Positions 1 to 64,000 of a stretch of DNA of 64,000 nucleotides are shown here, piece after piece. The notes below the pieces were generated by a model. It was given only the letters and a program-made list of their open reading frames with translations, did no database searches and was not told the origin of the DNA. The stretch lies in the NCBI RefSeq assembly GCF_037975215.1, contig NZ_CP150239.1:112501-176500 (forward strand), given 5' to 3'. The translations under genes and the position numbers were made by a program. The stretch's first letter is position 1. Each line of letters opens with the position of its first letter. This DNA comes from Solibacillus sp. FSL R5-0449 (lineage in GTDB: Bacteria; Bacillota; Bacilli; Bacillales_A; Planococcaceae).

Positions 1-52
1 AGCAATTGACGTGTAAACTTAAATCTTGGACTCGTTCCAAGTGTTAACTTTT
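1..52 (+). other. 3' end of the 16S-23S spacer
   Basis: The 52 bases before the 23S rRNA contain a hairpin (CTTGGA at 25-30 pairing with TCCAAG at 36-41). No tRNA gene is visible. The 16S rRNA lies outside the window, so this is the distal part of an rRNA operon. Confidence 0.7.
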
Positions 53-2979
<2,927 letters not shown>

Positions 2980-3163
2980 ACATTTTATTGCACAAACTCA
3001 ATGAAACGTTTATCCAGTTTTGAAAGAATGATCTTTCTAAGGGTTTCAAGACACAAGCTAGTCGAGGAAACGACTGAGTGATTGAAGGAGCGTACTCAAG
3101 TACGTGACTGAAAGAACGAAGGAAGTTGACGAAGGATAGCGCCGTGTATTGGAAGCCGTAATA
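2980..3163 (+). other. 23S-5S rRNA spacer
   Basis: About 184 bases separate the 23S and 5S genes. There is no tRNA and no credible reading frame. It contains local hairpins such as AAGAATGATCTTT near 3024 and CGTACTCAAGTACG near 3091, probably part of precursor processing. Confidence 0.7.
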
Positions 3164-3280
3164 GTGAAGTGATGATGGCAAAGAGGTCACACCCGTTCCC
3201 ATACCGAACACGGAAGTTAAGCTCTTTAGCGCCGATGGTAGTTGGGGGCTTCCCCCTGTGAGAGTAGGACGTCGCTTCGC
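3164..3280 (+). rRNA. rrf: 5S ribosomal RNA
   Basis: About 117 nt. The conserved core AGGTCACACCCGTTCCCATA and the AGTAGGACGTCGC 3' segment are present. The ends were set by helix I: GTGAAGTGA (3164-3172) pairs with TCGCTTCGC (3272-3280), including G-T pairs. Confidence 0.96.
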
Positions 3281-3285
3281 ACATG

Positions 3286-3320
3286 TAAAAACCCACTGAG
3301 GAATCAGTGGGTTTTTTGTT
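3286..3320 (+). terminator. rRNA operon terminator
   Basis: The inverted repeat ACCCACTGA / TCAGTGGGT is followed by a run of six T, directly after the 5S gene. It is a classical intrinsic terminator on the + strand. Confidence 0.92.
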
Positions 3321-3364
3321 TATTCGATCTATAGAGCCCTGTCTTTTATAAATTTTTCCTCATA

Positions 3365-4036
3365 CTAAAACTCCAAAACCGCCCGCAAGTTATTTATATA
3401 GGACTGACTTACTGGCAATTCCACGCCGTCCTTCAGCTGTACAATAAAATTTGAAGTTAAATCACGCGTGATTTTTTTGATATAGCAAATATTTATAATA
3501 TAAGAGCGATGAATGCGAAGAAAGTTATTTGGCAGTCGAGTCTGTAATTCTTTCAGTGTAACAGCTGTTTTGTATTGTTCACCTTTGGAGTAAAACCAAG
3601 TCCTCTTTTGCAAACTTTCAATATGTGAAATTTCATCAATCGAAATCGGAACCCAATCCTCCATTTGTTTACCTGTTAAAAACTTATACATATCCGAACT
3701 CTTTACTTTAAACAATGGGGGCAGGACGACAACTAGAGCGCCATGTTCGCCGTTAACCAAAATCGGATAACCGATTGCATAATAGGGTGTTTCAAAAAGT
3801 GTATTCTCCATAACAGCATCAACCTTTTGTTTAGTTTGTAGTACTTTATAAGCGATGCTGTCTTTCGGAACAGCCGACCCGACTTTCAATGCAAAATGGT
3901 GATGACCGGTACTGAAATAAATAAAGCTATTGTTTACTGCTATTGCAATCGATGCATCCTCAGGAATCCAATCTTCTAAAATAATTTTATACTGATTTAA
4001 AATGTCCTTTTCGATTTCAATATTTTGTAATGACAA
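3365..4036 (-). CDS. LytTR-family DNA-binding regulator
   Basis: A 223-residue protein. The C-terminal part, about residues 125-223, reads as a LytTR DNA-binding domain, with the characteristic segment RTWFYSKGEQYKT, the motif FLRIHRSYIINI and the C-terminal VELPVSQSYINNLR. The first ~115 residues look like a small sensory fold (GAF/PAS-like), not a response-regulator receiver, and no phosphorylatable receiver Asp is evident. The start is TTG at 4036 with AAGGAG about 10 bases upstream. The gene faces away from aceA across 215 bases that hold repeated ATTCTGTTA words, so control of aceA and of itself is plausible but inferred. The ligand is unknown. Confidence 0.85.
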   Translation of the reverse strand: MSLQNIEIEKDILNQYKIILEDWIPEDASIAIAVNNSFIYFSTGHHHFALKVGSAVPKDSIAYKVLQTKQKVDAVMENTLFETPYYAIGYPILVNGEHGALVVVLPPLFKVKSSDMYKFLTGKQMEDWVPISIDEISHIESLQKRTWFYSKGEQYKTAVTLKELQTRLPNNFLRIHRSYIINICYIKKITRDLTSNFIVQLKDGVELPVSQSYINNLRAVLEF

Positions 4037-4143
4037 TGCAATTCCACTCCTTCTGTATTATAGCCTAAATGACAACTCATCCTCCAAATATACCCATTCA
4101 TCCTAAATTAAAGTTAATTTATCAGAAAATAATGAAAAGTTAA

Positions 4144-4220
4144 ACATTCTGTTATACATTATATTACAGCAAGATGTTCTGTTATGGAACAGTCAATTAC
4201 AAATTTTTCTAACAGAATAT
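4144..4220. promoter_or_regulatory. ATTCTGTTA repeat cluster between the LytTR gene and aceA
   Basis: Two direct copies, ATTCTGTTATACA at 4146 and GTTCTGTTATGGA at 4176, lie 30 bp apart. A third copy is inverted (TAACAGAAT, 4210-4218). The second copy lies in a short palindrome (TGTTC...GAACA). Placement between divergent genes, just ahead of the aceA ribosome binding site, suggests an operator. The sequence does not fit the textbook LytTR consensus well. Confidence 0.5.
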
Positions 4221-4251
4221 CCATACACAATGGGGAAGGTGGAAATTTATT

Positions 4252-5535
4252 ATGTCAACTCGTCAAGAAAGAATTGAAGCTTTACAAAAGGATTGGGCAG
4301 AAAACCCGCGCTGGAAAGGTATTGAGCGTGGTTATACAGCAGAAGAGGTTGTAAAGTTACAAGGTTCATTCATCCAGGAGCAAACTTTAGCAAAACGTGG
4401 ATCTGCTCGTTTATGGAAGTCATTACATGAAGTACCTTTCATCAATGCGTTAGGAGCTTTAACGGGGAATCAGGCTGTACAGCAGGTAAAAGCAGGTTTA
4501 CAGGCAATCTACTTATCGGGGTGGCAAGTAGCGGCTGATGCAAACCTTTCTGGTCAAATGTATCCGGACCAATCTTTATATCCGGCAAACTCTGTACCAG
4601 CAGTAGTAAAACGTATTAACCAGGCGCTTCAGCGTGCTGACCAAATTGACCATGCGGAAGGCCGCGATGACGGTTTTGACTGGTTTGCACCGATTGTAGC
4701 TGATGCAGAAGCAGGCTTCGGTGGTCCGTTAAACGTATTCGAATTAGTTAAAGGGATGATTGAAGCGGGTGCAGCTGGTGTGCATTTAGAAGACCAATTG
4801 GCTTCTGAGAAAAAATGCGGTCACTTAGGCGGGAAAGTTTTATTACCAACACAAAACGCTGTCCGTAATTTAATTGCGGCACGATTAGCTGCTGATGTGG
4901 CAGGCGTTGATACAATTTTAATCGCACGTACAGATGCAGATGCTGCTGACATGGTAACGTCAGATATTGACCCACGCGATGCAGAGTTCTTAACTGGTGA
5001 ACGTACTCCTGAAGGATTCTACCGTACTAAACCAGGCATTAAGCAAGCAATTGCACGCGGTTTAGCTTATGCACCATATGCAGACTTAATCTGGTGTGAG
5101 ACTTCTCACCCATCATTAGAAGAAGCGCGTGAGTTTGCTGCTGCAATCCATGCTGAGTTCCCAGGGAAAATGTTAGCGTATAACTGCTCGCCTTCATTCA
5201 ACTGGAAAGCTAAATTATCAGATGAAGAGATTGCAGAGTACCAACGTGAGCTAGGAAAGCTTGGATACAAGTTCCAATTCATTACACTTGCTGGTTTCCA
5301 CAGCTTAAACTACTCAATGTTCGAGCTTGCGCATGACTACAAAGATAATGGTATGGCTGCTTACTCTAAACTACAACAAGCTGAGTTTGCTGCTGAAAGC
5401 AAAGGTTACACTGCTACTCGTCACCAACGTGAAGTAGGTACTGGTTACTTTGATGAAGTATCACAAACAATTTCAGGTGGTACATCTTCGACAACTGCTA
5501 TGTCCGGCTCTACTGAAACAGAGCAATTTGTATAA
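4252..5535 (+). CDS. aceA: Isocitrate lyase
   Basis: A 427-residue enzyme of the glyoxylate shunt, splitting isocitrate into glyoxylate and succinate. The catalytic KKCGH signature is at residues 187-191 (Cys189), followed by the conserved LGGKVLLPT. The WQVAADAN...[11 protein letters not shown] substrate-site block is at about 91-111, and metal-binding segments are at DAEAGFGG (151-158) and HLEDQ. The length fits the ~430-residue bacterial type. The ATG is preceded by GGGGAAGGTGG. No malate synthase gene is adjacent. The gene is monocistronic, with a terminator-like hairpin behind it, and is divergent from the LytTR regulator. This suggests dedicated control, perhaps by acetate or fatty-acid availability (inference). 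Confidence 0.97.
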
Positions 5536-5549
5536 GACTGAAGTTTAAT

Positions 5550-5593
5550 AGGCAGTGTTATGAAGAGATTCATAAACGGGGAACTGCTTTTTC
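5550..5593 (+). terminator. Probable aceA terminator
   Basis: GGCAGT...AACTGC forms an outer stem enclosing a second inverted repeat (TATGAA/TTCATA), followed by TTTTT. It lies just after the aceA stop codon. Confidence 0.6.
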
Positions 5594-5645
5594 GGATTAA
5601 TCTATTCCTTTTCTTCTATCTTACTGATTCTAGTGACATTGGGGA

Positions 5646-5826
5646 ATGTGCACTTAGTAAATAGACGTTATGCCGAAGCGACTATTGAAAGAAACATAGG
5701 AGGGGGAAAAGGAATACTTTCTTGAACTTGAACAGATTGACTACTATGAAAAATGCTAAATCGAATTGGAACGCGGTTTAGTATGGGATGCCTCCCAACA
5801 TATAAGGAAAACTAAGGGGTTTTTAT
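5646..5826 (+). pseudogene. Possible decayed short coding remnant
   Basis: The 427-base gap after aceA has no intact gene. Two frames carry protein-like stretches broken by stops: VNRRYAEATIERN near 5656, then in another frame EYFLELEQIDYYEKC, a stop, and IELERGLVWDASQHIRK near 5712-5807. This could be a frameshifted relic with a GGAGGGGG ribosome-site-like sequence inside it. No family is recognised and the call is weak. Confidence 0.22.
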
Positions 5827-5962
5827 AAAGAGGAATGTCTTTTTAGCTTGGATGGGGCTGAAAAGGCATTTTCTATTTTATATAAATGAAGGAGTTCTAT
5901 AAAGTATAGAGAATATTATATAGATAGAATATTTTTACTATTAAGAAAAAGAGGCGATACCA

Positions 5963-7138
5963 ATGAAAAATAAAGAATTATTATTAGTGCCAGGGCCGAC
6001 ACCGGTAATGGATGAGATTTATGATGCCTTGGCGAGTGAGACGAGAGGCCATACAGACCCTCGATTTGTTGAAACTTTTAAGAACGCGTTAGCTAATACG
6101 AAAAAGCTGTTTAATACAGACGGGGAAGTGTATGTAGTAGCAGGTTCAGGTACGTTGGCAATGGAAATGGCAATCGTAAATACTATTGCAAAAGGTGAAC
6201 GTCTCTTGGTTATTAGCCACGGCTATTTCGGCGATCGTTTTACACCACTTGCAAAGGCGTTTGGAATTGAAGTGGATGTATTGCAGTCGACATGGGGTGA
6301 ACGTGTAGACGCCAAGCTAGTGGAGGAAGCGGTGAAGGCTAATAAGTATAAGGCCGTAACAATTACACATGCGGATACATCTACTGGAGTTGTTTCGGAC
6401 TTAGATACGCTAGTACCGATTATTAAAGCATCCGGTGCACTTGTCATTGTCGATGGTGTTGTCGCAACAGCAGCATTGCAAGAGGATATGAGTAAAGCTT
6501 ACGGTGAAGAAAATTACAAAATTGATATTGTGTTAACTGGATCGCAAAAAGCAATTGGTATTCCTCCAGGGCTGGCAATTGTTGCTTTCAGTCCGAATGC
6601 ATTGGCAGCACGTGAACAAATCGGGACAGTGCCGGCCTATTATGCGGATATACATAATTGGCGCAATATTATGGAGAATCCGGCAATGTACTTTGCGACG
6701 CCTCCGGTTAACTTAATTTATGCATATGATGTTGCATTGAATATTGTATTAGAAGAAGGTATGGAAAAACGTGAAGCGCGTCATATCGCATTTGGTAAAG
6801 CGATCCGTGCGGCACTGCGTTCTTACGGGATGACACCATTGGCTGATGAAGAAGTAGCTGCACCGACATTAAGCTGTATTTTATATCCTGAAGGTATTGA
6901 AGATGGCAAGTTCCGAGCAAGTCTGGCGAAGCGCGGCATTATCGTAGCGGGTTCTTTAGCCCACTTGGCAGGAAAAGCATTCCGCATCGGGCATATGGGG
7001 AATACAACAGCGGAAATGCTGGAGCAGGCTATTGTAGCAATTGGTGAAGCATTGCACGAGCAGCAGCTGGAAGTCGATATTGAAAAGGCGAAAAGTGTAT
7101 TTGCTCAGGAAATAGAAGCAGCAACAGTAAAGAGCTAA
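5963..7138 (+). CDS. Alanine/ureidoglycine-glyoxylate aminotransferase family protein
   Basis: A 391-residue class-V PLP aminotransferase, related to serine-pyruvate and alanine-glyoxylate aminotransferases and to PucG. The N-terminal LLLVPGPTPV is the family hallmark. GSGTLAMEMA (61-70) is the PLP-phosphate loop, D164 in VIVDGVV contacts the pyridine ring, and K196 in LTGSQKAIG is the Schiff-base lysine. The reaction probably moves an amino group onto glyoxylate to give glycine. The donor (alanine, serine or ureidoglycine) cannot be decided from sequence. Its place between aceA, a glyoxylate source, and adenine deaminase, a purine enzyme, supports a glyoxylate-consuming role. AAGAGGCG precedes the ATG. 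Confidence 0.88.
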   Translation: MKNKELLLVPGPTPVMDEIYDALASETRGHTDPRFVETFKNALANTKKLFNTDGEVYVVAGSGTLAMEMAIVNTIAKGERLLVISHGYFGDRFTPLAKAFGIEVDVLQSTWGERVDAKLVEEAVKANKYKAVTITHADTSTGVVSDLDTLVPIIKASGALVIVDGVVATAALQEDMSKAYGEENYKIDIVLTGSQKAIGIPPGLAIVAFSPNALAAREQIGTVPAYYADIHNWRNIMENPAMYFATPPVNLIYAYDVALNIVLEEGMEKREARHIAFGKAIRAALRSYGMTPLADEEVAAPTLSCILYPEGIEDGKFRASLAKRGIIVAGSLAHLAGKAFRIGHMGNTTAEMLEQAIVAIGEALHEQQLEVDIEKAKSVFAQEIEAATVKS

Positions 7139-7179
7139 AGGCTGCTAGAATCATATATTAAAGTTTAGTGCAATCATAG

Positions 7180-7222
7180 GAAAGGGGACGGTGCAATTTT
7201 TAAAGCCATCCCTTTTTTATTT
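7180..7222 (+). terminator. Imperfect terminator after the aminotransferase
   Basis: AAAGGGGACGG and GCCATCCCTTTTTT form an imperfect stem followed by T residues, between the aminotransferase stop and the adenine deaminase start. Confidence 0.45.
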
Positions 7223-7272
7223 AATTAATAAAAGAAATAGGATCATAGTGTGAAATAAACAGGGGGTGGCAT

Positions 7273-9006
7273 ATGAGGGAAATTATTGATCAATCTCAAA
7301 ATCGAGGTAAAGCGGATTTCATCATTCAACATGCGCAAATTGCCGATGTCTTTAATTTACGCTGGCGCAAAGGCGATGTTGTAGTGGCAAACGGCAAAAT
7401 TATTGCGGTTTCAGAGCCAGGTGAATTTGAAGCAGAACAAGTAATAGATGCAAGCGGGAAGTATATTGTACCGGGCTTTATTGATGCGCATATTCATATT
7501 GAATCATCTATGCTTGTCCCCAAACAGTTTAATCGAATCGTGCTTCCACATGGTGTAACGGCAGTCGTTACAGACCCGCATGAAATTGCGAATGTTTCAG
7601 GTAAAGCAGGATTGGAATTTATGCTGCAGGATATTGAAGATGTCGAAATGGATATTTATTTCATGCTGCCTTCCAGTGTACCGGGGACCTCTTTTGAACA
7701 TGCGGGAGCTGTGCTGACGGCAAAAGATTTAAAAGAATTTATCGGTCATAAGAATATATTGGGTTTAGCAGAAGTAATGGATTTCCCGGCTGTACTGAAC
7801 GGGGAAAAAGAAATGCTCGCAAAATTAAAGCTTGCTCAAGAAAATGGGATGATCATTGATGGCCATTGTGCAGGTTTAACAAGCTCTCAAATACGCGGTT
7901 ACAGGGCAGCAGGAATTACAACAGATCATGAATGCGTCACAGCCGAAGAGGCATTGGACCGAGTGGAACAGGGGATGTATGTGTTCATTAGGGAAGGGTC
8001 AGCAGCCAAAAACTTAAAAGCCATTTTACCTGCTGTAACAATGTCGAATGCACGGCGTTTTGCTTTTTGTACGGATGATAAGCATCTGGATGAACTGATG
8101 GAACAGGGAAGCATTAACTACACAGTGGCATTGGCGATAGCGGAAGGAATGGATCCATTACTGGCGATCCAGCTTGCATCATTAAATGTCGCTGAATGTT
8201 ATCATCTAAAAAATAAAGGTGCGGTTGCTACAGGTTATGATGCGGATTTTATAGTAGTTGAGGATTTGCAGACGATGAAAGCGCTGGCTGTATGGAAAAA
8301 TGGCAAAAAAGTTGCGGAAAATGGAGAAATGCTTTCACCAATTCCAGAAAAAACTACTGTGGAAACGTCCATTTTACAATCTATACATTTACCAGAGCTG
8401 ACAGTTGAAGATTTACGCTTGCCGTTTACAGGAAACCGGGCAAATGTCATGAAAATTGTGCCAAACCAGCTCATTACAAAACGGGTTGAGTTGGAAGTTG
8501 ATGTAGCAAATGGACAATTTGTACCCTCTATTGAAAAGGACTTATTGAAGCTGGCGGTTGTGGAGCGGCATCACCATGTTGGGACAAAGGCAGTCGCAAT
8601 CGTACAAGGTATCGGTATTCAAAGCGGCGCAGTAGCAACAACGATTTCCCATGATTCACATAATGCGATCGCCGTAGGAACAAATGATGAAGATATGTTA
8701 TTGGCACTTAAGGCTCTTCAAGAGATACAAGGCGGGTTAGTCGTTGTAAATGAAGGAGAAGTGATTGCTTCCCTCAGTCTGCCAATTGCCGGTCTTATGA
8801 CAGATGCTCCTGCTGAACAAGCGAAGCAGGAGCTGGAGAAATTACATGAAGGTTTGCATACAATTCATCCTACACTCGACTATCATTTGTTTCTTACTTT
8901 ATCGTTTCTCGCTTTGCCGGTTATTCCTGATATTAAGCTTACAGATACAGGCTTATTTGATGTTACAAAATTTCAGCATATTCCGGTTGAGATTTTTAAT
9001 GGCTGA
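7273..9006 (+). CDS. ade: Adenine deaminase
   Basis: A 577-residue metal-dependent amidohydrolase that converts adenine to hypoxanthine and ammonia. The metal-binding motif PGFIDAHIHIESSM is at residues 67-80 (His73, His75). It is followed by VVTDPHEIANVSG, the DGHCAG segment, and the C-terminal HHHVGTKAVA and SHDSHNAIAVGTND segments typical of Ade. The length matches the family (~570-600). AGGGGGTGG lies just before the ATG. It sits downstream of the glyoxylate aminotransferase, separated by an imperfect terminator, so the pair may be only loosely co-expressed. Role: cytoplasmic purine salvage or use of adenine as nitrogen source. Confidence 0.95.
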   Translation: MREIIDQSQNRGKADFIIQHAQIADVFNLRWRKGDVVVANGKIIAVSEPGEFEAEQVIDASGKYIVPGFIDAHIHIESSMLVPKQFNRIVLPHGVTAVVTDPHEIANVSGKAGLEFMLQDIEDVEMDIYFMLPSSVPGTSFEHAGAVLTAKDLKEFIGHKNILGLAEVMDFPAVLNGEKEMLAKLKLAQENGMIIDGHCAGLTSSQIRGYRAAGITTDHECVTAEEALDRVEQGMYVFIREGSAAKNLKAILPAVTMSNARRFAFCTDDKHLDELMEQGSINYTVALAIAEGMDPLLAIQLASLNVAECYHLKNKGAVATGYDADFIVVEDLQTMKALAVWKNGKKVAENGEMLSPIPEKTTVETSILQSIHLPELTVEDLRLPFTGNRANVMKIVPNQLITKRVELEVDVANGQFVPSIEKDLLKLAVVERHHHVGTKAVAIVQGIGIQSGAVATTISHDSHNAIAVGTNDEDMLLALKALQEIQGGLVVVNEGEVIASLSLPIAGLMTDAPAEQAKQELEKLHEGLHTIHPTLDYHLFLTLSFLALPVIPDIKLTDTGLFDVTKFQHIPVEIFNG

Positions 9007-9062
9007 TGAATAGTTTGCTAATCTATATTTTTTCATAAATATTCTATGAAGGAGCATGCAAA

Positions 9063-9773
9063 ATGGAGCAAGTGATTGTTATGATTCCAGCATTAAACCC
9101 ACTACCGGCCCTTCTTCAATTTGTCAGGAAACTGAATGCATTGCCTATTTCCCAAATTATTATCATTAATGATGGCAGTGCAGAAAGATATAACGTTCTT
9201 TTTGAACAATTGCGGCAAGAAGGCTGCGAAGTATTAACACATGACAAAAACCTGGGGAAAGGCCGCGCGCTAAAAACCGGGATGGAGTATATACTGAAAT
9301 CACGATTGCGGGCAAAGGGGATTATTACGGTAGGTGCACATGGCCAGCATTCGTTATTGGATGTGGAGCAGGTATTATCGAGTACGAAAATTTTTTCGGA
9401 CGGGATTATACTAGGTATTCGTGACTTCAAGGATTCCGACTATCCGTTCATTAGTAAACTTCAAAACCGCGCCTATTCGATGATGTTTGAGCTGCTTATC
9501 CGTAAACGTTTGCTCGACATCCAAACAGGGTTACGCTATATCCCAAGAGTCCATCTGCCATGGCTTTGTAAAGTAAAGGGGGAGTCGTATCACTATGATA
9601 CAAACATGCTCATTGAGGCGATAAGACGAAAAGTCCCTGTCTACGAGGTGCCGATCGGTCATGCAAAGCTCCGTAAAAATTCAATTATTTACTATGATGA
9701 AGTATTGAATCCGACAAAAATATTCCAGCAGCTTTGGTTAAATTTCCTACATAAAAGGCACAATACGAAATGA
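9063..9773 (+). CDS. Family-2 glycosyltransferase lacking the DxD motif
   Basis: A 236-residue GT-A glycosyltransferase resembling the dolichyl-phosphate-mannose-synthase branch. The nucleotide-binding start VIVMIPALNP is followed by IIIINDGSAE (32-41) and NLGKGRALKTGMEYI. The place where this branch normally has DADGQH reads GAHGQH (91-96), so both metal-binding aspartates are missing while the rest of the block is kept. No membrane segment is evident, so it is probably cytoplasmic or peripheral. It may be inactive as a transferase or metal-independent. The start ATG has GAAGGAG upstream. The sugar donor and acceptor cannot be told. Confidence 0.8.
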   Translation: MEQVIVMIPALNPLPALLQFVRKLNALPISQIIIINDGSAERYNVLFEQLRQEGCEVLTHDKNLGKGRALKTGMEYILKSRLRAKGIITVGAHGQHSLLDVEQVLSSTKIFSDGIILGIRDFKDSDYPFISKLQNRAYSMMFELLIRKRLLDIQTGLRYIPRVHLPWLCKVKGESYHYDTNMLIEAIRRKVPVYEVPIGHAKLRKNSIIYYDEVLNPTKIFQQLWLNFLHKRHNTK

Positions 9774-9858
9774 ATCTTTTCTAATTGCGAAAACGTAAAG
9801 GATTACGAGCCGCATATTTGAGGAATAATAAAGTACTAGAGATGAAGGGAGCATTCGT

Positions 9859-10242
9859 ATGAGCGAACAATATAATTTTGAAAAAATGATTGAAGGTCAA
9901 GATCAACATTATTCAGATAAAAAGTTCCTGCATAAAATGAAGAAATTCGGTGGAGGGTTAGGCTATAAAGCGATGCAGGCAGCTGCCACACTTTACGTTG
10001 CCCTGCGTAGTCCGGACATGCCGAAATCAAGCAAGCTCATTGTTTTGGGAGCGCTTGGGTACTTTATTTTACCATTCGATTTAGTAGTCGATTTTCTACC
10101 TTTGTTCGGTTTAACCGATGATGCATTTGTCATTTTAACTGCGCTGGGGAAAGTGTATTTGTCGATCACAGATGAGATGAAGGATGAAGCAAAAGAGCTA
10201 ATCGAAGGAAAGCTGGGAAGTCAGGAAGACGTAGTGCAATAA
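9859..10242 (+). CDS. YkvA-type DUF1232 membrane protein
   Basis: A 127-residue protein with the DUF1232 core at about residues 58-100: a hydrophobic segment followed by YFILPFDLVVDFLPLFG and LTDDAF. The ILPxDLxPDxxP-like motif is the family signature. It has one or two membrane segments and a charged N-terminal third. The family's function is unknown. GAAGGGAG precedes the ATG, and a strong shared terminator follows. Confidence 0.85.
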   Translation: MSEQYNFEKMIEGQDQHYSDKKFLHKMKKFGGGLGYKAMQAAATLYVALRSPDMPKSSKLIVLGALGYFILPFDLVVDFLPLFGLTDDAFVILTALGKVYLSITDEMKDEAKELIEGKLGSQEDVVQ

Positions 10243-10249
10243 AATATGA

Positions 10250-10287
10250 ATCCCCTTAAAGCAACTGATGCTAAAGGGGATTTTTTT
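10250..10287. terminator. Bidirectional terminator
   Basis: ATCCCCTTTA-type inverted repeat (ATCCCCTTAAAG / CTAAAGGGGAT) followed by seven T. It lies between the convergent DUF1232 and kinase genes. Confidence 0.88.
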
Positions 10288-10291
10288 ATGT

Positions 10292-11239
10292 TTATTTTAC
10301 AGACTGGGCACCGTTTAATTCGCGCAAGCCGCGATTGAAAATAGCTTCAATCGGTTTTTCCTCACATAGCTTTAACGTAATATTAGGATGTGTTTTATGG
10401 AGCTGAGCAGTTATTAATTCAACAAGCCCGGGGTTATTTTTTAAAATGCCGCCATTTAAAAACAGTGTATGTTCATTGTTTGCATAGCCTGCATTTTTTA
10501 ATGTCGTTGCTGCCAATAAAACAAGTTCATCCGCTGCTTTTTGCATAATTTTTTGTGCAACGGCATCCCCCATTTCGACCGCCTGCTGCAAATAGGAACT
10601 GAAGCTAGCCAATCGGGCATTTGTATAATCCGCTGAATAAATAAGGTTGAACAATTCATCTGTGCTGTGAACATGATGACCTGCCAAAACAAGCTCTGTT
10701 AATATGGTCGGCTTGTTGCGTCCATCAGCAGCGCGGAAAATCGCCTTCGCAATATGTTTTCCGATCCAGTAGCCGCTACCTTCATCACCAATCCGGTGCC
10801 CCCAGCCGCCGCCACGACTAATCTTGTCATTCATGAGGCTATAGCAAATCGCCCCTGTGCCCGAAATAAGCAGGCTTATATCACTTTTCCCAAGTCCCTT
10901 TAAAGTCGCTTCAACATCATTTTCTATTAAAACTTGACCGAATGTAAAAGGGGATCGGGCGATACTTTCTTCAATAATTTCTTCAATAATCTTTTTATCC
11001 TGATCTGTATCAATGCCGGATAGTGCAAAAATGGCTACATCAATAAACAGGCTCGGTAAATGGGCTGCTGCACTCCTCAGCAGACCGGTAAATACGTGTT
11101 GGACATTTCCAATCCCCACCGCCTGGTAATTCGATCCCGTGGAAGTTGCGGTAAATAGTTCACGTCCATCTGTAGAACGAATGGTCATTACTGTTTTTGA
11201 TGCACCACCGTCAACGGCTAATACATAACGATTACTCAT
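10292..11239 (-). CDS. N-acetylglucosamine/N-acetylmuramate kinase-like protein (BadF/BadG ATPase family)
   Basis: A 315-residue ASKHA-fold sugar kinase. The phosphate-1 loop VDGGASKT is at residues 9-16. The segment LLISGTGAICYSL matches phosphate-2, and GGGWGHRIGDEGSGYWIG is the typical GlcNAc/MurNAc-kinase block. LFLNGGILKNN forms the adenosine motif. It probably phosphorylates an amino sugar recovered from cell-wall turnover; the exact substrate is inferred. Its ATG overlaps the last 8 bases of the lyase-like gene upstream, so the two are translationally coupled. Confidence 0.87.
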   Translation of the reverse strand: MSNRYVLAVDGGASKTVMTIRSTDGRELFTATSTGSNYQAVGIGNVQHVFTGLLRSAAAHLPSLFIDVAIFALSGIDTDQDKKIIEEIIEESIARSPFTFGQVLIENDVEATLKGLGKSDISLLISGTGAICYSLMNDKISRGGGWGHRIGDEGSGYWIGKHIAKAIFRAADGRNKPTILTELVLAGHHVHSTDELFNLIYSADYTNARLASFSSYLQQAVEMGDAVAQKIMQKAADELVLLAATTLKNAGYANNEHTLFLNGGILKNNPGLVELITAQLHKTHPNITLKLCEEKPIEAIFNRGLRELNGAQSVK

Positions 11240-12755
11240 GTTCCGTCCACCCCTTTAAAATTTGTTCCAATCGATTTTCTGCTTTTAAAATGGCCTCTGT
11301 TTTTTCTCGCAGCCAATTTTCAAGATGGACCGTATCTTCTTGTGCCTGTTTGAGCGACTTTCGCATTGTTGAAGGCGCAGGCCCTCCCTTTAATGTACGT
11401 ATATTAACGAAATACTCCGGCTGGATAGCCTGGTAAAAGGCAATCTCATTAATTTGAAGCGGCTTTCCCGTTACTTCCAGGCATTTCTCGTTTGCCAAAT
11501 TCCATGTCAGGCTTGCGAGCGATTCTTTATTATTTGCCATCAGATCCCGCACACATAGGCTGACGATTTTATGTGACTGGCGGAAGGAAATACCTTCGGA
11601 GCGTACGAGGGAATCGGCAAGCTCTGTTACGTTGGCAAAGCTGTTTTGCGCACGTTTCAGTAAATTTTCCTTATTCACGTCCATCGTGAGGATCATACTT
11701 GCAAATAGCTTATAAATCCCGCCTAAACGGTCAATTGCCCGCCATAAATAAGGTTGCATATCGTCTTCCGTATCGACAATATCTCCAAACGGTGTATTGT
11801 GGACCATCTGTAACACTGTTGCCGCATCCCCGACAACTGATGAGAGCAACGAACGTGTATGCTCGATTGAGACCGGGTTGCGCTTTTGAGGCATGATGGA
11901 GCTGATCTGCACATAAGGACTCGCGAGCTTAAAAGCATTGAATTCCTGCGTTGCCCATAGTAAAAAGTCCTGTGATGTGCGCCCTAAATTTAATGCAGCG
12001 AGCTGTACGATACTAGCTGCTTCCGCGATGTAGTCAGCACCGGCTACAGCATCCCAGGCATTTTCGATTAAGTCATCAAAAGCAAGCAATTCCTGTACTC
12101 GCTCGCGGCTGATCGGGAACCCAGTTGTTGTCAAAGCCGCCGCGCCCATACTGCTGCGGTTAATCGTATTGTATGCGGCCTGCATTCGTTTATAGTCCCT
12201 GGTCAACTGGTCGATGACAGCCTTTAAATAATGGGCAAATGTTGTCGGCTGCGCCTGCTGTGTATGTGTATAGCCAATCATGATCGTCTCTACATGCTCT
12301 TCGGCAAAGACGATTAGTGATTGACGTAAATTTAAAAGTTCCTGCATGAGCGAAAGCAACTTTTTCCGAAGAGTCATACGGTAAATGGCGATTCCCATAT
12401 CGTTTCTGCTGCGTCCGATATGTAAATTTCCTGAAATATCGCCTCCAAGTTCGATTAGCTTGTTTTCAATGCGGAAAAATAAATCTTCAAACTGCGGGTT
12501 ATAATCGCGGGTTTTATAATATTCCAGATCAAGTTTTTGAATCGCCTGACCGATACGGCGTGCATTTTCTGGGGTAACCAATTCCTGTTCTTCAAGCATC
12601 TTTAAATGGGCAATATGAATTTGAAGCATCGCATCCAAAAAATGCTTGCGAGCCTCATCGTAAGCGGGCTGTAAAACCATTTGACGATAACTGTTGGAAG
12701 GAAATAAAATTCCTTCTTTTTCATTTATTAGATTGCGGTAATTCTGAAAGAACAT
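11232..12755 (-). CDS. Argininosuccinate lyase-like protein
   Basis: A 507-residue member of the fumarase/aspartase superfamily. It has the ASL-type blocks HIGRSRNDM (112-120) and GYTHTQQAQPT (161-171), and the superfamily signature SSIMPQKRNPVSIEH (285-299) with the catalytic-loop serine. True ArgH proteins are usually ~460 residues and read KKNPDS-L/AEL after the signature; here it is RNPVSIEH. No argG or other arginine gene is nearby. It may therefore act on a different substrate, and coupling to an amino-sugar-type kinase supports that. The start was chosen at 12755 because GGAGG lies 10 bases before this ATG; an upstream in-frame ATG at 12833 has no such site. Confidence 0.83.
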   Translation of the reverse strand: MFFQNYRNLINEKEGILFPSNSYRQMVLQPAYDEARKHFLDAMLQIHIAHLKMLEEQELVTPENARRIGQAIQKLDLEYYKTRDYNPQFEDLFFRIENKLIELGGDISGNLHIGRSRNDMGIAIYRMTLRKKLLSLMQELLNLRQSLIVFAEEHVETIMIGYTHTQQAQPTTFAHYLKAVIDQLTRDYKRMQAAYNTINRSSMGAAALTTTGFPISRERVQELLAFDDLIENAWDAVAGADYIAEAASIVQLAALNLGRTSQDFLLWATQEFNAFKLASPYVQISSIMPQKRNPVSIEHTRSLLSSVVGDAATVLQMVHNTPFGDIVDTEDDMQPYLWRAIDRLGGIYKLFASMILTMDVNKENLLKRAQNSFANVTELADSLVRSEGISFRQSHKIVSLCVRDLMANNKESLASLTWNLANEKCLEVTGKPLQINEIAFYQAIQPEYFVNIRTLKGGPAPSTMRKSLKQAQEDTVHLENWLREKTEAILKAENRLEQILKGWTEHE

Positions 12756-12887
12756 CGTGAATGGGCCTCCGATCAAATGATAGAAACTACTATCTCGTAA
12801 TCTCATTCTACAATTATTAGAAAATTTTATCAATTCAAATAAATTAAGTAAGCCAGCGTAAAATAGAAATAAAAAACTGCCCTGAAA

Positions 12888-13802
12888 TCAGGACAGTTGC
12901 TGTGTTTGATCGATGATACGTACTTTTCTTGAAGCAAAATAGGATGGCAAAACCATACCGAACAGTACAAATACGATACCGAAAACTTGGAGAAGTGTTA
13001 AATTTTCATTTAATACAATAACCGATACCGTAATCGCTACAGGCAGTTCCATTGCACTTAAAATCGGGACAAGTGCACCGCCGACTTTTGGCGCGGCAAT
13101 CGAATATAGTAAAATCGGCAAAATAATACCGAAGAGCCCGAGTGCCAGACCAAACTTCCAAAGGCCGCCAGTCAATTGACCGTTCCATACAATTTCAGGC
13201 GATAAAAAGATAGAAACGATGATCAGTGATACAATAGATAAAATAAATGTACGTCCGATCGTCGTCACTCCTTCAACAGGCTGAGCGTTAAACTGCATAA
13301 AGGCAGCAAAAGTAAAGGCAGCGAGTAACCCTAGTGCCCATCCCTGCCAAGCGATTTGCGATAAATCTACATCAATGACACCGGCTGCCAAAATCGTACC
13401 TACAAATAAAAATACTAATGAAATTAATTCAATGCGTGTTGGCAGGCGTCTTTTCAGAAAGCAGTCCATGAATAAACCAATCCATGTGAATTGGAACAGC
13501 ATCACAACTGCCAATGATGCCGGTAAATAATTAAGGGACTGACCGTAAAAAATACCGGTAACTGCTGTACATATTCCGGCTAAAATTAAAGTAATGGCAC
13601 CTTTTCTTGATAGCTTCGGTAATGTGCGTTGTGTTACAACAAAGAGCACGAGTGCGAGTAAAAATCCAACGAAATATTGGCTTGTCACAGCTTCTGCCGA
13701 AGTATAGCCATGCTGCATCGCAACTTTTACAATTGTTGATAAAACTCCGTAACTACTAGCCGCTATTACGATTAATAGCGGGTAAATCCAGTTTTGTTTC
13801 AT
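12888..13802 (-). CDS. EamA/DMT-family transporter
   Basis: A 304-residue integral membrane protein with about ten hydrophobic segments arranged as two EamA halves. The first is about residues 8-130, and the second begins near 145, where LGLLAAFTFAAFMQFNA resembles a repeat start. The C-terminal half has SAMELPVAITVSVIVLNE, a typical EamA element before the last helix. Such proteins usually export metabolites or amino acids; the substrate is unknown. It lies upstream of the lyase/kinase pair on the same strand with 132 bases between. Confidence 0.87.
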   Translation of the reverse strand: MKQNWIYPLLIVIAASSYGVLSTIVKVAMQHGYTSAEAVTSQYFVGFLLALVLFVVTQRTLPKLSRKGAITLILAGICTAVTGIFYGQSLNYLPASLAVVMLFQFTWIGLFMDCFLKRRLPTRIELISLVFLFVGTILAAGVIDVDLSQIAWQGWALGLLAAFTFAAFMQFNAQPVEGVTTIGRTFILSIVSLIIVSIFLSPEIVWNGQLTGGLWKFGLALGLFGIILPILLYSIAAPKVGGALVPILSAMELPVAITVSVIVLNENLTLLQVFGIVFVLFGMVLPSYFASRKVRIIDQTQQLS

Positions 13803-13820
13803 TTCGTGTTTCTTCCTATT

Positions 13821-14381
13821 CTATAGCAACTTCACCATATGATGAAATGGCTCATTAATTATTGTCCAGCTTTCAGTAGTACGATAACCTACTTTTTCGT
13901 ACAAGCGTCGTGCATCGTGTTTCTCTAGTTCCACATTTAGAGAAATCTTTTCGTACCCAAGCTCTTTGCCTTTTTGCTCGGCAAATTGCAATAGGAGCGT
14001 ACCGATGCCAAGACCACGTGCATTTTTTGAGACACAAATGGTATCGATGTAATATTCATCCATATATGCTTCAACGTCCAATGTAGTCTGTATTCCCTTT
14101 TTGGCTAGTTGTTCTTCTAGCTGACGATCGAGCTCGTATCCGAGACGGCCATCATAAAGCACGACAATCCCTACTATTTCATCCTGTTGTTCCGCTACAA
14201 ATGTATTCAAATAGCTGTGTCGATTTGTCGTTTCTGTGACATACTGTTCTAAAGCAGCTAAAATCTGCGAAACTTCTTCTTCACCAGTCAAATTGTTTGC
14301 AATGTCTCCGATTGCGTCATAAATTAGAGGGGCAACAGCTTTCGCGTCATTTCGATCTGCTTGTCGAATGGTAATGGTCAT
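13821..14381 (-). CDS. GNAT-family N-acetyltransferase
   Basis: A 186-residue GNAT fold. Motif A with the acetyl-CoA pyrophosphate loop is visible as VSKNARGLGIGTLLLQFAE, followed by GYEKISLNVE and the C-terminal RLYEKVGYR. The N-terminus ITIRQADRNDA is a common GNAT opening. The start at 14381 was preferred because AAGGAG sits 9 bases upstream; the ORF can be extended to 14405 but that ATG lacks a site. The acceptor is unknown. Confidence 0.87.
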   Translation of the reverse strand: MTITIRQADRNDAKAVAPLIYDAIGDIANNLTGEEEVSQILAALEQYVTETTNRHSYLNTFVAEQQDEIVGIVVLYDGRLGYELDRQLEEQLAKKGIQTTLDVEAYMDEYYIDTICVSKNARGLGIGTLLLQFAEQKGKELGYEKISLNVELEKHDARRLYEKVGYRTTESWTIINEPFHHMVKLL

Positions 14382-14530
14382 CACAATCAACTCCTTACCG
14401 AACAAAGTATAACAGAAAATATATTCATTCGCGAAGAAAGCATTAGTTTCAGAATAGTATAAAGTTTTATAAATATATCTTTTCTATGGTAAATTAGTAA
14501 GAACATACAACGTCGGAGGTTAGACAATTA

Positions 14531-15478
14531 ATGAGTCAAATAGACAAAGAATTCATCTTAGTTTATGGAGATGCATTCGTTGATTATATTGCAAATGATC
14601 AGACCAATACTTCATTTACGAAGTACTTAGGTGGCGCAACAATCAATGTTGCAGCAGGGATTAGTCGTATTGGGGCACCGTCAGCACTTATTACAATTAC
14701 AGGCGATGACGAAACATCGGAATTTTGCCGTCAGGAGATTACAAAAGAAGGTGTGAATCTTGATTTCGCTGTATTTGATGCGAAGAAGCGTGTAAGTGGT
14801 GTATATGTGCATTTAACTGAAAAATGTGAGCGAGTATTTAAAGATTATGTCGATGAGACGCCGAATTTACAAGTAACACCTCAGCAATTACAGGAAGAAG
14901 CATTCAAACGTGCTTCGATTTTAAATGTTTGTTCAGGAACGATGTTTGAAGAAACAGCATTAAAAACAACACGTGCCGCAGTGGATATGGCTAAGGATAA
15001 GGGAGCGATCATCGCAATCGATGCGAATATCCGCCCGCTTCGTTGGGAATCCGAGGAAGTCTGCCGTGAGACGATTACTTCATTCTTTGAAGATGCAGAT
15101 ATTTTAAAGCTAACTGATGAGGAATTATATTTCCTTACAGAAACAACAACAATTGAAGAAGGTCTTCAAAAGTTGGATGAGCTGTTAGTACCGATTGTGC
15201 TTGTTACAGTTGGCGCTGATGGAGCTTATGCCGTATTAAACGGCGAAGTAACACATGTTCCCGTTGAACGAGTTGTTCCTGTAGATACAACAGGCGCAGG
15301 CGATGCGTTTATGGCTGGTGTACTCCGCTATGTTCATTTCAATGGTTTACCTACAGTAACAGAAGATTTAGTAAGCTGTGTCGCATTCGGCAACAAGCTG
15401 GGCGCAATGGCGGCAACTAAAGCCGGTGCATTAACGGCACTGCCAAGCTACGAGGAAATTAAGCATTTAATTAAATAA
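14531..15478 (+). CDS. PfkB-family carbohydrate kinase (fructokinase-like)
   Basis: A 315-residue ribokinase-fold kinase. It shows the N-terminal substrate motif LGGATINVAAGISRIG (33-48) and the C-terminal signature DTTGAGDAFMAG (252-263), in which Asp258 is the catalytic base. The lid-forming GVYVHL region lies near 90. The best match is the fructokinase/2-keto-3-deoxygluconate kinase group; the substrate is not certain. No sugar transporter is adjacent. The start has TCGGAGG upstream, and a good terminator follows. Confidence 0.88.
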   Translation: MSQIDKEFILVYGDAFVDYIANDQTNTSFTKYLGGATINVAAGISRIGAPSALITITGDDETSEFCRQEITKEGVNLDFAVFDAKKRVSGVYVHLTEKCERVFKDYVDETPNLQVTPQQLQEEAFKRASILNVCSGTMFEETALKTTRAAVDMAKDKGAIIAIDANIRPLRWESEEVCRETITSFFEDADILKLTDEELYFLTETTTIEEGLQKLDELLVPIVLVTVGADGAYAVLNGEVTHVPVERVVPVDTTGAGDAFMAGVLRYVHFNGLPTVTEDLVSCVAFGNKLGAMAATKAGALTALPSYEEIKHLIK

Positions 15479-15493
15479 ATTTTATATAGAGCA

Positions 15494-15536
15494 AGCTGTC
15501 TTCGAAGTGTTTAACATTTTGGAGGCGGCTTTTTTG
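15494..15536 (+). terminator. Terminator after the PfkB kinase
   Basis: AGCTGTCTTC (15494-15503) pairs with GGAGGCGGCT (15521-15530) with several G-T pairs, followed by six T. Confidence 0.8.
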
Positions 15537-15553
15537 TTGGGGTGTGGTTGTGG

Positions 15554-15860
15554 TTATTAGAAGATTGCGGCCGGTTATTAGAAGAAGTTGGATGGTTATT
15601 AGAACAAGTGACGGGTTTATTAGAAGAAGTGGAGCGAAGGAGCTTCATTTTGTGAGTGCGAGGTGGCAAAGGAGGGCGTTTTGATTTTTATTAAAACAAT
15701 AATCGACGATATTAGAAAAAGTCAGAGCGATATTAGAAAATGCAGGGGATTTATTTGAACATTACAGTCTGATATTAGAACAACGGACGGTTATATTAGA
15801 AAATCCCAACTTTATTAGAACAAATGAAAATATATTAGAACTTCCCCCAATATATTAGAA
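15554..15860 (+). repeat. Phased array of (T/A)TATTAGAA words, 13 units
   Basis: The 9-base word starts at 15554, 15575, 15596, 15617, 15688 (TTATTAAAA), 15709, 15730, 15751 (TTATTTGAA), 15772, 15793, 15812, 15832 and 15852. Steps are 21 bp except one 71-bp gap and a final 19, 20, 20. The bases between words are not conserved. The array occupies the gap after the kinase terminator and before the XRE gene, with no credible gene in it. The 21-bp step equals two helical turns and also seven codons (the words would read Leu-Leu-Glu), but stops at TGA and TAA break the frame. Confidence 0.9.
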
Positions 15861-15979
15861 CATTTTCATCCCGCAATCCCCGAATGAAACCAACAGTTGA
15901 CAAAATCTCCTTTCCGAAAGAATTAGTCGCTATTAAACAGCCGATTTTCTTTTTATAATAAGTGTAAGAGGTGAGGGGG

Positions 15980-17086
15980 ATGACGAATTTTCAATTTGCG
16001 GCCATTTTTACAGAACGCCGCAAGCAACTAAAAGTAACACAGGAAGAAATTGCGCGGCATGTCGGAGTATCAAGGGCAGCTGTTTCGAAGTGGGAGAAAG
16101 GGCAAAGCTATCCGGATATCGGACTGTTGCCGAAGCTTGCAACATTTTTCAATACTTCCATTGATGCACTGCTCGGTTATGAACCGCAATTGACGGATGA
16201 ACGAATTTTAAAAATGTATGCGGAATTAGCACAGCATTTTTCAAAGGAACCATTTGCTGAAGTGGATGCAGCAATCGATCGGCTCATTGATGAATATTAT
16301 AGCTGCTTCCCGTTTTTACTGAAGATGGCGCAGCTCTATGTCAATTATTTTAATCTCGCACAGAAAAAAGAAGCGCTTGCTGATAAAATTCAGGACCTTT
16401 GCAAACGTGTGAAGGAGTTCAGCGGAAATTACAGGCTGAAAAACGAGGCAAATTTACTGGAAGCATATACGTATATTTTAAAAGGGGAACCTCAGCAAGT
16501 GCTCGAATTATTAGGGGAAGACGCTGTAGTTCAGCTTGGGACTGAGCAGCTTATCGCAACGGCACAAACGATGCTTGGCAATATAGAAAAGGCGAAGGAA
16601 ATTCATCAGGTCCACATGTATCAGCATTTACTGTATATGATAACGAATGCGAATGAAGCACTTGGGTTGGAAATGAAAAATATCCCGTATTTTGAAGAAT
16701 CGGTCAGTCGGATTGAAACAATAATAGACATTTTTCATTTAGATAAATTGAATATACACAACACGCTTCTGTTTTATATAAAAGCAGCGAGCGGCTATGC
16801 AATACAAAATAATACAAATGAAGCAATTCGATGTATTGAACGCTATGTGAAAGTATGTACGCAAATTAAGTTTCCACTGCAGCTCACAGGAGACGATTAT
16901 TTTTACTTGCTGGATGGCTGGATTGCAAAGGAAGTTATGTTGAGCACACAAACACCACGTGATGAGGAATCGATCAAAAAATCGATTTATGAAAGTATCG
17001 CCGAGAATCCAATGTTGGCCAGTGTGCAAAACGATACGCGCTTTAAAAGTTTACTCATCAATTTAAAACATCATTTGAAAATTTAA
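15980..17086 (+). CDS. XRE-type HTH regulator with a TPR-like C-terminal domain
   Basis: A 368-residue protein. Residues about 5-62 form a Cro/C1 helix-turn-helix (LKVTQEEIARHVGVSRAAVSKWEKG) and PDIGLLPKLATFFNTSIDALLG completes the domain. The remaining ~300 residues are helical and acidic, resembling TPR-type sensor regions. ATG at 15980 is preferred over the in-frame GTG at 15971, which overlaps the AGGTGAGGGGG ribosome site. It directly precedes the three-gene ABC cluster (12-base gap), so it probably controls it. The signal sensed is unknown. Confidence 0.88.
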   Translation: MTNFQFAAIFTERRKQLKVTQEEIARHVGVSRAAVSKWEKGQSYPDIGLLPKLATFFNTSIDALLGYEPQLTDERILKMYAELAQHFSKEPFAEVDAAIDRLIDEYYSCFPFLLKMAQLYVNYFNLAQKKEALADKIQDLCKRVKEFSGNYRLKNEANLLEAYTYILKGEPQQVLELLGEDAVVQLGTEQLIATAQTMLGNIEKAKEIHQVHMYQHLLYMITNANEALGLEMKNIPYFEESVSRIETIIDIFHLDKLNIHNTLLFYIKAASGYAIQNNTNEAIRCIERYVKVCTQIKFPLQLTGDDYFYLLDGWIAKEVMLSTQTPRDEESIKKSIYESIAENPMLASVQNDTRFKSLLINLKHHLKI

Positions 17087-17098
17087 GGAGGATTTAAA

Positions 17099-17299
17099 AT
17101 GGATCAATTATCGAATATTCCTTGGGGACTTATTGCGCCGTTATTAGTACTGCAATTGGTGCTTGCGGCGGTTGCCATTGTGGATATTGTACGCAGTTAT
17201 GAGACGCGCGGCCCGAAATGGGTATGGGTGCTCGTATCATTATTTGTTAATACACTCGGACCGATTGCCTACTTTCTGTTCGGACGGAAAAGCCAATGA
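17099..17299 (+). CDS. Small PLDNc_N-domain membrane protein (YxlE-like)
   Basis: A 66-residue protein with two hydrophobic segments (about 9-31 and 41-60). It has the phospholipase-D-nuclease N-terminal pattern RGPKWVWVLVSLFVNTLGPIAYFLFGR. Such proteins accompany ABC genes in yxlEFG-type operons, where YxlE is described as a negative regulator. AAGGAGG lies before the ATG, and the end overlaps the ATPase start by four bases. Confidence 0.85.
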   Translation: MDQLSNIPWGLIAPLLVLQLVLAAVAIVDIVRSYETRGPKWVWVLVSLFVNTLGPIAYFLFGRKSQ

Positions 17300-18198
17300 T
17301 CTGCATTGAAGTGAATGGCCTCACAAAGCAATTTGGAGCAAAAAAAGTAGTGGATGATTTATCGTTCACTTTGCCGATGCATACTTCTACAGCGCTGATC
17401 GGTCCGAATGGCGCAGGGAAAACGACGGCGCTTTCGATGCTTTCCAATATACTGGAACCGACAAGCGGCAAGATCAACATGCCGGATGTAAAGGATATTC
17501 GCAGTGCAATCGGATTTTTACCACAATATCCGCAGTACTATTCCTGGCTGACTGCACTTGAATATATGGAGATGGTGGCTAATTTAAATGGCCTTGAAAA
17601 GCGTTCATTAAAAAGTGAATGCAAAAAGATGCTTGAATTTGTAGGTTTGCAGGATGCGATGAATAAAAAGACCGAGACATTTTCAGGAGGAATGAAGCAG
17701 CGTTTAGGTATTGCCCAGGCAATAGTGCACAAACCAAAGCTGCTGTTGCTGGATGAACCGGTATCGGCACTTGATCCGGTTGGACGTCGGGAAGTCATGA
17801 ATTTATTGAAGGAAATTCAGCAGCAAACGACGATTTTGTACTCAACGCATATTTTGAACGATGCGGAGGAAATGACCGACCAGCTGCTGTTTTTGCGGGA
17901 TGGAAAACTTGTTGAACAGGGGTCACTGACAGAGGTGAAGCAAAAGTTTGAGGAACCGCGTTTTAAAATAACGTTTACAACTCCGGAAGAGGCACGTCAA
18001 TTTGCGAGTCAGTCTACATTAGGAGCTATTGCTGAAGGGATAGCGGCATATGTAGAAGTTTTTGATGAACGCCCATCGATGCAACAGCTGCTTCAGCAAT
18101 TGGCGGCATCACCATATACAGTTGTAAAAGTGGAGCGGGAAACAGCAAGCTTGGAAGAAATTTTTATGAAGGTGGCGGGAAAGCATGCAGCAATTTAA
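17296..18198 (+). CDS. ABC transporter ATP-binding protein (YxlF-like)
   Basis: A 300-residue ABC ATPase. Walker A is GPNGAGKTTA at about residues 36-45, the signature is FSGGMKQRLGIAQA, Walker B is LLLLDEPVSALD, and the H-loop is LYSTHIL. The extra C-terminal ~80 residues are typical of drug- or antibiotic-type exporters of the CcmA group. The order PLDNc_N protein, ATPase, permease matches the Bacillus subtilis yxlEFG arrangement. It is coupled to both neighbours by overlaps of 4 and 14 bases. Confidence 0.92.
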   Translation: MICIEVNGLTKQFGAKKVVDDLSFTLPMHTSTALIGPNGAGKTTALSMLSNILEPTSGKINMPDVKDIRSAIGFLPQYPQYYSWLTALEYMEMVANLNGLEKRSLKSECKKMLEFVGLQDAMNKKTETFSGGMKQRLGIAQAIVHKPKLLLLDEPVSALDPVGRREVMNLLKEIQQQTTILYSTHILNDAEEMTDQLLFLRDGKLVEQGSLTEVKQKFEEPRFKITFTTPEEARQFASQSTLGAIAEGIAAYVEVFDERPSMQQLLQQLAASPYTVVKVERETASLEEIFMKVAGKHAAI

Positions 18199-18967
18199 AG
18201 CATTACTTTTAAAGGAATGGCGTGAAAGTGTTCGCAGCTTTAAAATTTTATGGATTCCGCTCGTTTTTGTACTTCTTGGAATTAGTGATCCGCTTATGAA
18301 TTACTTCATGGAAGATATTTTGCAGGCGGTCGGCAATATGCCCGACGGATTTATGATGACAATGCCTGAATTTCAGCCGGCTGATCTGCTTATTGCATCA
18401 ACGGGTCAATTTCAGACTATTGGACTGCTCGTATTAATTACTGCGTATATTGGTTCGGTAAGCCGGGAACGTCAAAATGGTACTGCGACCCTACTCTATG
18501 TTCGTCCGATGTCTTTTACGGCATTGTTTTTCAGTAAATGGATTGTTGCAAGCACAATTGCAATCATCAGTGCACTAGCGGGCTATGCGGGAAGCATGTA
18601 TTATACGGCTCTCCTTTACGGGACTGTGGATGTAACAAAATTTCTGGCAATGCTCGGTACGTATTGCATATGGCTACTGTTTGTCATGGCACTAACTGTT
18701 GCTATGAGTGCAGCCTTCCAAACATCGGTCGCTGCTACTATTACAATTATTCTCATTCCAGTCGGCCTACTTATTGATACATTAATCGGCGGCTTTTGGA
18801 GTATCACACCGTGGAAGCTGGCAAAGTACGGAACAGGCCTCCTTACTGACAGTGTATTAATGGAAAATTACTGGTATACGCTACTTGTTGTTCTCGTCCT
18901 AATTGTTGTCATCGTATTAATCGGTATTCAAATGAGCAAGAAAAATATCCGATATTTAAAAGTATAA
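18185..18967 (+). CDS. ABC-2 type permease (YxlG-like)
   Basis: A 260-residue membrane protein with about six hydrophobic segments. The N-terminal LLKEWRESVRSFKILWIPLVFVLLG opening and the SRERQNGTATLLYVRPMS segment are typical of ABC-2 permeases. It forms the membrane part of the exporter with the preceding ATPase. The substrate is unknown. Confidence 0.88.
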   Translation: MQQFKALLLKEWRESVRSFKILWIPLVFVLLGISDPLMNYFMEDILQAVGNMPDGFMMTMPEFQPADLLIASTGQFQTIGLLVLITAYIGSVSRERQNGTATLLYVRPMSFTALFFSKWIVASTIAIISALAGYAGSMYYTALLYGTVDVTKFLAMLGTYCIWLLFVMALTVAMSAAFQTSVAATITIILIPVGLLIDTLIGGFWSITPWKLAKYGTGLLTDSVLMENYWYTLLVVLVLIVVIVLIGIQMSKKNIRYLKV

Positions 18968-18974
18968 AATAGTA

Positions 18975-19016
18975 AGCAGAAATCACAGTCCTATACGAGA
19001 TTTCTGCTTTTTTTAT
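18975..19016 (+). terminator. Terminator of the YxlEFG-like operon
   Basis: AGCAGAAATC (18975-18984) pairs with GATTTCTGCT (18999-19008), followed by seven T. Confidence 0.9.
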
Positions 19017-19057
19017 TAACTTACAGGAAAATTAGGAATATAATGAGAGTTAATTGT

Positions 19058-19759
19058 TTATGAAGGTGGACTAGCATTTTTTATACTAATATAGAGTGAT
19101 CCATTTTCTAAAATTTGCGCATAATAAACTTTATTGACGTCATGGATATTTTTCTTTGCTAATTTTTTTCTGAGCCAGTCTTCCGTAAGTTGAAGTTCAT
19201 TTAAATTTTTTCGAATAATTTGTCCGTCAGTAATCAATTCCATCGGCAAGTATTGCGGGGAAGGAGCAGATACGGAAACATCTGCTGTTGTTGCAGTCCG
19301 GGCAAGCGGCTTTTTCAGGACACTTAGTTCTCCGTTTGTTTCAAAAACGGCATACTGTACTTCATCAAATGAAAAAATACTCTGTTCACGCAACAGCATA
19401 GCAAGCTCGTCCGGATGAAGCCGCGCTTTTCTCAATTCATTATTTAATATGACACCATTATTAATGACAATCTGTGGTTTATCATCAAAAAGGATACGTG
19501 CGTTTTTTGATCTGAATGAAATATAGCTGACCGCAATTGTTAATACAGCCCACACTACTAAAGAAACGATACCATCTAAAAAAGGGGTTTCCACTTGAGT
19601 CGAAATTTCGGCAGCAATCGAACCAAAAGTGATACCCGTGACATAGTGGAAAAAAGTGAGCTGACTCACTTGCTTTTTACCGATAATACGAGCGAGTATT
19701 AAAATTGCGAAAAATGCACAGCTTGCACGTAAAATCATTTCGCCAAGGTTCAGTTCTAT
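19058..19759 (-). CDS. DUF421 (YetF/YcaP-like) membrane protein
   Basis: About 226-233 residues. It has N-terminal membrane segments, the family motif RIIGKKQVSQLTFFHYVTGITFGSIAAE, and a soluble part with the DUF421 pattern PQIVINNGVILNNELRKARL. The family is uncharacterised; some members affect spore germinant responses. The only good ribosome site, AAAAGGAGGG (19766-19775 on the complement), is 7 bases before an in-frame ATA at 19759. The first ATG (19738) is 27 bases away. The extended N-terminus (IELNLGEMILRAS) resembles relatives better, so a non-AUG start is likely; 19738 is the conservative alternative. Confidence 0.8.
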   Translation of the reverse strand: MELNLGEMILRASCAFFAILILARIIGKKQVSQLTFFHYVTGITFGSIAAEISTQVETPFLDGIVSLVVWAVLTIAVSYISFRSKNARILFDDKPQIVINNGVILNNELRKARLHPDELAMLLREQSIFSFDEVQYAVFETNGELSVLKKPLARTATTADVSVSAPSPQYLPMELITDGQIIRKNLNELQLTEDWLRKKLAKKNIHDVNKVYYAQILENGSLYISIKNASPPS

Positions 19760-19924
19760 GATAATCCCTCCTTTTAATGGGTAGTATGAATAAAATGCGA
19801 TAAACTATGCACTTTAACCAATTCATGATGAGAGTTAAAAGTGAAAGGGTTATAAAAAGACAGCATATGGATGAGCTGAAAAATATGAGAAGTAAAATTG
19901 ATATAACAGAAAGAATGTGAAAAA

Positions 19925-21124
19925 TTGTCGACTACAACAGTAAAACAATCAAACCCTGTTTATCCCATCATGGTCTCAATTGGGGTATGTCACTTAATCA
20001 ATGATACGATGCAGGCGGTTATACCGGCGATGTTCCCATTATTGGAGCGTGATTTAGGATTAACGTTTACGCAACTTGGCCTGATTTCATTTGTTTTGAA
20101 TATGGTTGCCAGCCTACTACAGCCGGCCGTCGGATTTATGACAGATAGGAAGCCATTTCCGTATGCATTGCCGCTTGGGATGGTGAGCTCATTTATCGGG
20201 TTGACAATGCTCATATTAGCGGGCGAATACTGGATGATTTTAGTGTCGGTTCTATTTTTGGGACTTGGTTCAGCCATTTTTCACCCGGAAGGATCACGTG
20301 TGTCGTTTATGGCAGCAGGTAATAAGCGCGGCTTAGCTCAGTCCATTTATCAGGTTGGGGGCAACAGCGGACAGGCACTAGCTCCACTACTAAGCGCATT
20401 TATCATTTTGCCTTTCGGGATGTACGGCGTATCGGTAATTCTTATTTTTACATCAATCGGGATCTTTTTATTAACGAAAATATCAATGTGGTATAAACGT
20501 CAGCTCGAGGCGGAAAAGAGATCAAAAATCAAAAAAATGCTGATCTCGTCCTTGCCTCCTTTAACGAAAAAACAAGTTGGAATGGCTTTACTCGTGCTGC
20601 TGTTCATTATATTTGCCCGTTCGTTTTACGTTACGAATATAACAAGTTTCTATGTCTTTTATTTATCGGAACAGTATGGGATGAGTGTTGAGCGCGGTCA
20701 GCTGTTTATCTTTATATTTATGGCAGTTGGGGTTGTAGGCACATTTTTTGGTGGCCCATTATCAGATCGCTTCGGTCGGAAAAATATTATATTGCTGTCG
20801 GTGATCGCACCGATTCCGTTTTGCCTGGCTCTTCCGTTTGTCCCGTTGCCTGCTGTACTGGTTCTACTCATTATTATTGGACTCTTAATTATGGTCAGCT
20901 TTACAGTGACTGTTGTGTATGCTCAGGAACTTGTCCCATCGAAAATCGGTACTATGGCCGGGTTAACAGTCGGTGTAGCATTTGGGATGGGGGCAATTGG
21001 CTCGGTTGTTATTGGGATTCTTATTGATAAGATGGGCATTCACTTTACAATGAACGCGATATCGGTACTGACATTATTATTGCTCGTGGCATTTTTCCTG
21101 CCTCGTGATCGAGTAGGGGACTAG
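19925..21124 (+). CDS. MFS transporter, fosmidomycin-resistance (Fsr)-like
   Basis: A 399-residue, 12-segment major-facilitator protein. The N-terminal segment IGVCHLINDTMQAVIPAMFPLL with GLTFTQLGLI is characteristic of the Fsr group. The MFS A-motif variants GFMTDRKPFP and GGPLSDRFGRKN are present in both halves. It probably exports a drug or small metabolite. The start is TTG at 19925 with only a weak AGAAAG-type ribosome site, and a stop lies in frame just upstream. It has its own strong terminator. Confidence 0.88.
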   Translation: MSTTTVKQSNPVYPIMVSIGVCHLINDTMQAVIPAMFPLLERDLGLTFTQLGLISFVLNMVASLLQPAVGFMTDRKPFPYALPLGMVSSFIGLTMLILAGEYWMILVSVLFLGLGSAIFHPEGSRVSFMAAGNKRGLAQSIYQVGGNSGQALAPLLSAFIILPFGMYGVSVILIFTSIGIFLLTKISMWYKRQLEAEKRSKIKKMLISSLPPLTKKQVGMALLVLLFIIFARSFYVTNITSFYVFYLSEQYGMSVERGQLFIFIFMAVGVVGTFFGGPLSDRFGRKNIILLSVIAPIPFCLALPFVPLPAVLVLLIIIGLLIMVSFTVTVVYAQELVPSKIGTMAGLTVGVAFGMGAIGSVVIGILIDKMGIHFTMNAISVLTLLLLVAFFLPRDRVGD

Positions 21125-21134
21125 GTAAATAAAA

Positions 21135-21168
21135 GAACTTCGGATTTTAATGTCCGAAGTTCTTTTTT
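21135..21168. terminator. Bidirectional terminator
   Basis: GAACTTCGGA (21135-21144) and TCCGAAGTTC (21153-21162) flank an 8-base loop, with T and A runs on the two sides. It separates the convergent MFS and lutC genes. Confidence 0.9.
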
Positions 21169-21847
21169 AATAATCCTCCACCAAAATATACGTCATTCTT
21201 ACCGGTCCGTGAACCCCGACAACTAAGTTCATTTCGATATCTGCGGAGTTGCTTGGTCCTGTAATGAAATTAATACAGGACGAAACATGGGACTGCTCCC
21301 GTAAATATTGGGCAGCTTGTGTCATGCGGGGAACGATGCTGCTTTTTGGTATAATGGCAATCGAATTTTCAGGTAAAAATGAAAGCGTCCGGCCGACTTC
21401 CGGTGATGTTTGAAGCATAATTGTGCCGGATTCCGCTAATGTCACGTTGCTGATTACGACACCGACATTTGCCTGTTCAGCAAAATCGATATTTCCCTTA
21501 CCGTTTACAGATTGCCACTTTAAATGTTCATATTGCTCAAAAACCGGTAACACATTCAATACTTCAAAACGCGGATCATTGCTGTAAATAACACGCCCGC
21601 CACCGTAGTCTGCAATTGTTTCATTTAATATTTCAGGCAATTGCTGTTGGGTGCATCTCTTTAATGTAGTGTGAATGTTTAAGCATTGTTCTCTTAGCAC
21701 TTCGATAAGTTCTTCCATCGAAGCGTCCTTCAATACTTCGTGTTGAGGCAGGTGCTTCCAGTTTCTGTCGGGTTTTGTTAAAGAAGGAACAGATCTGCCA
21801 AGACGTGCAGCGATTGTTTGTAAAAAGGGCTCTCGATTTTGAATCAT
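21167..21847 (-). CDS. lutC: Lactate utilization protein C
   Basis: A 226-residue LUD-domain (DUF162) subunit of the LutABC L-lactate oxidation complex. The segment [17 protein letters not shown] followed by [16 protein letters not shown] is the LUD signature, and [22 protein letters not shown] is the conserved C-terminal block. It is translationally coupled to lutB by a 4-base ATGA overlap and is the last gene of lutABC. Confidence 0.95.
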
Positions 21848-23271
21848 TTGGATTTACCTCCCTTGTTATGCTGTTCAAACCAGTCACGGAAACGTTCTTT
21901 TTGCACGGAAGGAAAATCACGATACGCTGTCCAGTTTTTCAGTGGACCGGGACCATTTGTAATTTTTTCGTTTTTCGTGAATGGTTTCATAACGGTTGAA
22001 GCCATTTTAGTGCCCAATTGATAGATTGATTTTGAAGAAGTGCCCATCCCAAATGCCTGCATGAGCAAACTCTCACTTATTGGAGCACGGCCTTCCCGTT
22101 CAACGATCACTTCCCGGTGCTTATGAAGCAACTGGTGCAATGGAATTTTTACTGGGCATACATCTGTACATGCGCCACATAGAGTAGAGGCATAGGGCAG
22201 CTCTTTATAATCATCATAACCACCTAATAACGGTGATAATACGGCACCGATAGGACCTGAATAGATGGATCCGTACGTATGCCCCCCAACATGACGGTAA
22301 ACAGGGCATGTATTAATACATGCAGCACAGCGAATGCACTGTAAAATCGATTGAAATTCCCCGCCTAAAATTGAAGAACGTCCATTGTCTACAACGACTA
22401 AATGGAATTCTTCGGGTCCATCGACTTCAAGCGCTTCTTTTATGCCTGTCAGCACTGTAATATAGCTTGTCAATTTCTGGCCAACCGCGCTGCGTGTCAG
22501 CATGCCGACGAGAACTTCCATTTCTTCAAATGTGGGAACTAAACGCTCCATTCCCATGACGGAAATTTGTGTTTTCGGCAAGGCTGTTACTAAATCCGCA
22601 TTTCCTTCATTCGTTACTAAACAAACAGAACCCGTTTCGGCAACGGCAAAATTGCATCCCGTAATGCCGATATCCGCTGTTAAGTAATGGTCTCGTAAAA
22701 CTTTACGGGCATGAAGTGCCAGTTCTTCAGGTTGGGAAGAAGCCGTATAGCCAATTTTTTGTTCAAACACTTCCCGAATCTGATCTTTATTTTTATGGAG
22801 TGCCGGTGTGACGATATGAGAAGGCGGATCATGGTCATCAAGCTGTAAAATATATTCGCCTAAATCCGTTTCGATCACTTCACATCCGAGCTGTTCCAAG
22901 TGTGCGTTTAAATTGATTTCTTCGGTTACCATCGATTTTGCTTTCACTATCTTTTTGGCATTCTTTTGTTTCGCAATTGTTGAAATGTATTCGGTAGCTT
23001 CTTCGGCGGTTTGGGCAAAAAATACATGACCGCCTCGTGCTTCAACGTTTGTACTCAACTCATATAAATAGTAATCAAGATTTTCCAAAACATGCTGCCG
23101 GATTTCTTCACCATGGTTGCGCCACTCTTCCCAATCTAAGGGATCAACAGCAGCACTCCGTCTTGTTTGAAAGCGATGCTGTGCGCCGGCTACAGCACCA
23201 CGCATAAAATCATTTTCCAAGTTGGATGATAGACGTTCATTAAATTTTTGCTGACTGATTTTCATCGCCAT
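21844..23271 (-). CDS. lutB: Lactate utilization iron-sulfur protein B
   Basis: A 475-residue LUD-plus-ferredoxin subunit. The LUD region has [26 protein letters not shown]. Two 4Fe-4S motifs follow: C312, C315, C318, C322 in [12 protein letters not shown], and C365, C368, C372 in CGACTDVCP. The start at 23271 (MAMKIS) follows the Bacillus LutB N-terminus. An in-frame GTG at 23280 is too close to the GAGAGGA ribosome site. It transfers electrons during lactate-to-pyruvate oxidation with LutA and LutC. Confidence 0.95.
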
Positions 23272-23290
23272 TTGAAACACGTCCTCTCTA

Positions 23291-24007
23291 TTAGCGGCTA
23301 TTCAAAATTTCTGCGATATGCATTGTTTTTATATCAATGTTTTTCCGGTCAATCCGTCCGCCGATGTTCATGAGACAGCCTGCATCAGCACCTATTAAAT
23401 AATGGACAGCAATTTGCTCGGCAGAAGCGATCTTTTCATCTACCATTTGTTCTGAAATCGGACCCATTTTAATAGAGAATGTTCCGCCAAAGCCGCAGCA
23501 ATTTTCTTTTAAAGGCATTTCCAGCAGTTCAAGACCTTCTACATTACGAAGCAATGTGAGGGGAGCATGCTGCACTTTCAATAAGCGTGTCATATGACAT
23601 GAAGGATGATATGTAGCCGTTCCGTTCAGTTTTGCTCCAACATCCTCAATTTTAAGTACGTCGACAATAAATTGTGTCAGTTCATATGTCTTGTCTGCGA
23701 TTTTTTGTGCCTTTTCCTGCCAAAGTGGCTCATCTTTAAAAATATGAACATATTCTTTCAGCATATATGCACAAGAACCTGACGGACAGACAATGACTTC
23801 TGCATCTTCAAATACGCGAATTGTATTTTTCATCGTTTCTTTAGATGCTTTTACATAGCCGCTATTATAGGCTGGCTGGCCGCAACATGTTTGGCCTTTT
23901 GGGAAACTTATTTTACAGCCTAAGCGTTCCAGCAGCTCAACCGTGTTTTTTCCGATATTACTTTGAACCATATCAACTAAACATGTAGCGAATAATGATA
24001 CATTCAT
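23291..24007 (-). CDS. lutA: Lactate utilization protein A
   Basis: A 238-residue (Fe-S)-binding oxidoreductase subunit with two CCG domains: [11 protein letters not shown] (40-50) and, near residue 170, [10 protein letters not shown]. It is the first gene of lutABC, with a good promoter and a nested palindrome in the 110-base gap upstream. GGGGGGATTGG precedes the ATG. Confidence 0.95.
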
Positions 24008-24028
24008 CCAATCCCCCCTGTTCTATTA

Positions 24029-24078
24029 AATTTACAAATTTCTGACAATTAAGTCAACAGGTCATCTGATGACTTAAT
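24029..24078 (-). promoter_or_regulatory. lutABC promoter with nested operator palindrome
   Basis: On the - strand, TTGACT (24057-24052) and TAAATT (24034-24029) are separated by 17 bases, a good SigA promoter. Just upstream lies GTCATCTGATGAC (24061-24073), palindromic except at its centre, and a wider inverted repeat ATTAAGTC (24049-24056) / GACTTAAT (24071-24078) covers the -35 box. This position fits repression by the adjacent GntR/FadR-type regulator. Confidence 0.65.
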
Positions 24079-24117
24079 GAAATAGTATTTAACGAGAATA
24101 ATAACGTTTAAAAAACA

Positions 24118-24822
24118 TTATTGTTCGAAAAGTAATGATTCAACGGTCTTAAGATGTTTTGCCATCGCCTCTTTAGCCTGTATATCATCTGCATGCACTA
24201 AAGCGTTGTAGATCGCAGTATGTTCCTCATGTAAATTGTGTAAAGCGGCATGATCTGAAGTGGATAAAATGGAACGGGTATGCTGGATTTGCCGTGCAAT
24301 TGGCTTGGAAACACTTTGAAGCATCGAAACAAGGAGAGGGTTATCCGCTGCTTCGGCAATGATTGCATGAAATTGCATATCGGCATTACTGCTTGCCTCA
24401 GGATCGATTAGTGCATCATTCATTTTACTGAGCGCTTCTTCTAATTGTTCAAGCTGCCGAGTCGTTCTGCGTTTTGCAGCATTCTCAATAAGACCTAATT
24501 CTAAAATTTTCCGTACTTCAAATATTTGCTGTAAATCCTGCTCAGAAAATGAGGCATATGTAGGAATATTTAAAGAAATATCCTGGGCAGTTACTTTGCG
24601 GATATAGGTTCCTTCTCCTTGGCGAATTTCGATAATACCCCGTGCCTGAAGAGCAGTTAATGCTTCACGGATGGCAGAGCGCCCAACTTCAAAGTTTTTG
24701 GCAAGCTGTTCAACGGAATCTAATTTATCGCCAGGCGAAATTTCCCCGATCGTAATTTTATGTTCAATTATAGCGGCAATTTGTTCGTATAGTTTCTTAG
24801 TCTTTGGTACTTCAAATTTCAT
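24118..24822 (-). CDS. lutR: GntR/FadR-family regulator of lactate utilization (LutR-like)
   Basis: A 234-residue regulator. The N-terminal winged helix-turn-helix (residues ~8-75) contains GDKLDSVEQLAKNFEVGRSAIREALTAL and IIEIRQGEGTYI. The C-terminal all-helical FCD domain has a FEVRKILELGLIENAAKR opening and the metal or ligand histidines HAIIAEAA and LHEEHTAIYNAL. It lies immediately upstream of lutABC in the same direction. By analogy it is a repressor relieved by lactate; this is inferred. Confidence 0.88.
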   Translation of the reverse strand: MKFEVPKTKKLYEQIAAIIEHKITIGEISPGDKLDSVEQLAKNFEVGRSAIREALTALQARGIIEIRQGEGTYIRKVTAQDISLNIPTYASFSEQDLQQIFEVRKILELGLIENAAKRRTTRQLEQLEEALSKMNDALIDPEASSNADMQFHAIIAEAADNPLLVSMLQSVSKPIARQIQHTRSILSTSDHAALHNLHEEHTAIYNALVHADDIQAKEAMAKHLKTVESLLFEQ

Positions 24823-24851
24823 TTTAAAAGTCCTTTCCTATTTTATATTCT

Positions 24852-24885
24852 AAAAAAAGCTGCTCCAATAACTTGGAAACAGCTT
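24852..24885 (-). terminator. Terminator of the UspA-like gene
   Basis: Read on the - strand, AGCTGTTTCCA pairs with TGGAGCAGCT and is followed by seven T. It lies just past the UspA-like stop codon and before lutR. Confidence 0.85.
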
Positions 24886-24890
24886 TCGTA

Positions 24891-25577
24891 TTAAGGTTTT
24901 AGTGATGTAAAACGATCTTTAGGTAGAATTTCAGGGTTATTAACAGTACCTTCTGTTATATCAGCCTCTAAAAGTTTCCCGTTATAATTGAATTTGAATA
25001 TCCCATTATCAAAGTCTGTTCCGATCTCCTTAAAGAAAATACCTTCCAAAGCCACTATTTTAGGGCATGTAAACACGACTTTATAGTAGTCATTTTCCTG
25101 GATTATATAAGCACGGACACCTTTTTCATAAACATCGATCAGCTCATCCTCAGAAGGACGCTTTACCGATACAATATGAAAATCAACGAATGGTACTTCT
25201 TTTAAAAGGACATTCAAGAAGGAACCTTTTGTGATTTCCTCCCAGCGGCTTTGAGCACTTTGACCCACAATAATTTGAGTGATATTAAAGTCCATTGCAA
25301 TCTCTGTTATAACTTTATGGAATGGACGCTTTTCATTATCCTTAATAATGAATTGTTCAACTTCCAATTCATCAGTCAGTTCTTTCCACTGTTCGATATA
25401 GCCGGATTTTTCAGCATCAAATGCATCAAGTGGCTTTGAATCAACAGTCAACACATATAATGGGCAGTCAAGTAGTGTAGCAAGCTTGTGTCCTCGGCGA
25501 ATTAAACGCTCACCATTTTGTCCGTAGTATACACAAACCAAAATACTTTCGTCTAATCGGCCTTTAACATGTTTCAT
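24891..25577 (-). CDS. UspA-like (KdpD-Usp-type) protein
   Basis: A 228-residue cytoplasmic protein. Residues ~8-140 have a universal-stress-protein fold like that in KdpD: ILVCVYYGQNGERLIRRGHKLA, then ITQIIVGQSAQSRWEEITKGSFLNVLLKEV, where the G-(2)-S-type nucleotide segment is recognisable. The C-terminal ~80 residues are not assigned. It is divergent from the mrp operon across 333 bases, suggesting a role in cation or pH stress (inference). The start at 25577 follows AGAGGTG by 9 bases; the in-frame GTG at 25589 lies inside that site. Confidence 0.75.
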   Translation of the reverse strand: MKHVKGRLDESILVCVYYGQNGERLIRRGHKLATLLDCPLYVLTVDSKPLDAFDAEKSGYIEQWKELTDELEVEQFIIKDNEKRPFHKVITEIAMDFNITQIIVGQSAQSRWEEITKGSFLNVLLKEVPFVDFHIVSVKRPSEDELIDVYEKGVRAYIIQENDYYKVVFTCPKIVALEGIFFKEIGTDFDNGIFKFNYNGKLLEADITEGTVNNPEILPKDRFTSLKP

Positions 25578-25910
25578 TTTAGTTCGCACCTCTTTTTCTT
25601 ATCCTATAATAATGAAATGAATCCGAATATATTTTTAGAAATTAAGCATAATTGAGATAATACGAAGGCTATTACAGTGCAATGCACTCATTATTATTGT
25701 ATACTTATTTCTATGATGCATATTTATATTCAGTAAATTTTTGTTATATTTTTTGCATTTGTAATTCTTAAAAGATTACTGTTGTTGGAAAATATATTCC
25801 CCATATGCCACATTATTATGAAGATAGTTATATAGATAGTCAAGTGTGATTGTTCGAATGCCGAACTTTACATATTATTATCGGCTCAATAGGTTAGGAG
25901 GTTATTGCTT
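25578..25910. promoter_or_regulatory. Divergent intergenic region between the UspA-like gene and mrpA
   Basis: 333 AT-rich bases with no gene. They contain a perfect inverted repeat AGTGCAATGCACT (25676-25688), a possible operator serving one or both directions. No promoter could be assigned with confidence. Confidence 0.45.
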
Positions 25911-28319
25911 TTGGTTATTGCTTTCTCGATTATGCTCCCATTTATTGCTGCAGCATTAATCCCGTTAATATACAGGGGATTTAAAAATATACATTTAGGT
26001 TGGTTCGTATTAATTGTCCCTGTTGCGTTGTTTTCGATTTTAGCTACATATATCCCTCGAATTGCCAATGGTGAAGTGTTCATCAAAACATTTGAGTGGA
26101 TCCCCTCTTTCGGTATTAATATTACTACTTATTTAGACGGCTTGAGTATGATTTTTAGCTTACTCATTACTGGGGTAGGCAGTTTAGTAATACTTTACTC
26201 AATTTTCTATTTATCAACGAAAGAATCATTACACCATTTCTATTGCTATTTACTATTATTTATGGGCGCGATGTTAGGCGTCGTATTTTCGGATAACTTA
26301 ATGGTGCTTTATGTATTTTGGGAATTAACGAGCGTATCGTCTTTCCTGTTAATTGCATTCTGGCATCATCGTAAAGCATCTCGTGCAGGTGCGCGAAAAG
26401 CAATGACCATTACCGTTTCTGGTGGGGTTGCTATGCTCGCCGGTTTTTTAATGTTATATGTTGCATCCGGAACGTTTAGTATTCGCGAAATTATTGAGAA
26501 TTTGGATGTCGTGCAATCGAGTGTTTATTTTGTTCCGGCAATGTGTCTTGTACTTTTAGGTGCGTTTACAAAATCAGCACAATTCCCATTCCATATTTGG
26601 CTGCCGGATGCGATGGAAGCACCGACACCTGTCTCCGCCTATTTACATTCCGCAACGATGGTAAAAGCGGGTATTTACTTAGTAGCTCGTACAACACCGA
26701 TTTTCGGCGGGCATGAAGTTTGGTTTTGGGCAGTGAGCGGGGTAGGTCTTCTGACATTATTCTGGGGCTCGTTCAATGCGGTTCGTCAGTATGATTTAAA
26801 GGCATTGCTCGCATACTCTACGATTAGTCAGCTTGGACTGATCATGTCATTATTCGGTCTTGGTTCTGCAGCGCTGCATTTTGGCTATTCAACACAGTCA
26901 GTAATATATACGCAGGCTACTTTTGCTGCACTATTCCATTTAATCAACCACTCAACATTTAAAGGTGCGCTCTTTATGATGGTCGGTATCGTCGATCATG
27001 AAGTAGGCACACGTGATATTCGCCGACTAGGCGGCTTGATGTCGTTAATGCCATTTACATTCACAATTGCCGTCATCGGCAGCGCCTCAATGGCAGGTTT
27101 ACCACCATTCAATGGCTTTTTAAGTAAGGAAATGTTCTTTACAGCAACATTAAAAATTACGCAGCTTGATATTTTCTCACTTGATAGCATTGGCCTTTTA
27201 TTCCCGATCATCGCCTGGGTGGCAAGTATTTTTACGTTTATTTACTGTGTCATTATTGTCATGCGTACTTTCTTCGGGAAAATACAGCCGGATCGTCTGG
27301 AAAAGCCGCCACATGAAGCGCCATTTGGTATGTTAATTTCACCATTTGTTTTAGTGGCATTCGTCATTGGAATTTTTATATTCCCGAATGTTTTGGGACA
27401 TTATATTTTAAGTCCGGCGATGGCAAGCATTTATCCAATGTTTCCTTCGGCTGAAGAATTGACGCCTCATATTTCAGCATGGCACGGGTTTAACACGGAG
27501 CTTATTATGACGCTTGGTGTCATTGTTGTAGGGTACTTCTTATATCGCACATTAAAAAAATGGCGTCCAGTCTACCAGTTAATTCCGCAAAGCTTTACGT
27601 TAAATGCGATTTATGAACGTGTGATCAATTCAAGTGAGAGTGTATCAGGACGTGTAACAAACCGTTATATGAACGGTAACTTAACTTATTATTTCGTATA
27701 TATCTATGTGTTTTTTGTAACTCTATTGGCAGGGTATATGATTTATGCGGACGTGTTCAGCTGGAATCCTTCAAAAGACTCGGTGATCGAGCCTTATGAA
27801 CTGGTTCTTGTATTCGTTATGATTGCGGCTGCAATAGCGATCATATTTGCTAAGCAGCGAATTACAGTTGTGCTTTTGAACGGGGTTCTCGGCTATTCTG
27901 TTGCCTTTTTCTTTGTCGTGTTCAGGGCTCCGGACTTGGCGCTTACACAACTTGTCGTAGAATCAGTTACAACAGCATTGTTCTTACTATCATTCAAATA
28001 TTTACCGAAGCTTAAAAATGAGTATATTTCTAAAAGCTGGCGTTTTGCGAAAGTAACAATTTCGATTGCGGTCGGTGCAACAGTGACACTGATCGGATTA
28101 GCTGTAATGAATTACGATCGTTTTGAACCAATTTCAAAATTCTTTGAGGACTCGTATGATTTGGCAGGAGGAAAAAATATCGTCAACACGATTCTAGGCG
28201 ATTTCCGTGCATTTGATACGATGCTTGAAGTAGTGGTACTTTTCATTGCAGGACTTGGCGTCTACACACTTATTAAGCTTAAGGCGAAAAAGGGGGATGC
28301 AGACGTTGAAAGTAAATGA
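25911..28319 (+). CDS. mrpA: Na+/H+ antiporter subunit A
   Basis: About 802 residues with roughly 20 membrane segments, related to NuoL/NuoM of complex I. Typical blocks include GAMLGVVFSDNLMVLYVFWELTSVSSFLLI and LPDAMEAPTPVSAYLHSATMVKAG, which hold the proton-channel Glu and Lys residues. The C-terminal part carries the MrpA-specific domain ending in LGVYTLIKLKAKKGD. It is the first gene of a complete mrpABCDEFG operon for Na+(Li+)/H+ antiport and alkali or salt tolerance. AGGAGG precedes two TTG codons: 25911 (9-base spacing) is preferred over 25905 (3 bases). Confidence 0.95.
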   Translation: MVIAFSIMLPFIAAALIPLIYRGFKNIHLGWFVLIVPVALFSILATYIPRIANGEVFIKTFEWIPSFGINITTYLDGLSMIFSLLITGVGSLVILYSIFYLSTKESLHHFYCYLLLFMGAMLGVVFSDNLMVLYVFWELTSVSSFLLIAFWHHRKASRAGARKAMTITVSGGVAMLAGFLMLYVASGTFSIREIIENLDVVQSSVYFVPAMCLVLLGAFTKSAQFPFHIWLPDAMEAPTPVSAYLHSATMVKAGIYLVARTTPIFGGHEVWFWAVSGVGLLTLFWGSFNAVRQYDLKALLAYSTISQLGLIMSLFGLGSAALHFGYSTQSVIYTQATFAALFHLINHSTFKGALFMMVGIVDHEVGTRDIRRLGGLMSLMPFTFTIAVIGSASMAGLPPFNGFLSKEMFFTATLKITQLDIFSLDSIGLLFPIIAWVASIFTFIYCVIIVMRTFFGKIQPDRLEKPPHEAPFGMLISPFVLVAFVIGIFIFPNVLGHYILSPAMASIYPMFPSAEELTPHISAWHGFNTELIMTLGVIVVGYFLYRTLKKWRPVYQLIPQSFTLNAIYERVINSSESVSGRVTNRYMNGNLTYYFVYIYVFFVTLLAGYMIYADVFSWNPSKDSVIEPYELVLVFVMIAAAIAIIFAKQRITVVLLNGVLGYSVAFFFVVFRAPDLALTQLVVESVTTALFLLSFKYLPKLKNEYISKSWRFAKVTISIAVGATVTLIGLAVMNYDRFEPISKFFEDSYDLAGGKNIVNTILGDFRAFDTMLEVVVLFIAGLGVYTLIKLKAKKGDADVESK

Positions 28320-28728
28320 TGTTATTTTAAAATCAGTCGTACGAGGCGTTGTATTCATCGTCTTTACGCTTGGTATGTATTTATTTTTTGCAGGACATAA
28401 TGCTCCGGGTGGCGGATTTATCGGCGGACTAGTGCTTGGCTCGGGGATTGTCCTGTTATATTTGACGTACGACATTGAAACCGTGCATAAAGGCATGCCG
28501 TTCGACTTTAAAAAAGTTGCTGCAGTCGGTGTATTGCTGACGACAGGTTCTGCCATTGCCTCGATTTTCTTTGATGTACCTTTTTTAACACAGACAGATG
28601 GTTATTATAATCTTCCATTAGTAGGAGAAAAACATTTGTCGACTGTTACGATTTTTGAAGCAGGTGTCGCATTGACGGTTATCGGTACACTCGTAACGAT
28701 TATTTTAAATATAAGTGAGGATGAATAG
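28306..28728 (+). CDS. mrpB: Na+/H+ antiporter subunit B
   Basis: About 140 residues with four membrane segments. The family core FAGHNAPGGGFIGGLV is present, followed by PFLTQTDGYYNLPLVGEKHLSTVTIFEAGV. TTG at 28306, nine bases after AAGGGGG, gives the N-terminus closest to known MrpB proteins; ATG at 28297 touches the ribosome site. It overlaps the end of mrpA by 14 bases. Confidence 0.94.
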   Translation: MKVNDVILKSVVRGVVFIVFTLGMYLFFAGHNAPGGGFIGGLVLGSGIVLLYLTYDIETVHKGMPFDFKKVAAVGVLLTTGSAIASIFFDVPFLTQTDGYYNLPLVGEKHLSTVTIFEAGVALTVIGTLVTIILNISEDE

Positions 28729-28729
28729 T

Positions 28730-29068
28730 ATGGAATCATTAATGATTGTACTTGTCGGCATTTTAGTCGCAGTCGCTACTTATTTAATCCTCTCTCGTAG
28801 TGTCATACGTGTAATTGTCGGCACCGCCATTTTATCTCATGCCGTTCACCTGTTGTTATTGACAGTCGGCGGATTAAAAAAGGGGAGTGTACCGTTATTA
28901 GGTCAAGCGGCCGCACCCTATACCGATGCTTTGCCACAAGCATTGATTTTAACAGCAATCGTTATCAGCTTTGCTGTTACGGCCTTTTTACTCGTATTGG
29001 CTTATCGTATGTATTTAATGAACGGAACCGATGATCTAGAGGAACTTGGAGGGTCATCAGATGAATAA
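28730..29068 (+). CDS. mrpC: Na+/H+ antiporter subunit C
   Basis: 112 residues, three membrane segments, homologous to NuoK. The segment GTAILSHAVHLLLLTVGGLKKG and TDALPQALILTAIVISFAVTAF are the MrpC/NuoK signature. ATG at 28730 follows GTGAGGA with 8-base spacing; further upstream GTG and ATG codons lie within that site. Confidence 0.94.
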   Translation: MESLMIVLVGILVAVATYLILSRSVIRVIVGTAILSHAVHLLLLTVGGLKKGSVPLLGQAAAPYTDALPQALILTAIVISFAVTAFLLVLAYRMYLMNGTDDLEELGGSSDE

Positions 29069-30545
29069 TATAATTGTTTTGCCTATGATTGTGCCGATTA
29101 TAACGGCGGCATTATTAGTATTTTTAAATAATAATATTAAACTTCAGCGAGTTGTAAGTTTAGTAACTATGATTTTTGTAATAGCAACATCCGTTGTCCT
29201 GTTACAGCTTATTCAAACAGAAGGTATTATGCGTATAGACTTTAGTGGTTGGGCACCGCCATTCGGTATATTATTTGTTGCCGATTCATTTTCGGTCCTT
29301 CTTGTTTTGACGGCAAGCATTGTTACAGCAGTCTGTTTAATCTATGCCTTCTCTACAATTGGCGAACGTCACGAAAAAATGTATTTTTATCCGTTCGTTC
29401 TGTTTCTACTTGCAGGTGTAAACGGTTCGTTTTTAACAGGCGATATTTTCAACTTATTCGTTTGTTTTGAAGTAATGCTCCTGGCGTCTTATGTACTTGT
29501 TGCTTTGGGCGGTGGAAAGATACAGCTGCGCGAGTCGATCAAGTATGTACTCATTAATGTAGTCGCTTCATGGATTTTCCTTGTAGCCCTCGCATTCATG
29601 TACGGAACGTTAAAGACATTAAATATGGCACATATTGCACAGCGCGTTGCAGAAGCCGGCCAAGATCCGTTACTGACGGTTGTAGCACTAGTTTTCCTCA
29701 TTGTATTTGCTTTAAAGGGAGGCTTGCTGCTGTTCTTTTGGCTGCCTGGTTCATACAGTGTGCCTCCAACAGCGGTACAGGCATTATTTGCTGCGCTACT
29801 AACAAAAGTCGGTATTTATGCATTATTCCGTACGTTCACGCTTATGTTTCCATTACAGCCGGAAGTTACGCATACAGCGATCGGCGTGATGGCAGGACTG
29901 ACAATTATAGCAGGATGTATGGGCGCATTTGCCGGACGCGATGTACGGACAATTGCTACGTATAACGTTATCATCAGTGTTGGCTTTATATTGACGGCAC
30001 TTGCAATCGGAACTGAATCTGCAATGGCAGGCGCGGTATATTACTTAATCCACGACATGCTCGGTAAGGCATTGCTGTTTTTACTTATCGGAACAATGGT
30101 GCTTTTAACAGGGGAAATTGTCGTGAAAAATATGAATGGTTTAATTCGAATTTATCCGGTATTCGGCTGGCTGTTCTTCATTATGTTATGTGCACTTGTC
30201 GGAATTCCTCCATTAAGCGGATTTATCGGAAAAGTATTGATCGGCCAGGGTGCTGTTGAAACAGAGTCCTATATTTTATTGGCACTGGCATTCGGTTCGA
30301 GTATCATCGTGCTCTATTCATTAATGCGTATTTTCCTTGCTTCATTTTTTGGAGAAACATCGATTAATGAAGAGGACAAAATTCGGATGCCACGCGGGGC
30401 GATGGTATCATTTGTGCTATTGACGATCTGTATTGTTGCTTTAGGGGTTGGCGCAGAAGGTCTGGCGGTTTATGTGAATGATGCTGCCTACACATTATCA
30501 AATCCTTCCGTATACATTGATGCGGTTTTAAACACGAATAAATAA
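29061..30545 (+). CDS. mrpD: Na+/H+ antiporter subunit D
   Basis: 494 residues, about 14 membrane segments, related to NuoM/NuoN. It has GDIFNLFVCFEVMLLASYVLVALGG, with the key Glu, and FWLPGSYSVPPTAVQALFAALLTKVGIYAL, with the key Lys. It forms one of the two antiporter-like channels with MrpA. ATG at 29061 follows GGAGGG by 7 bases and overlaps mrpC by 8 bases. Confidence 0.95.
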   Translation: MNNIIVLPMIVPIITAALLVFLNNNIKLQRVVSLVTMIFVIATSVVLLQLIQTEGIMRIDFSGWAPPFGILFVADSFSVLLVLTASIVTAVCLIYAFSTIGERHEKMYFYPFVLFLLAGVNGSFLTGDIFNLFVCFEVMLLASYVLVALGGGKIQLRESIKYVLINVVASWIFLVALAFMYGTLKTLNMAHIAQRVAEAGQDPLLTVVALVFLIVFALKGGLLLFFWLPGSYSVPPTAVQALFAALLTKVGIYALFRTFTLMFPLQPEVTHTAIGVMAGLTIIAGCMGAFAGRDVRTIATYNVIISVGFILTALAIGTESAMAGAVYYLIHDMLGKALLFLLIGTMVLLTGEIVVKNMNGLIRIYPVFGWLFFIMLCALVGIPPLSGFIGKVLIGQGAVETESYILLALAFGSSIIVLYSLMRIFLASFFGETSINEEDKIRMPRGAMVSFVLLTICIVALGVGAEGLAVYVNDAAYTLSNPSVYIDAVLNTNK

Positions 30546-30559
30546 AGGAGGGTGAGCAC

Positions 30560-31042
30560 ATGCTAGGTCAATTTATTATTAATTTATTTATTGCGGCGCT
30601 TTGGTTTTTGCTGAAGGATGATCCAACTGCAGACTTTACGACATTTATGTCAGGCTTTTTAGTCGGAACATTGATTTTATATGCTATGCACCGATTTTTC
30701 GGAACACAGTTTTACTTGCGTCGCGTTTTAAAGATTATTAAGCTCATCCTAATATTTATTCGAGAGCTGCTTTCATCAAGTATTTCTGTATTAAAACAAG
30801 TGCTGGATCCACAGATGAATTTTACACCGGGTATTTTTACTTATGAAACAAAATTAAGAGGGGACTATCAAGTGACAACATTGGCCCTGTTGTTAACGTT
30901 GACACCGGGTTCTGTTGTAATGGAAGTCTCGGAAGATAGCAGTACGTTTTATATTCACGCGATGGATATAGAAGAATCGAAAGAAACGGTACTCCGTTCA
31001 ATCGGCAAGTTTGAACGTGCCATTTTGGAGGTGACACAATGA
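30560..31042 (+). CDS. mrpE: Na+/H+ antiporter subunit E
   Basis: 160 residues with two or three N-terminal membrane segments and a soluble C-terminal half. The segment TLALLLTLTPGSVVMEV is the MrpE hallmark, followed by FYIHAMDIEE. AAAGGAGG precedes the ATG. The stop overlaps the mrpF start. Confidence 0.94.
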   Translation: MLGQFIINLFIAALWFLLKDDPTADFTTFMSGFLVGTLILYAMHRFFGTQFYLRRVLKIIKLILIFIRELLSSSISVLKQVLDPQMNFTPGIFTYETKLRGDYQVTTLALLLTLTPGSVVMEVSEDSSTFYIHAMDIEESKETVLRSIGKFERAILEVTQ

Positions 31043-31323
31043 TCGATTTAATTCTAAAGGCGGCACTTGTTCTATTTATGGTGGCAATCGGACTTTCCCT
31101 ATTTCGTGTAATAAAAGGGCCGTCACTGCCTGACCGCGCAATCGCTCTTGATACGATTGGTGTTAATTTAATTTCTGCGATCGCCATCGTGTCGATTGTT
31201 TTAAAAACAAAGGCATTTCTGGAAGCCATTTTAATACTGGGGATTTTAGCATTTATCGGGACAATTGCATTCTCAAAATATATAGAAAGAGGTGTCATTG
31301 TTGAGCGTAAATCAGCTGATTGA
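31039..31323 (+). CDS. mrpF: Na+/H+ antiporter subunit F
   Basis: 94 residues, three membrane segments. The conserved KGPSLPDRAIALDTIGVNLI motif contains the MrpF Pro-Asp-Arg signature. It is translationally coupled to mrpE by a 4-base overlap. Confidence 0.94.
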   Translation: MIDLILKAALVLFMVAIGLSLFRVIKGPSLPDRAIALDTIGVNLISAIAIVSIVLKTKAFLEAILILGILAFIGTIAFSKYIERGVIVERKSAD

Positions 31324-31705
31324 ATTAATGGCGGCATTTCTTATCTTGTTTGGTGCAATTGTGAGTGTCATTAGCGCATTCGGCATGATTCGTTTACCAG
31401 ATGTGTACACACGCTCACACGCAGCAACGAAAAGTGCGACTCTTTCTGTATTGCTTTGCTTGTTCGGCGGGTTCATTTACTTTTGGATCCATGATGGCTA
31501 TGTGAGCATTCGTCTCATTTTAGGAATTATCTTCGTATTTATTACGGCACCTGTTTCTGGGCATTTAGTATGTCGCGCAGCATATCGTTCGCGCGTACCA
31601 CTGGCGGAAGGTTCTGGGGACGATGCATTGAATGAAATTCTATTCGGCGAAGAGAATTTACAAGTAAAAGAAGAAGTGGAAGCCACATTGAAGAAAATTA
31701 AATAA
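31301..31705 (+). CDS. mrpG: Na+/H+ antiporter subunit G
   Basis: 134 residues, three membrane segments. The MrpG/PhaG core IRLPDVYTRSHAATKSATL is present. TTG at 31301 has AAGAGGT 7 bases upstream; GTG at 31292 overlaps that site. It overlaps mrpF by 23 bases. The ~45-residue charged tail (DDALNEILFGEENLQ...) is longer than usual for the subunit. Last gene of the operon. Confidence 0.93.
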   Translation: MSVNQLIELMAAFLILFGAIVSVISAFGMIRLPDVYTRSHAATKSATLSVLLCLFGGFIYFWIHDGYVSIRLILGIIFVFITAPVSGHLVCRAAYRSRVPLAEGSGDDALNEILFGEENLQVKEEVEATLKKIK

Positions 31706-31715
31706 TGAATTTGAA

Positions 31716-31761
31716 AAGCATTTTAGAAGTGATAACATATCGCTTTTAAAATGCTTTTTTT
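31716..31761 (+). terminator. mrp operon terminator
   Basis: A long stem, AAGCATTTTAGAAGTGATA with TATCGCTTTTAAAATGCTT, closes a short loop and is followed by seven T. Confidence 0.93.
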
Positions 31762-32102
31762 AGTGGATAACAAATAGAACGATGTGGATAACTTGTAGAT
31801 AATGTAACAAATTTATCGAATAACGGAGTACTGTTTTTTATTTTTAACAGATTATGGATATAAGAAATTAAAAATATTCCTATTTCGTATAAAAATAAAT
31901 AGACTTTACGAAGAAAAATGTGACGGTTTCTAGAACAAATGAAAATATATTGGAATATTTTTTTGAAATCCTGTTCTAAAATAGAATTTTAAAATATTTT
32001 TTGTGGATAAATATAATTTAACCTGTTGAAAAATGGTGATTAAATTGTGGATAATCGACGTTAATGTGTATAACTTTGTGGATAAATAGTATATGTGGAT
32101 AA
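31762..32102 (+). other. DnaA-box cluster behind mrpG
   Basis: Five perfect TGTGGATAA boxes start at 31783, 32002, 32046, 32077 and 32094. Two one-mismatch boxes are AGTGGATAA at 31762 and TGTGTATAA at 32065. All have the same orientation in very AT-rich DNA between the mrp terminator and the GntR promoter. No dnaA, dnaN or partition gene is near, so this resembles a DnaA-titrating or regulatory cluster and not oriC. A degenerate pair of TATTAGAA-type words also lies here (31927-31956). Confidence 0.75.
31927..31956 (+). repeat. Two-word remnant of the TATTAGAA array
   Basis: TTTCTAGAAC and ATATTGGAAT are 20 bp apart. The intervening AAATGAAA is identical to that between the words at 15812 and 15832 of the large array. 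This points to shared ancestry rather than chance. Confidence 0.55.
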
Positions 32103-32116
32103 TATTTCTTGATTTA

Positions 32117-32166
32117 TTGACAAATAAGCTTATCTTTTATATAGTACATTACAACACTAATGTACT
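32117..32166 (+). promoter_or_regulatory. GntR-ABC operon promoter and operator
   Basis: TTGACA (32117-32122), a 17-base spacer and TATAGT (32140-32145) form a near-consensus SigA promoter. A perfect inverted repeat, AGTACATTA (32143-32151) and TAATGTACT (32158-32166) with a 6-base centre, covers the -10 end and the likely start point. The layout fits autorepression by the GntR protein encoded next, as with YtrA-type regulators. Confidence 0.78.
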
Positions 32167-32191
32167 GGATAACTTAGAAAGGAGGATCTCT

Positions 32192-32563
32192 TTGATTTTT
32201 AACACACAGAGTACAATGCCAATTTATATGCAAGTAGCGGAATGGCTCGAAAATGAGATATTGGCGGACCGGCTGCTTCCGGAAGGAAAAGTTTATTCCC
32301 AGTATCAGCTTGCTGAAATTTTTAATATTAATCCGGCAACCGCAGGGAAAGGTCTGACGATTTTAGTAGAAAAAGAAATTTTATATAAAAAGAGAGGGCT
32401 TGGTATGTTCGTGATGGGGGATGCAAAACATCGGATTTTAACAACGAGACGAAGTGATACATTGACGAAGATGGCAAAGGAAATTGTAGAAGAAGCAAAA
32501 CGTTTAGGGGTAATGGATGAAGATTTAATTGAGCTGATCAAGCATATTCAAAAGGAGGGGTGA
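32192..32563 (+). CDS. GntR-family regulator (YtrA-like)
   Basis: A 123-residue YtrA-type GntR protein: a winged helix-turn-helix at residues ~8-75 (QSTMPIYMQVAEWLENEI, then YSQYQLAEIFNINPATAGKGLTIL and KKRGLGMFV) followed by a short dimerising helix. It lacks the large effector domain of other GntR classes. The start is TTG at 32192, six bases after AAAGGAGG; the frame is open back to 32093 but without a site. It precedes an ABC transporter, as YtrA-type repressors usually do. Confidence 0.87.
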   Translation: MIFNTQSTMPIYMQVAEWLENEILADRLLPEGKVYSQYQLAEIFNINPATAGKGLTILVEKEILYKKRGLGMFVMGDAKHRILTTRRSDTLTKMAKEIVEEAKRLGVMDEDLIELIKHIQKEG

Positions 32564-32567
32564 ATGA

Positions 32568-33455
32568 ATGATTGTTTGCGAACGAGTGGAAAAGCGGTAC
32601 GGCAGAAAGACAATATTGACACAGGTATCTTTTGAAATTACAGAACCAAAGATTATTGGGCTCATTGGACGAAATGGTGTCGGCAAGTCGACATTGCTGA
32701 AAATATTGGCAGGGCATGTAAAAACATCGGGTGGAATCATTGAAGTCGTTGAAAAAAGACCATTTCAAAATTTAACGGTCGCTGCGAATACCATTTTTAT
32801 CGAGGATGCGATGACTTTTCCGTCAGTGATGAACTTACAGGAAATTCTTGAATCGGGGAAAAGGTTTTATAAAAATTTTGCAACAGAATTAGCATTTGAA
32901 CTATTGAAGTTTAGCAGGATATCCGAAAAAAATCACCACCATCACTTATCCAAAGGTCAAAAAGCCGTATTCAATTTGATTTACGGTATTGCCAGCCGCT
33001 GTGCGATTACATTGCTGGATGAGCCGATGAATGGCATGGATGAGACAATCCGTGATGATATGTACCGCGTTATTTTAAAGGACTTCATGGCATATCCGCG
33101 CATAATGATTATTTCCAGTCATTATTTAAATGAAATGGAGCATTTAATCGAAGACATTTTGCTGTTGCATGAAGGGCAAGTCGAATTATTCGCTCCAGTC
33201 GAAGAGGTGCAGCAGCTAGCGGTCAAGCTAGTAGGGCAAAAGGAGAATGTGCAGCCGGCACTAAAAGAATATGAACTACTTGCGACATATGAAAACGGTC
33301 CAATTTATGAAGCGATTGTGAAAAACAGTGAATTGCCATTACCTGATGGCGTAAGGATGCAAAGTTTATCGGCTAGTGATGTATGCAAAGCGTTGACGAC
33401 ATCGAAAGGGGGTTCCGTTGATGACATCTATCGTAACAGTAAGTCCAATGCGTAA
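32568..33455 (+). CDS. ABC transporter ATP-binding protein
   Basis: A 295-residue ATPase. Walker A is GRNGVGKST (~34-42). The signature loop is the unusual LSKGQKAVFNLIYG, preceded by four histidines (NHHHHLSKGQ). Walker B is CAITLLDEPMNGMD and the switch is IISSHYLNEME. It is coupled to the permease by overlap and is part of a GntR-controlled exporter of unknown substrate. Confidence 0.9.
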   Translation: MIVCERVEKRYGRKTILTQVSFEITEPKIIGLIGRNGVGKSTLLKILAGHVKTSGGIIEVVEKRPFQNLTVAANTIFIEDAMTFPSVMNLQEILESGKRFYKNFATELAFELLKFSRISEKNHHHHLSKGQKAVFNLIYGIASRCAITLLDEPMNGMDETIRDDMYRVILKDFMAYPRIMIISSHYLNEMEHLIEDILLLHEGQVELFAPVEEVQQLAVKLVGQKENVQPALKEYELLATYENGPIYEAIVKNSELPLPDGVRMQSLSASDVCKALTTSKGGSVDDIYRNSKSNA

Positions 33456-34134
33456 TATTTATGAGCAGGTAAAATGGAAATGTAAGGCGTACAGCTCGCT
33501 GTTCAGTACGGTGCTGATTGTTTATATTTTTATGGGGTTACTTTCGGGCGGTATGAGCGGTTCGTTAGGAACAGGAACTAGTTTTGTAAATTATGAAGAG
33601 CGCTTTTATTCATTGGACGGATTTTTTATTTATACGATTATACTCATGCTGATTTTAGGTTGGATGCTTGCTTCAAAGCAGCTTGCCCGGCAAAATTATT
33701 CGATTGTCACGACAAATTTAACGGAAGTTGCTTCAACAGGAATATTCCTTATCATTTTATGTATTTTTACACTTGCGGCTGCAATTAGCACATTAATTAT
33801 TTCAGTTTTTATTAATCTGTTGAGTACGGGAGAACAGAATATATATTACGACTCCACTATTTCATTTACTGCTATCATCGGTTTTATTGTTTGTACATTA
33901 CTTGCCGCATCGATCGGCTATTTTTTGCACGCCATGTTTGATTTCTCAAAGATCGCTTTTATCATACTCGCTGCCGGTATCTTCTTATTAATTCGTCGAT
34001 ATACGTATGATATATGGCAATTTGTTTTTGGTGATGGAGCGATGCAGATTATCGGACGAAGTACTGTTTATGTCATCGTTATTTGGCTTCTGATTGCGTT
34101 GATCCGACAGAAAAGAGAGGTGACACGCACATGA
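33421..34134 (+). CDS. ABC transporter permease protein
   Basis: A 237-residue protein with about six hydrophobic segments (for example LFSTVLIVYIFMGLLSGG, FFIYTIILMLILGWMLA and IGFIVCTLLAASIGYFL). It has no soluble domain and matches the ABC-2/ABC-transport permease layout loosely. ATG at 33421, eight bases after AGGGGG, is preferred over the TTG immediately before it. It overlaps the ATPase gene by 35 bases and the next gene by 4. Confidence 0.8.
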   Translation: MTSIVTVSPMRNIYEQVKWKCKAYSSLFSTVLIVYIFMGLLSGGMSGSLGTGTSFVNYEERFYSLDGFFIYTIILMLILGWMLASKQLARQNYSIVTTNLTEVASTGIFLIILCIFTLAAAISTLIISVFINLLSTGEQNIYYDSTISFTAIIGFIVCTLLAASIGYFLHAMFDFSKIAFIILAAGIFLLIRRYTYDIWQFVFGDGAMQIIGRSTVYVIVIWLLIALIRQKREVTRT

Positions 34135-34802
34135 GTGGCATTTTGATACTTCTTATAATAATAGGTATAGCTATGATAGTTACAAACGTGTTAGTTTCAA
34201 AGGTGCAAATCTGGAAGCCGAAAAGAACACTTTGGTTTACGGTAATTTACTTTAGTTGTGGAATATTGGCACTTGTCTATTTGCTGTTTGTATCGGGCAA
34301 TGTGGAAAAGATTGCTTCTGATAAAGTTTTACAGCAGCAACTGGAGGAAACTGAACAGCTGGAGAAGGATTTAAAAAAACGTCAGTTTGAAAGTCTGAAG
34401 GAAGAGCATCTAAAATTTTCCAAAACATTTGAAGCAACGGCAGAAAACATTGAGGTTATTCGCAAACAAACGGGCCATCACTTACCGGTCTTTATTTCCT
34501 GGACCGAATCAAATGACAATAAAATAGAGGTTTCTTATTACGAGACACCGCTGTATTTGAATCGTGTTTATATTTCGCCGTATGTTACAGCTCCAAAGAT
34601 TTGGTGGAATGAAAACAAGCTATACATTGAGGAGACCGAAACGAAATTTACGGCAAAATCAATGCGTTTGTCTATGGAACTATTAAGCTCTTCTGAGTAT
34701 GAAAGCTATAATCATCCACTCAACGAATTAATTGGTAAACGGATTTTACACTTGAATGTTCCGAAACAGTTCAATATTATTGATAAAGATGGGTGGTATT
34801 AG
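34131..34802 (+). CDS. Membrane-anchored protein of unknown function
   Basis: A 223-residue protein. Two hydrophobic segments are at about 3-24 and 33-53, followed by a charged helical stretch (LQQQLEETEQLEKDLKKRQFESLKEE, likely coiled coil) and a ~120-residue beta-rich domain presumably outside the membrane. No family is recognised. ATG at 34131 overlaps the permease stop and follows AGAGAGGTG, so it belongs to the GntR-ABC operon and may be an accessory subunit. Confidence 0.75.
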   Translation: MSGILILLIIIGIAMIVTNVLVSKVQIWKPKRTLWFTVIYFSCGILALVYLLFVSGNVEKIASDKVLQQQLEETEQLEKDLKKRQFESLKEEHLKFSKTFEATAENIEVIRKQTGHHLPVFISWTESNDNKIEVSYYETPLYLNRVYISPYVTAPKIWWNENKLYIEETETKFTAKSMRLSMELLSSSEYESYNHPLNELIGKRILHLNVPKQFNIIDKDGWY

Positions 34803-34839
34803 TAGCTGCTTAAAACTCACAATGAATTGAGCGAATAAA

Positions 34840-35658
34840 TTGAAAAAGTTATTGAAATTAATCATTTTTATAGGTGTTGTCTATCTATTTTTATATATAA
34901 ATAATAATTGGCTTGTCACGACCGATTATGTACATGAATCAGAGAAAATTCCGGCGAGTTTTGATGGATACCGGATTACCCAAGTGACCGATCTGCATGA
35001 TGCAACATTCGGGGAAAATCAGTCACGGTTAGTAAAAAAAGTGCAGGCTACCAAACCGGATGCTATTTTCTTAACGGGTGACTTAGTAGATAGTCGCCGC
35101 TATGACCTGGAAAACAGTTTGCAGGCTGTCCGCCAGTTGGTCGAAATTACGGACGTATACTATGTCCTCGGTAACCACGAAGTTGCATTGAATTTAACAG
35201 ATGAAATATATACTGCTTTAAATGAGCTCGATGTCCATGTAATGCCGAATGATGCGGTTCAATTGGAGCGCAACGGAGAGCACATTATCATTGCGGGTGT
35301 TGAGGACCCGTTAATGGGAAAAGAAGTGGGTCAGTCGATAGATGAAGCCCTTTACAATATGGATCCGGACGCATTTAAAGTGTTATTGTCGCATCGTCCT
35401 GAACTGTTTGAAACATATGTTGAAAAGGAAATCGATTTAGTGTTTACAGGGCATGCACATGGCGGCCAAATTCGTCTGCCATTTATCGGCGGACTTTTTG
35501 CGCCAACACAAGGTTTCATGCCAAAATACACTGCGGGGATTTATGAAGAGCAGGAAACGGAAATGATCGTAAACAGAGGGTTGGGGAATAGTCTGTTTCC
35601 TTACCGGGTCTTTAATTTGCCTGAAATTTATGCCGTTGAGCTGAAAAAGGAAAGCTAG
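34840..35658 (+). CDS. Membrane-anchored metallophosphoesterase (YkuE-like)
   Basis: A 272-residue calcineurin-like phosphoesterase with an N-terminal membrane anchor (LLKLIIFIGVVYLFLYI). The metal-site motifs appear in order: VTDLHDA, LTGDLVD, VLGNHE, LLSHRPE and FTGHAHGGQIRLP. The substrate may be a phospholipid or nucleotide derivative and cannot be told. The TTG start at 34840 has no convincing ribosome site, so the start is uncertain. Confidence 0.87.
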   Translation: MKKLLKLIIFIGVVYLFLYINNNWLVTTDYVHESEKIPASFDGYRITQVTDLHDATFGENQSRLVKKVQATKPDAIFLTGDLVDSRRYDLENSLQAVRQLVEITDVYYVLGNHEVALNLTDEIYTALNELDVHVMPNDAVQLERNGEHIIIAGVEDPLMGKEVGQSIDEALYNMDPDAFKVLLSHRPELFETYVEKEIDLVFTGHAHGGQIRLPFIGGLFAPTQGFMPKYTAGIYEEQETEMIVNRGLGNSLFPYRVFNLPEIYAVELKKES

Positions 35659-35668
35659 TCAGTAGTTT

Positions 35669-35841
35669 TTCTAATATATGCTGCATGTTTTCTAATAAGC
35701 TTGAAAAAGTTCTAATATAATGTGGAAGTTCTAATAAATGTTCAAGAAGTTCTAAAATAGGTTTTAGTTCTTCTAATAAACAGGTGAACTGTTCAAATAA
35801 AGTGTTCCATTGTTCTAATAAACTCAAAAAAGTTCTAATAT
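35669..35841 (-). repeat. Phased array of TATTAGAA words, 9 units, opposite orientation
   Basis: On the + strand the word reads TTCTAATA(T/A), starting at 35669, 35690, 35710, 35729, 35750 (TTCTAAAAT), 35771, 35792 (TTCAAATAA), 35813 and 35833. Steps are 21, 20, 19, 21, 21, 21, 21 and 20. It fills most of the 284-base gap between the phosphoesterase and rhodanese genes. On the - strand one frame stays open and would encode Leu-Leu-Glu every seven residues, but it has no ribosome site. Confidence 0.88.
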
Positions 35842-35942
35842 AATCCCATAAGAGTAGGGATCCCTTTCTAAAAGCGCAAAATATTCGTAAGCTTGTGCAG
35901 AGTATCGTAAAATAAGTGAAAACAGATCTTAGGAGTATGCAA

Positions 35943-36299
35943 ATGGAAGGGATTATTACACTACTTGCAATGGTGGGAATTATTGCAATGATCGTGCGTT
36001 TTATGCCGAAAAAAGGCGTGAAATATATTACGACAAAAGAGCTGCAGCCTTTACTGGAAGACGAGAAATATGTATTTGTGGATGTCCGTACACAAAATGA
36101 ATATAAAGAGGCTCACATTCCTCAGTTTATTAATCGTCCTCTTGGAACGTATTTAGGGGATTTGCCGAAAGATCGGCCAATTGTCGTCATTTGTCAAAGT
36201 GGGGCGCGCAGTAATAAGGCGTGCAAGGAACTTGTGAAGCTCGGTTATACCGATATAACAAATGTCCGCCGTGGTATGAATGGACTGCGTGCAGGTTAA
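35943..36299 (+). CDS. Membrane-anchored rhodanese-like protein
   Basis: A 118-residue protein. One N-terminal membrane segment (3-20) is followed by a rhodanese domain with FVDVRTQNEYKEAHIP (45-60) and the active-site loop ICQSGARS (83-90), Cys84 being the sulfur acceptor. The substrate is unknown. ATG at 35943 has AGGAG 7 bases upstream; earlier in-frame starts (35916, 35937) are not supported. Confidence 0.9.
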   Translation: MEGIITLLAMVGIIAMIVRFMPKKGVKYITTKELQPLLEDEKYVFVDVRTQNEYKEAHIPQFINRPLGTYLGDLPKDRPIVVICQSGARSNKACKELVKLGYTDITNVRRGMNGLRAG

Positions 36300-36306
36300 A
36301 TAGAAG

Positions 36307-36342
36307 AAGCTAATGAATGGTACAATCCATCATTAGCTTTTT
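36307..36342 (+). terminator. Terminator after the rhodanese gene
   Basis: AAGCTAATGAATGG pairs with CCATCATTAGCTT and is followed by TTTTTC. It may also act on the convergent AlaX gene. Confidence 0.85.
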
Positions 36343-36360
36343 CATTTATCCCGCAACAGG

Positions 36361-37536
36361 TTATTGAAAGGCTTCTTTCATAGCCTCAATCAGCGCTTCT
36401 GCCGATACCTTTTTTTCACCGCCGCCTTGCACAAGTGCATCATTTCCGCCGCCTTTACCATTAATGAGCGGTAAAGCAGCAGCAGAAATATCTTTCATCG
36501 ATTTCATTTGCTCACTGCCGCGTGCCGCAACAAATTGTAGCTTGTCTTCATTATCGGCAACGAGCAGTGCAATTGCCTCACTATTTTGCTGTGTAATAAA
36601 ACGTGCCAGCTTCTGCAAACTTTGAATTGAGCGGTTTTCGAAGGTCGCTGCAGCAACTTTTTCGTTTGCTAATTCTTTTGCTTCAAATTCAAGAAGGGCG
36701 TCTTGCGCTTCCGTTAAATTCTTCTCTGTTTGTTTTGCTGTTTTCGCGAATTTACGCAACGCATCAGCTGCTTCCTCTTCCGGTGCGCTCAATTGGCGGG
36801 CCACATCGCTTAAAACCTGTTTACGCATAGCCAGCTGCTGTAATACGCGATTACCGCAAACGAAATGTACACGAATCTGCTTTTTCATTTTCTCCGTAGC
36901 TAAAATCTTCAACAAGCCTACTTGTCCGGTAGAAGTAGGATGTGTACCGCCACAGCCGTTGTAGTCATAGTCGGGGATAATGACTAACCGGATATCTTCG
37001 TCGACTTTCACATCTTTTCTTAAGTTATATTGCGCTAATTCCTCTTTTGTCACCCATTTTGTTTCAATCGGACGGTTTTCCAAAATGATTTCATTAGCAC
37101 GTTTTTCCACTGCCGCCAACTGATCTTCAGATACTTCACCAACATTTAAATCAATTGTTACAAGCTCTGTTCCTAAATGGAAGCTTACTGTCGCCATATC
37201 AAACAATTCCACAAAGGCTGCCGTTAAAATATGCTGTCCCGCATGTTGTTGCATATGGTCGAATCGACGCGACCAATGTAGTTTCCCGGATATTTCCCCG
37301 GAAATATTCGACACATCGGCTGCCGTATAATGACGAATTTCCTCATCGATTTTCTCAACATCAATAATTTCCAGTTCATTAATCCAGCCGGTATCATGGG
37401 GTTGCCCGCCACCAGTAGGATAAAATGCCGTATTGTTCAGTACAATGAAATTTCCCGTTTCATCTTTACCTGTTTTCACAACCTGTGCCGTAAATTCCTT
37501 CATCATTGCATCTTCGTAATAAAATAGATTTTTCAA
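36361..37536 (-). CDS. Alanyl-tRNA editing protein, AlaX-L type
   Basis: A 391-residue stand-alone editing protein that hydrolyses mischarged Ser- or Gly-tRNA(Ala). The N-terminal FYPTGGGQPHDTG (39-50), the zinc ligands in HMQQHAGQH (94-102) and CGGTH (195-199) are the editing-domain signatures. A coiled-coil segment (about 245-285) and a C-terminal DHHA1 domain with GKGGGNDALVQGGG follow, as in AlaRS. No aminoacylation domain is present. The start has AAGGAGTGA upstream. Confidence 0.92.
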   Translation of the reverse strand: MKNLFYYEDAMMKEFTAQVVKTGKDETGNFIVLNNTAFYPTGGGQPHDTGWINELEIIDVEKIDEEIRHYTAADVSNISGEISGKLHWSRRFDHMQQHAGQHILTAAFVELFDMATVSFHLGTELVTIDLNVGEVSEDQLAAVEKRANEIILENRPIETKWVTKEELAQYNLRKDVKVDEDIRLVIIPDYDYNGCGGTHPTSTGQVGLLKILATEKMKKQIRVHFVCGNRVLQQLAMRKQVLSDVARQLSAPEEEAADALRKFAKTAKQTEKNLTEAQDALLEFEAKELANEKVAAATFENRSIQSLQKLARFITQQNSEAIALLVADNEDKLQFVAARGSEQMKSMKDISAAALPLINGKGGGNDALVQGGGEKKVSAEALIEAMKEAFQ

Positions 37537-37670
37537 AGTCCATCACTCCTTAATTTCTAGTTTGTCATATGAAAACGTTGCTGTCACGGTGTAAATGAAT
37601 GATTGTTATTTGACGCGCGGCAATTTTCGTTTATGATAAAATAGAAGCATTTCCCGGAAGGAGCATGAAT

Positions 37671-37979
37671 ATGAATATTACGCAATTTTCAATAGAAGAA
37701 ATTTTAGATCCGACGAAGATTATTGAAGGTAAGCGTTATGAGTTTTTATTAGATGTAGAAGTGGATGAGGAAGATGAACTGTATTCCGCTGCAGGATTAG
37801 AAATCCGTGTAATCGTTGGAGTAATAGATGACAACGTACGCATCGTGAACTATTTTATTATCGATAAAGCCAATAATGAGTTTTTGGATTTTGCATTGGA
37901 AGAAGACGAAGAAGCAATGATTTTAGCGTTTTGCAAAGAGGAATTATTTGCTGATTCAAGTGAAACAGAAGCTGAATAA
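37671..37979 (+). CDS. Small acidic protein, DUF6509-like
   Basis: A 102-residue, strongly acidic protein (IEGKRYEFLLDVEVDEEDELY, FALEEDEEAMILAFCKEELF) with no signal or membrane segment. It resembles a small conserved Bacillus family of unknown function, tentatively DUF6509. ATG at 37671 has AAGGAG 8 bases upstream; ATG at 37665 is too close. Confidence 0.7.
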   Translation: MNITQFSIEEILDPTKIIEGKRYEFLLDVEVDEEDELYSAAGLEIRVIVGVIDDNVRIVNYFIIDKANNEFLDFALEEDEEAMILAFCKEELFADSSETEAE

Positions 37980-37983
37980 TCAT

Positions 37984-38018
37984 CAAAAAAAGGTAGCGAA
38001 TTCGCTACCTTTTTTTAA
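37984..38018. terminator. Bidirectional terminator
   Basis: AAAAAAGGTAGCGAATTCGCTACCTTTTTTT is a perfect palindrome with A and T tracts. It separates the convergent DUF6509-like and XRE genes. Confidence 0.93.
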
Positions 38019-38470
38019 TCAATATATTTCGTTTTCAGCTGGTCTGCACCGATCCCGCCAATTACCATTAAGGCTAACGGCAAGAAGTTTGAAAGGACTT
38101 TTGGTAAGCCTTCAGGAATGATAATATTCATACCCGCAAAATGATTTAAGCCTATTATAATCAGTTTTGCGGCCAATAAAAATATCCCTAATAAAAACAC
38201 GCTATCAAAGAACGCTTTCCATTTTGGATACGCCAATTTCTTACTATCTCGAATTACTTTTTCTTTCAATTCTCCGTCACTCCTCAACATTTCATCGATT
38301 GTGATGCCGAATAAATCACTCAAATCAATGATTACTTCAATACTCGGATAGTTTTTTCCGGTTTCCCATTTTGAAACGGATTGGCGACTAACATGAATTT
38401 TCTCGGCAAGTTCGGCTTGTGACCAACCTCTTTTTTCTCGTTCTTTTTTTAATCGTTCACTAAAAATCAT
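38015..38470 (-). CDS. XRE-family regulator with C-terminal membrane segments
   Basis: A 151-residue protein. The helix-turn-helix is at 1-65 (FSERLKKEREKRGWSQAELAEKIHVSRQSVSKWETGKNYPS). Two hydrophobic segments follow (SVFLLGIFLLAAKLIIIGL and LPKVLSNFLPLALMVIGGIGA), so the regulator is probably tethered to the membrane. ATG at 38470 is preferred. ATG at 38479 is in frame but sits against the AAGGAAGGGG site. Confidence 0.87.
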   Translation of the reverse strand: MIFSERLKKEREKRGWSQAELAEKIHVSRQSVSKWETGKNYPSIEVIIDLSDLFGITIDEMLRSDGELKEKVIRDSKKLAYPKWKAFFDSVFLLGIFLLAAKLIIIGLNHFAGMNIIIPEGLPKVLSNFLPLALMVIGGIGADQLKTKYID

Positions 38471-38615
38471 GTGAGTCATCCCCTTCCTTGTTTTCAGTAT
38501 TGATGAAGTGTACGGATAAAGTAAAGATAGTTATAGGTGCGTCAGGGCGCAACCTCGTGTTGACACTGATTTTTCCCGGTCTAATCATAACTTATAATGT
38601 TCAAAAAATGAAAAT

Positions 38616-38660
38616 ATAAAAGGAGTATCCCGCAAATTTACTTCCACGGGATACTCCTGT
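38616..38660 (-). terminator. Terminator of the gamma-glutamyltransferase gene
   Basis: On the - strand AGGAGTATCCCG and CGGGATACTCCT form a perfect 12-bp stem followed by TTTTATATTTT. Confidence 0.85.
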
Positions 38661-38679
38661 TTTGTTGTTATAAGTTATT

Positions 38680-40281
38680 TTACCAAGCGGCAATTGCGCC
38701 ATCAGTACGTGGTTCTGTTCCGCCGTACAGTACGCCAGTGTTCTGGTCACGCCAAATAATTTGACCGCGTCCGAAACTGCCGCCGTCGACTGCAACATGA
38801 ATATCATGACCTTTCCGCTGCAATGCCTGCACTAAATAACTAGGGAAGTGGGGTTCGACTTCAATGCGTTTTTCCCCAATCCATTGCCATCTCGGCATAT
38901 CAAGGGCTGCTTGCGGGTTGAGTGCAAAATCGATTGTGGACGTAATGACCTGAAAATGACCTTGAGGCTGCATATAGCCGCCCATTACGCCAAAGGGACC
39001 GACTGCTTCATTATCCTTCGTTAAGAATCCCGGAATAATTGTATGGTATGTACGTTTTCCTGGCTTTAAGAAGTTCGGGTGTGTCTCATCCAGCGAGAAG
39101 TCATAGCCACGGTTTTGAAGTGCTATACCCGTTTCCGGAATAACAATACCTGAACCGAAGCCCATATAGTTACTTTGAATATACGACACCATATTGCCAT
39201 CTGCATCAGCTGTTGCTAAATACACCGTACCGCCTTTTGGAATGTCGAACGGTTTCGGATCAAGTGCTGTATCGCTGATTTCCGCAAAGCGTGACTCTCC
39301 ATAAGATTTAGATAATAGTGTTTCGACATTTACCGGCATTTCATTTGATTCTGTGACAAATGCTTTGCCGTCCGTATAGGCAAGCTTCATCGCTTCGATC
39401 TGATTATGTAGATTTTCTGCATCCTGCCACTTTGGCTCCGCATGCTGATAAATATTCAGTGCCATCTGTGCGACGATGCCTTGGCCATTCGGCGGGATTT
39501 CCCATACATCATAGCCTTTGTAATGCACTTTAATCGGGTTCACCCACTCTGGCTCGTAGCTTTCCAAATCTTCCTTTGAAATAAAGCCGTTATGTTTTTT
39601 CATAAAGGCATCGATTTTATCTGCAATCTCGCCTTTATAGAAAGCCTCGCCATTTGTTTTGGCAATTTTGCGCAATGTGTCCCCATGTGCTGGGGAACTC
39701 CATACTTCGCCAATTTCCGGCATCCGTCCATCGATTGAAAACGTTTCAAACCAATGCTGGAATTCTTCAGTCGTGAAGTTCTTTTTATATTTTTTATAGG
39801 CCGATTGCCAGTATTGTCCAAGTGTTACGGAAATCGGATAGCCTTCTTCTGCGTAGGAAATGGCAGGGGCCAATGCTTCGTTTAAAGGCAATTTACCGAA
39901 TCGTTTAGAAAGAGCTGCCCATGCCGATGGTGCGCCAGGAACAGTAACCGGAATTACTCCATGCATCGGAATTTGATCTAATCCTCTCTCTGTTAATGCT
40001 TCTTTGGAAATCGACTTGGCAGAAGGACCCGAAGCGTTTAGCCCGTAAAGTTCATCCTTCATCCAGACAAGAGCAAAAGCGTCCCCGCCGATTCCATTTG
40101 ATGTAGGCTCAACGACAGTAAGTGCTGCTGCTGTTGCGATGGCAGCATCGACTGCGTTGCCGCCTTTTTTTAAAATGTCCAGACCAGCCTGTGCTGCGAG
40201 CGGCTGCGATGTTGCGACCATTCCGCGATTGGCGATGACTGTATTACGCTTACTTGGAAATGGATAATGTAAATGATCCAC
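38680..40281 (-). CDS. Gamma-glutamyltransferase-like protein (YwrD-type)
   Basis: A 533-residue Ntn-hydrolase that would be processed before the catalytic Thr352 in KGGTVYLATADADGN. Other family blocks are GMVATSQPLAAQAGLDILKKGGNAVDAA (20-47) and GGYMQPQGHFQV near the C-terminus. There is no signal peptide, so unlike secreted Ggt it should be cytoplasmic, as proposed for YwrD. It may hydrolyse glutathione or other gamma-glutamyl compounds. It is transcribed alone with its own terminator. Confidence 0.92.
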   Translation of the reverse strand: MDHLHYPFPSKRNTVIANRGMVATSQPLAAQAGLDILKKGGNAVDAAIATAAALTVVEPTSNGIGGDAFALVWMKDELYGLNASGPSAKSISKEALTERGLDQIPMHGVIPVTVPGAPSAWAALSKRFGKLPLNEALAPAISYAEEGYPISVTLGQYWQSAYKKYKKNFTTEEFQHWFETFSIDGRMPEIGEVWSSPAHGDTLRKIAKTNGEAFYKGEIADKIDAFMKKHNGFISKEDLESYEPEWVNPIKVHYKGYDVWEIPPNGQGIVAQMALNIYQHAEPKWQDAENLHNQIEAMKLAYTDGKAFVTESNEMPVNVETLLSKSYGESRFAEISDTALDPKPFDIPKGGTVYLATADADGNMVSYIQSNYMGFGSGIVIPETGIALQNRGYDFSLDETHPNFLKPGKRTYHTIIPGFLTKDNEAVGPFGVMGGYMQPQGHFQVITSTIDFALNPQAALDMPRWQWIGEKRIEVEPHFPSYLVQALQRKGHDIHVAVDGGSFGRGQIIWRDQNTGVLYGGTEPRTDGAIAAW

Positions 40282-40388
40282 AAAAAATCCCCCTTTGTTT
40301 TTAATGACTCAATAAAACGAATATTACGACTATTTTAGTATAGAAGGGGGTTTTTTACAATTTAAATATTTCAGAATCCGAAATAAAA

Positions 40389-40432
40389 AACTGTTTGGAA
40401 AGGAGAATTCGCTTTCCAAACAGCCTTAAAAT
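40389..40432 (-). terminator. Terminator of the Gfo/Idh/MocA gene
   Basis: On the - strand CTGTTTGGAAAG pairs with CTTTCCAAACAG across a GCGAATTCTC loop and is followed by TTTTTTATTT. Confidence 0.88.
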
Positions 40433-40436
40433 CGTA

Positions 40437-41375
40437 TTACTTTAACAATTCATCAATCCAGCGTTGCACTTTTAGACCTTCCTCGAATGGTACGACAAAT
40501 GCTTCCTCACCTAAAAGGACTTTTCGACATGCATCGAGCATTGTTTCAGGAGTTTCAGTAGGAGTAATTGCCACTTCCGGCTCATATGCTTTACTTGTAT
40601 AAACTTCGGACCAGTTTCGTAACGTTACAACCTTTTCTGTGCCGAAAATCTTAAAATCGATGCGCTCTTCCTGGCCGATGCCTGCAAGACCGTTAATGAC
40701 CATTGGAATCCCGTTTACTGTTTTCGCTAAAGCAGTTACCCCAACTTCACAAAGTGCCTCATCTGCAGGATAAGCCGTTTCATGCGCCAAAATTTCAATA
40801 TCACCGAATAAATGGTGCGTTAATTGCAAATAATGCGGGAAAATCTCCCGAATAAAGCCACCTTGTTCACGCGATGCAATCCAAGGGTTTTGCTGCCATT
40901 TTCGCGGCCATTCAGGGAAATATGTATGCAGCTCAATACGTGTAATCTCACCCATATCTTTTGCCAGCTCTTGTTTTAGCTGATGGACTGCTGCACCGTA
41001 CATTAATGGAAAATGCATCGCTGTTTTTACATTAGCTTCATTTGCAATGCGTACCATCATTTCACCGTCCGCTGCATCATGGGCAAGCGGTTTTTCCGAT
41101 AAAATATGTAATTTGTGCTTTGCGATTTCTGCAGCAAGTGTTGCATGGCTGACAGGCGGTGTGCCAATATACACCCAATCCGGTTTTAAATTCAATAGCG
41201 CTTGTAAATCATTCGTAGTGGGTACATTATATTTAGCGGCCAGTTGTGCTGTACGTGCTTCATTCGTATCAAAAATTGCCGCAATTTCATAATGTTCATT
41301 TTGCAGTGCCTGGTTAATAATACGTTCACCGACAACACCAGTACCGATAATGCCGATCGTCGTTTTTTTAGTCAT
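40437..41375 (-). CDS. Gfo/Idh/MocA-family oxidoreductase
   Basis: A 312-residue NAD(P)-dependent oxidoreductase. The Rossmann start IGIIGTGVVGERI is at about 7-19 and the family motif HILSEKPLAHD near 91-101 supplies the EKP lysine. The C-terminal dehydrogenase domain has GGFIREIFPHYLQLTHHLFG. The substrate (sugar, inositol or biliverdin-like) cannot be told, and no sugar operon is adjacent. The ATG is preceded by AAGGAGCC. Confidence 0.9.
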   Translation of the reverse strand: MTKKTTIGIIGTGVVGERIINQALQNEHYEIAAIFDTNEARTAQLAAKYNVPTTNDLQALLNLKPDWVYIGTPPVSHATLAAEIAKHKLHILSEKPLAHDAADGEMMVRIANEANVKTAMHFPLMYGAAVHQLKQELAKDMGEITRIELHTYFPEWPRKWQQNPWIASREQGGFIREIFPHYLQLTHHLFGDIEILAHETAYPADEALCEVGVTALAKTVNGIPMVINGLAGIGQEERIDFKIFGTEKVVTLRNWSEVYTSKAYEPEVAITPTETPETMLDACRKVLLGEEAFVVPFEEGLKVQRWIDELLK

Positions 41376-41544
41376 TTAAATGGCTCCTTTAAGATGAAAT
41401 GTAGGATTTTTCTGATAGTTAGTGTAACATATTTTGGGAATACATAGGATTACGAAACAATAAGAAATGATAAGCTATTAATAGAAATAATTTTCGGTAG
41501 CATTTTATATGAGAGAGAAAAATGTATTGAGGAGTGGATCAAAT

Positions 41545-42876
41545 ATGAAAGTTGTAATTATAGGCGGCGACGCGGCAGGAATGAGCGCAGCGATGGAAAT
41601 TGTGCGAAATAATAAAGCTGCGCACATTGTCGTTTTGGAAAAAGGAGAGGTTTATTCTTACGGCCAATGCGGATTGCCATACGTAATTAACGGGAAAGTC
41701 ACTAATACAGAAGAATTGATTGCAAGGGATGTTGAGGAATTCCGCTCGAAATACGGAATTGACGCACGAATTTTCCATGAGGTGACGGCAGTTGATACAA
41801 AACTGCAAAAAGTGAGCGGTATTGATGTAAACAGCAACGAACCTTTTGAATTTATATATGATAAATTGCTCATCGCAACAGGAGCATCGCCAACAATGCC
41901 GAAAATCGAAAATAATCATTTAAAAGGGATTCATACAGTAAAAACAATTCCGCAAATGAATGAACTGATGGAACAGTTGCAAAACGTGAAGCATGTTACG
42001 GTCATCGGCGGAGGCTATATTGGTCTGGAGGTTGTTGAAACAGTCCGGGAGCGTGGTCTGGATGTACGTCTTATTCAACGAGGAAGCACATTAATGTCGA
42101 TTTTGAATTCGCAGTTGACTGATATTATATATGAAGAAGCAGTCAAAAATGGTGTGGAAGTTTTACTGAACGAAGATACGATAGGCTACGAAGGAACTGA
42201 ATTTGTAGAGGCAGTTCGGACGAGCAGTGGGGTACATAAAACAGACCTCGTCATCGTCGCGACAGGAGTACGCCCAAATACACAGTTTGCACAAGGATTT
42301 GCCAAGCTGGAAAATGGAGCCCTTATCGTCAATGAAAAAATGGAGACTTCGATTGCTAATGTATATGCAGCAGGAGACTGTGCATCTCATTTTAACCGTG
42401 TAAACCAAAAGAATGATTATTTACCGCTTGGTACGACTGCAAATAAACAAGGGCGAGTAGCCGGATTGAATATTGCCGGCTTTAATCAGAAGTTCAAGGG
42501 CATTGTCGGGACATCCATTCTGAAGTTTTTCGATCTGCATATCGGCATGACAGGATTAAATAACGAAGCGGCAGATCGTTTAAATGCACTTGTAGAAGTG
42601 TATGAAATGGAAGTAAATGATATTGCAAGCTACTATCCGAATGTCCGGCCGATGAAGCTTCGAATGCTTGTCGAACAGCAGAGCCGTAAGCTTGTTGGTC
42701 TTCAAATAGTAGGAAAACATGGTGTTGATAAACGGATTGATGTATTTGCGACAGCGCTATACAATGAAATGACCTTCGAGGAATTGCTGGACTTGGATTT
42801 AGCGTATGCACCGCCATTTAGCGGCGTATGGGATGCGATAATGCAGGCGCCAAAACGATATGGGAAAAAAGAATAA
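41545..42876 (+). CDS. CoA-disulfide reductase-like flavoprotein
   Basis: A 443-residue FAD/NAD(P)-dependent disulfide reductase. The FAD motif VVIIGGDAAGMSAA is at 3-16, and the single active-site cysteine is Cys42 in YGQCGLPYVI, as in CoA-disulfide reductase and NADH oxidase. The NAD motif is VTVIGGGYIGLEVVE, and the second FAD motif is VYAAGDCA. It probably keeps CoA or another thiol reduced in the cytoplasm. ATG at 41545 follows GAGGAG; the in-frame ATG at 41509 lacks a site. Confidence 0.9.
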   Translation: MKVVIIGGDAAGMSAAMEIVRNNKAAHIVVLEKGEVYSYGQCGLPYVINGKVTNTEELIARDVEEFRSKYGIDARIFHEVTAVDTKLQKVSGIDVNSNEPFEFIYDKLLIATGASPTMPKIENNHLKGIHTVKTIPQMNELMEQLQNVKHVTVIGGGYIGLEVVETVRERGLDVRLIQRGSTLMSILNSQLTDIIYEEAVKNGVEVLLNEDTIGYEGTEFVEAVRTSSGVHKTDLVIVATGVRPNTQFAQGFAKLENGALIVNEKMETSIANVYAAGDCASHFNRVNQKNDYLPLGTTANKQGRVAGLNIAGFNQKFKGIVGTSILKFFDLHIGMTGLNNEAADRLNALVEVYEMEVNDIASYYPNVRPMKLRMLVEQQSRKLVGLQIVGKHGVDKRIDVFATALYNEMTFEELLDLDLAYAPPFSGVWDAIMQAPKRYGKKE

Positions 42877-42883
42877 AACGTCA

Positions 42884-42922
42884 AAAGCTCTAGCTACTAT
42901 TGGGAAATAGCTGGAGCTTTTT
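42884..42922 (+). terminator. Terminator after the CoA-disulfide reductase gene
   Basis: AAAAGCTCTAGCT pairs with AGCTGGAGCTTTTT. Confidence 0.8.
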
Positions 42923-42953
42923 GGTGTCTAACTTCTTTTAGTAGCATCTTCCC

Positions 42954-43102
42954 ACCTTTATGAAAGGTTGCAAGATGGCTGGAGGAAGTGTTTATATGTG
43001 TTTAAAGTGTGTGTTATAAACACTCGCTAAATGAAGTTAAAACCTCAGGTGGATATCCAACGTTTGGATACAATTACGCTGTGACGTAATCGGCAAAGAG
43101 GT
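42954..43102 (+). other. Hairpin-rich intergenic region, possible leader RNA
   Basis: A dense set of perfect stems in a 595-base gap: ACCTTT/AAAGGT (42954-42968); AGTGTTTATA/TATAAACACT (42987-42996 with 43015-43024); TATCCAA/TTGGATA (43054-43070); ATTACG/CGTAAT (43073-43090). ACCTC/GAGGT (43042-43046 with 43098-43102) encloses the last two in a three-way-junction layout. No known riboswitch consensus could be matched by eye. The rest of the gap to 43471 holds no gene beyond a copied start site at 43175. Confidence 0.4.
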
Positions 43103-43174
43103 GTTAGTCAAATATGTTCAAATTAATTATGTATAGTTCTGCGTTCATTCATGCTAGCAGCTATGTCTTTCTGC

Positions 43175-43213
43175 AAAGGTGGAATCATGATGAAGGCTCA
43201 CTACTTGTTTTGA
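43175..43213 (+). other. Copy of the tlp ribosome site and start, followed by a stop
   Basis: AAAGGTGGAATCATGATGAAGG resembles the tlp start region near 43457 (AAAGGAGGAATCATGATGAAAA) base for base except three positions. It opens only an eight-codon frame (MMKAHYLF, stop). It may be a relic of a duplicated gene start or a leader peptide. Confidence 0.4.
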
Positions 43214-43471
43214 ACTTATCCATACTATAGCGCATAATTATTAGTAATACGTCATTTTAATGAATATGTAAATAACATGTAAAATAGCAAAATTTACGAC
43301 AAAACCTTTCGTAACAAGGGTTCGGAGGTATTTTTGATGCTTTTTTAAATTTTTTTATTGTAATTGTATAACAAAAATATGACATCTGTGACGAAATAAA
43401 GAAAAATTATTTTGGAATAAATAAAGGGATGCAAAACAAACTAAATTTATCATCGAAAAGGAGGAATCATG

Positions 43472-43714
43472 ATGAAAAACGACAGACATGAAGTTTTTAA
43501 TAAAGGATCGGAAAATGCGATAAGTTTAGGGAAAATGATTAACAATACCAAAGAAAATATACATGAAGCTGAAATTAGTAAAGAATTTGCGCTTCCTGAA
43601 GAACTGGAAAATATTGAAGAGAAAAATGCACGTCGCAGAACAGCCATTGCCCAAATGGAAGAACAAATTAGAGAAAGAAAAGCAGCCAAAGCTAGAAGGG
43701 ACTCATTTAAATAG
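43472..43714 (+). CDS. tlp: Small acid-soluble spore protein Tlp
   Basis: An 80-residue, highly charged helical protein. The Tlp signature is clear: NTKENIHEAEISKEFALPEE followed by IEEKNARRRTAIAQMEEQIRE. Tlp proteins are made in the forespore and packed in the spore core, so a SigG/SigF-type promoter is expected, though I could not assign one. ATG at 43472 is 7 bases after AAAGGAGG; ATG at 43469 is also possible. Downstream lies a strong terminator. Confidence 0.87.
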   Translation: MKNDRHEVFNKGSENAISLGKMINNTKENIHEAEISKEFALPEELENIEEKNARRRTAIAQMEEQIRERKAAKARRDSFK

Positions 43715-43776
43715 CTTTTTAAAAGTTTGGAAGTAAAACGTCCTGAAATGAAAATCAATACTCCCGAATGCAGAAT

Positions 43777-43818
43777 AGCAGCAATTTTCTTAAATGGAAA
43801 ATTGCTGCTTTTCGTTTT
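43777..43818 (+). terminator. Terminator after tlp
   Basis: AGCAGCAATTTTC (43777-43789) pairs with GAAAATTGCTGCT (43797-43809) and is followed by TTTCGTTTTG. Confidence 0.85.
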
Positions 43819-43985
43819 GTTCCACACTTTTTTATACAAAACTAAGTTTCCACAGATTTTTATTGGGAAGTTTTCATTTTCATACTAAAACTATCATACA
43901 GTGTTTTGGGAGAGTTCTTCTATTTTAAATGGGATTGCTCAAAATAGTTATTTGCACCAATCAAATGACTTAAAGGAGGTTTTAA

Positions 43986-46583
43986 ATGAAGGTGACAGAA
44001 TTTTACCAAGCATCTGTACAAGAGGTAATGAAAAAGTTAGATGTGACGCAGTATGGATTATCTGATTACGAAGTCCGGGGCCGTTTGAAAAAGTATGGCT
44101 ATAACGAATTAAAAGAAGGTAAGCAGAAAAATATCTTTCAAGTTTTCTTCGAGCAGTTCCAGGATTTTTTGGTGCTGATTTTAATTATTGCGGCTATTGT
44201 TTCAATCTTCCTTGGAGATACGGACAGTTCCGTAGTCATTTTAATTGTCATTATATTGAACGCCCTTCTCGGAACGGTTCAACATGTCCGGGCCGAAAAA
44301 TCATTGAACAGTTTAAAGGAACTGGCGGCCCCTGTTTCAAAAGTTAAACGTAACGGAGAAATTATTGAAATACCATCTAGAAATGTAATAGTCGGGGACT
44401 TGCTCATTTTGGAAGCAGGCGATTCTATTAGTGCGGATGGACGAGTAGTGGAAAGTCATAGTTTGCAGATAAATGAAAGTTCATTAACAGGCGAATCTTT
44501 GGCGGTCGATAAAGTAGCCAATCCGATTATTGAAACAGAGCTTGCACTAGGAGACAGAAAAAACATGGTGTACTCCGGAAGCTTTGTGACAAATGGTCGT
44601 GGGGCAGTGGCAGTTACTTCAATCGGGATGAATACGGAAATCGGAAAAATTGCAAAGCTGATCGATAATGCGAAAGAGAAAAAAACCCCTTTGCAAGTCA
44701 ACCTTGATAAATTCGGAAAGCGTCTTGCCATCGGAATTATCCTGATTTGTATCGTAATTTTGGCTTTGGATATTATTCGGGGGCGTGAGCTGATTGACTC
44801 CTTTATGTTTGCAGTTTCTTTGGCTGTGGCGGCAATTCCTGAAGCATTAAGTTCAATTGTAACGATTGTTCTGGCAGTAGGAACTCAAAATATGGCAAAG
44901 GAAAATGCAATTATCCGTAAGTTGCCTGCAGTAGAAAGTTTGGGAAGTGTATCGATTATTTGTACTGATAAAACCGGAACGCTGACACAAAACAATATGA
45001 CTGTTCAGGAAGTTTATACAGGGGAGCAGTTTTTCTCTTCTAACGAGCTCGAGCTAAGCAATCCGAATCATAAGAAGCTGATCGATTTCGCAATCCTGTG
45101 TAACGATTCCATGATGTTAAGGGATAAAACGATCGGGGATCCGACAGAACTTGCACTCGTTAAATTAGGACATGAGTATGAACTGAGCGAGCAATTGATA
45201 CGTGGGCTTCATCCGCGTGTTGGAGAAATTCCTTTCGATTCCACTAGAAAATTAATGAGTACCGTTCACAGAATGGGCAACCGCAATGTCATGATTACAA
45301 AGGGAGCAGTGGACGAGCTTATTCCTCGTATCAGCCGTATTGAGTCAAGCAGCAGTTCGATTATAACAAGCAAGCAGATAGAACAGATTAATCAAGCGAA
45401 TACTGCATTTTCGAATGCCGGATTACGGGTAATTGCCGTTACGTATAAAGAAGTATTTTCTTCTAATATAAGTGAAAAGGACGAGCAGGGCCTAACATTT
45501 ATCGGTTTGATTGCAATGATGGATCCTCCGCGCGATGAATCAGCACAGGCAGTTGCAGACTGTATTGAAGCGGGGATTAAACCTGTCATGATTACAGGGG
45601 ACCATAAAATTACGGCAATCGCAATCGCAAAACAGCTGGGCATCTTAAAAAACCCTGATGAAGCAATTGAAGGCAAGGAAATTGAAAAGCTTTCGGACCG
45701 CGAACTGAATAATAAGGTGGAAAATTTATCTGTCTATGCCCGTGTATCACCGGAACACAAAATCCGGATTGTAAAGGCATGGCAAGAAAAAGGACATGTT
45801 GTAGCGATGACAGGAGACGGGGTAAATGACGCTCCAGCATTAAAGCAGGCTGAAATTGGCGTAGCAATGGGGAAAACAGGAACGGAAGTAGCAAAAGATG
45901 CGTCAGCGATGATTTTAACAGACGATAATTTTTTAACGATTGTCAAATCGATTTCGAATGGGCGAAGCATTTACGCCAATATTAAAAACGCGATTAAATT
46001 CCTGTTATCCGGAAATGCGGGGGCCATTTTCGTTGTTTTATATGCAACCCTTTTTGCATTACCGGCTCCGTTTTTGCCGATCCATTTGCTGTTTATCAAC
46101 TTATTGACAGATAGCCTGCCAGCGATTGCAATTGGTTTGGAACCGCATAACAAGAAACTGATGAAGGAAAAACCGCGGCATATGAATGAGTCACTGTTAA
46201 ATAAAAAATTCGTAACCCAGGTAGGATTTGAAGGGCTAATCATTGCGGCAGTCACAGTTATTGCCTTCCAGGTAGGCTTATCGACGGGTGATACAGCAGT
46301 TGCCACGACAATGGCGTTTGCGACATTATGTTTATCAAGATTGCTGCATGGATTCAATTGCCGTTCGGAAGAATCTATTTTAAAAATAGGGATTTTCTCA
46401 AATTTGGCGGTTTGGATTGCCTTTTTACTCGGGTTTACAATACTGAATTTTGTACTGATCAATGGATTATTCGAGGTAGCCAATTTGACGAATAGCCAAT
46501 ATTTAATGATTTACGGATTATCGTTAGTGCCGTTAGTTATTATCCAAGTCCGTAAACTGTTTTTCGGATCTTCCAAGGCATAG
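43986..46583 (+). CDS. P-type (P2A-like) calcium-transporting ATPase
   Basis: An 865-residue cation pump. The actuator-domain loop INESSLTGES is near 160, the phosphorylation site CTDKTGTLT has Asp328, and the hinge is MTGDGVNDAPALKQAEIGVAMG. Membrane ion-site residues include VAAIPEALSSIVTIVLAVG (helix 4, PEAL) and LLFINLLTDSLPAIAIGLEP (helix 6), the latter matching SERCA Asn796/Thr799/Asp800. Helix 5 reads LLSGNAGAIFVVLY, with alanine where SERCA has the site-I glutamate, so a single ion may be moved per cycle (inference). AAAGGAGG precedes the ATG. Substrate Ca2+ is most likely; Mn2+ is possible. Confidence 0.9.
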   Translation: MKVTEFYQASVQEVMKKLDVTQYGLSDYEVRGRLKKYGYNELKEGKQKNIFQVFFEQFQDFLVLILIIAAIVSIFLGDTDSSVVILIVIILNALLGTVQHVRAEKSLNSLKELAAPVSKVKRNGEIIEIPSRNVIVGDLLILEAGDSISADGRVVESHSLQINESSLTGESLAVDKVANPIIETELALGDRKNMVYSGSFVTNGRGAVAVTSIGMNTEIGKIAKLIDNAKEKKTPLQVNLDKFGKRLAIGIILICIVILALDIIRGRELIDSFMFAVSLAVAAIPEALSSIVTIVLAVGTQNMAKENAIIRKLPAVESLGSVSIICTDKTGTLTQNNMTVQEVYTGEQFFSSNELELSNPNHKKLIDFAILCNDSMMLRDKTIGDPTELALVKLGHEYELSEQLIRGLHPRVGEIPFDSTRKLMSTVHRMGNRNVMITKGAVDELIPRISRIESSSSSIITSKQIEQINQANTAFSNAGLRVIAVTYKEVFSSNISEKDEQGLTFIGLIAMMDPPRDESAQAVADCIEAGIKPVMITGDHKITAIAIAKQLGILKNPDEAIEGKEIEKLSDRELNNKVENLSVYARVSPEHKIRIVKAWQEKGHVVAMTGDGVNDAPALKQAEIGVAMGKTGTEVAKDASAMILTDDNFLTIVKSISNGRSIYANIKNAIKFLLSGNAGAIFVVLYATLFALPAPFLPIHLLFINLLTDSLPAIAIGLEPHNKKLMKEKPRHMNESLLNKKFVTQVGFEGLIIAAVTVIAFQVGLSTGDTAVATTMAFATLCLSRLLHGFNCRSEESILKIGIFSNLAVWIAFLLGFTILNFVLINGLFEVANLTNSQYLMIYGLSLVPLVIIQVRKLFFGSSKA

Positions 46584-46676
46584 CTAGAAAATGTAATGAA
46601 CAAAAAACGCATATGGCAACTTTTTTAACCGGTTAACATAAAAATAAAGTTAACAAGGTTATGGAAGGATGACATT

Positions 46677-47747
46677 ATTAGCACGACAATTAAACATTTC
46701 TTCGGCCAGGCAATGACAGGGCAAGGGATTAAAAACATTTATAAAGAGTTAATGAATGAAGCGAAAGCTGTGTATTTATTAAAAGGTGCGCATGGGTTCA
46801 AAGTTTCGGAGTTACTGCAGAAAATCGGGGCGCATTACTTTGAAAAAGGAGCACATATTGAGCTTTTCCATGATCCATTATTTGGAAATACGGTCGAAGC
46901 TGTTTATATTCAAGCCCCTCATCACATTTTAATTGTTCAAGCGACAAACCCGTCAATAGAACCGGTACTGCCAGGGTTACGGGATCATGTCATTTCCCTT
47001 TATGACTGTGTGGATGAACAACATATTTCATTGAATGGAAATCTTCCTTCAGTGAATGAATCGAAACAAGCTTATTATGACCAGTGTTTTGCGAAGCTTT
47101 CAAATGCTATTCATATTCATGATGACTGGGAAGTGGAAACGAGAAAACAGATGGAATGGAGCGGATTGAACCAGCAGTTTGCTGAGTTGTCGCACAATCT
47201 ATTCGGTGAAACAAATCGGGAGCAATCCGGACAGCTTACACACCGTCTGCTTGGAACATTAACGCCAACAGGAGCTCGGGACACTGTACAGAGTATTACA
47301 CAAAATCTTGAAAAGAGATTGTTTATTAAAGGATACCCGGGAACAGGGAAGTCTTCGATGATGAAGAAATTGGCCAACGAAGCGATAAGCAGGGGGTTTG
47401 ATGTACAACTCGTTTGGTGCGGACTGGATTCCAATTCGATCGATATGGTCATTATCCCGGAACTGAAATTCTGTATTTTTGACAGCACGGAACCGCATGT
47501 ATATTTTCCGGATGAAAATCGTCCTGGTGACGAGATTTTCGATATTGCCCAGCATTGTCATCCGACAGAAGTAGAGCTAAAGAATATAGAAGCAATCACA
47601 GAAAAATACAAAGCAACGATGACCGATGCAAAACATTTTGCGGGGAAATACGCAGAACAAGAGCGGAAATTTCGTGAAGCGATAGATGCTGCTATCAATT
47701 TGGATGAATTCAATAGACGTACAGCATTACTGTTTGAGCTTTTCTGA
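46677..47747 (+). CDS. P-loop ATPase of the PRK06851 type, one P-loop degenerate
   Basis: About 356 residues. Relatives begin with a short IKHYFAGGNTA..F.S-like segment followed by two P-loop halves. Here STTIKHFFGQAMTGQG is encoded upstream of the first ATG (46713), and GGAAGGA lies 7 bases before an in-frame ATT at 46677, so an ATT start is proposed; the conservative start is 46713 (344 residues). The first P-loop is degenerate (LLKGAHGFKVSELL), and the second is intact (IKGYPGTGKSSMMKKL). The function is unknown. It is monocistronic with a good terminator. Confidence 0.78.
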   Translation: MSTTIKHFFGQAMTGQGIKNIYKELMNEAKAVYLLKGAHGFKVSELLQKIGAHYFEKGAHIELFHDPLFGNTVEAVYIQAPHHILIVQATNPSIEPVLPGLRDHVISLYDCVDEQHISLNGNLPSVNESKQAYYDQCFAKLSNAIHIHDDWEVETRKQMEWSGLNQQFAELSHNLFGETNREQSGQLTHRLLGTLTPTGARDTVQSITQNLEKRLFIKGYPGTGKSSMMKKLANEAISRGFDVQLVWCGLDSNSIDMVIIPELKFCIFDSTEPHVYFPDENRPGDEIFDIAQHCHPTEVELKNIEAITEKYKATMTDAKHFAGKYAEQERKFREAIDAAINLDEFNRRTALLFELF

Positions 47748-47767
47748 TAAGGCTAAAGAAATTTATA

Positions 47768-47808
47768 GGCATGGGTCCGAATTCATCTCGGGACCATGCC
47801 TTTTTTTA
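47768..47808 (+). terminator. Terminator after the P-loop ATPase gene
   Basis: GGCATGGGTCCGA pairs with TCTCGGGACCATGCC, followed by seven T. Confidence 0.9.
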
Positions 47809-47951
47809 TAGTAGAATCTATATAACAATTGCTATTTTAGAATAGTTTATAAATTTTCAAAATAATAAATCTTTTAAGAGCTATAAATGTTACTCAAACA
47901 GAAAATACTGTATGCTGATGGTGAGCTTTTCATTACAAAGGAGGACAACTC

Positions 47952-48734
47952 ATGAATCGTTTTGAAGGAAAAGTTATAATTGTTACTGGTGCAGGATCGG
48001 GATTAGGACAAGCTGCCACATTACAGCTTGCAAAGGAAGGCGCAAAGCTTGTACTCGTAGATTTAAATCAGGCAGGCCTGGATGAAACGAAGAAAAAAGT
48101 GCTGGAAGTCGCTCCTAATGCTGAAACATTGTCAGTAACAGCAAACGTAGCTACGGAAAGTGAAGTTGAAAATTTTGTGAATCAAACGGTTGAAAAATTC
48201 GGCAAAATTGATGGTTTCTTTAACAATGCGGGAATTGAAGGGAAGCAAAACTTAACTGGAGATTACGGTATTGATGAATTCCATAAAGTTATCTCCGTCA
48301 ATTTGAACGGTGTCTTCTATGGTATGAAATATGTGCTGAAAGTAATGAAGGAGCAAGGATACGGCTCGATTGTCAATACAGCTTCTGTCGGCGGGATCCG
48401 TGGCGTCGGAAACCAGTCAGGCTATGCGGCTAGTAAACATGGCGTTGTCGGGTTAACGCGTAACTCGGCGATTGAATACGGACAATATGGAATATCGATT
48501 AAAGCAATAGCACCGGGTGCGATTATGACGCCAATGGTAGAAGGCTCACTGCGCCAAATGGGTGGCGATAACTGGGAGGAAGTCGGCAAGGAGTTTGTTA
48601 AGCCGAATCCGATGAGACGTTTTGGTAAGCCGGAAGAAGTCGGTTATCTAGTGGCATTCCTGCTATCAAACGAAGCGGACTTCATTAACGCAGCCGTTAT
48701 CCCAATCGATGGCGGCCAGTCTTATAAATATTAA
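47952..48734 (+). CDS. Short-chain dehydrogenase/reductase
   Basis: A 260-residue classical SDR. The cofactor motif TGAGSGLG is at 12-19, NNAG at 91-94, and the catalytic Ser145, Tyr158 and Lys162 lie in NTASVGG and YAASKHG. Asp37 after the second strand favours NAD(H). The C-terminal FINAAVIPIDGGQSYKY is the standard ending. The substrate is unknown. AAAGGAGG precedes the ATG. Confidence 0.93.
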   Translation: MNRFEGKVIIVTGAGSGLGQAATLQLAKEGAKLVLVDLNQAGLDETKKKVLEVAPNAETLSVTANVATESEVENFVNQTVEKFGKIDGFFNNAGIEGKQNLTGDYGIDEFHKVISVNLNGVFYGMKYVLKVMKEQGYGSIVNTASVGGIRGVGNQSGYAASKHGVVGLTRNSAIEYGQYGISIKAIAPGAIMTPMVEGSLRQMGGDNWEEVGKEFVKPNPMRRFGKPEEVGYLVAFLLSNEADFINAAVIPIDGGQSYKY

Positions 48735-48742
48735 ATATTAAT

Positions 48743-48774
48743 CCCCTTAAACAAGTTTTAAGGGGGTTTTTCCT
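48743..48774 (+). terminator. Terminator after the SDR gene
   Basis: CCCCTTAAA pairs with TTTAAGGGGG and is followed by TTTTT. Confidence 0.85.
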
Positions 48775-48794
48775 CTTAGAACTCGCTTTCTTTT

Positions 48795-49148
48795 TCAACG
48801 ATTCAATACCCGGCTTTCCAGTAAATACGTCACCTCGTATTTCTCTGCCAATTTTCTTATAAAGGCTAATAGCTCATTGAAATCTGTTGTTTGGATCAAT
48901 TGCTTATACTGTTTTTTCTCTTCCTCGTTTGCAACTTTCTTGAAATACCCCCACATATGTTGGCAAGCATTGCGCATGCTGCCTTTTGTCGGTGTTAAAC
49001 TTAATGCCTGTTCGATCAGCGCTGAAATTTCTTCATAAGAAGCCTTATTTTTCATCGCCTGACGAATAGCATTGTAATGATTTTGGCTATAAAACATTAC
49101 ATTGTACTTTTCTTCACGCCAAAGGATTTCCGTTTTCTTTTGATCCAT
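48795..49148 (-). CDS. DUF1722 (YbgA-like) protein
   Basis: A 117-residue soluble protein. The pattern WREEKYNVMFYSQNHYNAIRQAM, then LSLTPTKGSMRNACQHMWGYFKK, matches DUF1722 as found in YbgA, where it is often fused to DUF523. Here it stands alone. Its function is unknown. GAGGAGGAATC precedes the ATG. It is convergent with the SDR gene. Confidence 0.82.
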   Translation of the reverse strand: MDQKKTEILWREEKYNVMFYSQNHYNAIRQAMKNKASYEEISALIEQALSLTPTKGSMRNACQHMWGYFKKVANEEEKKQYKQLIQTTDFNELLAFIRKLAEKYEVTYLLESRVLNR

Positions 49149-49330
49149 AAAAGATTCCTCCTCACGATTTACTTCTGCATAATCTACTAGTTGCTCACAT
49201 TATATAAGATAGATAAAAGTTTTGCTTTTATAAGGGGTCAAATCCAACGTATAGTGTGAAAAATTGTATAATGAAGATAGTTTTCAAATTTTCTGAATTT
49301 ACTTAAAATTAAAGGGAGAGAGGGATTCCG

Positions 49331-50695
49331 ATGGTAAATGAACTAACATCAGTGAATGGACATGTAACAGGGGAGTCGGTATACCAGGATAAACCGGTCA
49401 TTCAGGCAGCCGAAACACTATTCGTCAATGAATTTACAGATGGTGTTTTAAATCCGAATGCACCTATGTTAGGACCTTTAAAAGATGGGGGTACAATCAT
49501 TGCCAATACAGCTCCTGGTTGTTGGGGCCCAATGATTACACCGGCGATTCGCGGAGGGCACGAAGTAACGAAGCCCGTATATGTAGAAGGTGCGGAAGTC
49601 GGGGACGCAATCGTCATCCAAATTAAGTCGATTCAAGTTACATCGATTGCGACTTCTTCGGGAACAGACGAAGCGCAAAATGAGCGGTTTATCGGAGATC
49701 CTTTCGTTAAGGTGAAATGCCCGGGTTGCGGGAAACTCCATCCGCCGACAATTGTACAAGGAATCGGTCAGGAGTCTGTAAAATGTATGACTTGCGGAAC
49801 GGATACAACCCCATTTAAAATTTCCAACGGCTATACAATGGCATTCAATTCAAAAGGGAATGTCGGATTGACGGTCGGAAAAGAAGCTGCGCGCCGGATT
49901 GCTCAAGACAGCAAAAACTATATGCGAACTCCGGAAAATTCAGTTCAAAATCCAATTACTTCATTTGCGCCGAGTGACCTGATCGGGGTACTTGCAAGAA
50001 TGCGTCCGTTTGTTGGTCAGCTTGGGACAACACCGTCAAAAGCAATGCCGGATTCTCATAATGCTGGTGACTTCGGAACGTTTTTAATCGGGGCACCGCA
50101 TGAATTTACAATGACTGAAGATGAGCTGAATATCCACCGTACAGATGGGCATATGGATATTAACCGCGTGCGTGAAGGGGCTGTTGTCATTTGTCCTGTA
50201 AAGGTTCCTGGTGGCGGTGTATATGTAGGGGATATGCATGCAATGCAGGGCGATGGAGAAATTGCAGGACATACGACTGATGTATCGGGTATTGTACAGC
50301 TGCAGGTAAGTGTACTGAAAAAGGTAAACTTGGACGGTCCTATCTTGCTGCCGAATGTTGATGATTTGCCCTATACCGCAAAACCTTTCACGAAGGAAGA
50401 AAAGCGTATAGCACGAGAGCTGGCAGAAGAGTTTGGGGTAAAGCAAGTCGAAGAGAGCTTCCCGTTGTCAATTGTAGGAACAGGGGTTAACTTAAATGCG
50501 GCTACAGAAAATGCACTGGAGCGTGCGGCAAAGTTATTTGAACTGACCGTGGAAGAAGTAAGAAACCGTGCAACAATTACAGGTGGTATTGAAATCGGCA
50601 GACATCCGGGTGTTGTGACGGCTACCGTTCAAATGCCAAAATCACTTTTGAAAAAAGCAAGACTGTTTAAAACGATTAAGCGTCAATATGACTGA
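49331..50695 (+). CDS. Acetamidase/formamidase-family protein with zinc-ribbon insertion
   Basis: A 454-residue FmdA/AmdA-type hydrolase. Conserved blocks are GGTIIANTAPGCWGPM (53-68) and GDMHAMQGDGEIAGHTTDVSG, plus the C-terminal GGIEIGRHPGVVT. Between them two cysteine pairs (C130/C133 in CPGC and C152/C155 in CMTC) form a rubredoxin-like zinc knuckle, not part of the minimal family core. It probably hydrolyses a small amide and releases ammonia. The start has AAGGGAGAGAGG upstream. No amide transporter is adjacent. Confidence 0.88.
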   Translation: MVNELTSVNGHVTGESVYQDKPVIQAAETLFVNEFTDGVLNPNAPMLGPLKDGGTIIANTAPGCWGPMITPAIRGGHEVTKPVYVEGAEVGDAIVIQIKSIQVTSIATSSGTDEAQNERFIGDPFVKVKCPGCGKLHPPTIVQGIGQESVKCMTCGTDTTPFKISNGYTMAFNSKGNVGLTVGKEAARRIAQDSKNYMRTPENSVQNPITSFAPSDLIGVLARMRPFVGQLGTTPSKAMPDSHNAGDFGTFLIGAPHEFTMTEDELNIHRTDGHMDINRVREGAVVICPVKVPGGGVYVGDMHAMQGDGEIAGHTTDVSGIVQLQVSVLKKVNLDGPILLPNVDDLPYTAKPFTKEEKRIARELAEEFGVKQVEESFPLSIVGTGVNLNAATENALERAAKLFELTVEEVRNRATITGGIEIGRHPGVVTATVQMPKSLLKKARLFKTIKRQYD

Positions 50696-50806
50696 ATGCC
50701 ACGGGACCATTATTAGAAGCACTACGATCATAATTAATTAGATAAGTTTTTGTTCTTTATTTTTCGGGAAATAGGAAATTACTAGAAAAGTAGAGGGGAT
50801 GAAGCA

Positions 50807-51325
50807 ATGCAGCCATTGATCAAGAAGATAGAAGCTCTTGTCATCTCGATTAGCGTTCAGTCCGGTATTGGTATTATTGAAGCAATTAGTGAAAAAGACG
50901 GCAATAAGAAAGTCATATTCCAAATTACATCAAAAACGCCTTTAATGACAAAGGACGGGCACCAGATTGGGGCATCTGCCATTCCGGTCAAGGCGAAAAT
51001 CATTGCCTTTATTGATTCCAGAAATCCGTTGCCGATGATTTCTCCGCCTCATACAACACCATTACTCATTATTTTTGACCAGTATGATAAAGAAGGTGAA
51101 GTATGTGTCGGTGCATTTGACCGGGTGTTTTACTGTGATCAGTTGAAACTTAAACTCCATATTAGTGAAAAAACAGAAATAGTGGATTTGGCGGGAAAGC
51201 GTGTAGATCAGAAAGATATGGACGGAAAGATGCTTTTTGTTTTTTATGATCATGCAACTAAAAGCAAACCCGTGCAAGCCAAACCATCAAAAATTATCGT
51301 GACCTCTATTTTGCATAACGAATAG
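50807..51325 (+). CDS. Hypothetical protein
   Basis: A 172-residue, beta-rich protein with no signal peptide or membrane segment and no recognised family. Blocks such as GIGIIEAISEKDGNKKVIFQI and TPLMTKDGHQIGASAIPVKAKIIAFI suggest a small beta-barrel; VCVGAFDRVFYCDQLKLKLHI begins a second half. GAGGGGATGAAGC precedes the ATG. The gap before it contains a single TTATTAGAA word (50710). It may be co-transcribed with the formamidase. Confidence 0.7.
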   Translation: MQPLIKKIEALVISISVQSGIGIIEAISEKDGNKKVIFQITSKTPLMTKDGHQIGASAIPVKAKIIAFIDSRNPLPMISPPHTTPLLIIFDQYDKEGEVCVGAFDRVFYCDQLKLKLHISEKTEIVDLAGKRVDQKDMDGKMLFVFYDHATKSKPVQAKPSKIIVTSILHNE

Positions 51326-51508
51326 CCATGATGCATATCGATTTCAATTGTTAGTACGTATGTTTTAAGCAATCTATCATACGAAATGCTGCAAATGAAA
51401 CGATATGCTTTTTTTGTGGAATCAAACTGAAGGAAAGTAAATAAATTAAATATGTTACATCCACATTTATTTTTTGGTATATTTTTGTATAGAAATAAGG
51501 TGGAAAAT

Positions 51509-52966
51509 ATGGAGGGATCTTTGTTGTTGCTTTCATTTGATGAGCAGCTCTTTCAACAGACGAACGGACAAACAGGGAAAAAGCTAGAGCAGGCTTTGGA
51601 AGATAAATTTCAATTTGTAAAACAGACTGCGATTTGGGGCGCACCTATACAGAGCAGTGATTTTTTGCTGGAACAGGAGCGTGCAGAGAAGTTTTGCTTT
51701 CAGTTAATTAAAACCTATTGGGGCAGATTAGACTTATTTAATAGTGATTCAGTGCAAGAGACGAATTCTTTGAATGAAAAAATGGAACAGTTTTTTGCCG
51801 AGTCCGAAAACAGAAAAGTGCTATTTTCATTTTTACATAACCATGGTGAAGTGGCATTTGATCAGCTAATTGAATATATTTTTTCAAAGCCGGTCCCTGT
51901 AACTCATATAGAAACAGAATTAAAGAAAATTTATGTATATGAAGTGAACAATCATTTTTTTGTTCAACCGATTTATTGTGCAGATGAAAAGTTTTGGCAA
52001 ATAATCGGTGCGAAAAAGATTTATTCACTGTTTTTACAAGTACCTTTAATGAATATGACGAGACCAGTTGAATTAATGCGGCATTTTAAAGCATTGCTTG
52101 CCGGTCAGCTGACAGCAAATCGCATTGCAACAATTATTCATAAGCTCGTACAGAAGATAGATGATGAAAATCCGAAATCGGATGAAGTAAAGCAATTGCA
52201 TCTGTTAAATGTCCGCACGCATTTTACGAGCGGGCGACGCCATATGCTGAAGCTCCGAAAATGTATTCAGGCATTACTGGAAAACTGGTCAACCGGAACG
52301 TTTGCATTAAATACGAAAGAGCAAACACTGCTTGGCTATATGTTGTTTCAAGAAGCGGTTTATAAAAGGGATTACCGGAGTATTTTACTGCAAGGAATGT
52401 ATTTAATTGAGGAAGAACGGATAAACAATCATGCGATTGAACTTGTTGTTGAATATGCGGATGTGTTGAGCAGCATGAACCCGCAGCCTGATACACTTGT
52501 GAAAGATTACCGGAAAAACTACTTGGAGCATGTCTTTTATGAACTGATTAATAGTGTGGTAAAAGAAGAACAGTTTGAGCTTGGGATAGAGCTGCTGAAA
52601 AATTATGAGCTTGCATCATGTGCAGCCATATTCCAGCTCCTTCATGCAGAAGAAACGGAAACGATTCTGCATATGATTGAGGCAACTGTTCAACGTGATA
52701 TTGCTCTATTTGTTGATGGTTCGCCACAAAACATTCGCGAATCGATCATTATCTGGCAGCAACATTATTTGAATAAAAACAGCGATTATTATCGTATAGC
52801 TGAAATGACATCACAGCATATTTGCAATTTGTTGAAAATACTGTTTTGGGCTGAAGAAGATGTGCTAGTGGAGAAACTGTTAGCGGTCTATAAAAAATAT
52901 TTGCTCATCCCGCATCATTTCCAATATTTGCGCCAGTTTATTGAGCGCCGTGTTGTATTATGTTAA
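51509..52966 (+). CDS. Large hypothetical protein
   Basis: A 485-residue, mostly helical soluble protein of unknown family. There is no catalytic motif, signal peptide or membrane segment. Regularly spaced helices in the C-terminal half (QFELGIELLKNYELASCAAIFQLL and following) suggest a helical-repeat scaffold. The start is uncertain: ATG at 51509 has AAGGTGG five bases upstream, while TTG at 51524 lies 7 bases after GGAGGG; the frame is also open back to 51452. Confidence 0.7.
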   Translation: MEGSLLLLSFDEQLFQQTNGQTGKKLEQALEDKFQFVKQTAIWGAPIQSSDFLLEQERAEKFCFQLIKTYWGRLDLFNSDSVQETNSLNEKMEQFFAESENRKVLFSFLHNHGEVAFDQLIEYIFSKPVPVTHIETELKKIYVYEVNNHFFVQPIYCADEKFWQIIGAKKIYSLFLQVPLMNMTRPVELMRHFKALLAGQLTANRIATIIHKLVQKIDDENPKSDEVKQLHLLNVRTHFTSGRRHMLKLRKCIQALLENWSTGTFALNTKEQTLLGYMLFQEAVYKRDYRSILLQGMYLIEEERINNHAIELVVEYADVLSSMNPQPDTLVKDYRKNYLEHVFYELINSVVKEEQFELGIELLKNYELASCAAIFQLLHAEETETILHMIEATVQRDIALFVDGSPQNIRESIIIWQQHYLNKNSDYYRIAEMTSQHICNLLKILFWAEEDVLVEKLLAVYKKYLLIPHHFQYLRQFIERRVVLC

Positions 52967-52970
52967 TAAT

Positions 52971-53011
52971 GAAAAGGTGAAGCAATGCCGATGCATGCTT
53001 CACCTTTTTGT
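52971..53011. terminator. Bidirectional terminator
   Basis: AAAAGGTGAAGCA pairs with TGCTTCACCTTTTT. It separates the convergent hypothetical and CoA-transferase genes. Confidence 0.9.
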
Positions 53012-53012
53012 T

Positions 53013-54197
53013 TTATTGTAATACGCCATCGTTTGTTAGCTGTTCGATTTGTTCTTTAGTATAGCCGTAAGCAGTTAAAATTTCCTCGGTATGTTCACCT
53101 ATTTTTGCCCCTACATGTTTGTAAGTCGGTTCAACACCGCTTATTTTCAAGGCTGTTCCAATTTGGCGCTGTGAGGATCCATCCGGTTTCTGAACATCTA
53201 CAAGCATATTCCGCGCTTTAATTTGCGGGTGTTCACAAGCTTCGTCAAATGTAAGAACCGGTTCCACACATCCATGGAAATCTTCATTGAAAATTTCAAG
53301 CCATTGATCGAATGTCTTCGAACAAAATGCATCGGTAACTGCTTCTTTAAATCGTTGCTGTGTATAGTAGGAGTCATTGAATGTGCTGTCGATCAGTTCC
53401 GGAATGCCAAGCGCTTCACATAGCAGTTTGCGGAACTGAGGCTCCAGGCTGCCGACAGAAAAGTAACGACCGTCTTTCGTACGATAGTAATCATAAAATG
53501 TTCCGCCATTTAAAATTTCCTCTTCCGGCTGTGGTGGACGACCGCTTCCAAGATATTGCGTGCCATATAAAGCATTCATTGAAAACATCGCATCGGTCAT
53601 CGAGACATCGATAAATTTCCCTTCGCCAGTTTTTTCACGGTGTAGAGCAGCCGCTAAAATTCCGATAGCGGCATGCATTGTCCCGCCGGCAATATCCGCA
53701 ATTTGAATTCCCATTGCAACAGGCTTTTTATCTTTCAAACGGGAATGATCCAACACCCCGCCAATCGATAAGTAGTTATTATCATGACCTGGCCGCGTTG
53801 CATATGGTCCGGTTTGTCCATAGCCGGTAATTGCGCAGTAAATTAGGCGCGGGTTATATTCACGCAATGTTTCATAGTCGATTCCGAGGCGCTTCATTAC
53901 ACCTGGACGGAATCCTTCAATGATAATGTCGTAATCTTGGATAAGCTTTTTAATAATTTCGATGCTCTCCGCAGACTTTAAATTGAGCTGCAGAGACTTT
54001 TTTGAACGGTTTAAATGCTGATGGAAGTAGGATTCCTTGTCCTCATCATAGGGAGGCATAATCCGCATTAAATCAACACGGCGTTCTGACTCCACATGAA
54101 TCACATCTGCCCCGAGATCCGCAAACATCATTGACGCAAGCGGTCCAGGCAATAGAGAAGAAAAATCCAAAATCTTTAACCCATTTAAAATCGTCAT
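53013..54197 (-). CDS. CaiB/BaiF-family CoA transferase (class III)
   Basis: A 394-residue protein of the class-III CoA-transferase/alpha-methylacyl-CoA racemase family. The N-terminal LKILDFSSLLPGPLASMMFADLGADVIHVE is the family opening. VAMGIQIADIAGGTMHAAIGILAAALHRE contains the catalytic Asp region, and GRYFSVGSLEPQF is the linker. It could be a transferase or a racemase; no partner acyl-CoA gene is nearby. ATG at 54197 is six bases from AAGGGGG; ATG at 54203 touches it. Confidence 0.9.
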   Translation of the reverse strand: MTILNGLKILDFSSLLPGPLASMMFADLGADVIHVESERRVDLMRIMPPYDEDKESYFHQHLNRSKKSLQLNLKSAESIEIIKKLIQDYDIIIEGFRPGVMKRLGIDYETLREYNPRLIYCAITGYGQTGPYATRPGHDNNYLSIGGVLDHSRLKDKKPVAMGIQIADIAGGTMHAAIGILAAALHREKTGEGKFIDVSMTDAMFSMNALYGTQYLGSGRPPQPEEEILNGGTFYDYYRTKDGRYFSVGSLEPQFRKLLCEALGIPELIDSTFNDSYYTQQRFKEAVTDAFCSKTFDQWLEIFNEDFHGCVEPVLTFDEACEHPQIKARNMLVDVQKPDGSSQRQIGTALKISGVEPTYKHVGAKIGEHTEEILTAYGYTKEQIEQLTNDGVLQ

Positions 54198-54770
54198 ACC
54201 CATCCCCCTTATGTGTTGAACAGTTGCTTTTGAAAGTAGAATGTAGAACTAATACAAACGAAAGCTCCGAAAGAGCAATATATGCTACCACCTTCAAAAA
54301 AATATAAATATAAGAAAAAGAGTCCCCTTATTATCTAATTCTCTATACTCTATTATATTTTAAATACTCTGAAAATTATAGTGCGAAAATAAGCAAAATG
54401 TGCAGAAATATAGAAAAAACAAACATTGAATTCTTGTTCTCTATTATTTTAAAAAAAATAGTCCAAGTCAGGAATAAAATATAACTTTAGTGAATATTAA
54501 CTAAGTATAGAAACCCTATTAAAGATTAGATAGTTTTTAGCTAGGGTAAAATATGGATGGTTGGCTATTTATTTATAGAACGGTTTTGCTTTATGACAAT
54601 ATGTCGGAGCAGGGTCGTTCCTTTTTTTGTCCAAATTTAGAAATCCAGAATTAAAATGAAAAACTACATAAATTTCATACAGTTTTGCGCACTGTTAGCC
54701 GATATAAATAATAGAAGTTTTTACTAGATTGAACATGTTACGACATTTCAAAAAGGAGGGATTTTCTAAC
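54198..54770. other. AT-rich gap upstream of the S-layer-like gene
   Basis: 573 bases with no credible gene, and very AT-rich from 54300. It probably carries the promoter and a long leader of the SLH gene. A TTGCGC / TATAAATAATAG stretch near 54685-54712 is a weak promoter candidate. AAAAAGGAGGG at 54751 is the SLH gene's ribosome site. Confidence 0.45.
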
Positions 54771-57700
54771 ATGGACTCGAAAAAAGCACAAAAACTTTCA
54801 AAGGCAGCGGTCGCAACGGTTTTGGCGACAAGTGGTGTGCTGGTCGCAATACCTCACCAGGCAAATGCCTATTCATTCAGTGATTTAAATCCCAATGCGG
54901 ATTATTATGAGCCGATTATCGATTTAGCCAACCGTAAAATTGCAACAGGCTATTCAAACGGTACATTTAAACCAAACGCAGCAATTACTCGTGAAGATGC
55001 CGCAAAAATGCTGGCACTGACGATTGATGTTAATATAACAAATCCAAAAAATCCCGGCTTTAAAGATGTGACGGTGAATAATCCAAACTATCGTTACATC
55101 GCTGCATTGGCAGAAGCGGGTGTCATTAATGGCTATTCAGATAAAACTTTTAAGCCAAAAGAGCCGATTACACGCGGACAAATGGCGAAAATATTAACGC
55201 TTGGCTTCAAGTTTGGCGTTTCCACAAAACTTAACCACGGTTTTAAGGATGTTTCGAATAAAAATGCCAATGCATATTTTATACAGACACTTTACGATTT
55301 GAATATAACAAAAGGAAAAACTCCTGTTTCATTTGATCCATTTAATACCGTAACACGCGGACAGATGGCGACTTTTATTTGGCGTGCAGAAAAAGCAGAC
55401 CGTGGCAACCCTGTCTACGTAGTCGGGGATATTGTAGGAAATCAAATATACATAAACGGTGTCGCGTACACTGTGGCATCCCATTTACGCAGTATTATTA
55501 ATGCGGGAAATCAAAATGTATTAAAAGGTGCCTATATCGAAGGAAGCTATTCAGGGAAGACCCTACAAAATATTTCGAAGCTGACAATCAATGCGAGCGG
55601 AAATTCTTCGCGTTTATTGGCGCTTGATGGGGGCTATTCTTCGTTTGCAGGAGAACTTGTCGTTCATGGAAGCTATGTTCGCTTTAAAAATATTAATTTT
55701 ACAGGACGTGTAGAAGTTGCAGAAGCACCTCGACGTTCTCTTGGCGCATTGGAGAATGTACGCATTGCAAGTATAGGAAACTTCGCATCGTTTATCGACT
55801 GGGGAACACCTACAGATCCGAAAAATGAAGATTTCCTAAACCCTGTGGATAAGGAAACGCTACAGGATAAGCCGGATCCGACAAAACCTGAGCACCTGCA
55901 AAAGTATACTGAACGGATGGCGAACATTAAGAAGTATGTGGATTTTGAAAATGCGGATATTCGTCAATTGTATGTAACGGCTGACCGTACGTTTTTAAAA
56001 GCCAACTATGATATCGACCGCCTGACAGTTCAGGGAAATGTAGCAAATATAGAGCTGTATGCAAGCCCGAAAGCAATGTATATTGATACGGACTATAATG
56101 TTTCTATTTATGGGGTTCATGACATTCAATACGTGTATAAAAATACATTGAAAAATGTGCACCTGAATACAGACAGCACATATGATTTTTATTACATTAC
56201 ATCGAGCAATGGCTTTACGAATCTTGGAACACATGCTTATATCTCTAAGGCAATCATTCCGAAAAATAAAACCGTAAATGATGTGTTTGACGATTATAAA
56301 ACGGATGACCCGAACATTGGATATGTAGAGGACGAAGACGGAAAAGCGGTTGACCGTGATCCGGTTGAAAATACGATTGTTACCGATGTTACGTCTCCAA
56401 CTATTACACAGCTGGATGTGGAAGCGGGCGGATCGACAGCCGATGTGACATTAACAGCAGATGAAGATGGTACGTACTACTATGTCATTAAAAAGGCGAA
56501 TGAAAAAGCGCCGACAATAAGCGAGATTAAAACAGGCGGTACAAAATATAACGGCAATGGTCCACTCGTAATGGACGAGCCTGTGAAATTTACTGTATCC
56601 GGTCTGGAGACAATGACGGACTATGTCATTTATGCAATCGTCATTGATGATGCGGATAATGTATCGGAGAAGGAAGAGCAGGAATTCTCGACAATCGATA
56701 ACCGACCACCGACATTCCGCCTCGATAAAGGCGAAACGATGTATGGCGGTAAGCGTGTACAATTTGTTATTAAGGGAATTACCGAGCCGGGCGAATACTA
56801 TTACTATATTCGCGAAAAATCACCCGTTACGATGCCGGATCCGACTGTCGATGAAATTATGAAACGCTATACGGGAAAAGGGACAATTACAAAACCTGAT
56901 GATGTTGTCATTACTGAAACGAAATATGGTGCAACTCCTGCAATCGGTGATATTAAGCCAAATACAGAGTATGAAATATATGCGGTGATGGTCGATAAAT
57001 CAGGAAATAAAATGCGCAACCCTGCTCCGAAGATTACGTTGAAGACAGAAGCACCGGATACGACTTATCCGTATGTTATTAATACTGAATTAACGCCTGT
57101 AAGTTCATCTAATTCAAATGAAGGTTACTTTTACATTTCAGTCAGTGAAGAGTTAGATAAAGCAAGCGCTGAAAATGTTAATAACTATGTATTATCAGGA
57201 ACCGGCATTGTCAATATTACAGGTCAAAAAGAAATTAAACCTAGTGAAGTAATTTATTCTGATAAACGTATTCGTATTAAGATTCCTTCTGTTACAGCAT
57301 TGGTAAATGGAGATACAATTCGTGCAACGGTATTACCAGGAGTAAAAGACTTGGCGGAAAATGAATTTGAAAGCGCGCTAACAGCTCCTGGAGGAAATCC
57401 ACCACGTAACTATGCGGTATATAACCATACCGATGCATTAGCGCCAAAATTAAAGATTGATAAAGTTGAATCTTCACCAACAGACAACAAATTTTTAATT
57501 GACGTAACGACCAATAAAGCTGGTACTTATTACTATATGATATTGGAGAATGGATATTTTGATGATAAAGATACTATTACACCACGAGATTTTGTTGATG
57601 AATTTGATTCTGAAACAGTAACTGGAAAATTTCAAACGGATAGTTTAAATGATTATTTAGCTAAAGGTACCGGACCGGCAGAATTAGGGAAAATTACATT

Positions 57701-59171
57701 GCCGCCTATTTCTAGACCAAGTGGAATCAGTGAATTTAAAGATTACTCTATTTATATTTTGCTAAAGGATCGTTCAGGAAAGATATCCGTTTGGGATCAA
57801 AAAACATTGATTACTGATACAAAGCCACCATTGACTTCGAATTATATTATTCAGTCACCAATAACAGGAATAGATAGATATAAAAATGAAACAGCTTTAA
57901 TAACATTTAATTCAGATGAGGATGGTACACTTCATGTGGCAGCAATCCCTAAGTATAGAAAAGATCCAAATAATACCAATACCTATATATGGAATACAGA
58001 TTCTAAAGGTGCAGACTATTTTAATCATACGACCAAAGGTTTATTAGAAACCCGTTCGGAAATTAAGAATATCAATAATACTTCCTTTGATAATAAAACA
58101 CGTTTACAATACTTTACAAGTTTTGCTAACCAGGCTGGTCTTTATAAAAAAGAAGGGTTTAAAGCTGGTAATCCAACAGTTGAAATTACAAACTTAGATC
58201 CACATATGGAATATTCATTTTTAATAGGTGTAGAAGATGTATATGGTAATTTTACGATAAGAGAGGTAGATAATGATACTCCACCAATATCGACAGATGA
58301 GCCGAATGGTAAACTAATTGTTAAGGATTTTTATACGGATGGTGTGAAGCCATATCTTACAAATTCAGTTATTTATCGTAAAGGAGATCCGTTAGAAACT
58401 AATACAGCGGAATTTACCATTACTTTTAATGAGTCAATTATGCGACAAAATGATGTAAGTAAGTTTAACAAGTCTAGTATTATACCAGGTTTTGATTTAT
58501 CAAAAATAATGAAAATAACAGATAACAGCTCAGATAATATCACTGATCAGTTTTCAGTGAAGAGCTATACCCCTGGAACGTCGACAGGTAGTCAGTCGAC
58601 TTTAGTAATAACAACATCAACTGCTGTATCTTCTACAGCTAGTGACACGATAAGAGTTACAATGCTTGAAAATAACGAAGACGCATATGATTATGTAGAC
58701 AAAAATGCATTTAATCTAGATGTCATCGGTAAGTACTACTGGCCAGGTAAGATTAAAAATGAATATTGGGGCGCAGAACTTGTTAATCCGTCGATATTAA
58801 ATGGTAGGAAATATTCTAAAAAACTAGAAGTCGGTGTAGGATTTGGTGTTGTTATAGGTAGAGATAATGACCTTGATTTAACTATAAACCAAACGCTATA
58901 TTACGCAACTCTCGTAAATAAAACAAAGGTAACTTCTGAAGAGATTTTTGCAGCTTATAGAGGATATACAGTGTCGGGGATACAAACAGTGCAAACAAAA
59001 ACCCTAACAGCAAAAGATATTGCTGGAGTGATTGAGTTAACGCTTCCCGAAAACGAAAACGATACAGCAGTATTTAGAGAAGATGATCATATAGCGGCAT
59101 TTACTATAGATGATTTCGGGAATATAGTTTGGTTGTATGAAAATTCTAATAACTATATAAAAATTAAGTAA
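54771..59171 (+). CDS. SLH-domain S-layer-like surface protein
   Basis: A 1466-residue exported protein. A signal peptide (1-33, ending HQANA) is followed by three SLH domains: about 34-80 (ATGYSNGTFKPNAAITR), 92-145 (INGYSDKTFKPKEPITRGQMA) and 155-205 (TKGKTPVSFDPFNTVTRGQMA), which anchor it to pyruvylated wall polymer. A beta-rich region and a series of beta-sandwich-like repeats follow; each repeat carries a DEDGTYYYVI or NKAGTYYYMI-like strand. The sequence becomes markedly more AT-rich after about 57.1 kb, suggesting a replaced C-terminal part. ATG at 54771 is 10 bases from AAGGAGGG; the frame is open back to 54729. It may form an S-layer or be a minor surface protein. Confidence 0.92.
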   Translation: MDSKKAQKLSKAAVATVLATSGVLVAIPHQANAYSFSDLNPNADYYEPIIDLANRKIATGYSNGTFKPNAAITREDAAKMLALTIDVNITNPKNPGFKDVTVNNPNYRYIAALAEAGVINGYSDKTFKPKEPITRGQMAKILTLGFKFGVSTKLNHGFKDVSNKNANAYFIQTLYDLNITKGKTPVSFDPFNTVTRGQMATFIWRAEKADRGNPVYVVGDIVGNQIYINGVAYTVASHLRSIINAGNQNVLKGAYIEGSYSGKTLQNISKLTINASGNSSRLLALDGGYSSFAGELVVHGSYVRFKNINFTGRVEVAEAPRRSLGALENVRIASIGNFASFIDWGTPTDPKNEDFLNPVDKETLQDKPDPTKPEHLQKYTERMANIKKYVDFENADIRQLYVTADRTFLKANYDIDRLTVQGNVANIELYASPKAMYIDTDYNVSIYGVHDIQYVYKNTLKNVHLNTDSTYDFYYITSSNGFTNLGTHAYISKAIIPKNKTVNDVFDDYKTDDPNIGYVEDEDGKAVDRDPVENTIVTDVTSPTITQLDVEAGGSTADVTLTADEDGTYYYVIKKANEKAPTISEIKTGGTKYNGNGPLVMDEPVKFTVSGLETMTDYVIYAIVIDDADNVSEKEEQEFSTIDNRPPTFRLDKGETMYGGKRVQFVIKGITEPGEYYYYIREKSPVTMPDPTVDEIMKRYTGKGTITKPDDVVITETKYGATPAIGDIKPNTEYEIYAVMVDKSGNKMRNPAPKITLKTEAPDTTYPYVINTELTPVSSSNSNEGYFYISVSEELDKASAENVNNYVLSGTGIVNITGQKEIKPSEVIYSDKRIRIKIPSVTALVNGDTIRATVLPGVKDLAENEFESALTAPGGNPPRNYAVYNHTDALAPKLKIDKVESSPTDNKFLIDVTTNKAGTYYYMILENGYFDDKDTITPRDFVDEFDSETVTGKFQTDSLNDYLAKGTGPAELGKITLPPISRPSGISEFKDYSIYILLKDRSGKISVWDQKTLITDTKPPLTSNYIIQSPITGIDRYKNETALITFNSDEDGTLHVAAIPKYRKDPNNTNTYIWNTDSKGADYFNHTTKGLLETRSEIKNINNTSFDNKTRLQYFTSFANQAGLYKKEGFKAGNPTVEITNLDPHMEYSFLIGVEDVYGNFTIREVDNDTPPISTDEPNGKLIVKDFYTDGVKPYLTNSVIYRKGDPLETNTAEFTITFNESIMRQNDVSKFNKSSIIPGFDLSKIMKITDNSSDNITDQFSVKSYTPGTSTGSQSTLVITTSTAVSSTASDTIRVTMLENNEDAYDYVDKNAFNLDVIGKYYWPGKIKNEYWGAELVNPSILNGRKYSKKLEVGVGFGVVIGRDNDLDLTINQTLYYATLVNKTKVTSEEIFAAYRGYTVSGIQTVQTKTLTAKDIAGVIELTLPENENDTAVFREDDHIAAFTIDDFGNIVWLYENSNNYIKIK

Positions 59172-59244
59172 AATTTCCTGTGCTGGATATATGCAAAATT
59201 AAACTTTAAATGGGAATGTAGTACAACAAGTGCTTGAAAAGTAA

Positions 59245-59288
59245 AAACCAACTCCACAAAGCGAAAGCCATGTGGGGTTGGTTTTTTA
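59245..59288 (+). terminator. Terminator of the SLH gene
   Basis: AAAACCAACTCCACA pairs with TGTGGGGTTGGTTTT, followed by a T run. Confidence 0.9.
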
Positions 59289-59368
59289 TTTTGTAATTAT
59301 TCATATTTCCAGAACCCCTCAACTTATAAAATTTTTCCTTCTTTATTATAAAATAATGCCTCTTTTTA

Positions 59369-59396
59369 ACCTTCTTCGCATCGTTTTCATAAAATA
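59369..59396 (+). promoter_or_regulatory. Candidate SigK-type promoter
   Basis: AC (59369-59370), a 17-base spacer and CATAAAATA (59388-59396) fit the mother-cell SigK pattern. It lies in the 569-base gap before the CotB-like gene, which would then have a leader of about 340 bases. The rest of the gap shows no gene. Confidence 0.3.
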
Positions 59397-59740
59397 TATA
59401 GCAATTAAATTATGAAAAGGATACAGGAGTGAATTGTATTTGAGTAATCACAGTTAGATGATTGTTGTTATTTAAGATTTGAAAATAACAGCAATAACTA
59501 CCTTTATTTATTTCCAATTGTGAAAGCTAATTCCGAAAAGACCTGCTTATTAAACAGCCGTGTAGTACAAAGCCTTTCTTGGTTTAAATCTATAGTTACC
59601 TCTTTACTAAAAGGCAATTTATTACGCTCGGGTTAAATGCCGTTAATGTAAAGTTTTGAAACAGTGGGCGATTTACCTCTTTATTAAAAAAAGGAATTCA
59701 TATTATTTCAGTAAGCTAAAAATAGGAGGAGTATAACATC

Positions 59741-60250
59741 ATGAACAGAGACTTAATGCTTTCGCTTGTCGGGAAAGTTGTAAAAATCGACAGAGGTGGT
59801 CCAGAGTCACGCGTTGGAATGTTGCTGGCAGTAGAAGGGGATTATTTTGTGCTATTCACGAAAGATGATGGTGTTGTTTACTACAAAATGCAACACGTAA
59901 AGAGTATTACACTTCATGCTAAGGGCGGTCTAGACAAAGGATTCGAAGGAAATGAAAATGTAGGTTACTACCAAGGCGAAGATTTCAAGTCCGTCATTAC
60001 GAATTTTAGACATAGCTGGGTAAAGGTAAACCGCGGTGGCCCGGAATCACTTGAGGGGATTTTAAATGAGGTTGAAGATGATTACGTAACGATTTTCTCT
60101 AAGGAAGAAGTTATCCAGCTTTCAATGTTCCATATTCGCAATATCAGCTTCGGTGTAAAAGAAGAGAGCCAAGAAGAAGGTCAGGAAGCTCAAAGTCAAG
60201 AAGCAAAAAGTAGTTCGAATTCAAAGTCTTCAGGAAACAGAAGAAAGTAA
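59741..60250 (+). CDS. CotB-like spore coat protein
   Basis: A 169-residue protein with two copies of the CotB-type unit. GGPES is at 19-23 and 99-103, each followed by a G-hydrophobic, DY and then H-V/I-x-x-I strand (MQHVKSI, FHIRNI). The C-terminus is Ser/Lys/Gln-rich (SQEAKSSSNSKSSGNRRK), as in CotB. It is shorter than Bacillus subtilis CotB (three units plus a long Ser tail). It is expected in the outer spore coat and made in the mother cell. AGGAGGAG precedes the ATG. Confidence 0.85.
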   Translation: MNRDLMLSLVGKVVKIDRGGPESRVGMLLAVEGDYFVLFTKDDGVVYYKMQHVKSITLHAKGGLDKGFEGNENVGYYQGEDFKSVITNFRHSWVKVNRGGPESLEGILNEVEDDYVTIFSKEEVIQLSMFHIRNISFGVKEESQEEGQEAQSQEAKSSSNSKSSGNRRK

Positions 60251-60320
60251 TAGCTTATTTAGCCACTTAAAAAGTCATTAAACTAATATTCGTGCCAAAA
60301 TCCTAAAAGAAGGAGGTGAA

Positions 60321-60524
60321 ATGGTGCTCATTTTATTTATAATCCTCTACTTCTCAATAGTGGGAGGTTTATTTTATAAATTATATATTTCAGCTCCAAT
60401 TGAACAAAGACTAGTCAACGGGCCAGGAATCGAACCAGTAATGGAACTAGAGAAAGAAGTAGCACATGAACCAGTAAGATCGAAATTTATTAGTAATGAG
60501 GCGGCGGATATTAATGTGGGATAG
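60321..60524 (+). CDS. Small single-pass membrane protein
   Basis: A 67-residue protein with one N-terminal membrane segment (2-24) and a short acidic tail. No family is recognised. AGAAGGAGGTGAA before the ATG is an excellent ribosome site, which makes the gene credible. It overlaps the next permease gene by 11 bases, so the two are probably translated together and may form a complex. Confidence 0.72.
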   Translation: MVLILFIILYFSIVGGLFYKLYISAPIEQRLVNGPGIEPVMELEKEVAHEPVRSKFISNEAADINVG

Positions 60525-61869
60525 CTCGCTCATCATGATGCTTATTATCTTTACATTCACGATTGTCTTTATGTTATGGAGACCTAAGAATGTGAACGAA
60601 ACGGTTCCAACAACTATCGGGGCGGCAATTGTGTTAATCCTGGGTATTGTATCGTGGACTGACATTCTTGATATTCTGGGCATCGTCAGTGGACCTTCAC
60701 TTACAATCCTTTCGACCATTATGATGACGATTGTTTTGGAAAGTATCGGCTTTTTTAAGTGGATTGCGTTCAACATTGTCAACAGGTCTAAAGGATCTGG
60801 CATTAGGCTCTACGTTTATACAAATTTGCTCTGCTTTTTGATGACAGTGCTGTTTAATAATGATGGCAGTATTTTGATTACTACACCAATCATCATTCGT
60901 ATAGTCCAACTACTCAAATTTAAACCGCATCAAATGTATCCATACTTAATTTCAGGCGCCCTTATTGCTACAGCTGCCAGTGCCCCCATTGCAGTTAGTA
61001 ATATTTCGAACTTAATTGCACTGAAAATTATCGGACTCACTTTAAATGATTATGTACTTATGATGTTTATCCCATCGATGATTGGTATTTTTGTTATCGC
61101 CTGGCTGCTTTTTTTATATTTCAAAAAGGATATACCGAAAGTTTCTATAATGTTTCCCTTAAAACGTGCACACCTCCATTCTACTCAATTATATACTCAT
61201 CCTCTTGATCCGGCAGGCAATCCGGAAGATATCGACTGGAAGATGTTCAAAATATGTATCCTCATTATTATAACAACTCGAACTGCGTTTTTTGCCCTCA
61301 CTCCTTTTGGTATCTCGCTGGAATTTATCGGCTTATTCGGTGCTGCCATCCTCATTATTTATCGGTGGATCCATATACGCATTGGAATTAAAGATGTGAT
61401 AAGAAATACACCATGGCAAATATTTTTATTTGCCTTTAATATGTATGTCCTTGTTTATGGTCTCAAAAATGTCGGTTTAAACGACTTCATTGTATCTTCG
61501 ATAAGCGATGTCATAGCTCAGGATGCATTACAGGCAACGATTATTATGGGAATGCTGACTACTGTGCTTTCAAATTTAGTAAATAATTTACCGGCCGTCA
61601 TGCTTAGTACAATGGCAATTGTTGATATGGGACTGGAACCTCTTATTGTACAGATTGCATATCTCGCCAGTGTAATCGGGAGTGATATAGGAGCGCTGTT
61701 AACACCGATTGGTACACTTGCCACATTAATTTGGATGTTTGAACTTAAAAAGTTTGGTGTGAAAATGACATGGCGGAAATATTTGAAAGTTACATTCCTC
61801 GTTATTCCAATTGGATTGTTTGTCAGTTTATTTAGTTTGTATTTATGGATTATGCTGGTTGTTCAGTAG
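60514..61869 (+). CDS. ArsB/NhaD (SLC13-like) permease
   Basis: A 451-residue membrane protein with about 11 hydrophobic segments of the ion-transporter superfamily. It has FNNDGSILITTPI in the first half and NLVNNLPAVMLST in the second, the paired conserved loops of ArsB/NhaD proteins, plus GSDIGALLTPIGTLATLIWM. It could move arsenite or another anion, or exchange Na+. No ars regulator or reductase is present, and it lies between two coat-protein genes. ATG at 60514 follows GAGGCGG. Confidence 0.85.
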   Translation: MWDSSLIMMLIIFTFTIVFMLWRPKNVNETVPTTIGAAIVLILGIVSWTDILDILGIVSGPSLTILSTIMMTIVLESIGFFKWIAFNIVNRSKGSGIRLYVYTNLLCFLMTVLFNNDGSILITTPIIIRIVQLLKFKPHQMYPYLISGALIATAASAPIAVSNISNLIALKIIGLTLNDYVLMMFIPSMIGIFVIAWLLFLYFKKDIPKVSIMFPLKRAHLHSTQLYTHPLDPAGNPEDIDWKMFKICILIIITTRTAFFALTPFGISLEFIGLFGAAILIIYRWIHIRIGIKDVIRNTPWQIFLFAFNMYVLVYGLKNVGLNDFIVSSISDVIAQDALQATIIMGMLTTVLSNLVNNLPAVMLSTMAIVDMGLEPLIVQIAYLASVIGSDIGALLTPIGTLATLIWMFELKKFGVKMTWRKYLKVTFLVIPIGLFVSLFSLYLWIMLVVQ

Positions 61870-61884
61870 ATAGGAGGAAGTAAT

Positions 61885-62559
61885 TTGTATGACATATGGC
61901 TAGGAGATCAAAAAGTATATGTCACAGTCAGTTTAATAGGAGATCAGCTTTTTAAAGGGATTATTTTCGATAGCGGCAGCGACATTATTGTATTATTTAA
62001 CGGAGAAAATTTTATTTATATCCCCGTGAGCCATATTGAGTATATTGTAGCGGATACACCAGATACTGAATTTGCAGAGCCTTCCGATTCTCCGATTATT
62101 CCTTTGATAGATAATAAAAAGAATTTAACATTTGAGAGTATCCTGAAAGAGGCAAAGGGAATTAACCAGGAAATATGTATTATCGGTAAAAAGTACTTAT
62201 ATGGCACGATTCTTGAGGTTATGGAGGATTATCTTGTGTTCGATTCACCTATTTATAAAGAAATCTATATTCCCATAAAACATATAAAATGGCTTATTCC
62301 TTATACGTCTAACGAGCGACCGTATGGTTTAACTGAGACAGAGTTTAGCTGGAAACAAGCAAAAAAGGAGTTTGAAGCGAATTTCCAACAACAGCTGGCG
62401 GTACTATTGAATAAGCTGATCGTGTTAAATATGGGGGAGAAAACACATCATATCGGGAAAGTAAAAAGTATTAACGGCAAGATGCTCGAGCTGATAACAG
62501 CAAAAGAGAAACGGACGTATGTAAATATTGAACATATCCAAACAATACATTGCGTATAG
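61885..62559 (+). CDS. Putative spore coat protein, CotB/DUF2642-like
   Basis: A 224-residue protein built of three similar beta units. Each ends in a strand plus histidine motif: IPVSHIEYI (about 46-54), IPIKHIKWLI (about 131-140) and VNIEHIQTI near the C-terminus. This resembles the Lsm-like unit of CotB and DUF2642 coat proteins but lacks GGPES. TTG at 61885 with AGGAGGA upstream is the start; the ATG at 61889 is out of frame. It lies 15 bases after the permease, in the same operon. Confidence 0.68.
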   Translation: MYDIWLGDQKVYVTVSLIGDQLFKGIIFDSGSDIIVLFNGENFIYIPVSHIEYIVADTPDTEFAEPSDSPIIPLIDNKKNLTFESILKEAKGINQEICIIGKKYLYGTILEVMEDYLVFDSPIYKEIYIPIKHIKWLIPYTSNERPYGLTETEFSWKQAKKEFEANFQQQLAVLLNKLIVLNMGEKTHHIGKVKSINGKMLELITAKEKRTYVNIEHIQTIHCV

Positions 62560-62602
62560 GCAACGCTGTAAAAGCAGTGTTATGTAATGCCTATAGTTTT
62601 TA
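62556..62602 (+). terminator. Possible terminator of the coat-permease operon
   Basis: ATAGGCA (62556-62562) pairs with TGCCTAT (62588-62594) around an inner hairpin ACGCTG/AGCAGTGT, then AGTTTTT. A second stem-loop lies at 62659-62692. Confidence 0.65.
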
Positions 62603-62658
62603 CATGTAAGCAAACTTATATAGAAATTTGTCGAAGTAAAATTAAAATAACAATCTGT

Positions 62659-62692
62659 AAGACACAATTCAATTTGAATTAGTGTCTTTTTT
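62659..62692 (+). terminator. Second terminator-like hairpin
   Basis: AGACACAATTCAA pairs imperfectly with TTGAATTAGTGTCT, followed by TTTTTT. The rest of the 421-base gap to 62980 is AT-rich and shows nothing else. Confidence 0.7.
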
Positions 62693-62980
62693 ATTGTGTT
62701 GCTGGATTTTCACTAAAAACATTATACAAACCTAGTAAAATTCAACGGAAATTATAAATGAATAGAAATTTAAAAATTGAACAATAAAACTGAAAAAGTA
62801 ACTTAAATATTAGGATTGAAAGCAAAGCATAAAGGGTAAACGTTTTAGAGGAAAAGTAAAAAATTGAAAATAAAAGGTTATACAAATATTTATTTTGTAC
62901 AACGTTGAACGATGAGAAGAAATCTACATATGAAAAAGAGCGAATATCATCATTTAAATAATTTATAGGGGAGCGCAAAT

Positions 62981-64000
62981 ATGAAAAAAAAGGTCATTGT
63001 TATTGGTGCTGGTGTAGCTGGCATGGCAAGTGCAATTCGTCTACAGCAAGCGGGTTATGAAGTGGAATTGTTTGAAAAGGAAGGAATGCCGGGCGGGAAA
63101 ATGCATCGTATTGAAAAGGATGGTTTTAAATTTGATTTAGGACCGACCATTGTGATGATGCCTGAACTATACAGGGAGGTTTTCGAATTATGCGGCCGGG
63201 ACCCTGATGACTACATACCAATGGAAAAACTCAATCCAATGTTTCAAGTGTATTTTAAAGACGAGATGGATCGCCCTTATAAAGGTTCGTCTGACTTAAC
63301 CGAAATGATGAAAACACTGGAAAGTATAAACCCTGATGATGCACAAGGTTTTCTGGATTACTTACAGGAAATATATAAACGCTTTATCATCGCAAAGAAT
63401 TATTTTATCCAACGGCCTTTCCGCAAATTTAAAGACTTTTACAATCCATTTATGATTAAGCAAACTTTAAAATTAAAAATCTTCGATAGTGCCGATCATT
63501 TTATTGGTAAATATATAAAAGATGAACGAATTAAAAATATGCTTAGTTTTCAAACATTGTACATAGGTATCTCCCCATACAACGGACCATCACTGTATTC
63601 CATTATTCCTATGATTGAATTTCTGTACGGGGTTTGGTTTATCAAAGGCGGGATGCACACAATGGCGACATCGATGGAAAAACTGTTTTATGAACTCGGT
63701 GGTAAAATCCACTACAATGCCAATGTCGAGAAAATTTCCATCGAGTCCGGTCGTGCCGATGGAATTTATGTAAATGGCAGAAAAGAAGAGGCAGATTACG
63801 TTATGTGTAATGCCGACTTCCCATATGCAATGAAGGAGCTTGTTCAAGATAAAAAGGCGAAGGGGAAATACACCGATGAAAAAATTGATGCGATGAAGTA
63901 TTCCTGCTCATGCTTCCTTCTTTATTTAGGAACGAACCGCAAATACGACCAAATAGAAGGCGTGCATAACTTTGTCTTCAAAAGTGAGATGAAGAAAAAT
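62981..64000 (+). CDS. Carotenoid (phytoene/diapophytoene) desaturase, 5' part
   Basis: The first 340 codons, cut by the window end. The N-terminal FAD motif KKVIVIGAGVAGMASAIRLQQAGYEVELFE and the following MPGGKMHRIEKDGFKFDLGPTIVMMPELY are typical of CrtI/CrtN-type desaturases. GGMHTMATSMEKLFYELGGKI is a further family block. In Firmicutes this usually means the C30 carotenoid pathway (CrtN desaturase or the related CrtP/CrtNb oxidase); which one cannot be decided without the rest. AGGGGAGCG precedes the ATG. Confidence 0.9.
   Translation, partial: MKKKVIVIGAGVAGMASAIRLQQAGYEVELFEKEGMPGGKMHRIEKDGFKFDLGPTIVMMPELYREVFELCGRDPDDYIPMEKLNPMFQVYFKDEMDRPYKGSSDLTEMMKTLESINPDDAQGFLDYLQEIYKRFIIAKNYFIQRPFRKFKDFYNPFMIKQTLKLKIFDSADHFIGKYIKDERIKNMLSFQTLYIGISPYNGPSLYSIIPMIEFLYGVWFIKGGMHTMATSMEKLFYELGGKIHYNANVEKISIESGRADGIYVNGRKEEADYVMCNADFPYAMKELVQDKKAKGKYTDEKIDAMKYSCSCFLLYLGTNRKYDQIEGVHNFVFKSEMKKN

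Follow-up and report, generated by a model that had tools for sequence, protein, structure and literature searches.

Analysis of a 64,000-nucleotide stretch of the Solibacillus sp. FSL R5-0449 chromosome (NZ_CP150239.1, positions 112,501 to 176,500 of the forward strand; hereafter the window, whose numbering is used for its features) raised the question of why a short word should recur in phase across non-coding DNA, and what could be reading it. The word WTATTAGAA occurs 23 times in the window against 2.78 expected, the largest count among 100 shuffles being 7. A sequence-only reading had described thirteen copies at 15554-15860 with 21-bp phasing (later 19-20 bp), placed every copy on the same face of the helix with freely varying bases between them, and proposed either a multi-site protein-binding or nucleoid element or an undescribed dispersed repeat family. 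The array is confirmed and the two candidates hold together, although three corrections were required and protein binding remains an inference.

The array and its dispersed family

The stretch at 15554-15860 on the plus strand holds 13 words, 11 exact and 2 with one mismatch, in steps of 21, 21, 21, 71, 21, 21, 21, 21, 21, 19, 20 and 20 bp. The 5′ block (15554-15625) consists of four exact words at 15554, 15575, 15596 and 15617, and it is separated by an inter-block gap region (15626-15687) from a 3′ block (15688-15860) of nine words, of which those at 15688 and 15751 carry one mismatch in the 8-base core. The 71-bp distance between blocks was not mentioned in the sequence-only reading. Its claim of a common helical face is only partly right, as the 19- and 20-bp steps move the last three words 2, 3 and 4 bp out of the 21-bp register. 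Nor are the spacers wholly free: over 336 units of this genome (word with at most one mismatch at both ends of a 21-bp step) the unit reads WTATTAGAA-N-A-W, with A at 88% in column 10 and A or T at 90% in column 11, while columns 15-19 are near random.

The array lies between a PfkB-family kinase gene (14531-15478), which is followed at 15493-15531 (plus strand) by an intrinsic-terminator-like hairpin with a stem of 18 pairs and a T tail (1 found, 0.4 expected in shuffles), and a gene with an HTH_3 domain. A second element of the short form was found on the minus strand at 35669-35841, with 7 exact words and 2 one-mismatch words in register. Its 3′ end lies about 10 bp after the stop codon of a plus-strand metallophosphatase-like gene (34840-35658), and a rhodanese-like gene lies beyond.

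Across the genome (3,582,823 bp, one contig) the pair TATTAGAA-N10-13-TATTAGAA, that is, words 18-21 bp apart, occurs 199 + 125 times with 0 in the reversed control, so the alternative that the word is no more frequent or phased than in shuffled AT-rich sequence does not hold. The three-word register of 19 and 20 bp has 53 matches with up to 3 mismatches, 34 of them exact in all 24 bases, against 0 in the control. One out-of-register match with 3 mismatches was dropped, leaving 52 elements that share six words mostly 21 bp apart followed by steps of 19, 20 and 20/21 bp; arrays at 192726, 242589, 333907 and 2888826 are not counted among them. Aligned on this register without gaps, the units differ in consensus: the unit at -42 has one mismatch in 36 of 52 and its consensus reads TATTTGAA. 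The first word stands at -105 or -104 and the last at +59 or +60 in 51 of 52 each, and 31 of 52 have at least two words of an upstream block. By eye, the DNA just before the first word looks rich in G and that just after the last word rich in C in many of the 15 elements inspected. Interestingly, three tandem copies of an element unit of about 235 bp with very similar spacers lie at 313523-314320 of this genome and six elements lie within 40 kb at 2688935-2728536. Clusters also appear in two further Solibacillus genomes, G159 (3.04-3.07 Mb) and G163 (506-544 kb).

Among 261 genomes of the family, register matches with up to 2 mismatches were found in 8 of 16 in the genus and in 0 of 245 others, so the element is dispensable at genus scale. 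By identity of the neighbouring kinase with that of this genome, the eight are the nearest (94-100%, the other eight 85-90%). The same three-word pattern lies in named records of S. faecavium and S. merdavium, the only two species among 13 stretches found in a search that may leave out very near relatives; S. merdavium and S. faecavium are very probably the genomes G153 and G152. In the eight Solibacillus genomes without register matches, a degenerate four-word pattern (which also missed G153, a genome with register matches) found only one TTATTAGAA array, at 1441476-1441547 of contig C1 in G162, a species outside the group of eight, possibly a remnant or a transfer. A chain detector run on 18 stretches of 20 kb from those eight genomes found none except an 18-bp repeat of nine units around TGTTCATCAA at 7688-7838 of a stretch of G157, which is probably coding. 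However, the detector also found nothing in one 20-kb stretch each of G156 and G163, which do carry the element, so a blank stretch says little. No exact three-word match was found in viral contigs, and no BLAST match of the window element was found in 72,556 plasmid records.

Selection on words and spacing

Orthologous elements of this genome and G159 were compared to establish whether the words are maintained or merely freshly copied. G159 has 51 register matches, of which 49 lay in the stretches compared; pairing by flanks gave 40 reciprocal pairs, of which 38 aligned at the anchor and 2 were dropped. In the 3′ block, words outside the search anchor differ at 3.9% of sites (n 1654), anchor words at 2.5% (n 912) and spacers at 20.6% (n 3630), while the 60 bp before and after differ at 27.7% and 26.2%; in long elements the 60 bp before are part of the inter-block gap. 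A first pass over all 40 pairs, two of them misaligned at the anchor and with the 5′ block and gap included, gave 4.5%, 26.5% and 27.0%. Of 284 steps, 277 kept their length, 5 changed and 2 did not align, and indels per kb amount to 1.6 in the 3′ block, 8.0 in the gap and 17.8 in the downstream flank. Paralogues share 84% of word bases but 44% of spacer bases (1326 pairs). Words and spacing are therefore maintained at fixed loci, not merely freshly copied.

These observations bear on the possibility of a non-autonomous mobile element, in which the words would be sites of a transposase or recombinase and the copies its spread. The dispersed copies do have one architecture, some paralogues at separate loci share up to 85% of spacer bases, and the orthologous intergenic region lacks the element in the genomes G153 and G164, where by eye the terminator is followed closely by the next promoter-like region; G153 keeps GGTTATTAAGAAACC there, perhaps a deletion scar. 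The stretches of G152 and G161 did not show the end of the kinase gene, so the site was not read in them. The words, however, are direct repeats, and no inverted ends were noticed by eye in the 15 elements inspected, without a dedicated search. Most copies are old, since spacers are on average 44% alike among the paralogue pairs and 75% among the 40 orthologue pairs, yet words stay conserved at fixed loci, which a selfish relic would not need. This reading is therefore considered unlikely.

As 21 bp is seven codons, coding or decayed repeats of a heptad coiled-coil peptide (LLExxxx) were also considered. By eye, the frame reads L-L-E with few stops in the 5′ block, and in 3 of 52 elements an open frame of at least 80 codons spans the element, which is taken for chance. 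Spacer substitutions do not follow codon phase (0.222, 0.229, 0.220), the steps of 19 and 20 bp and the inter-block gaps such as 71 and 82 bp break the frame, and by eye a stop lies inside the tandem copy at 1078534, so that the coding reading is rejected as very improbable. It is our inference that gene finders may miscall these arrays as small heptad proteins.

No signal of a structured RNA was found either. Folding energies of 16 arrays, taken as single sequences on both strands, lie within z -2.12 to 2.36 of shuffles, and no Rfam match at gathering thresholds was found in 8 loci, 5 with Solibacillus elements and 3 with arrays of other genera.

The gap between blocks differs in sequence between loci yet keeps its length. 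Removal of 5 duplicates from 149 entries left 144 distinct elements, 79 of which had a measurable gap with at least three words in the 5′ block. Of these, 77 fall near a ladder of about 10 bp at 50, 61, 71, 81, 92, 101, 112, 121 or 132 (53 at 80-82, 10 at 71-72, others at 50, 61, 91-92, 101-102, 112-113, 121 and 131-132), while 2 do not (69 and 98). On 57 distinct locus values the vector strength is 0.905 at 10.25 bp and 0.237 at 3 bp. Common descent inflates this (81 and 82 make up 34 of the 57 values), several of the longest values come from tandem loci, and nearly every rung can be reached from 71 or 81 by gain or loss of whole 20-21-bp units. The independent evidence for a single turn is thus the two base classes and the window locus, where 71 bp in this genome faces 82 bp in the orthologue of G159 and 81 bp in that of G163. 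One within-locus difference, 82 against 69, is not a helical turn. Helical phasing is supported with exceptions rather than exact for every copy.

Position beside gene ends and possible role

By a simple ORF-based gene call, 50 of 52 elements have as nearest neighbour on at least one side a gene that ends towards them, 46 of these within 150 bp. Of the 50, 40 follow a same-strand gene and 10 lie antisense before an opposing gene's end with no same-strand gene upstream, while the remaining 2 of 52 lie between divergent starts. Terminator-like hairpins are found within 110 bp in 30 of 40 with a same-strand gene upstream and in 18 of 29 with an opposing gene downstream, against 0 of 12 and 2 of 23 on sides where a gene starts and 17 of 184 control windows. 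Of ten neighbouring proteins scanned, several are housekeeping, namely RecA, ribosomal protein S1, GlmM and polyphosphate kinase. The 3′-end position could be mere tolerance of insertions there, and no bias of orientation with replication was seen (28 with the fork, 24 against, taking the contig start as origin, which the change of GC skew near 1.5-1.8 Mb fits).

The position next to terminators and on the strand of the upstream gene in 40 of 52 could indicate that the words are read as single-stranded RNA by a protein or helicase in readthrough or antisense transcripts. This is doubtful, as the element mostly lies past a terminator, its spacing is protected from single-base indels, the fold and Rfam results given above (16 arrays and 8 loci) are negative, and 10 of 52 are antisense to the gene end beside them.

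The reading favoured here, with moderate confidence, is that the element is a row of binding sites for a sequence-specific protein acting on double-stranded DNA. Each site of about 12 bp (WTATTAGAANAW) is repeated mostly every two helical turns, so that identical subunits could sit side by side, head to tail, along one face, with the final 19- and 20-bp steps rotating the last sites progressively. Protected spacing and tolerance of roughly whole-turn changes between blocks fit such an assembly, although in the absence of an identified partner, binding data or a phenotype the protein remains inferred. Placement beside 3′ ends suggests, speculatively, a boundary or topological element of the chromosome working like E. 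coli BIMEs, in which a complex assembled on the array separates neighbouring transcription units or takes up transcription-driven supercoiling. If the arrays do dock an architectural protein, about 50 fixed chromosomal sites per genome, with word, spacing and gap length all under constraint, would give a ready system for studying cooperative assembly on DNA and boundaries between transcription units in Bacillota.

A docking or wrapping site for DNA gyrase itself is a further possibility, since BIME-2 of E. coli binds gyrase (PMC2817692) and gyrase sites are enriched downstream of highly transcribed operons (PMC6379681). However, the gyrase motif is a degenerate GC modulation of 10.75 bp (PMC6379681), whereas here an exact word recurs at 21 bp, and A+T is high in columns 0-11 of the unit apart from columns 6 and 9, with no second A+T peak in columns 12-20. 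Gyrase is thus an improbable partner.

Arrays in other Bacilli and known systems

Arrays of other words every 21 bp were found in other Bacilli. A detector without a preset word, run on 36 selected stretches, found one further phased array, GCTCATAGAA every 21 bp in another genus (g2), and two repeats (18 and 24 bp) taken to be coding, while shuffles gave none. The pattern TCNGAYAAA every 21 bp, which came from an impression of heptad hypothetical proteins and not from the present analyses, hit 10 of 261 genomes (8 of 32 in genus g8, 2 in genus g18; control 0) and proved to be mainly TTCCGATAAA arrays; reverse-complemented this is TTTATCGGAA, close to TTATTAGAA. In one genome (G057) a second word family, with units like GGTGATAAATTTAGAAAGTTG at about 21 bp, runs straight into the TTCCGATAAA array, as if one word were turning into another.

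The degenerate YTNNYRGAA four times at 21 bp hit 9 of 398 Bacilli genomes in 8 genera, this one included, with words such as TTCGCGGAA, CTCGCGGAA, TTAGTGGAA and CTAACGGAA. The reversed control also hit 4 of 398 genomes (1 to 4 matches each), so the class-wide skeleton is less secure than the Solibacillus family. Of 12 stretches inspected (11 loci), by eye 9 have a terminator-like hairpin close to the array, while one, in the genome G197, lies between divergent gene starts, against the 3′-end rule. Conservation in other genera rests on one locus each: in f33 words differ at 0 of 45 and spacers at 5 of 48, and in g8 words at 0 of 36 and spacers at 4 of 36, whereas the g18 pair went against it (words 7 of 38, spacers 4 of 31), though its alignment is doubted. 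It is possible, but not proved and at present tentative, that these belong to a Bacilli-wide chromosome-organising system, in which a protein whose specificity changes from lineage to lineage reads a 9-12-bp word every two helical turns beside gene ends (TTATTAGAA, TTATCGGAA, TTCGCGGAA, CTCGCGGAA, TTAGTGGAA, CTCATAGAA, CTAACGGAA) on the common skeleton YTNNYRGAA. Lineage-specific words of this kind would let protein-DNA co-evolution be followed across genera.

No prior description of these arrays was found in the literature searched, as judged mostly from titles and the start of abstracts. The arrays of other Bacilli resemble the present element in their words of the form YTNNYRGAA every 21 bp, mostly in intergenic DNA in the stretches inspected, but the words differ (for example TTCGCGGAA, CTCATAGAA and TTATCGGAA), the 19-bp register was not seen in those stretches, and a common origin is not shown. 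CRISPR arrays usually have near-identical repeats of about 20-40 bp with unique spacers of similar length, whereas here a 9-12-bp word alternates with 9-12-bp spacers, and spacers at the same place in two species are recognisably the same (79% alike).

Iterons of plasmid origins are typically direct repeats of about 20-22 bp bound on one helical face, and would be expected at a replicon origin beside a rep gene. Here, by contrast, 52 elements with drifting spacers inside the period are spread over the chromosome at gene ends, and none of the ten neighbouring genes scanned is a rep gene. Partition-site arrays such as parC and tubC are likewise head-to-tail arrays of short direct repeats that appear to be bound cooperatively, but they generally number one or few per replicon, with repeats mostly about one turn apart.

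The REP/BIME elements of enterobacteria share with the present element abundant extragenic copies and group-specific sequences, and are protein-binding (PMC2817692); they also appear to favour the 3′ ends of transcription units. REPs are imperfect palindromes, in BIMEs in alternating orientation (PMC2817692), whereas the Solibacillus elements are built of non-palindromic words in one orientation.
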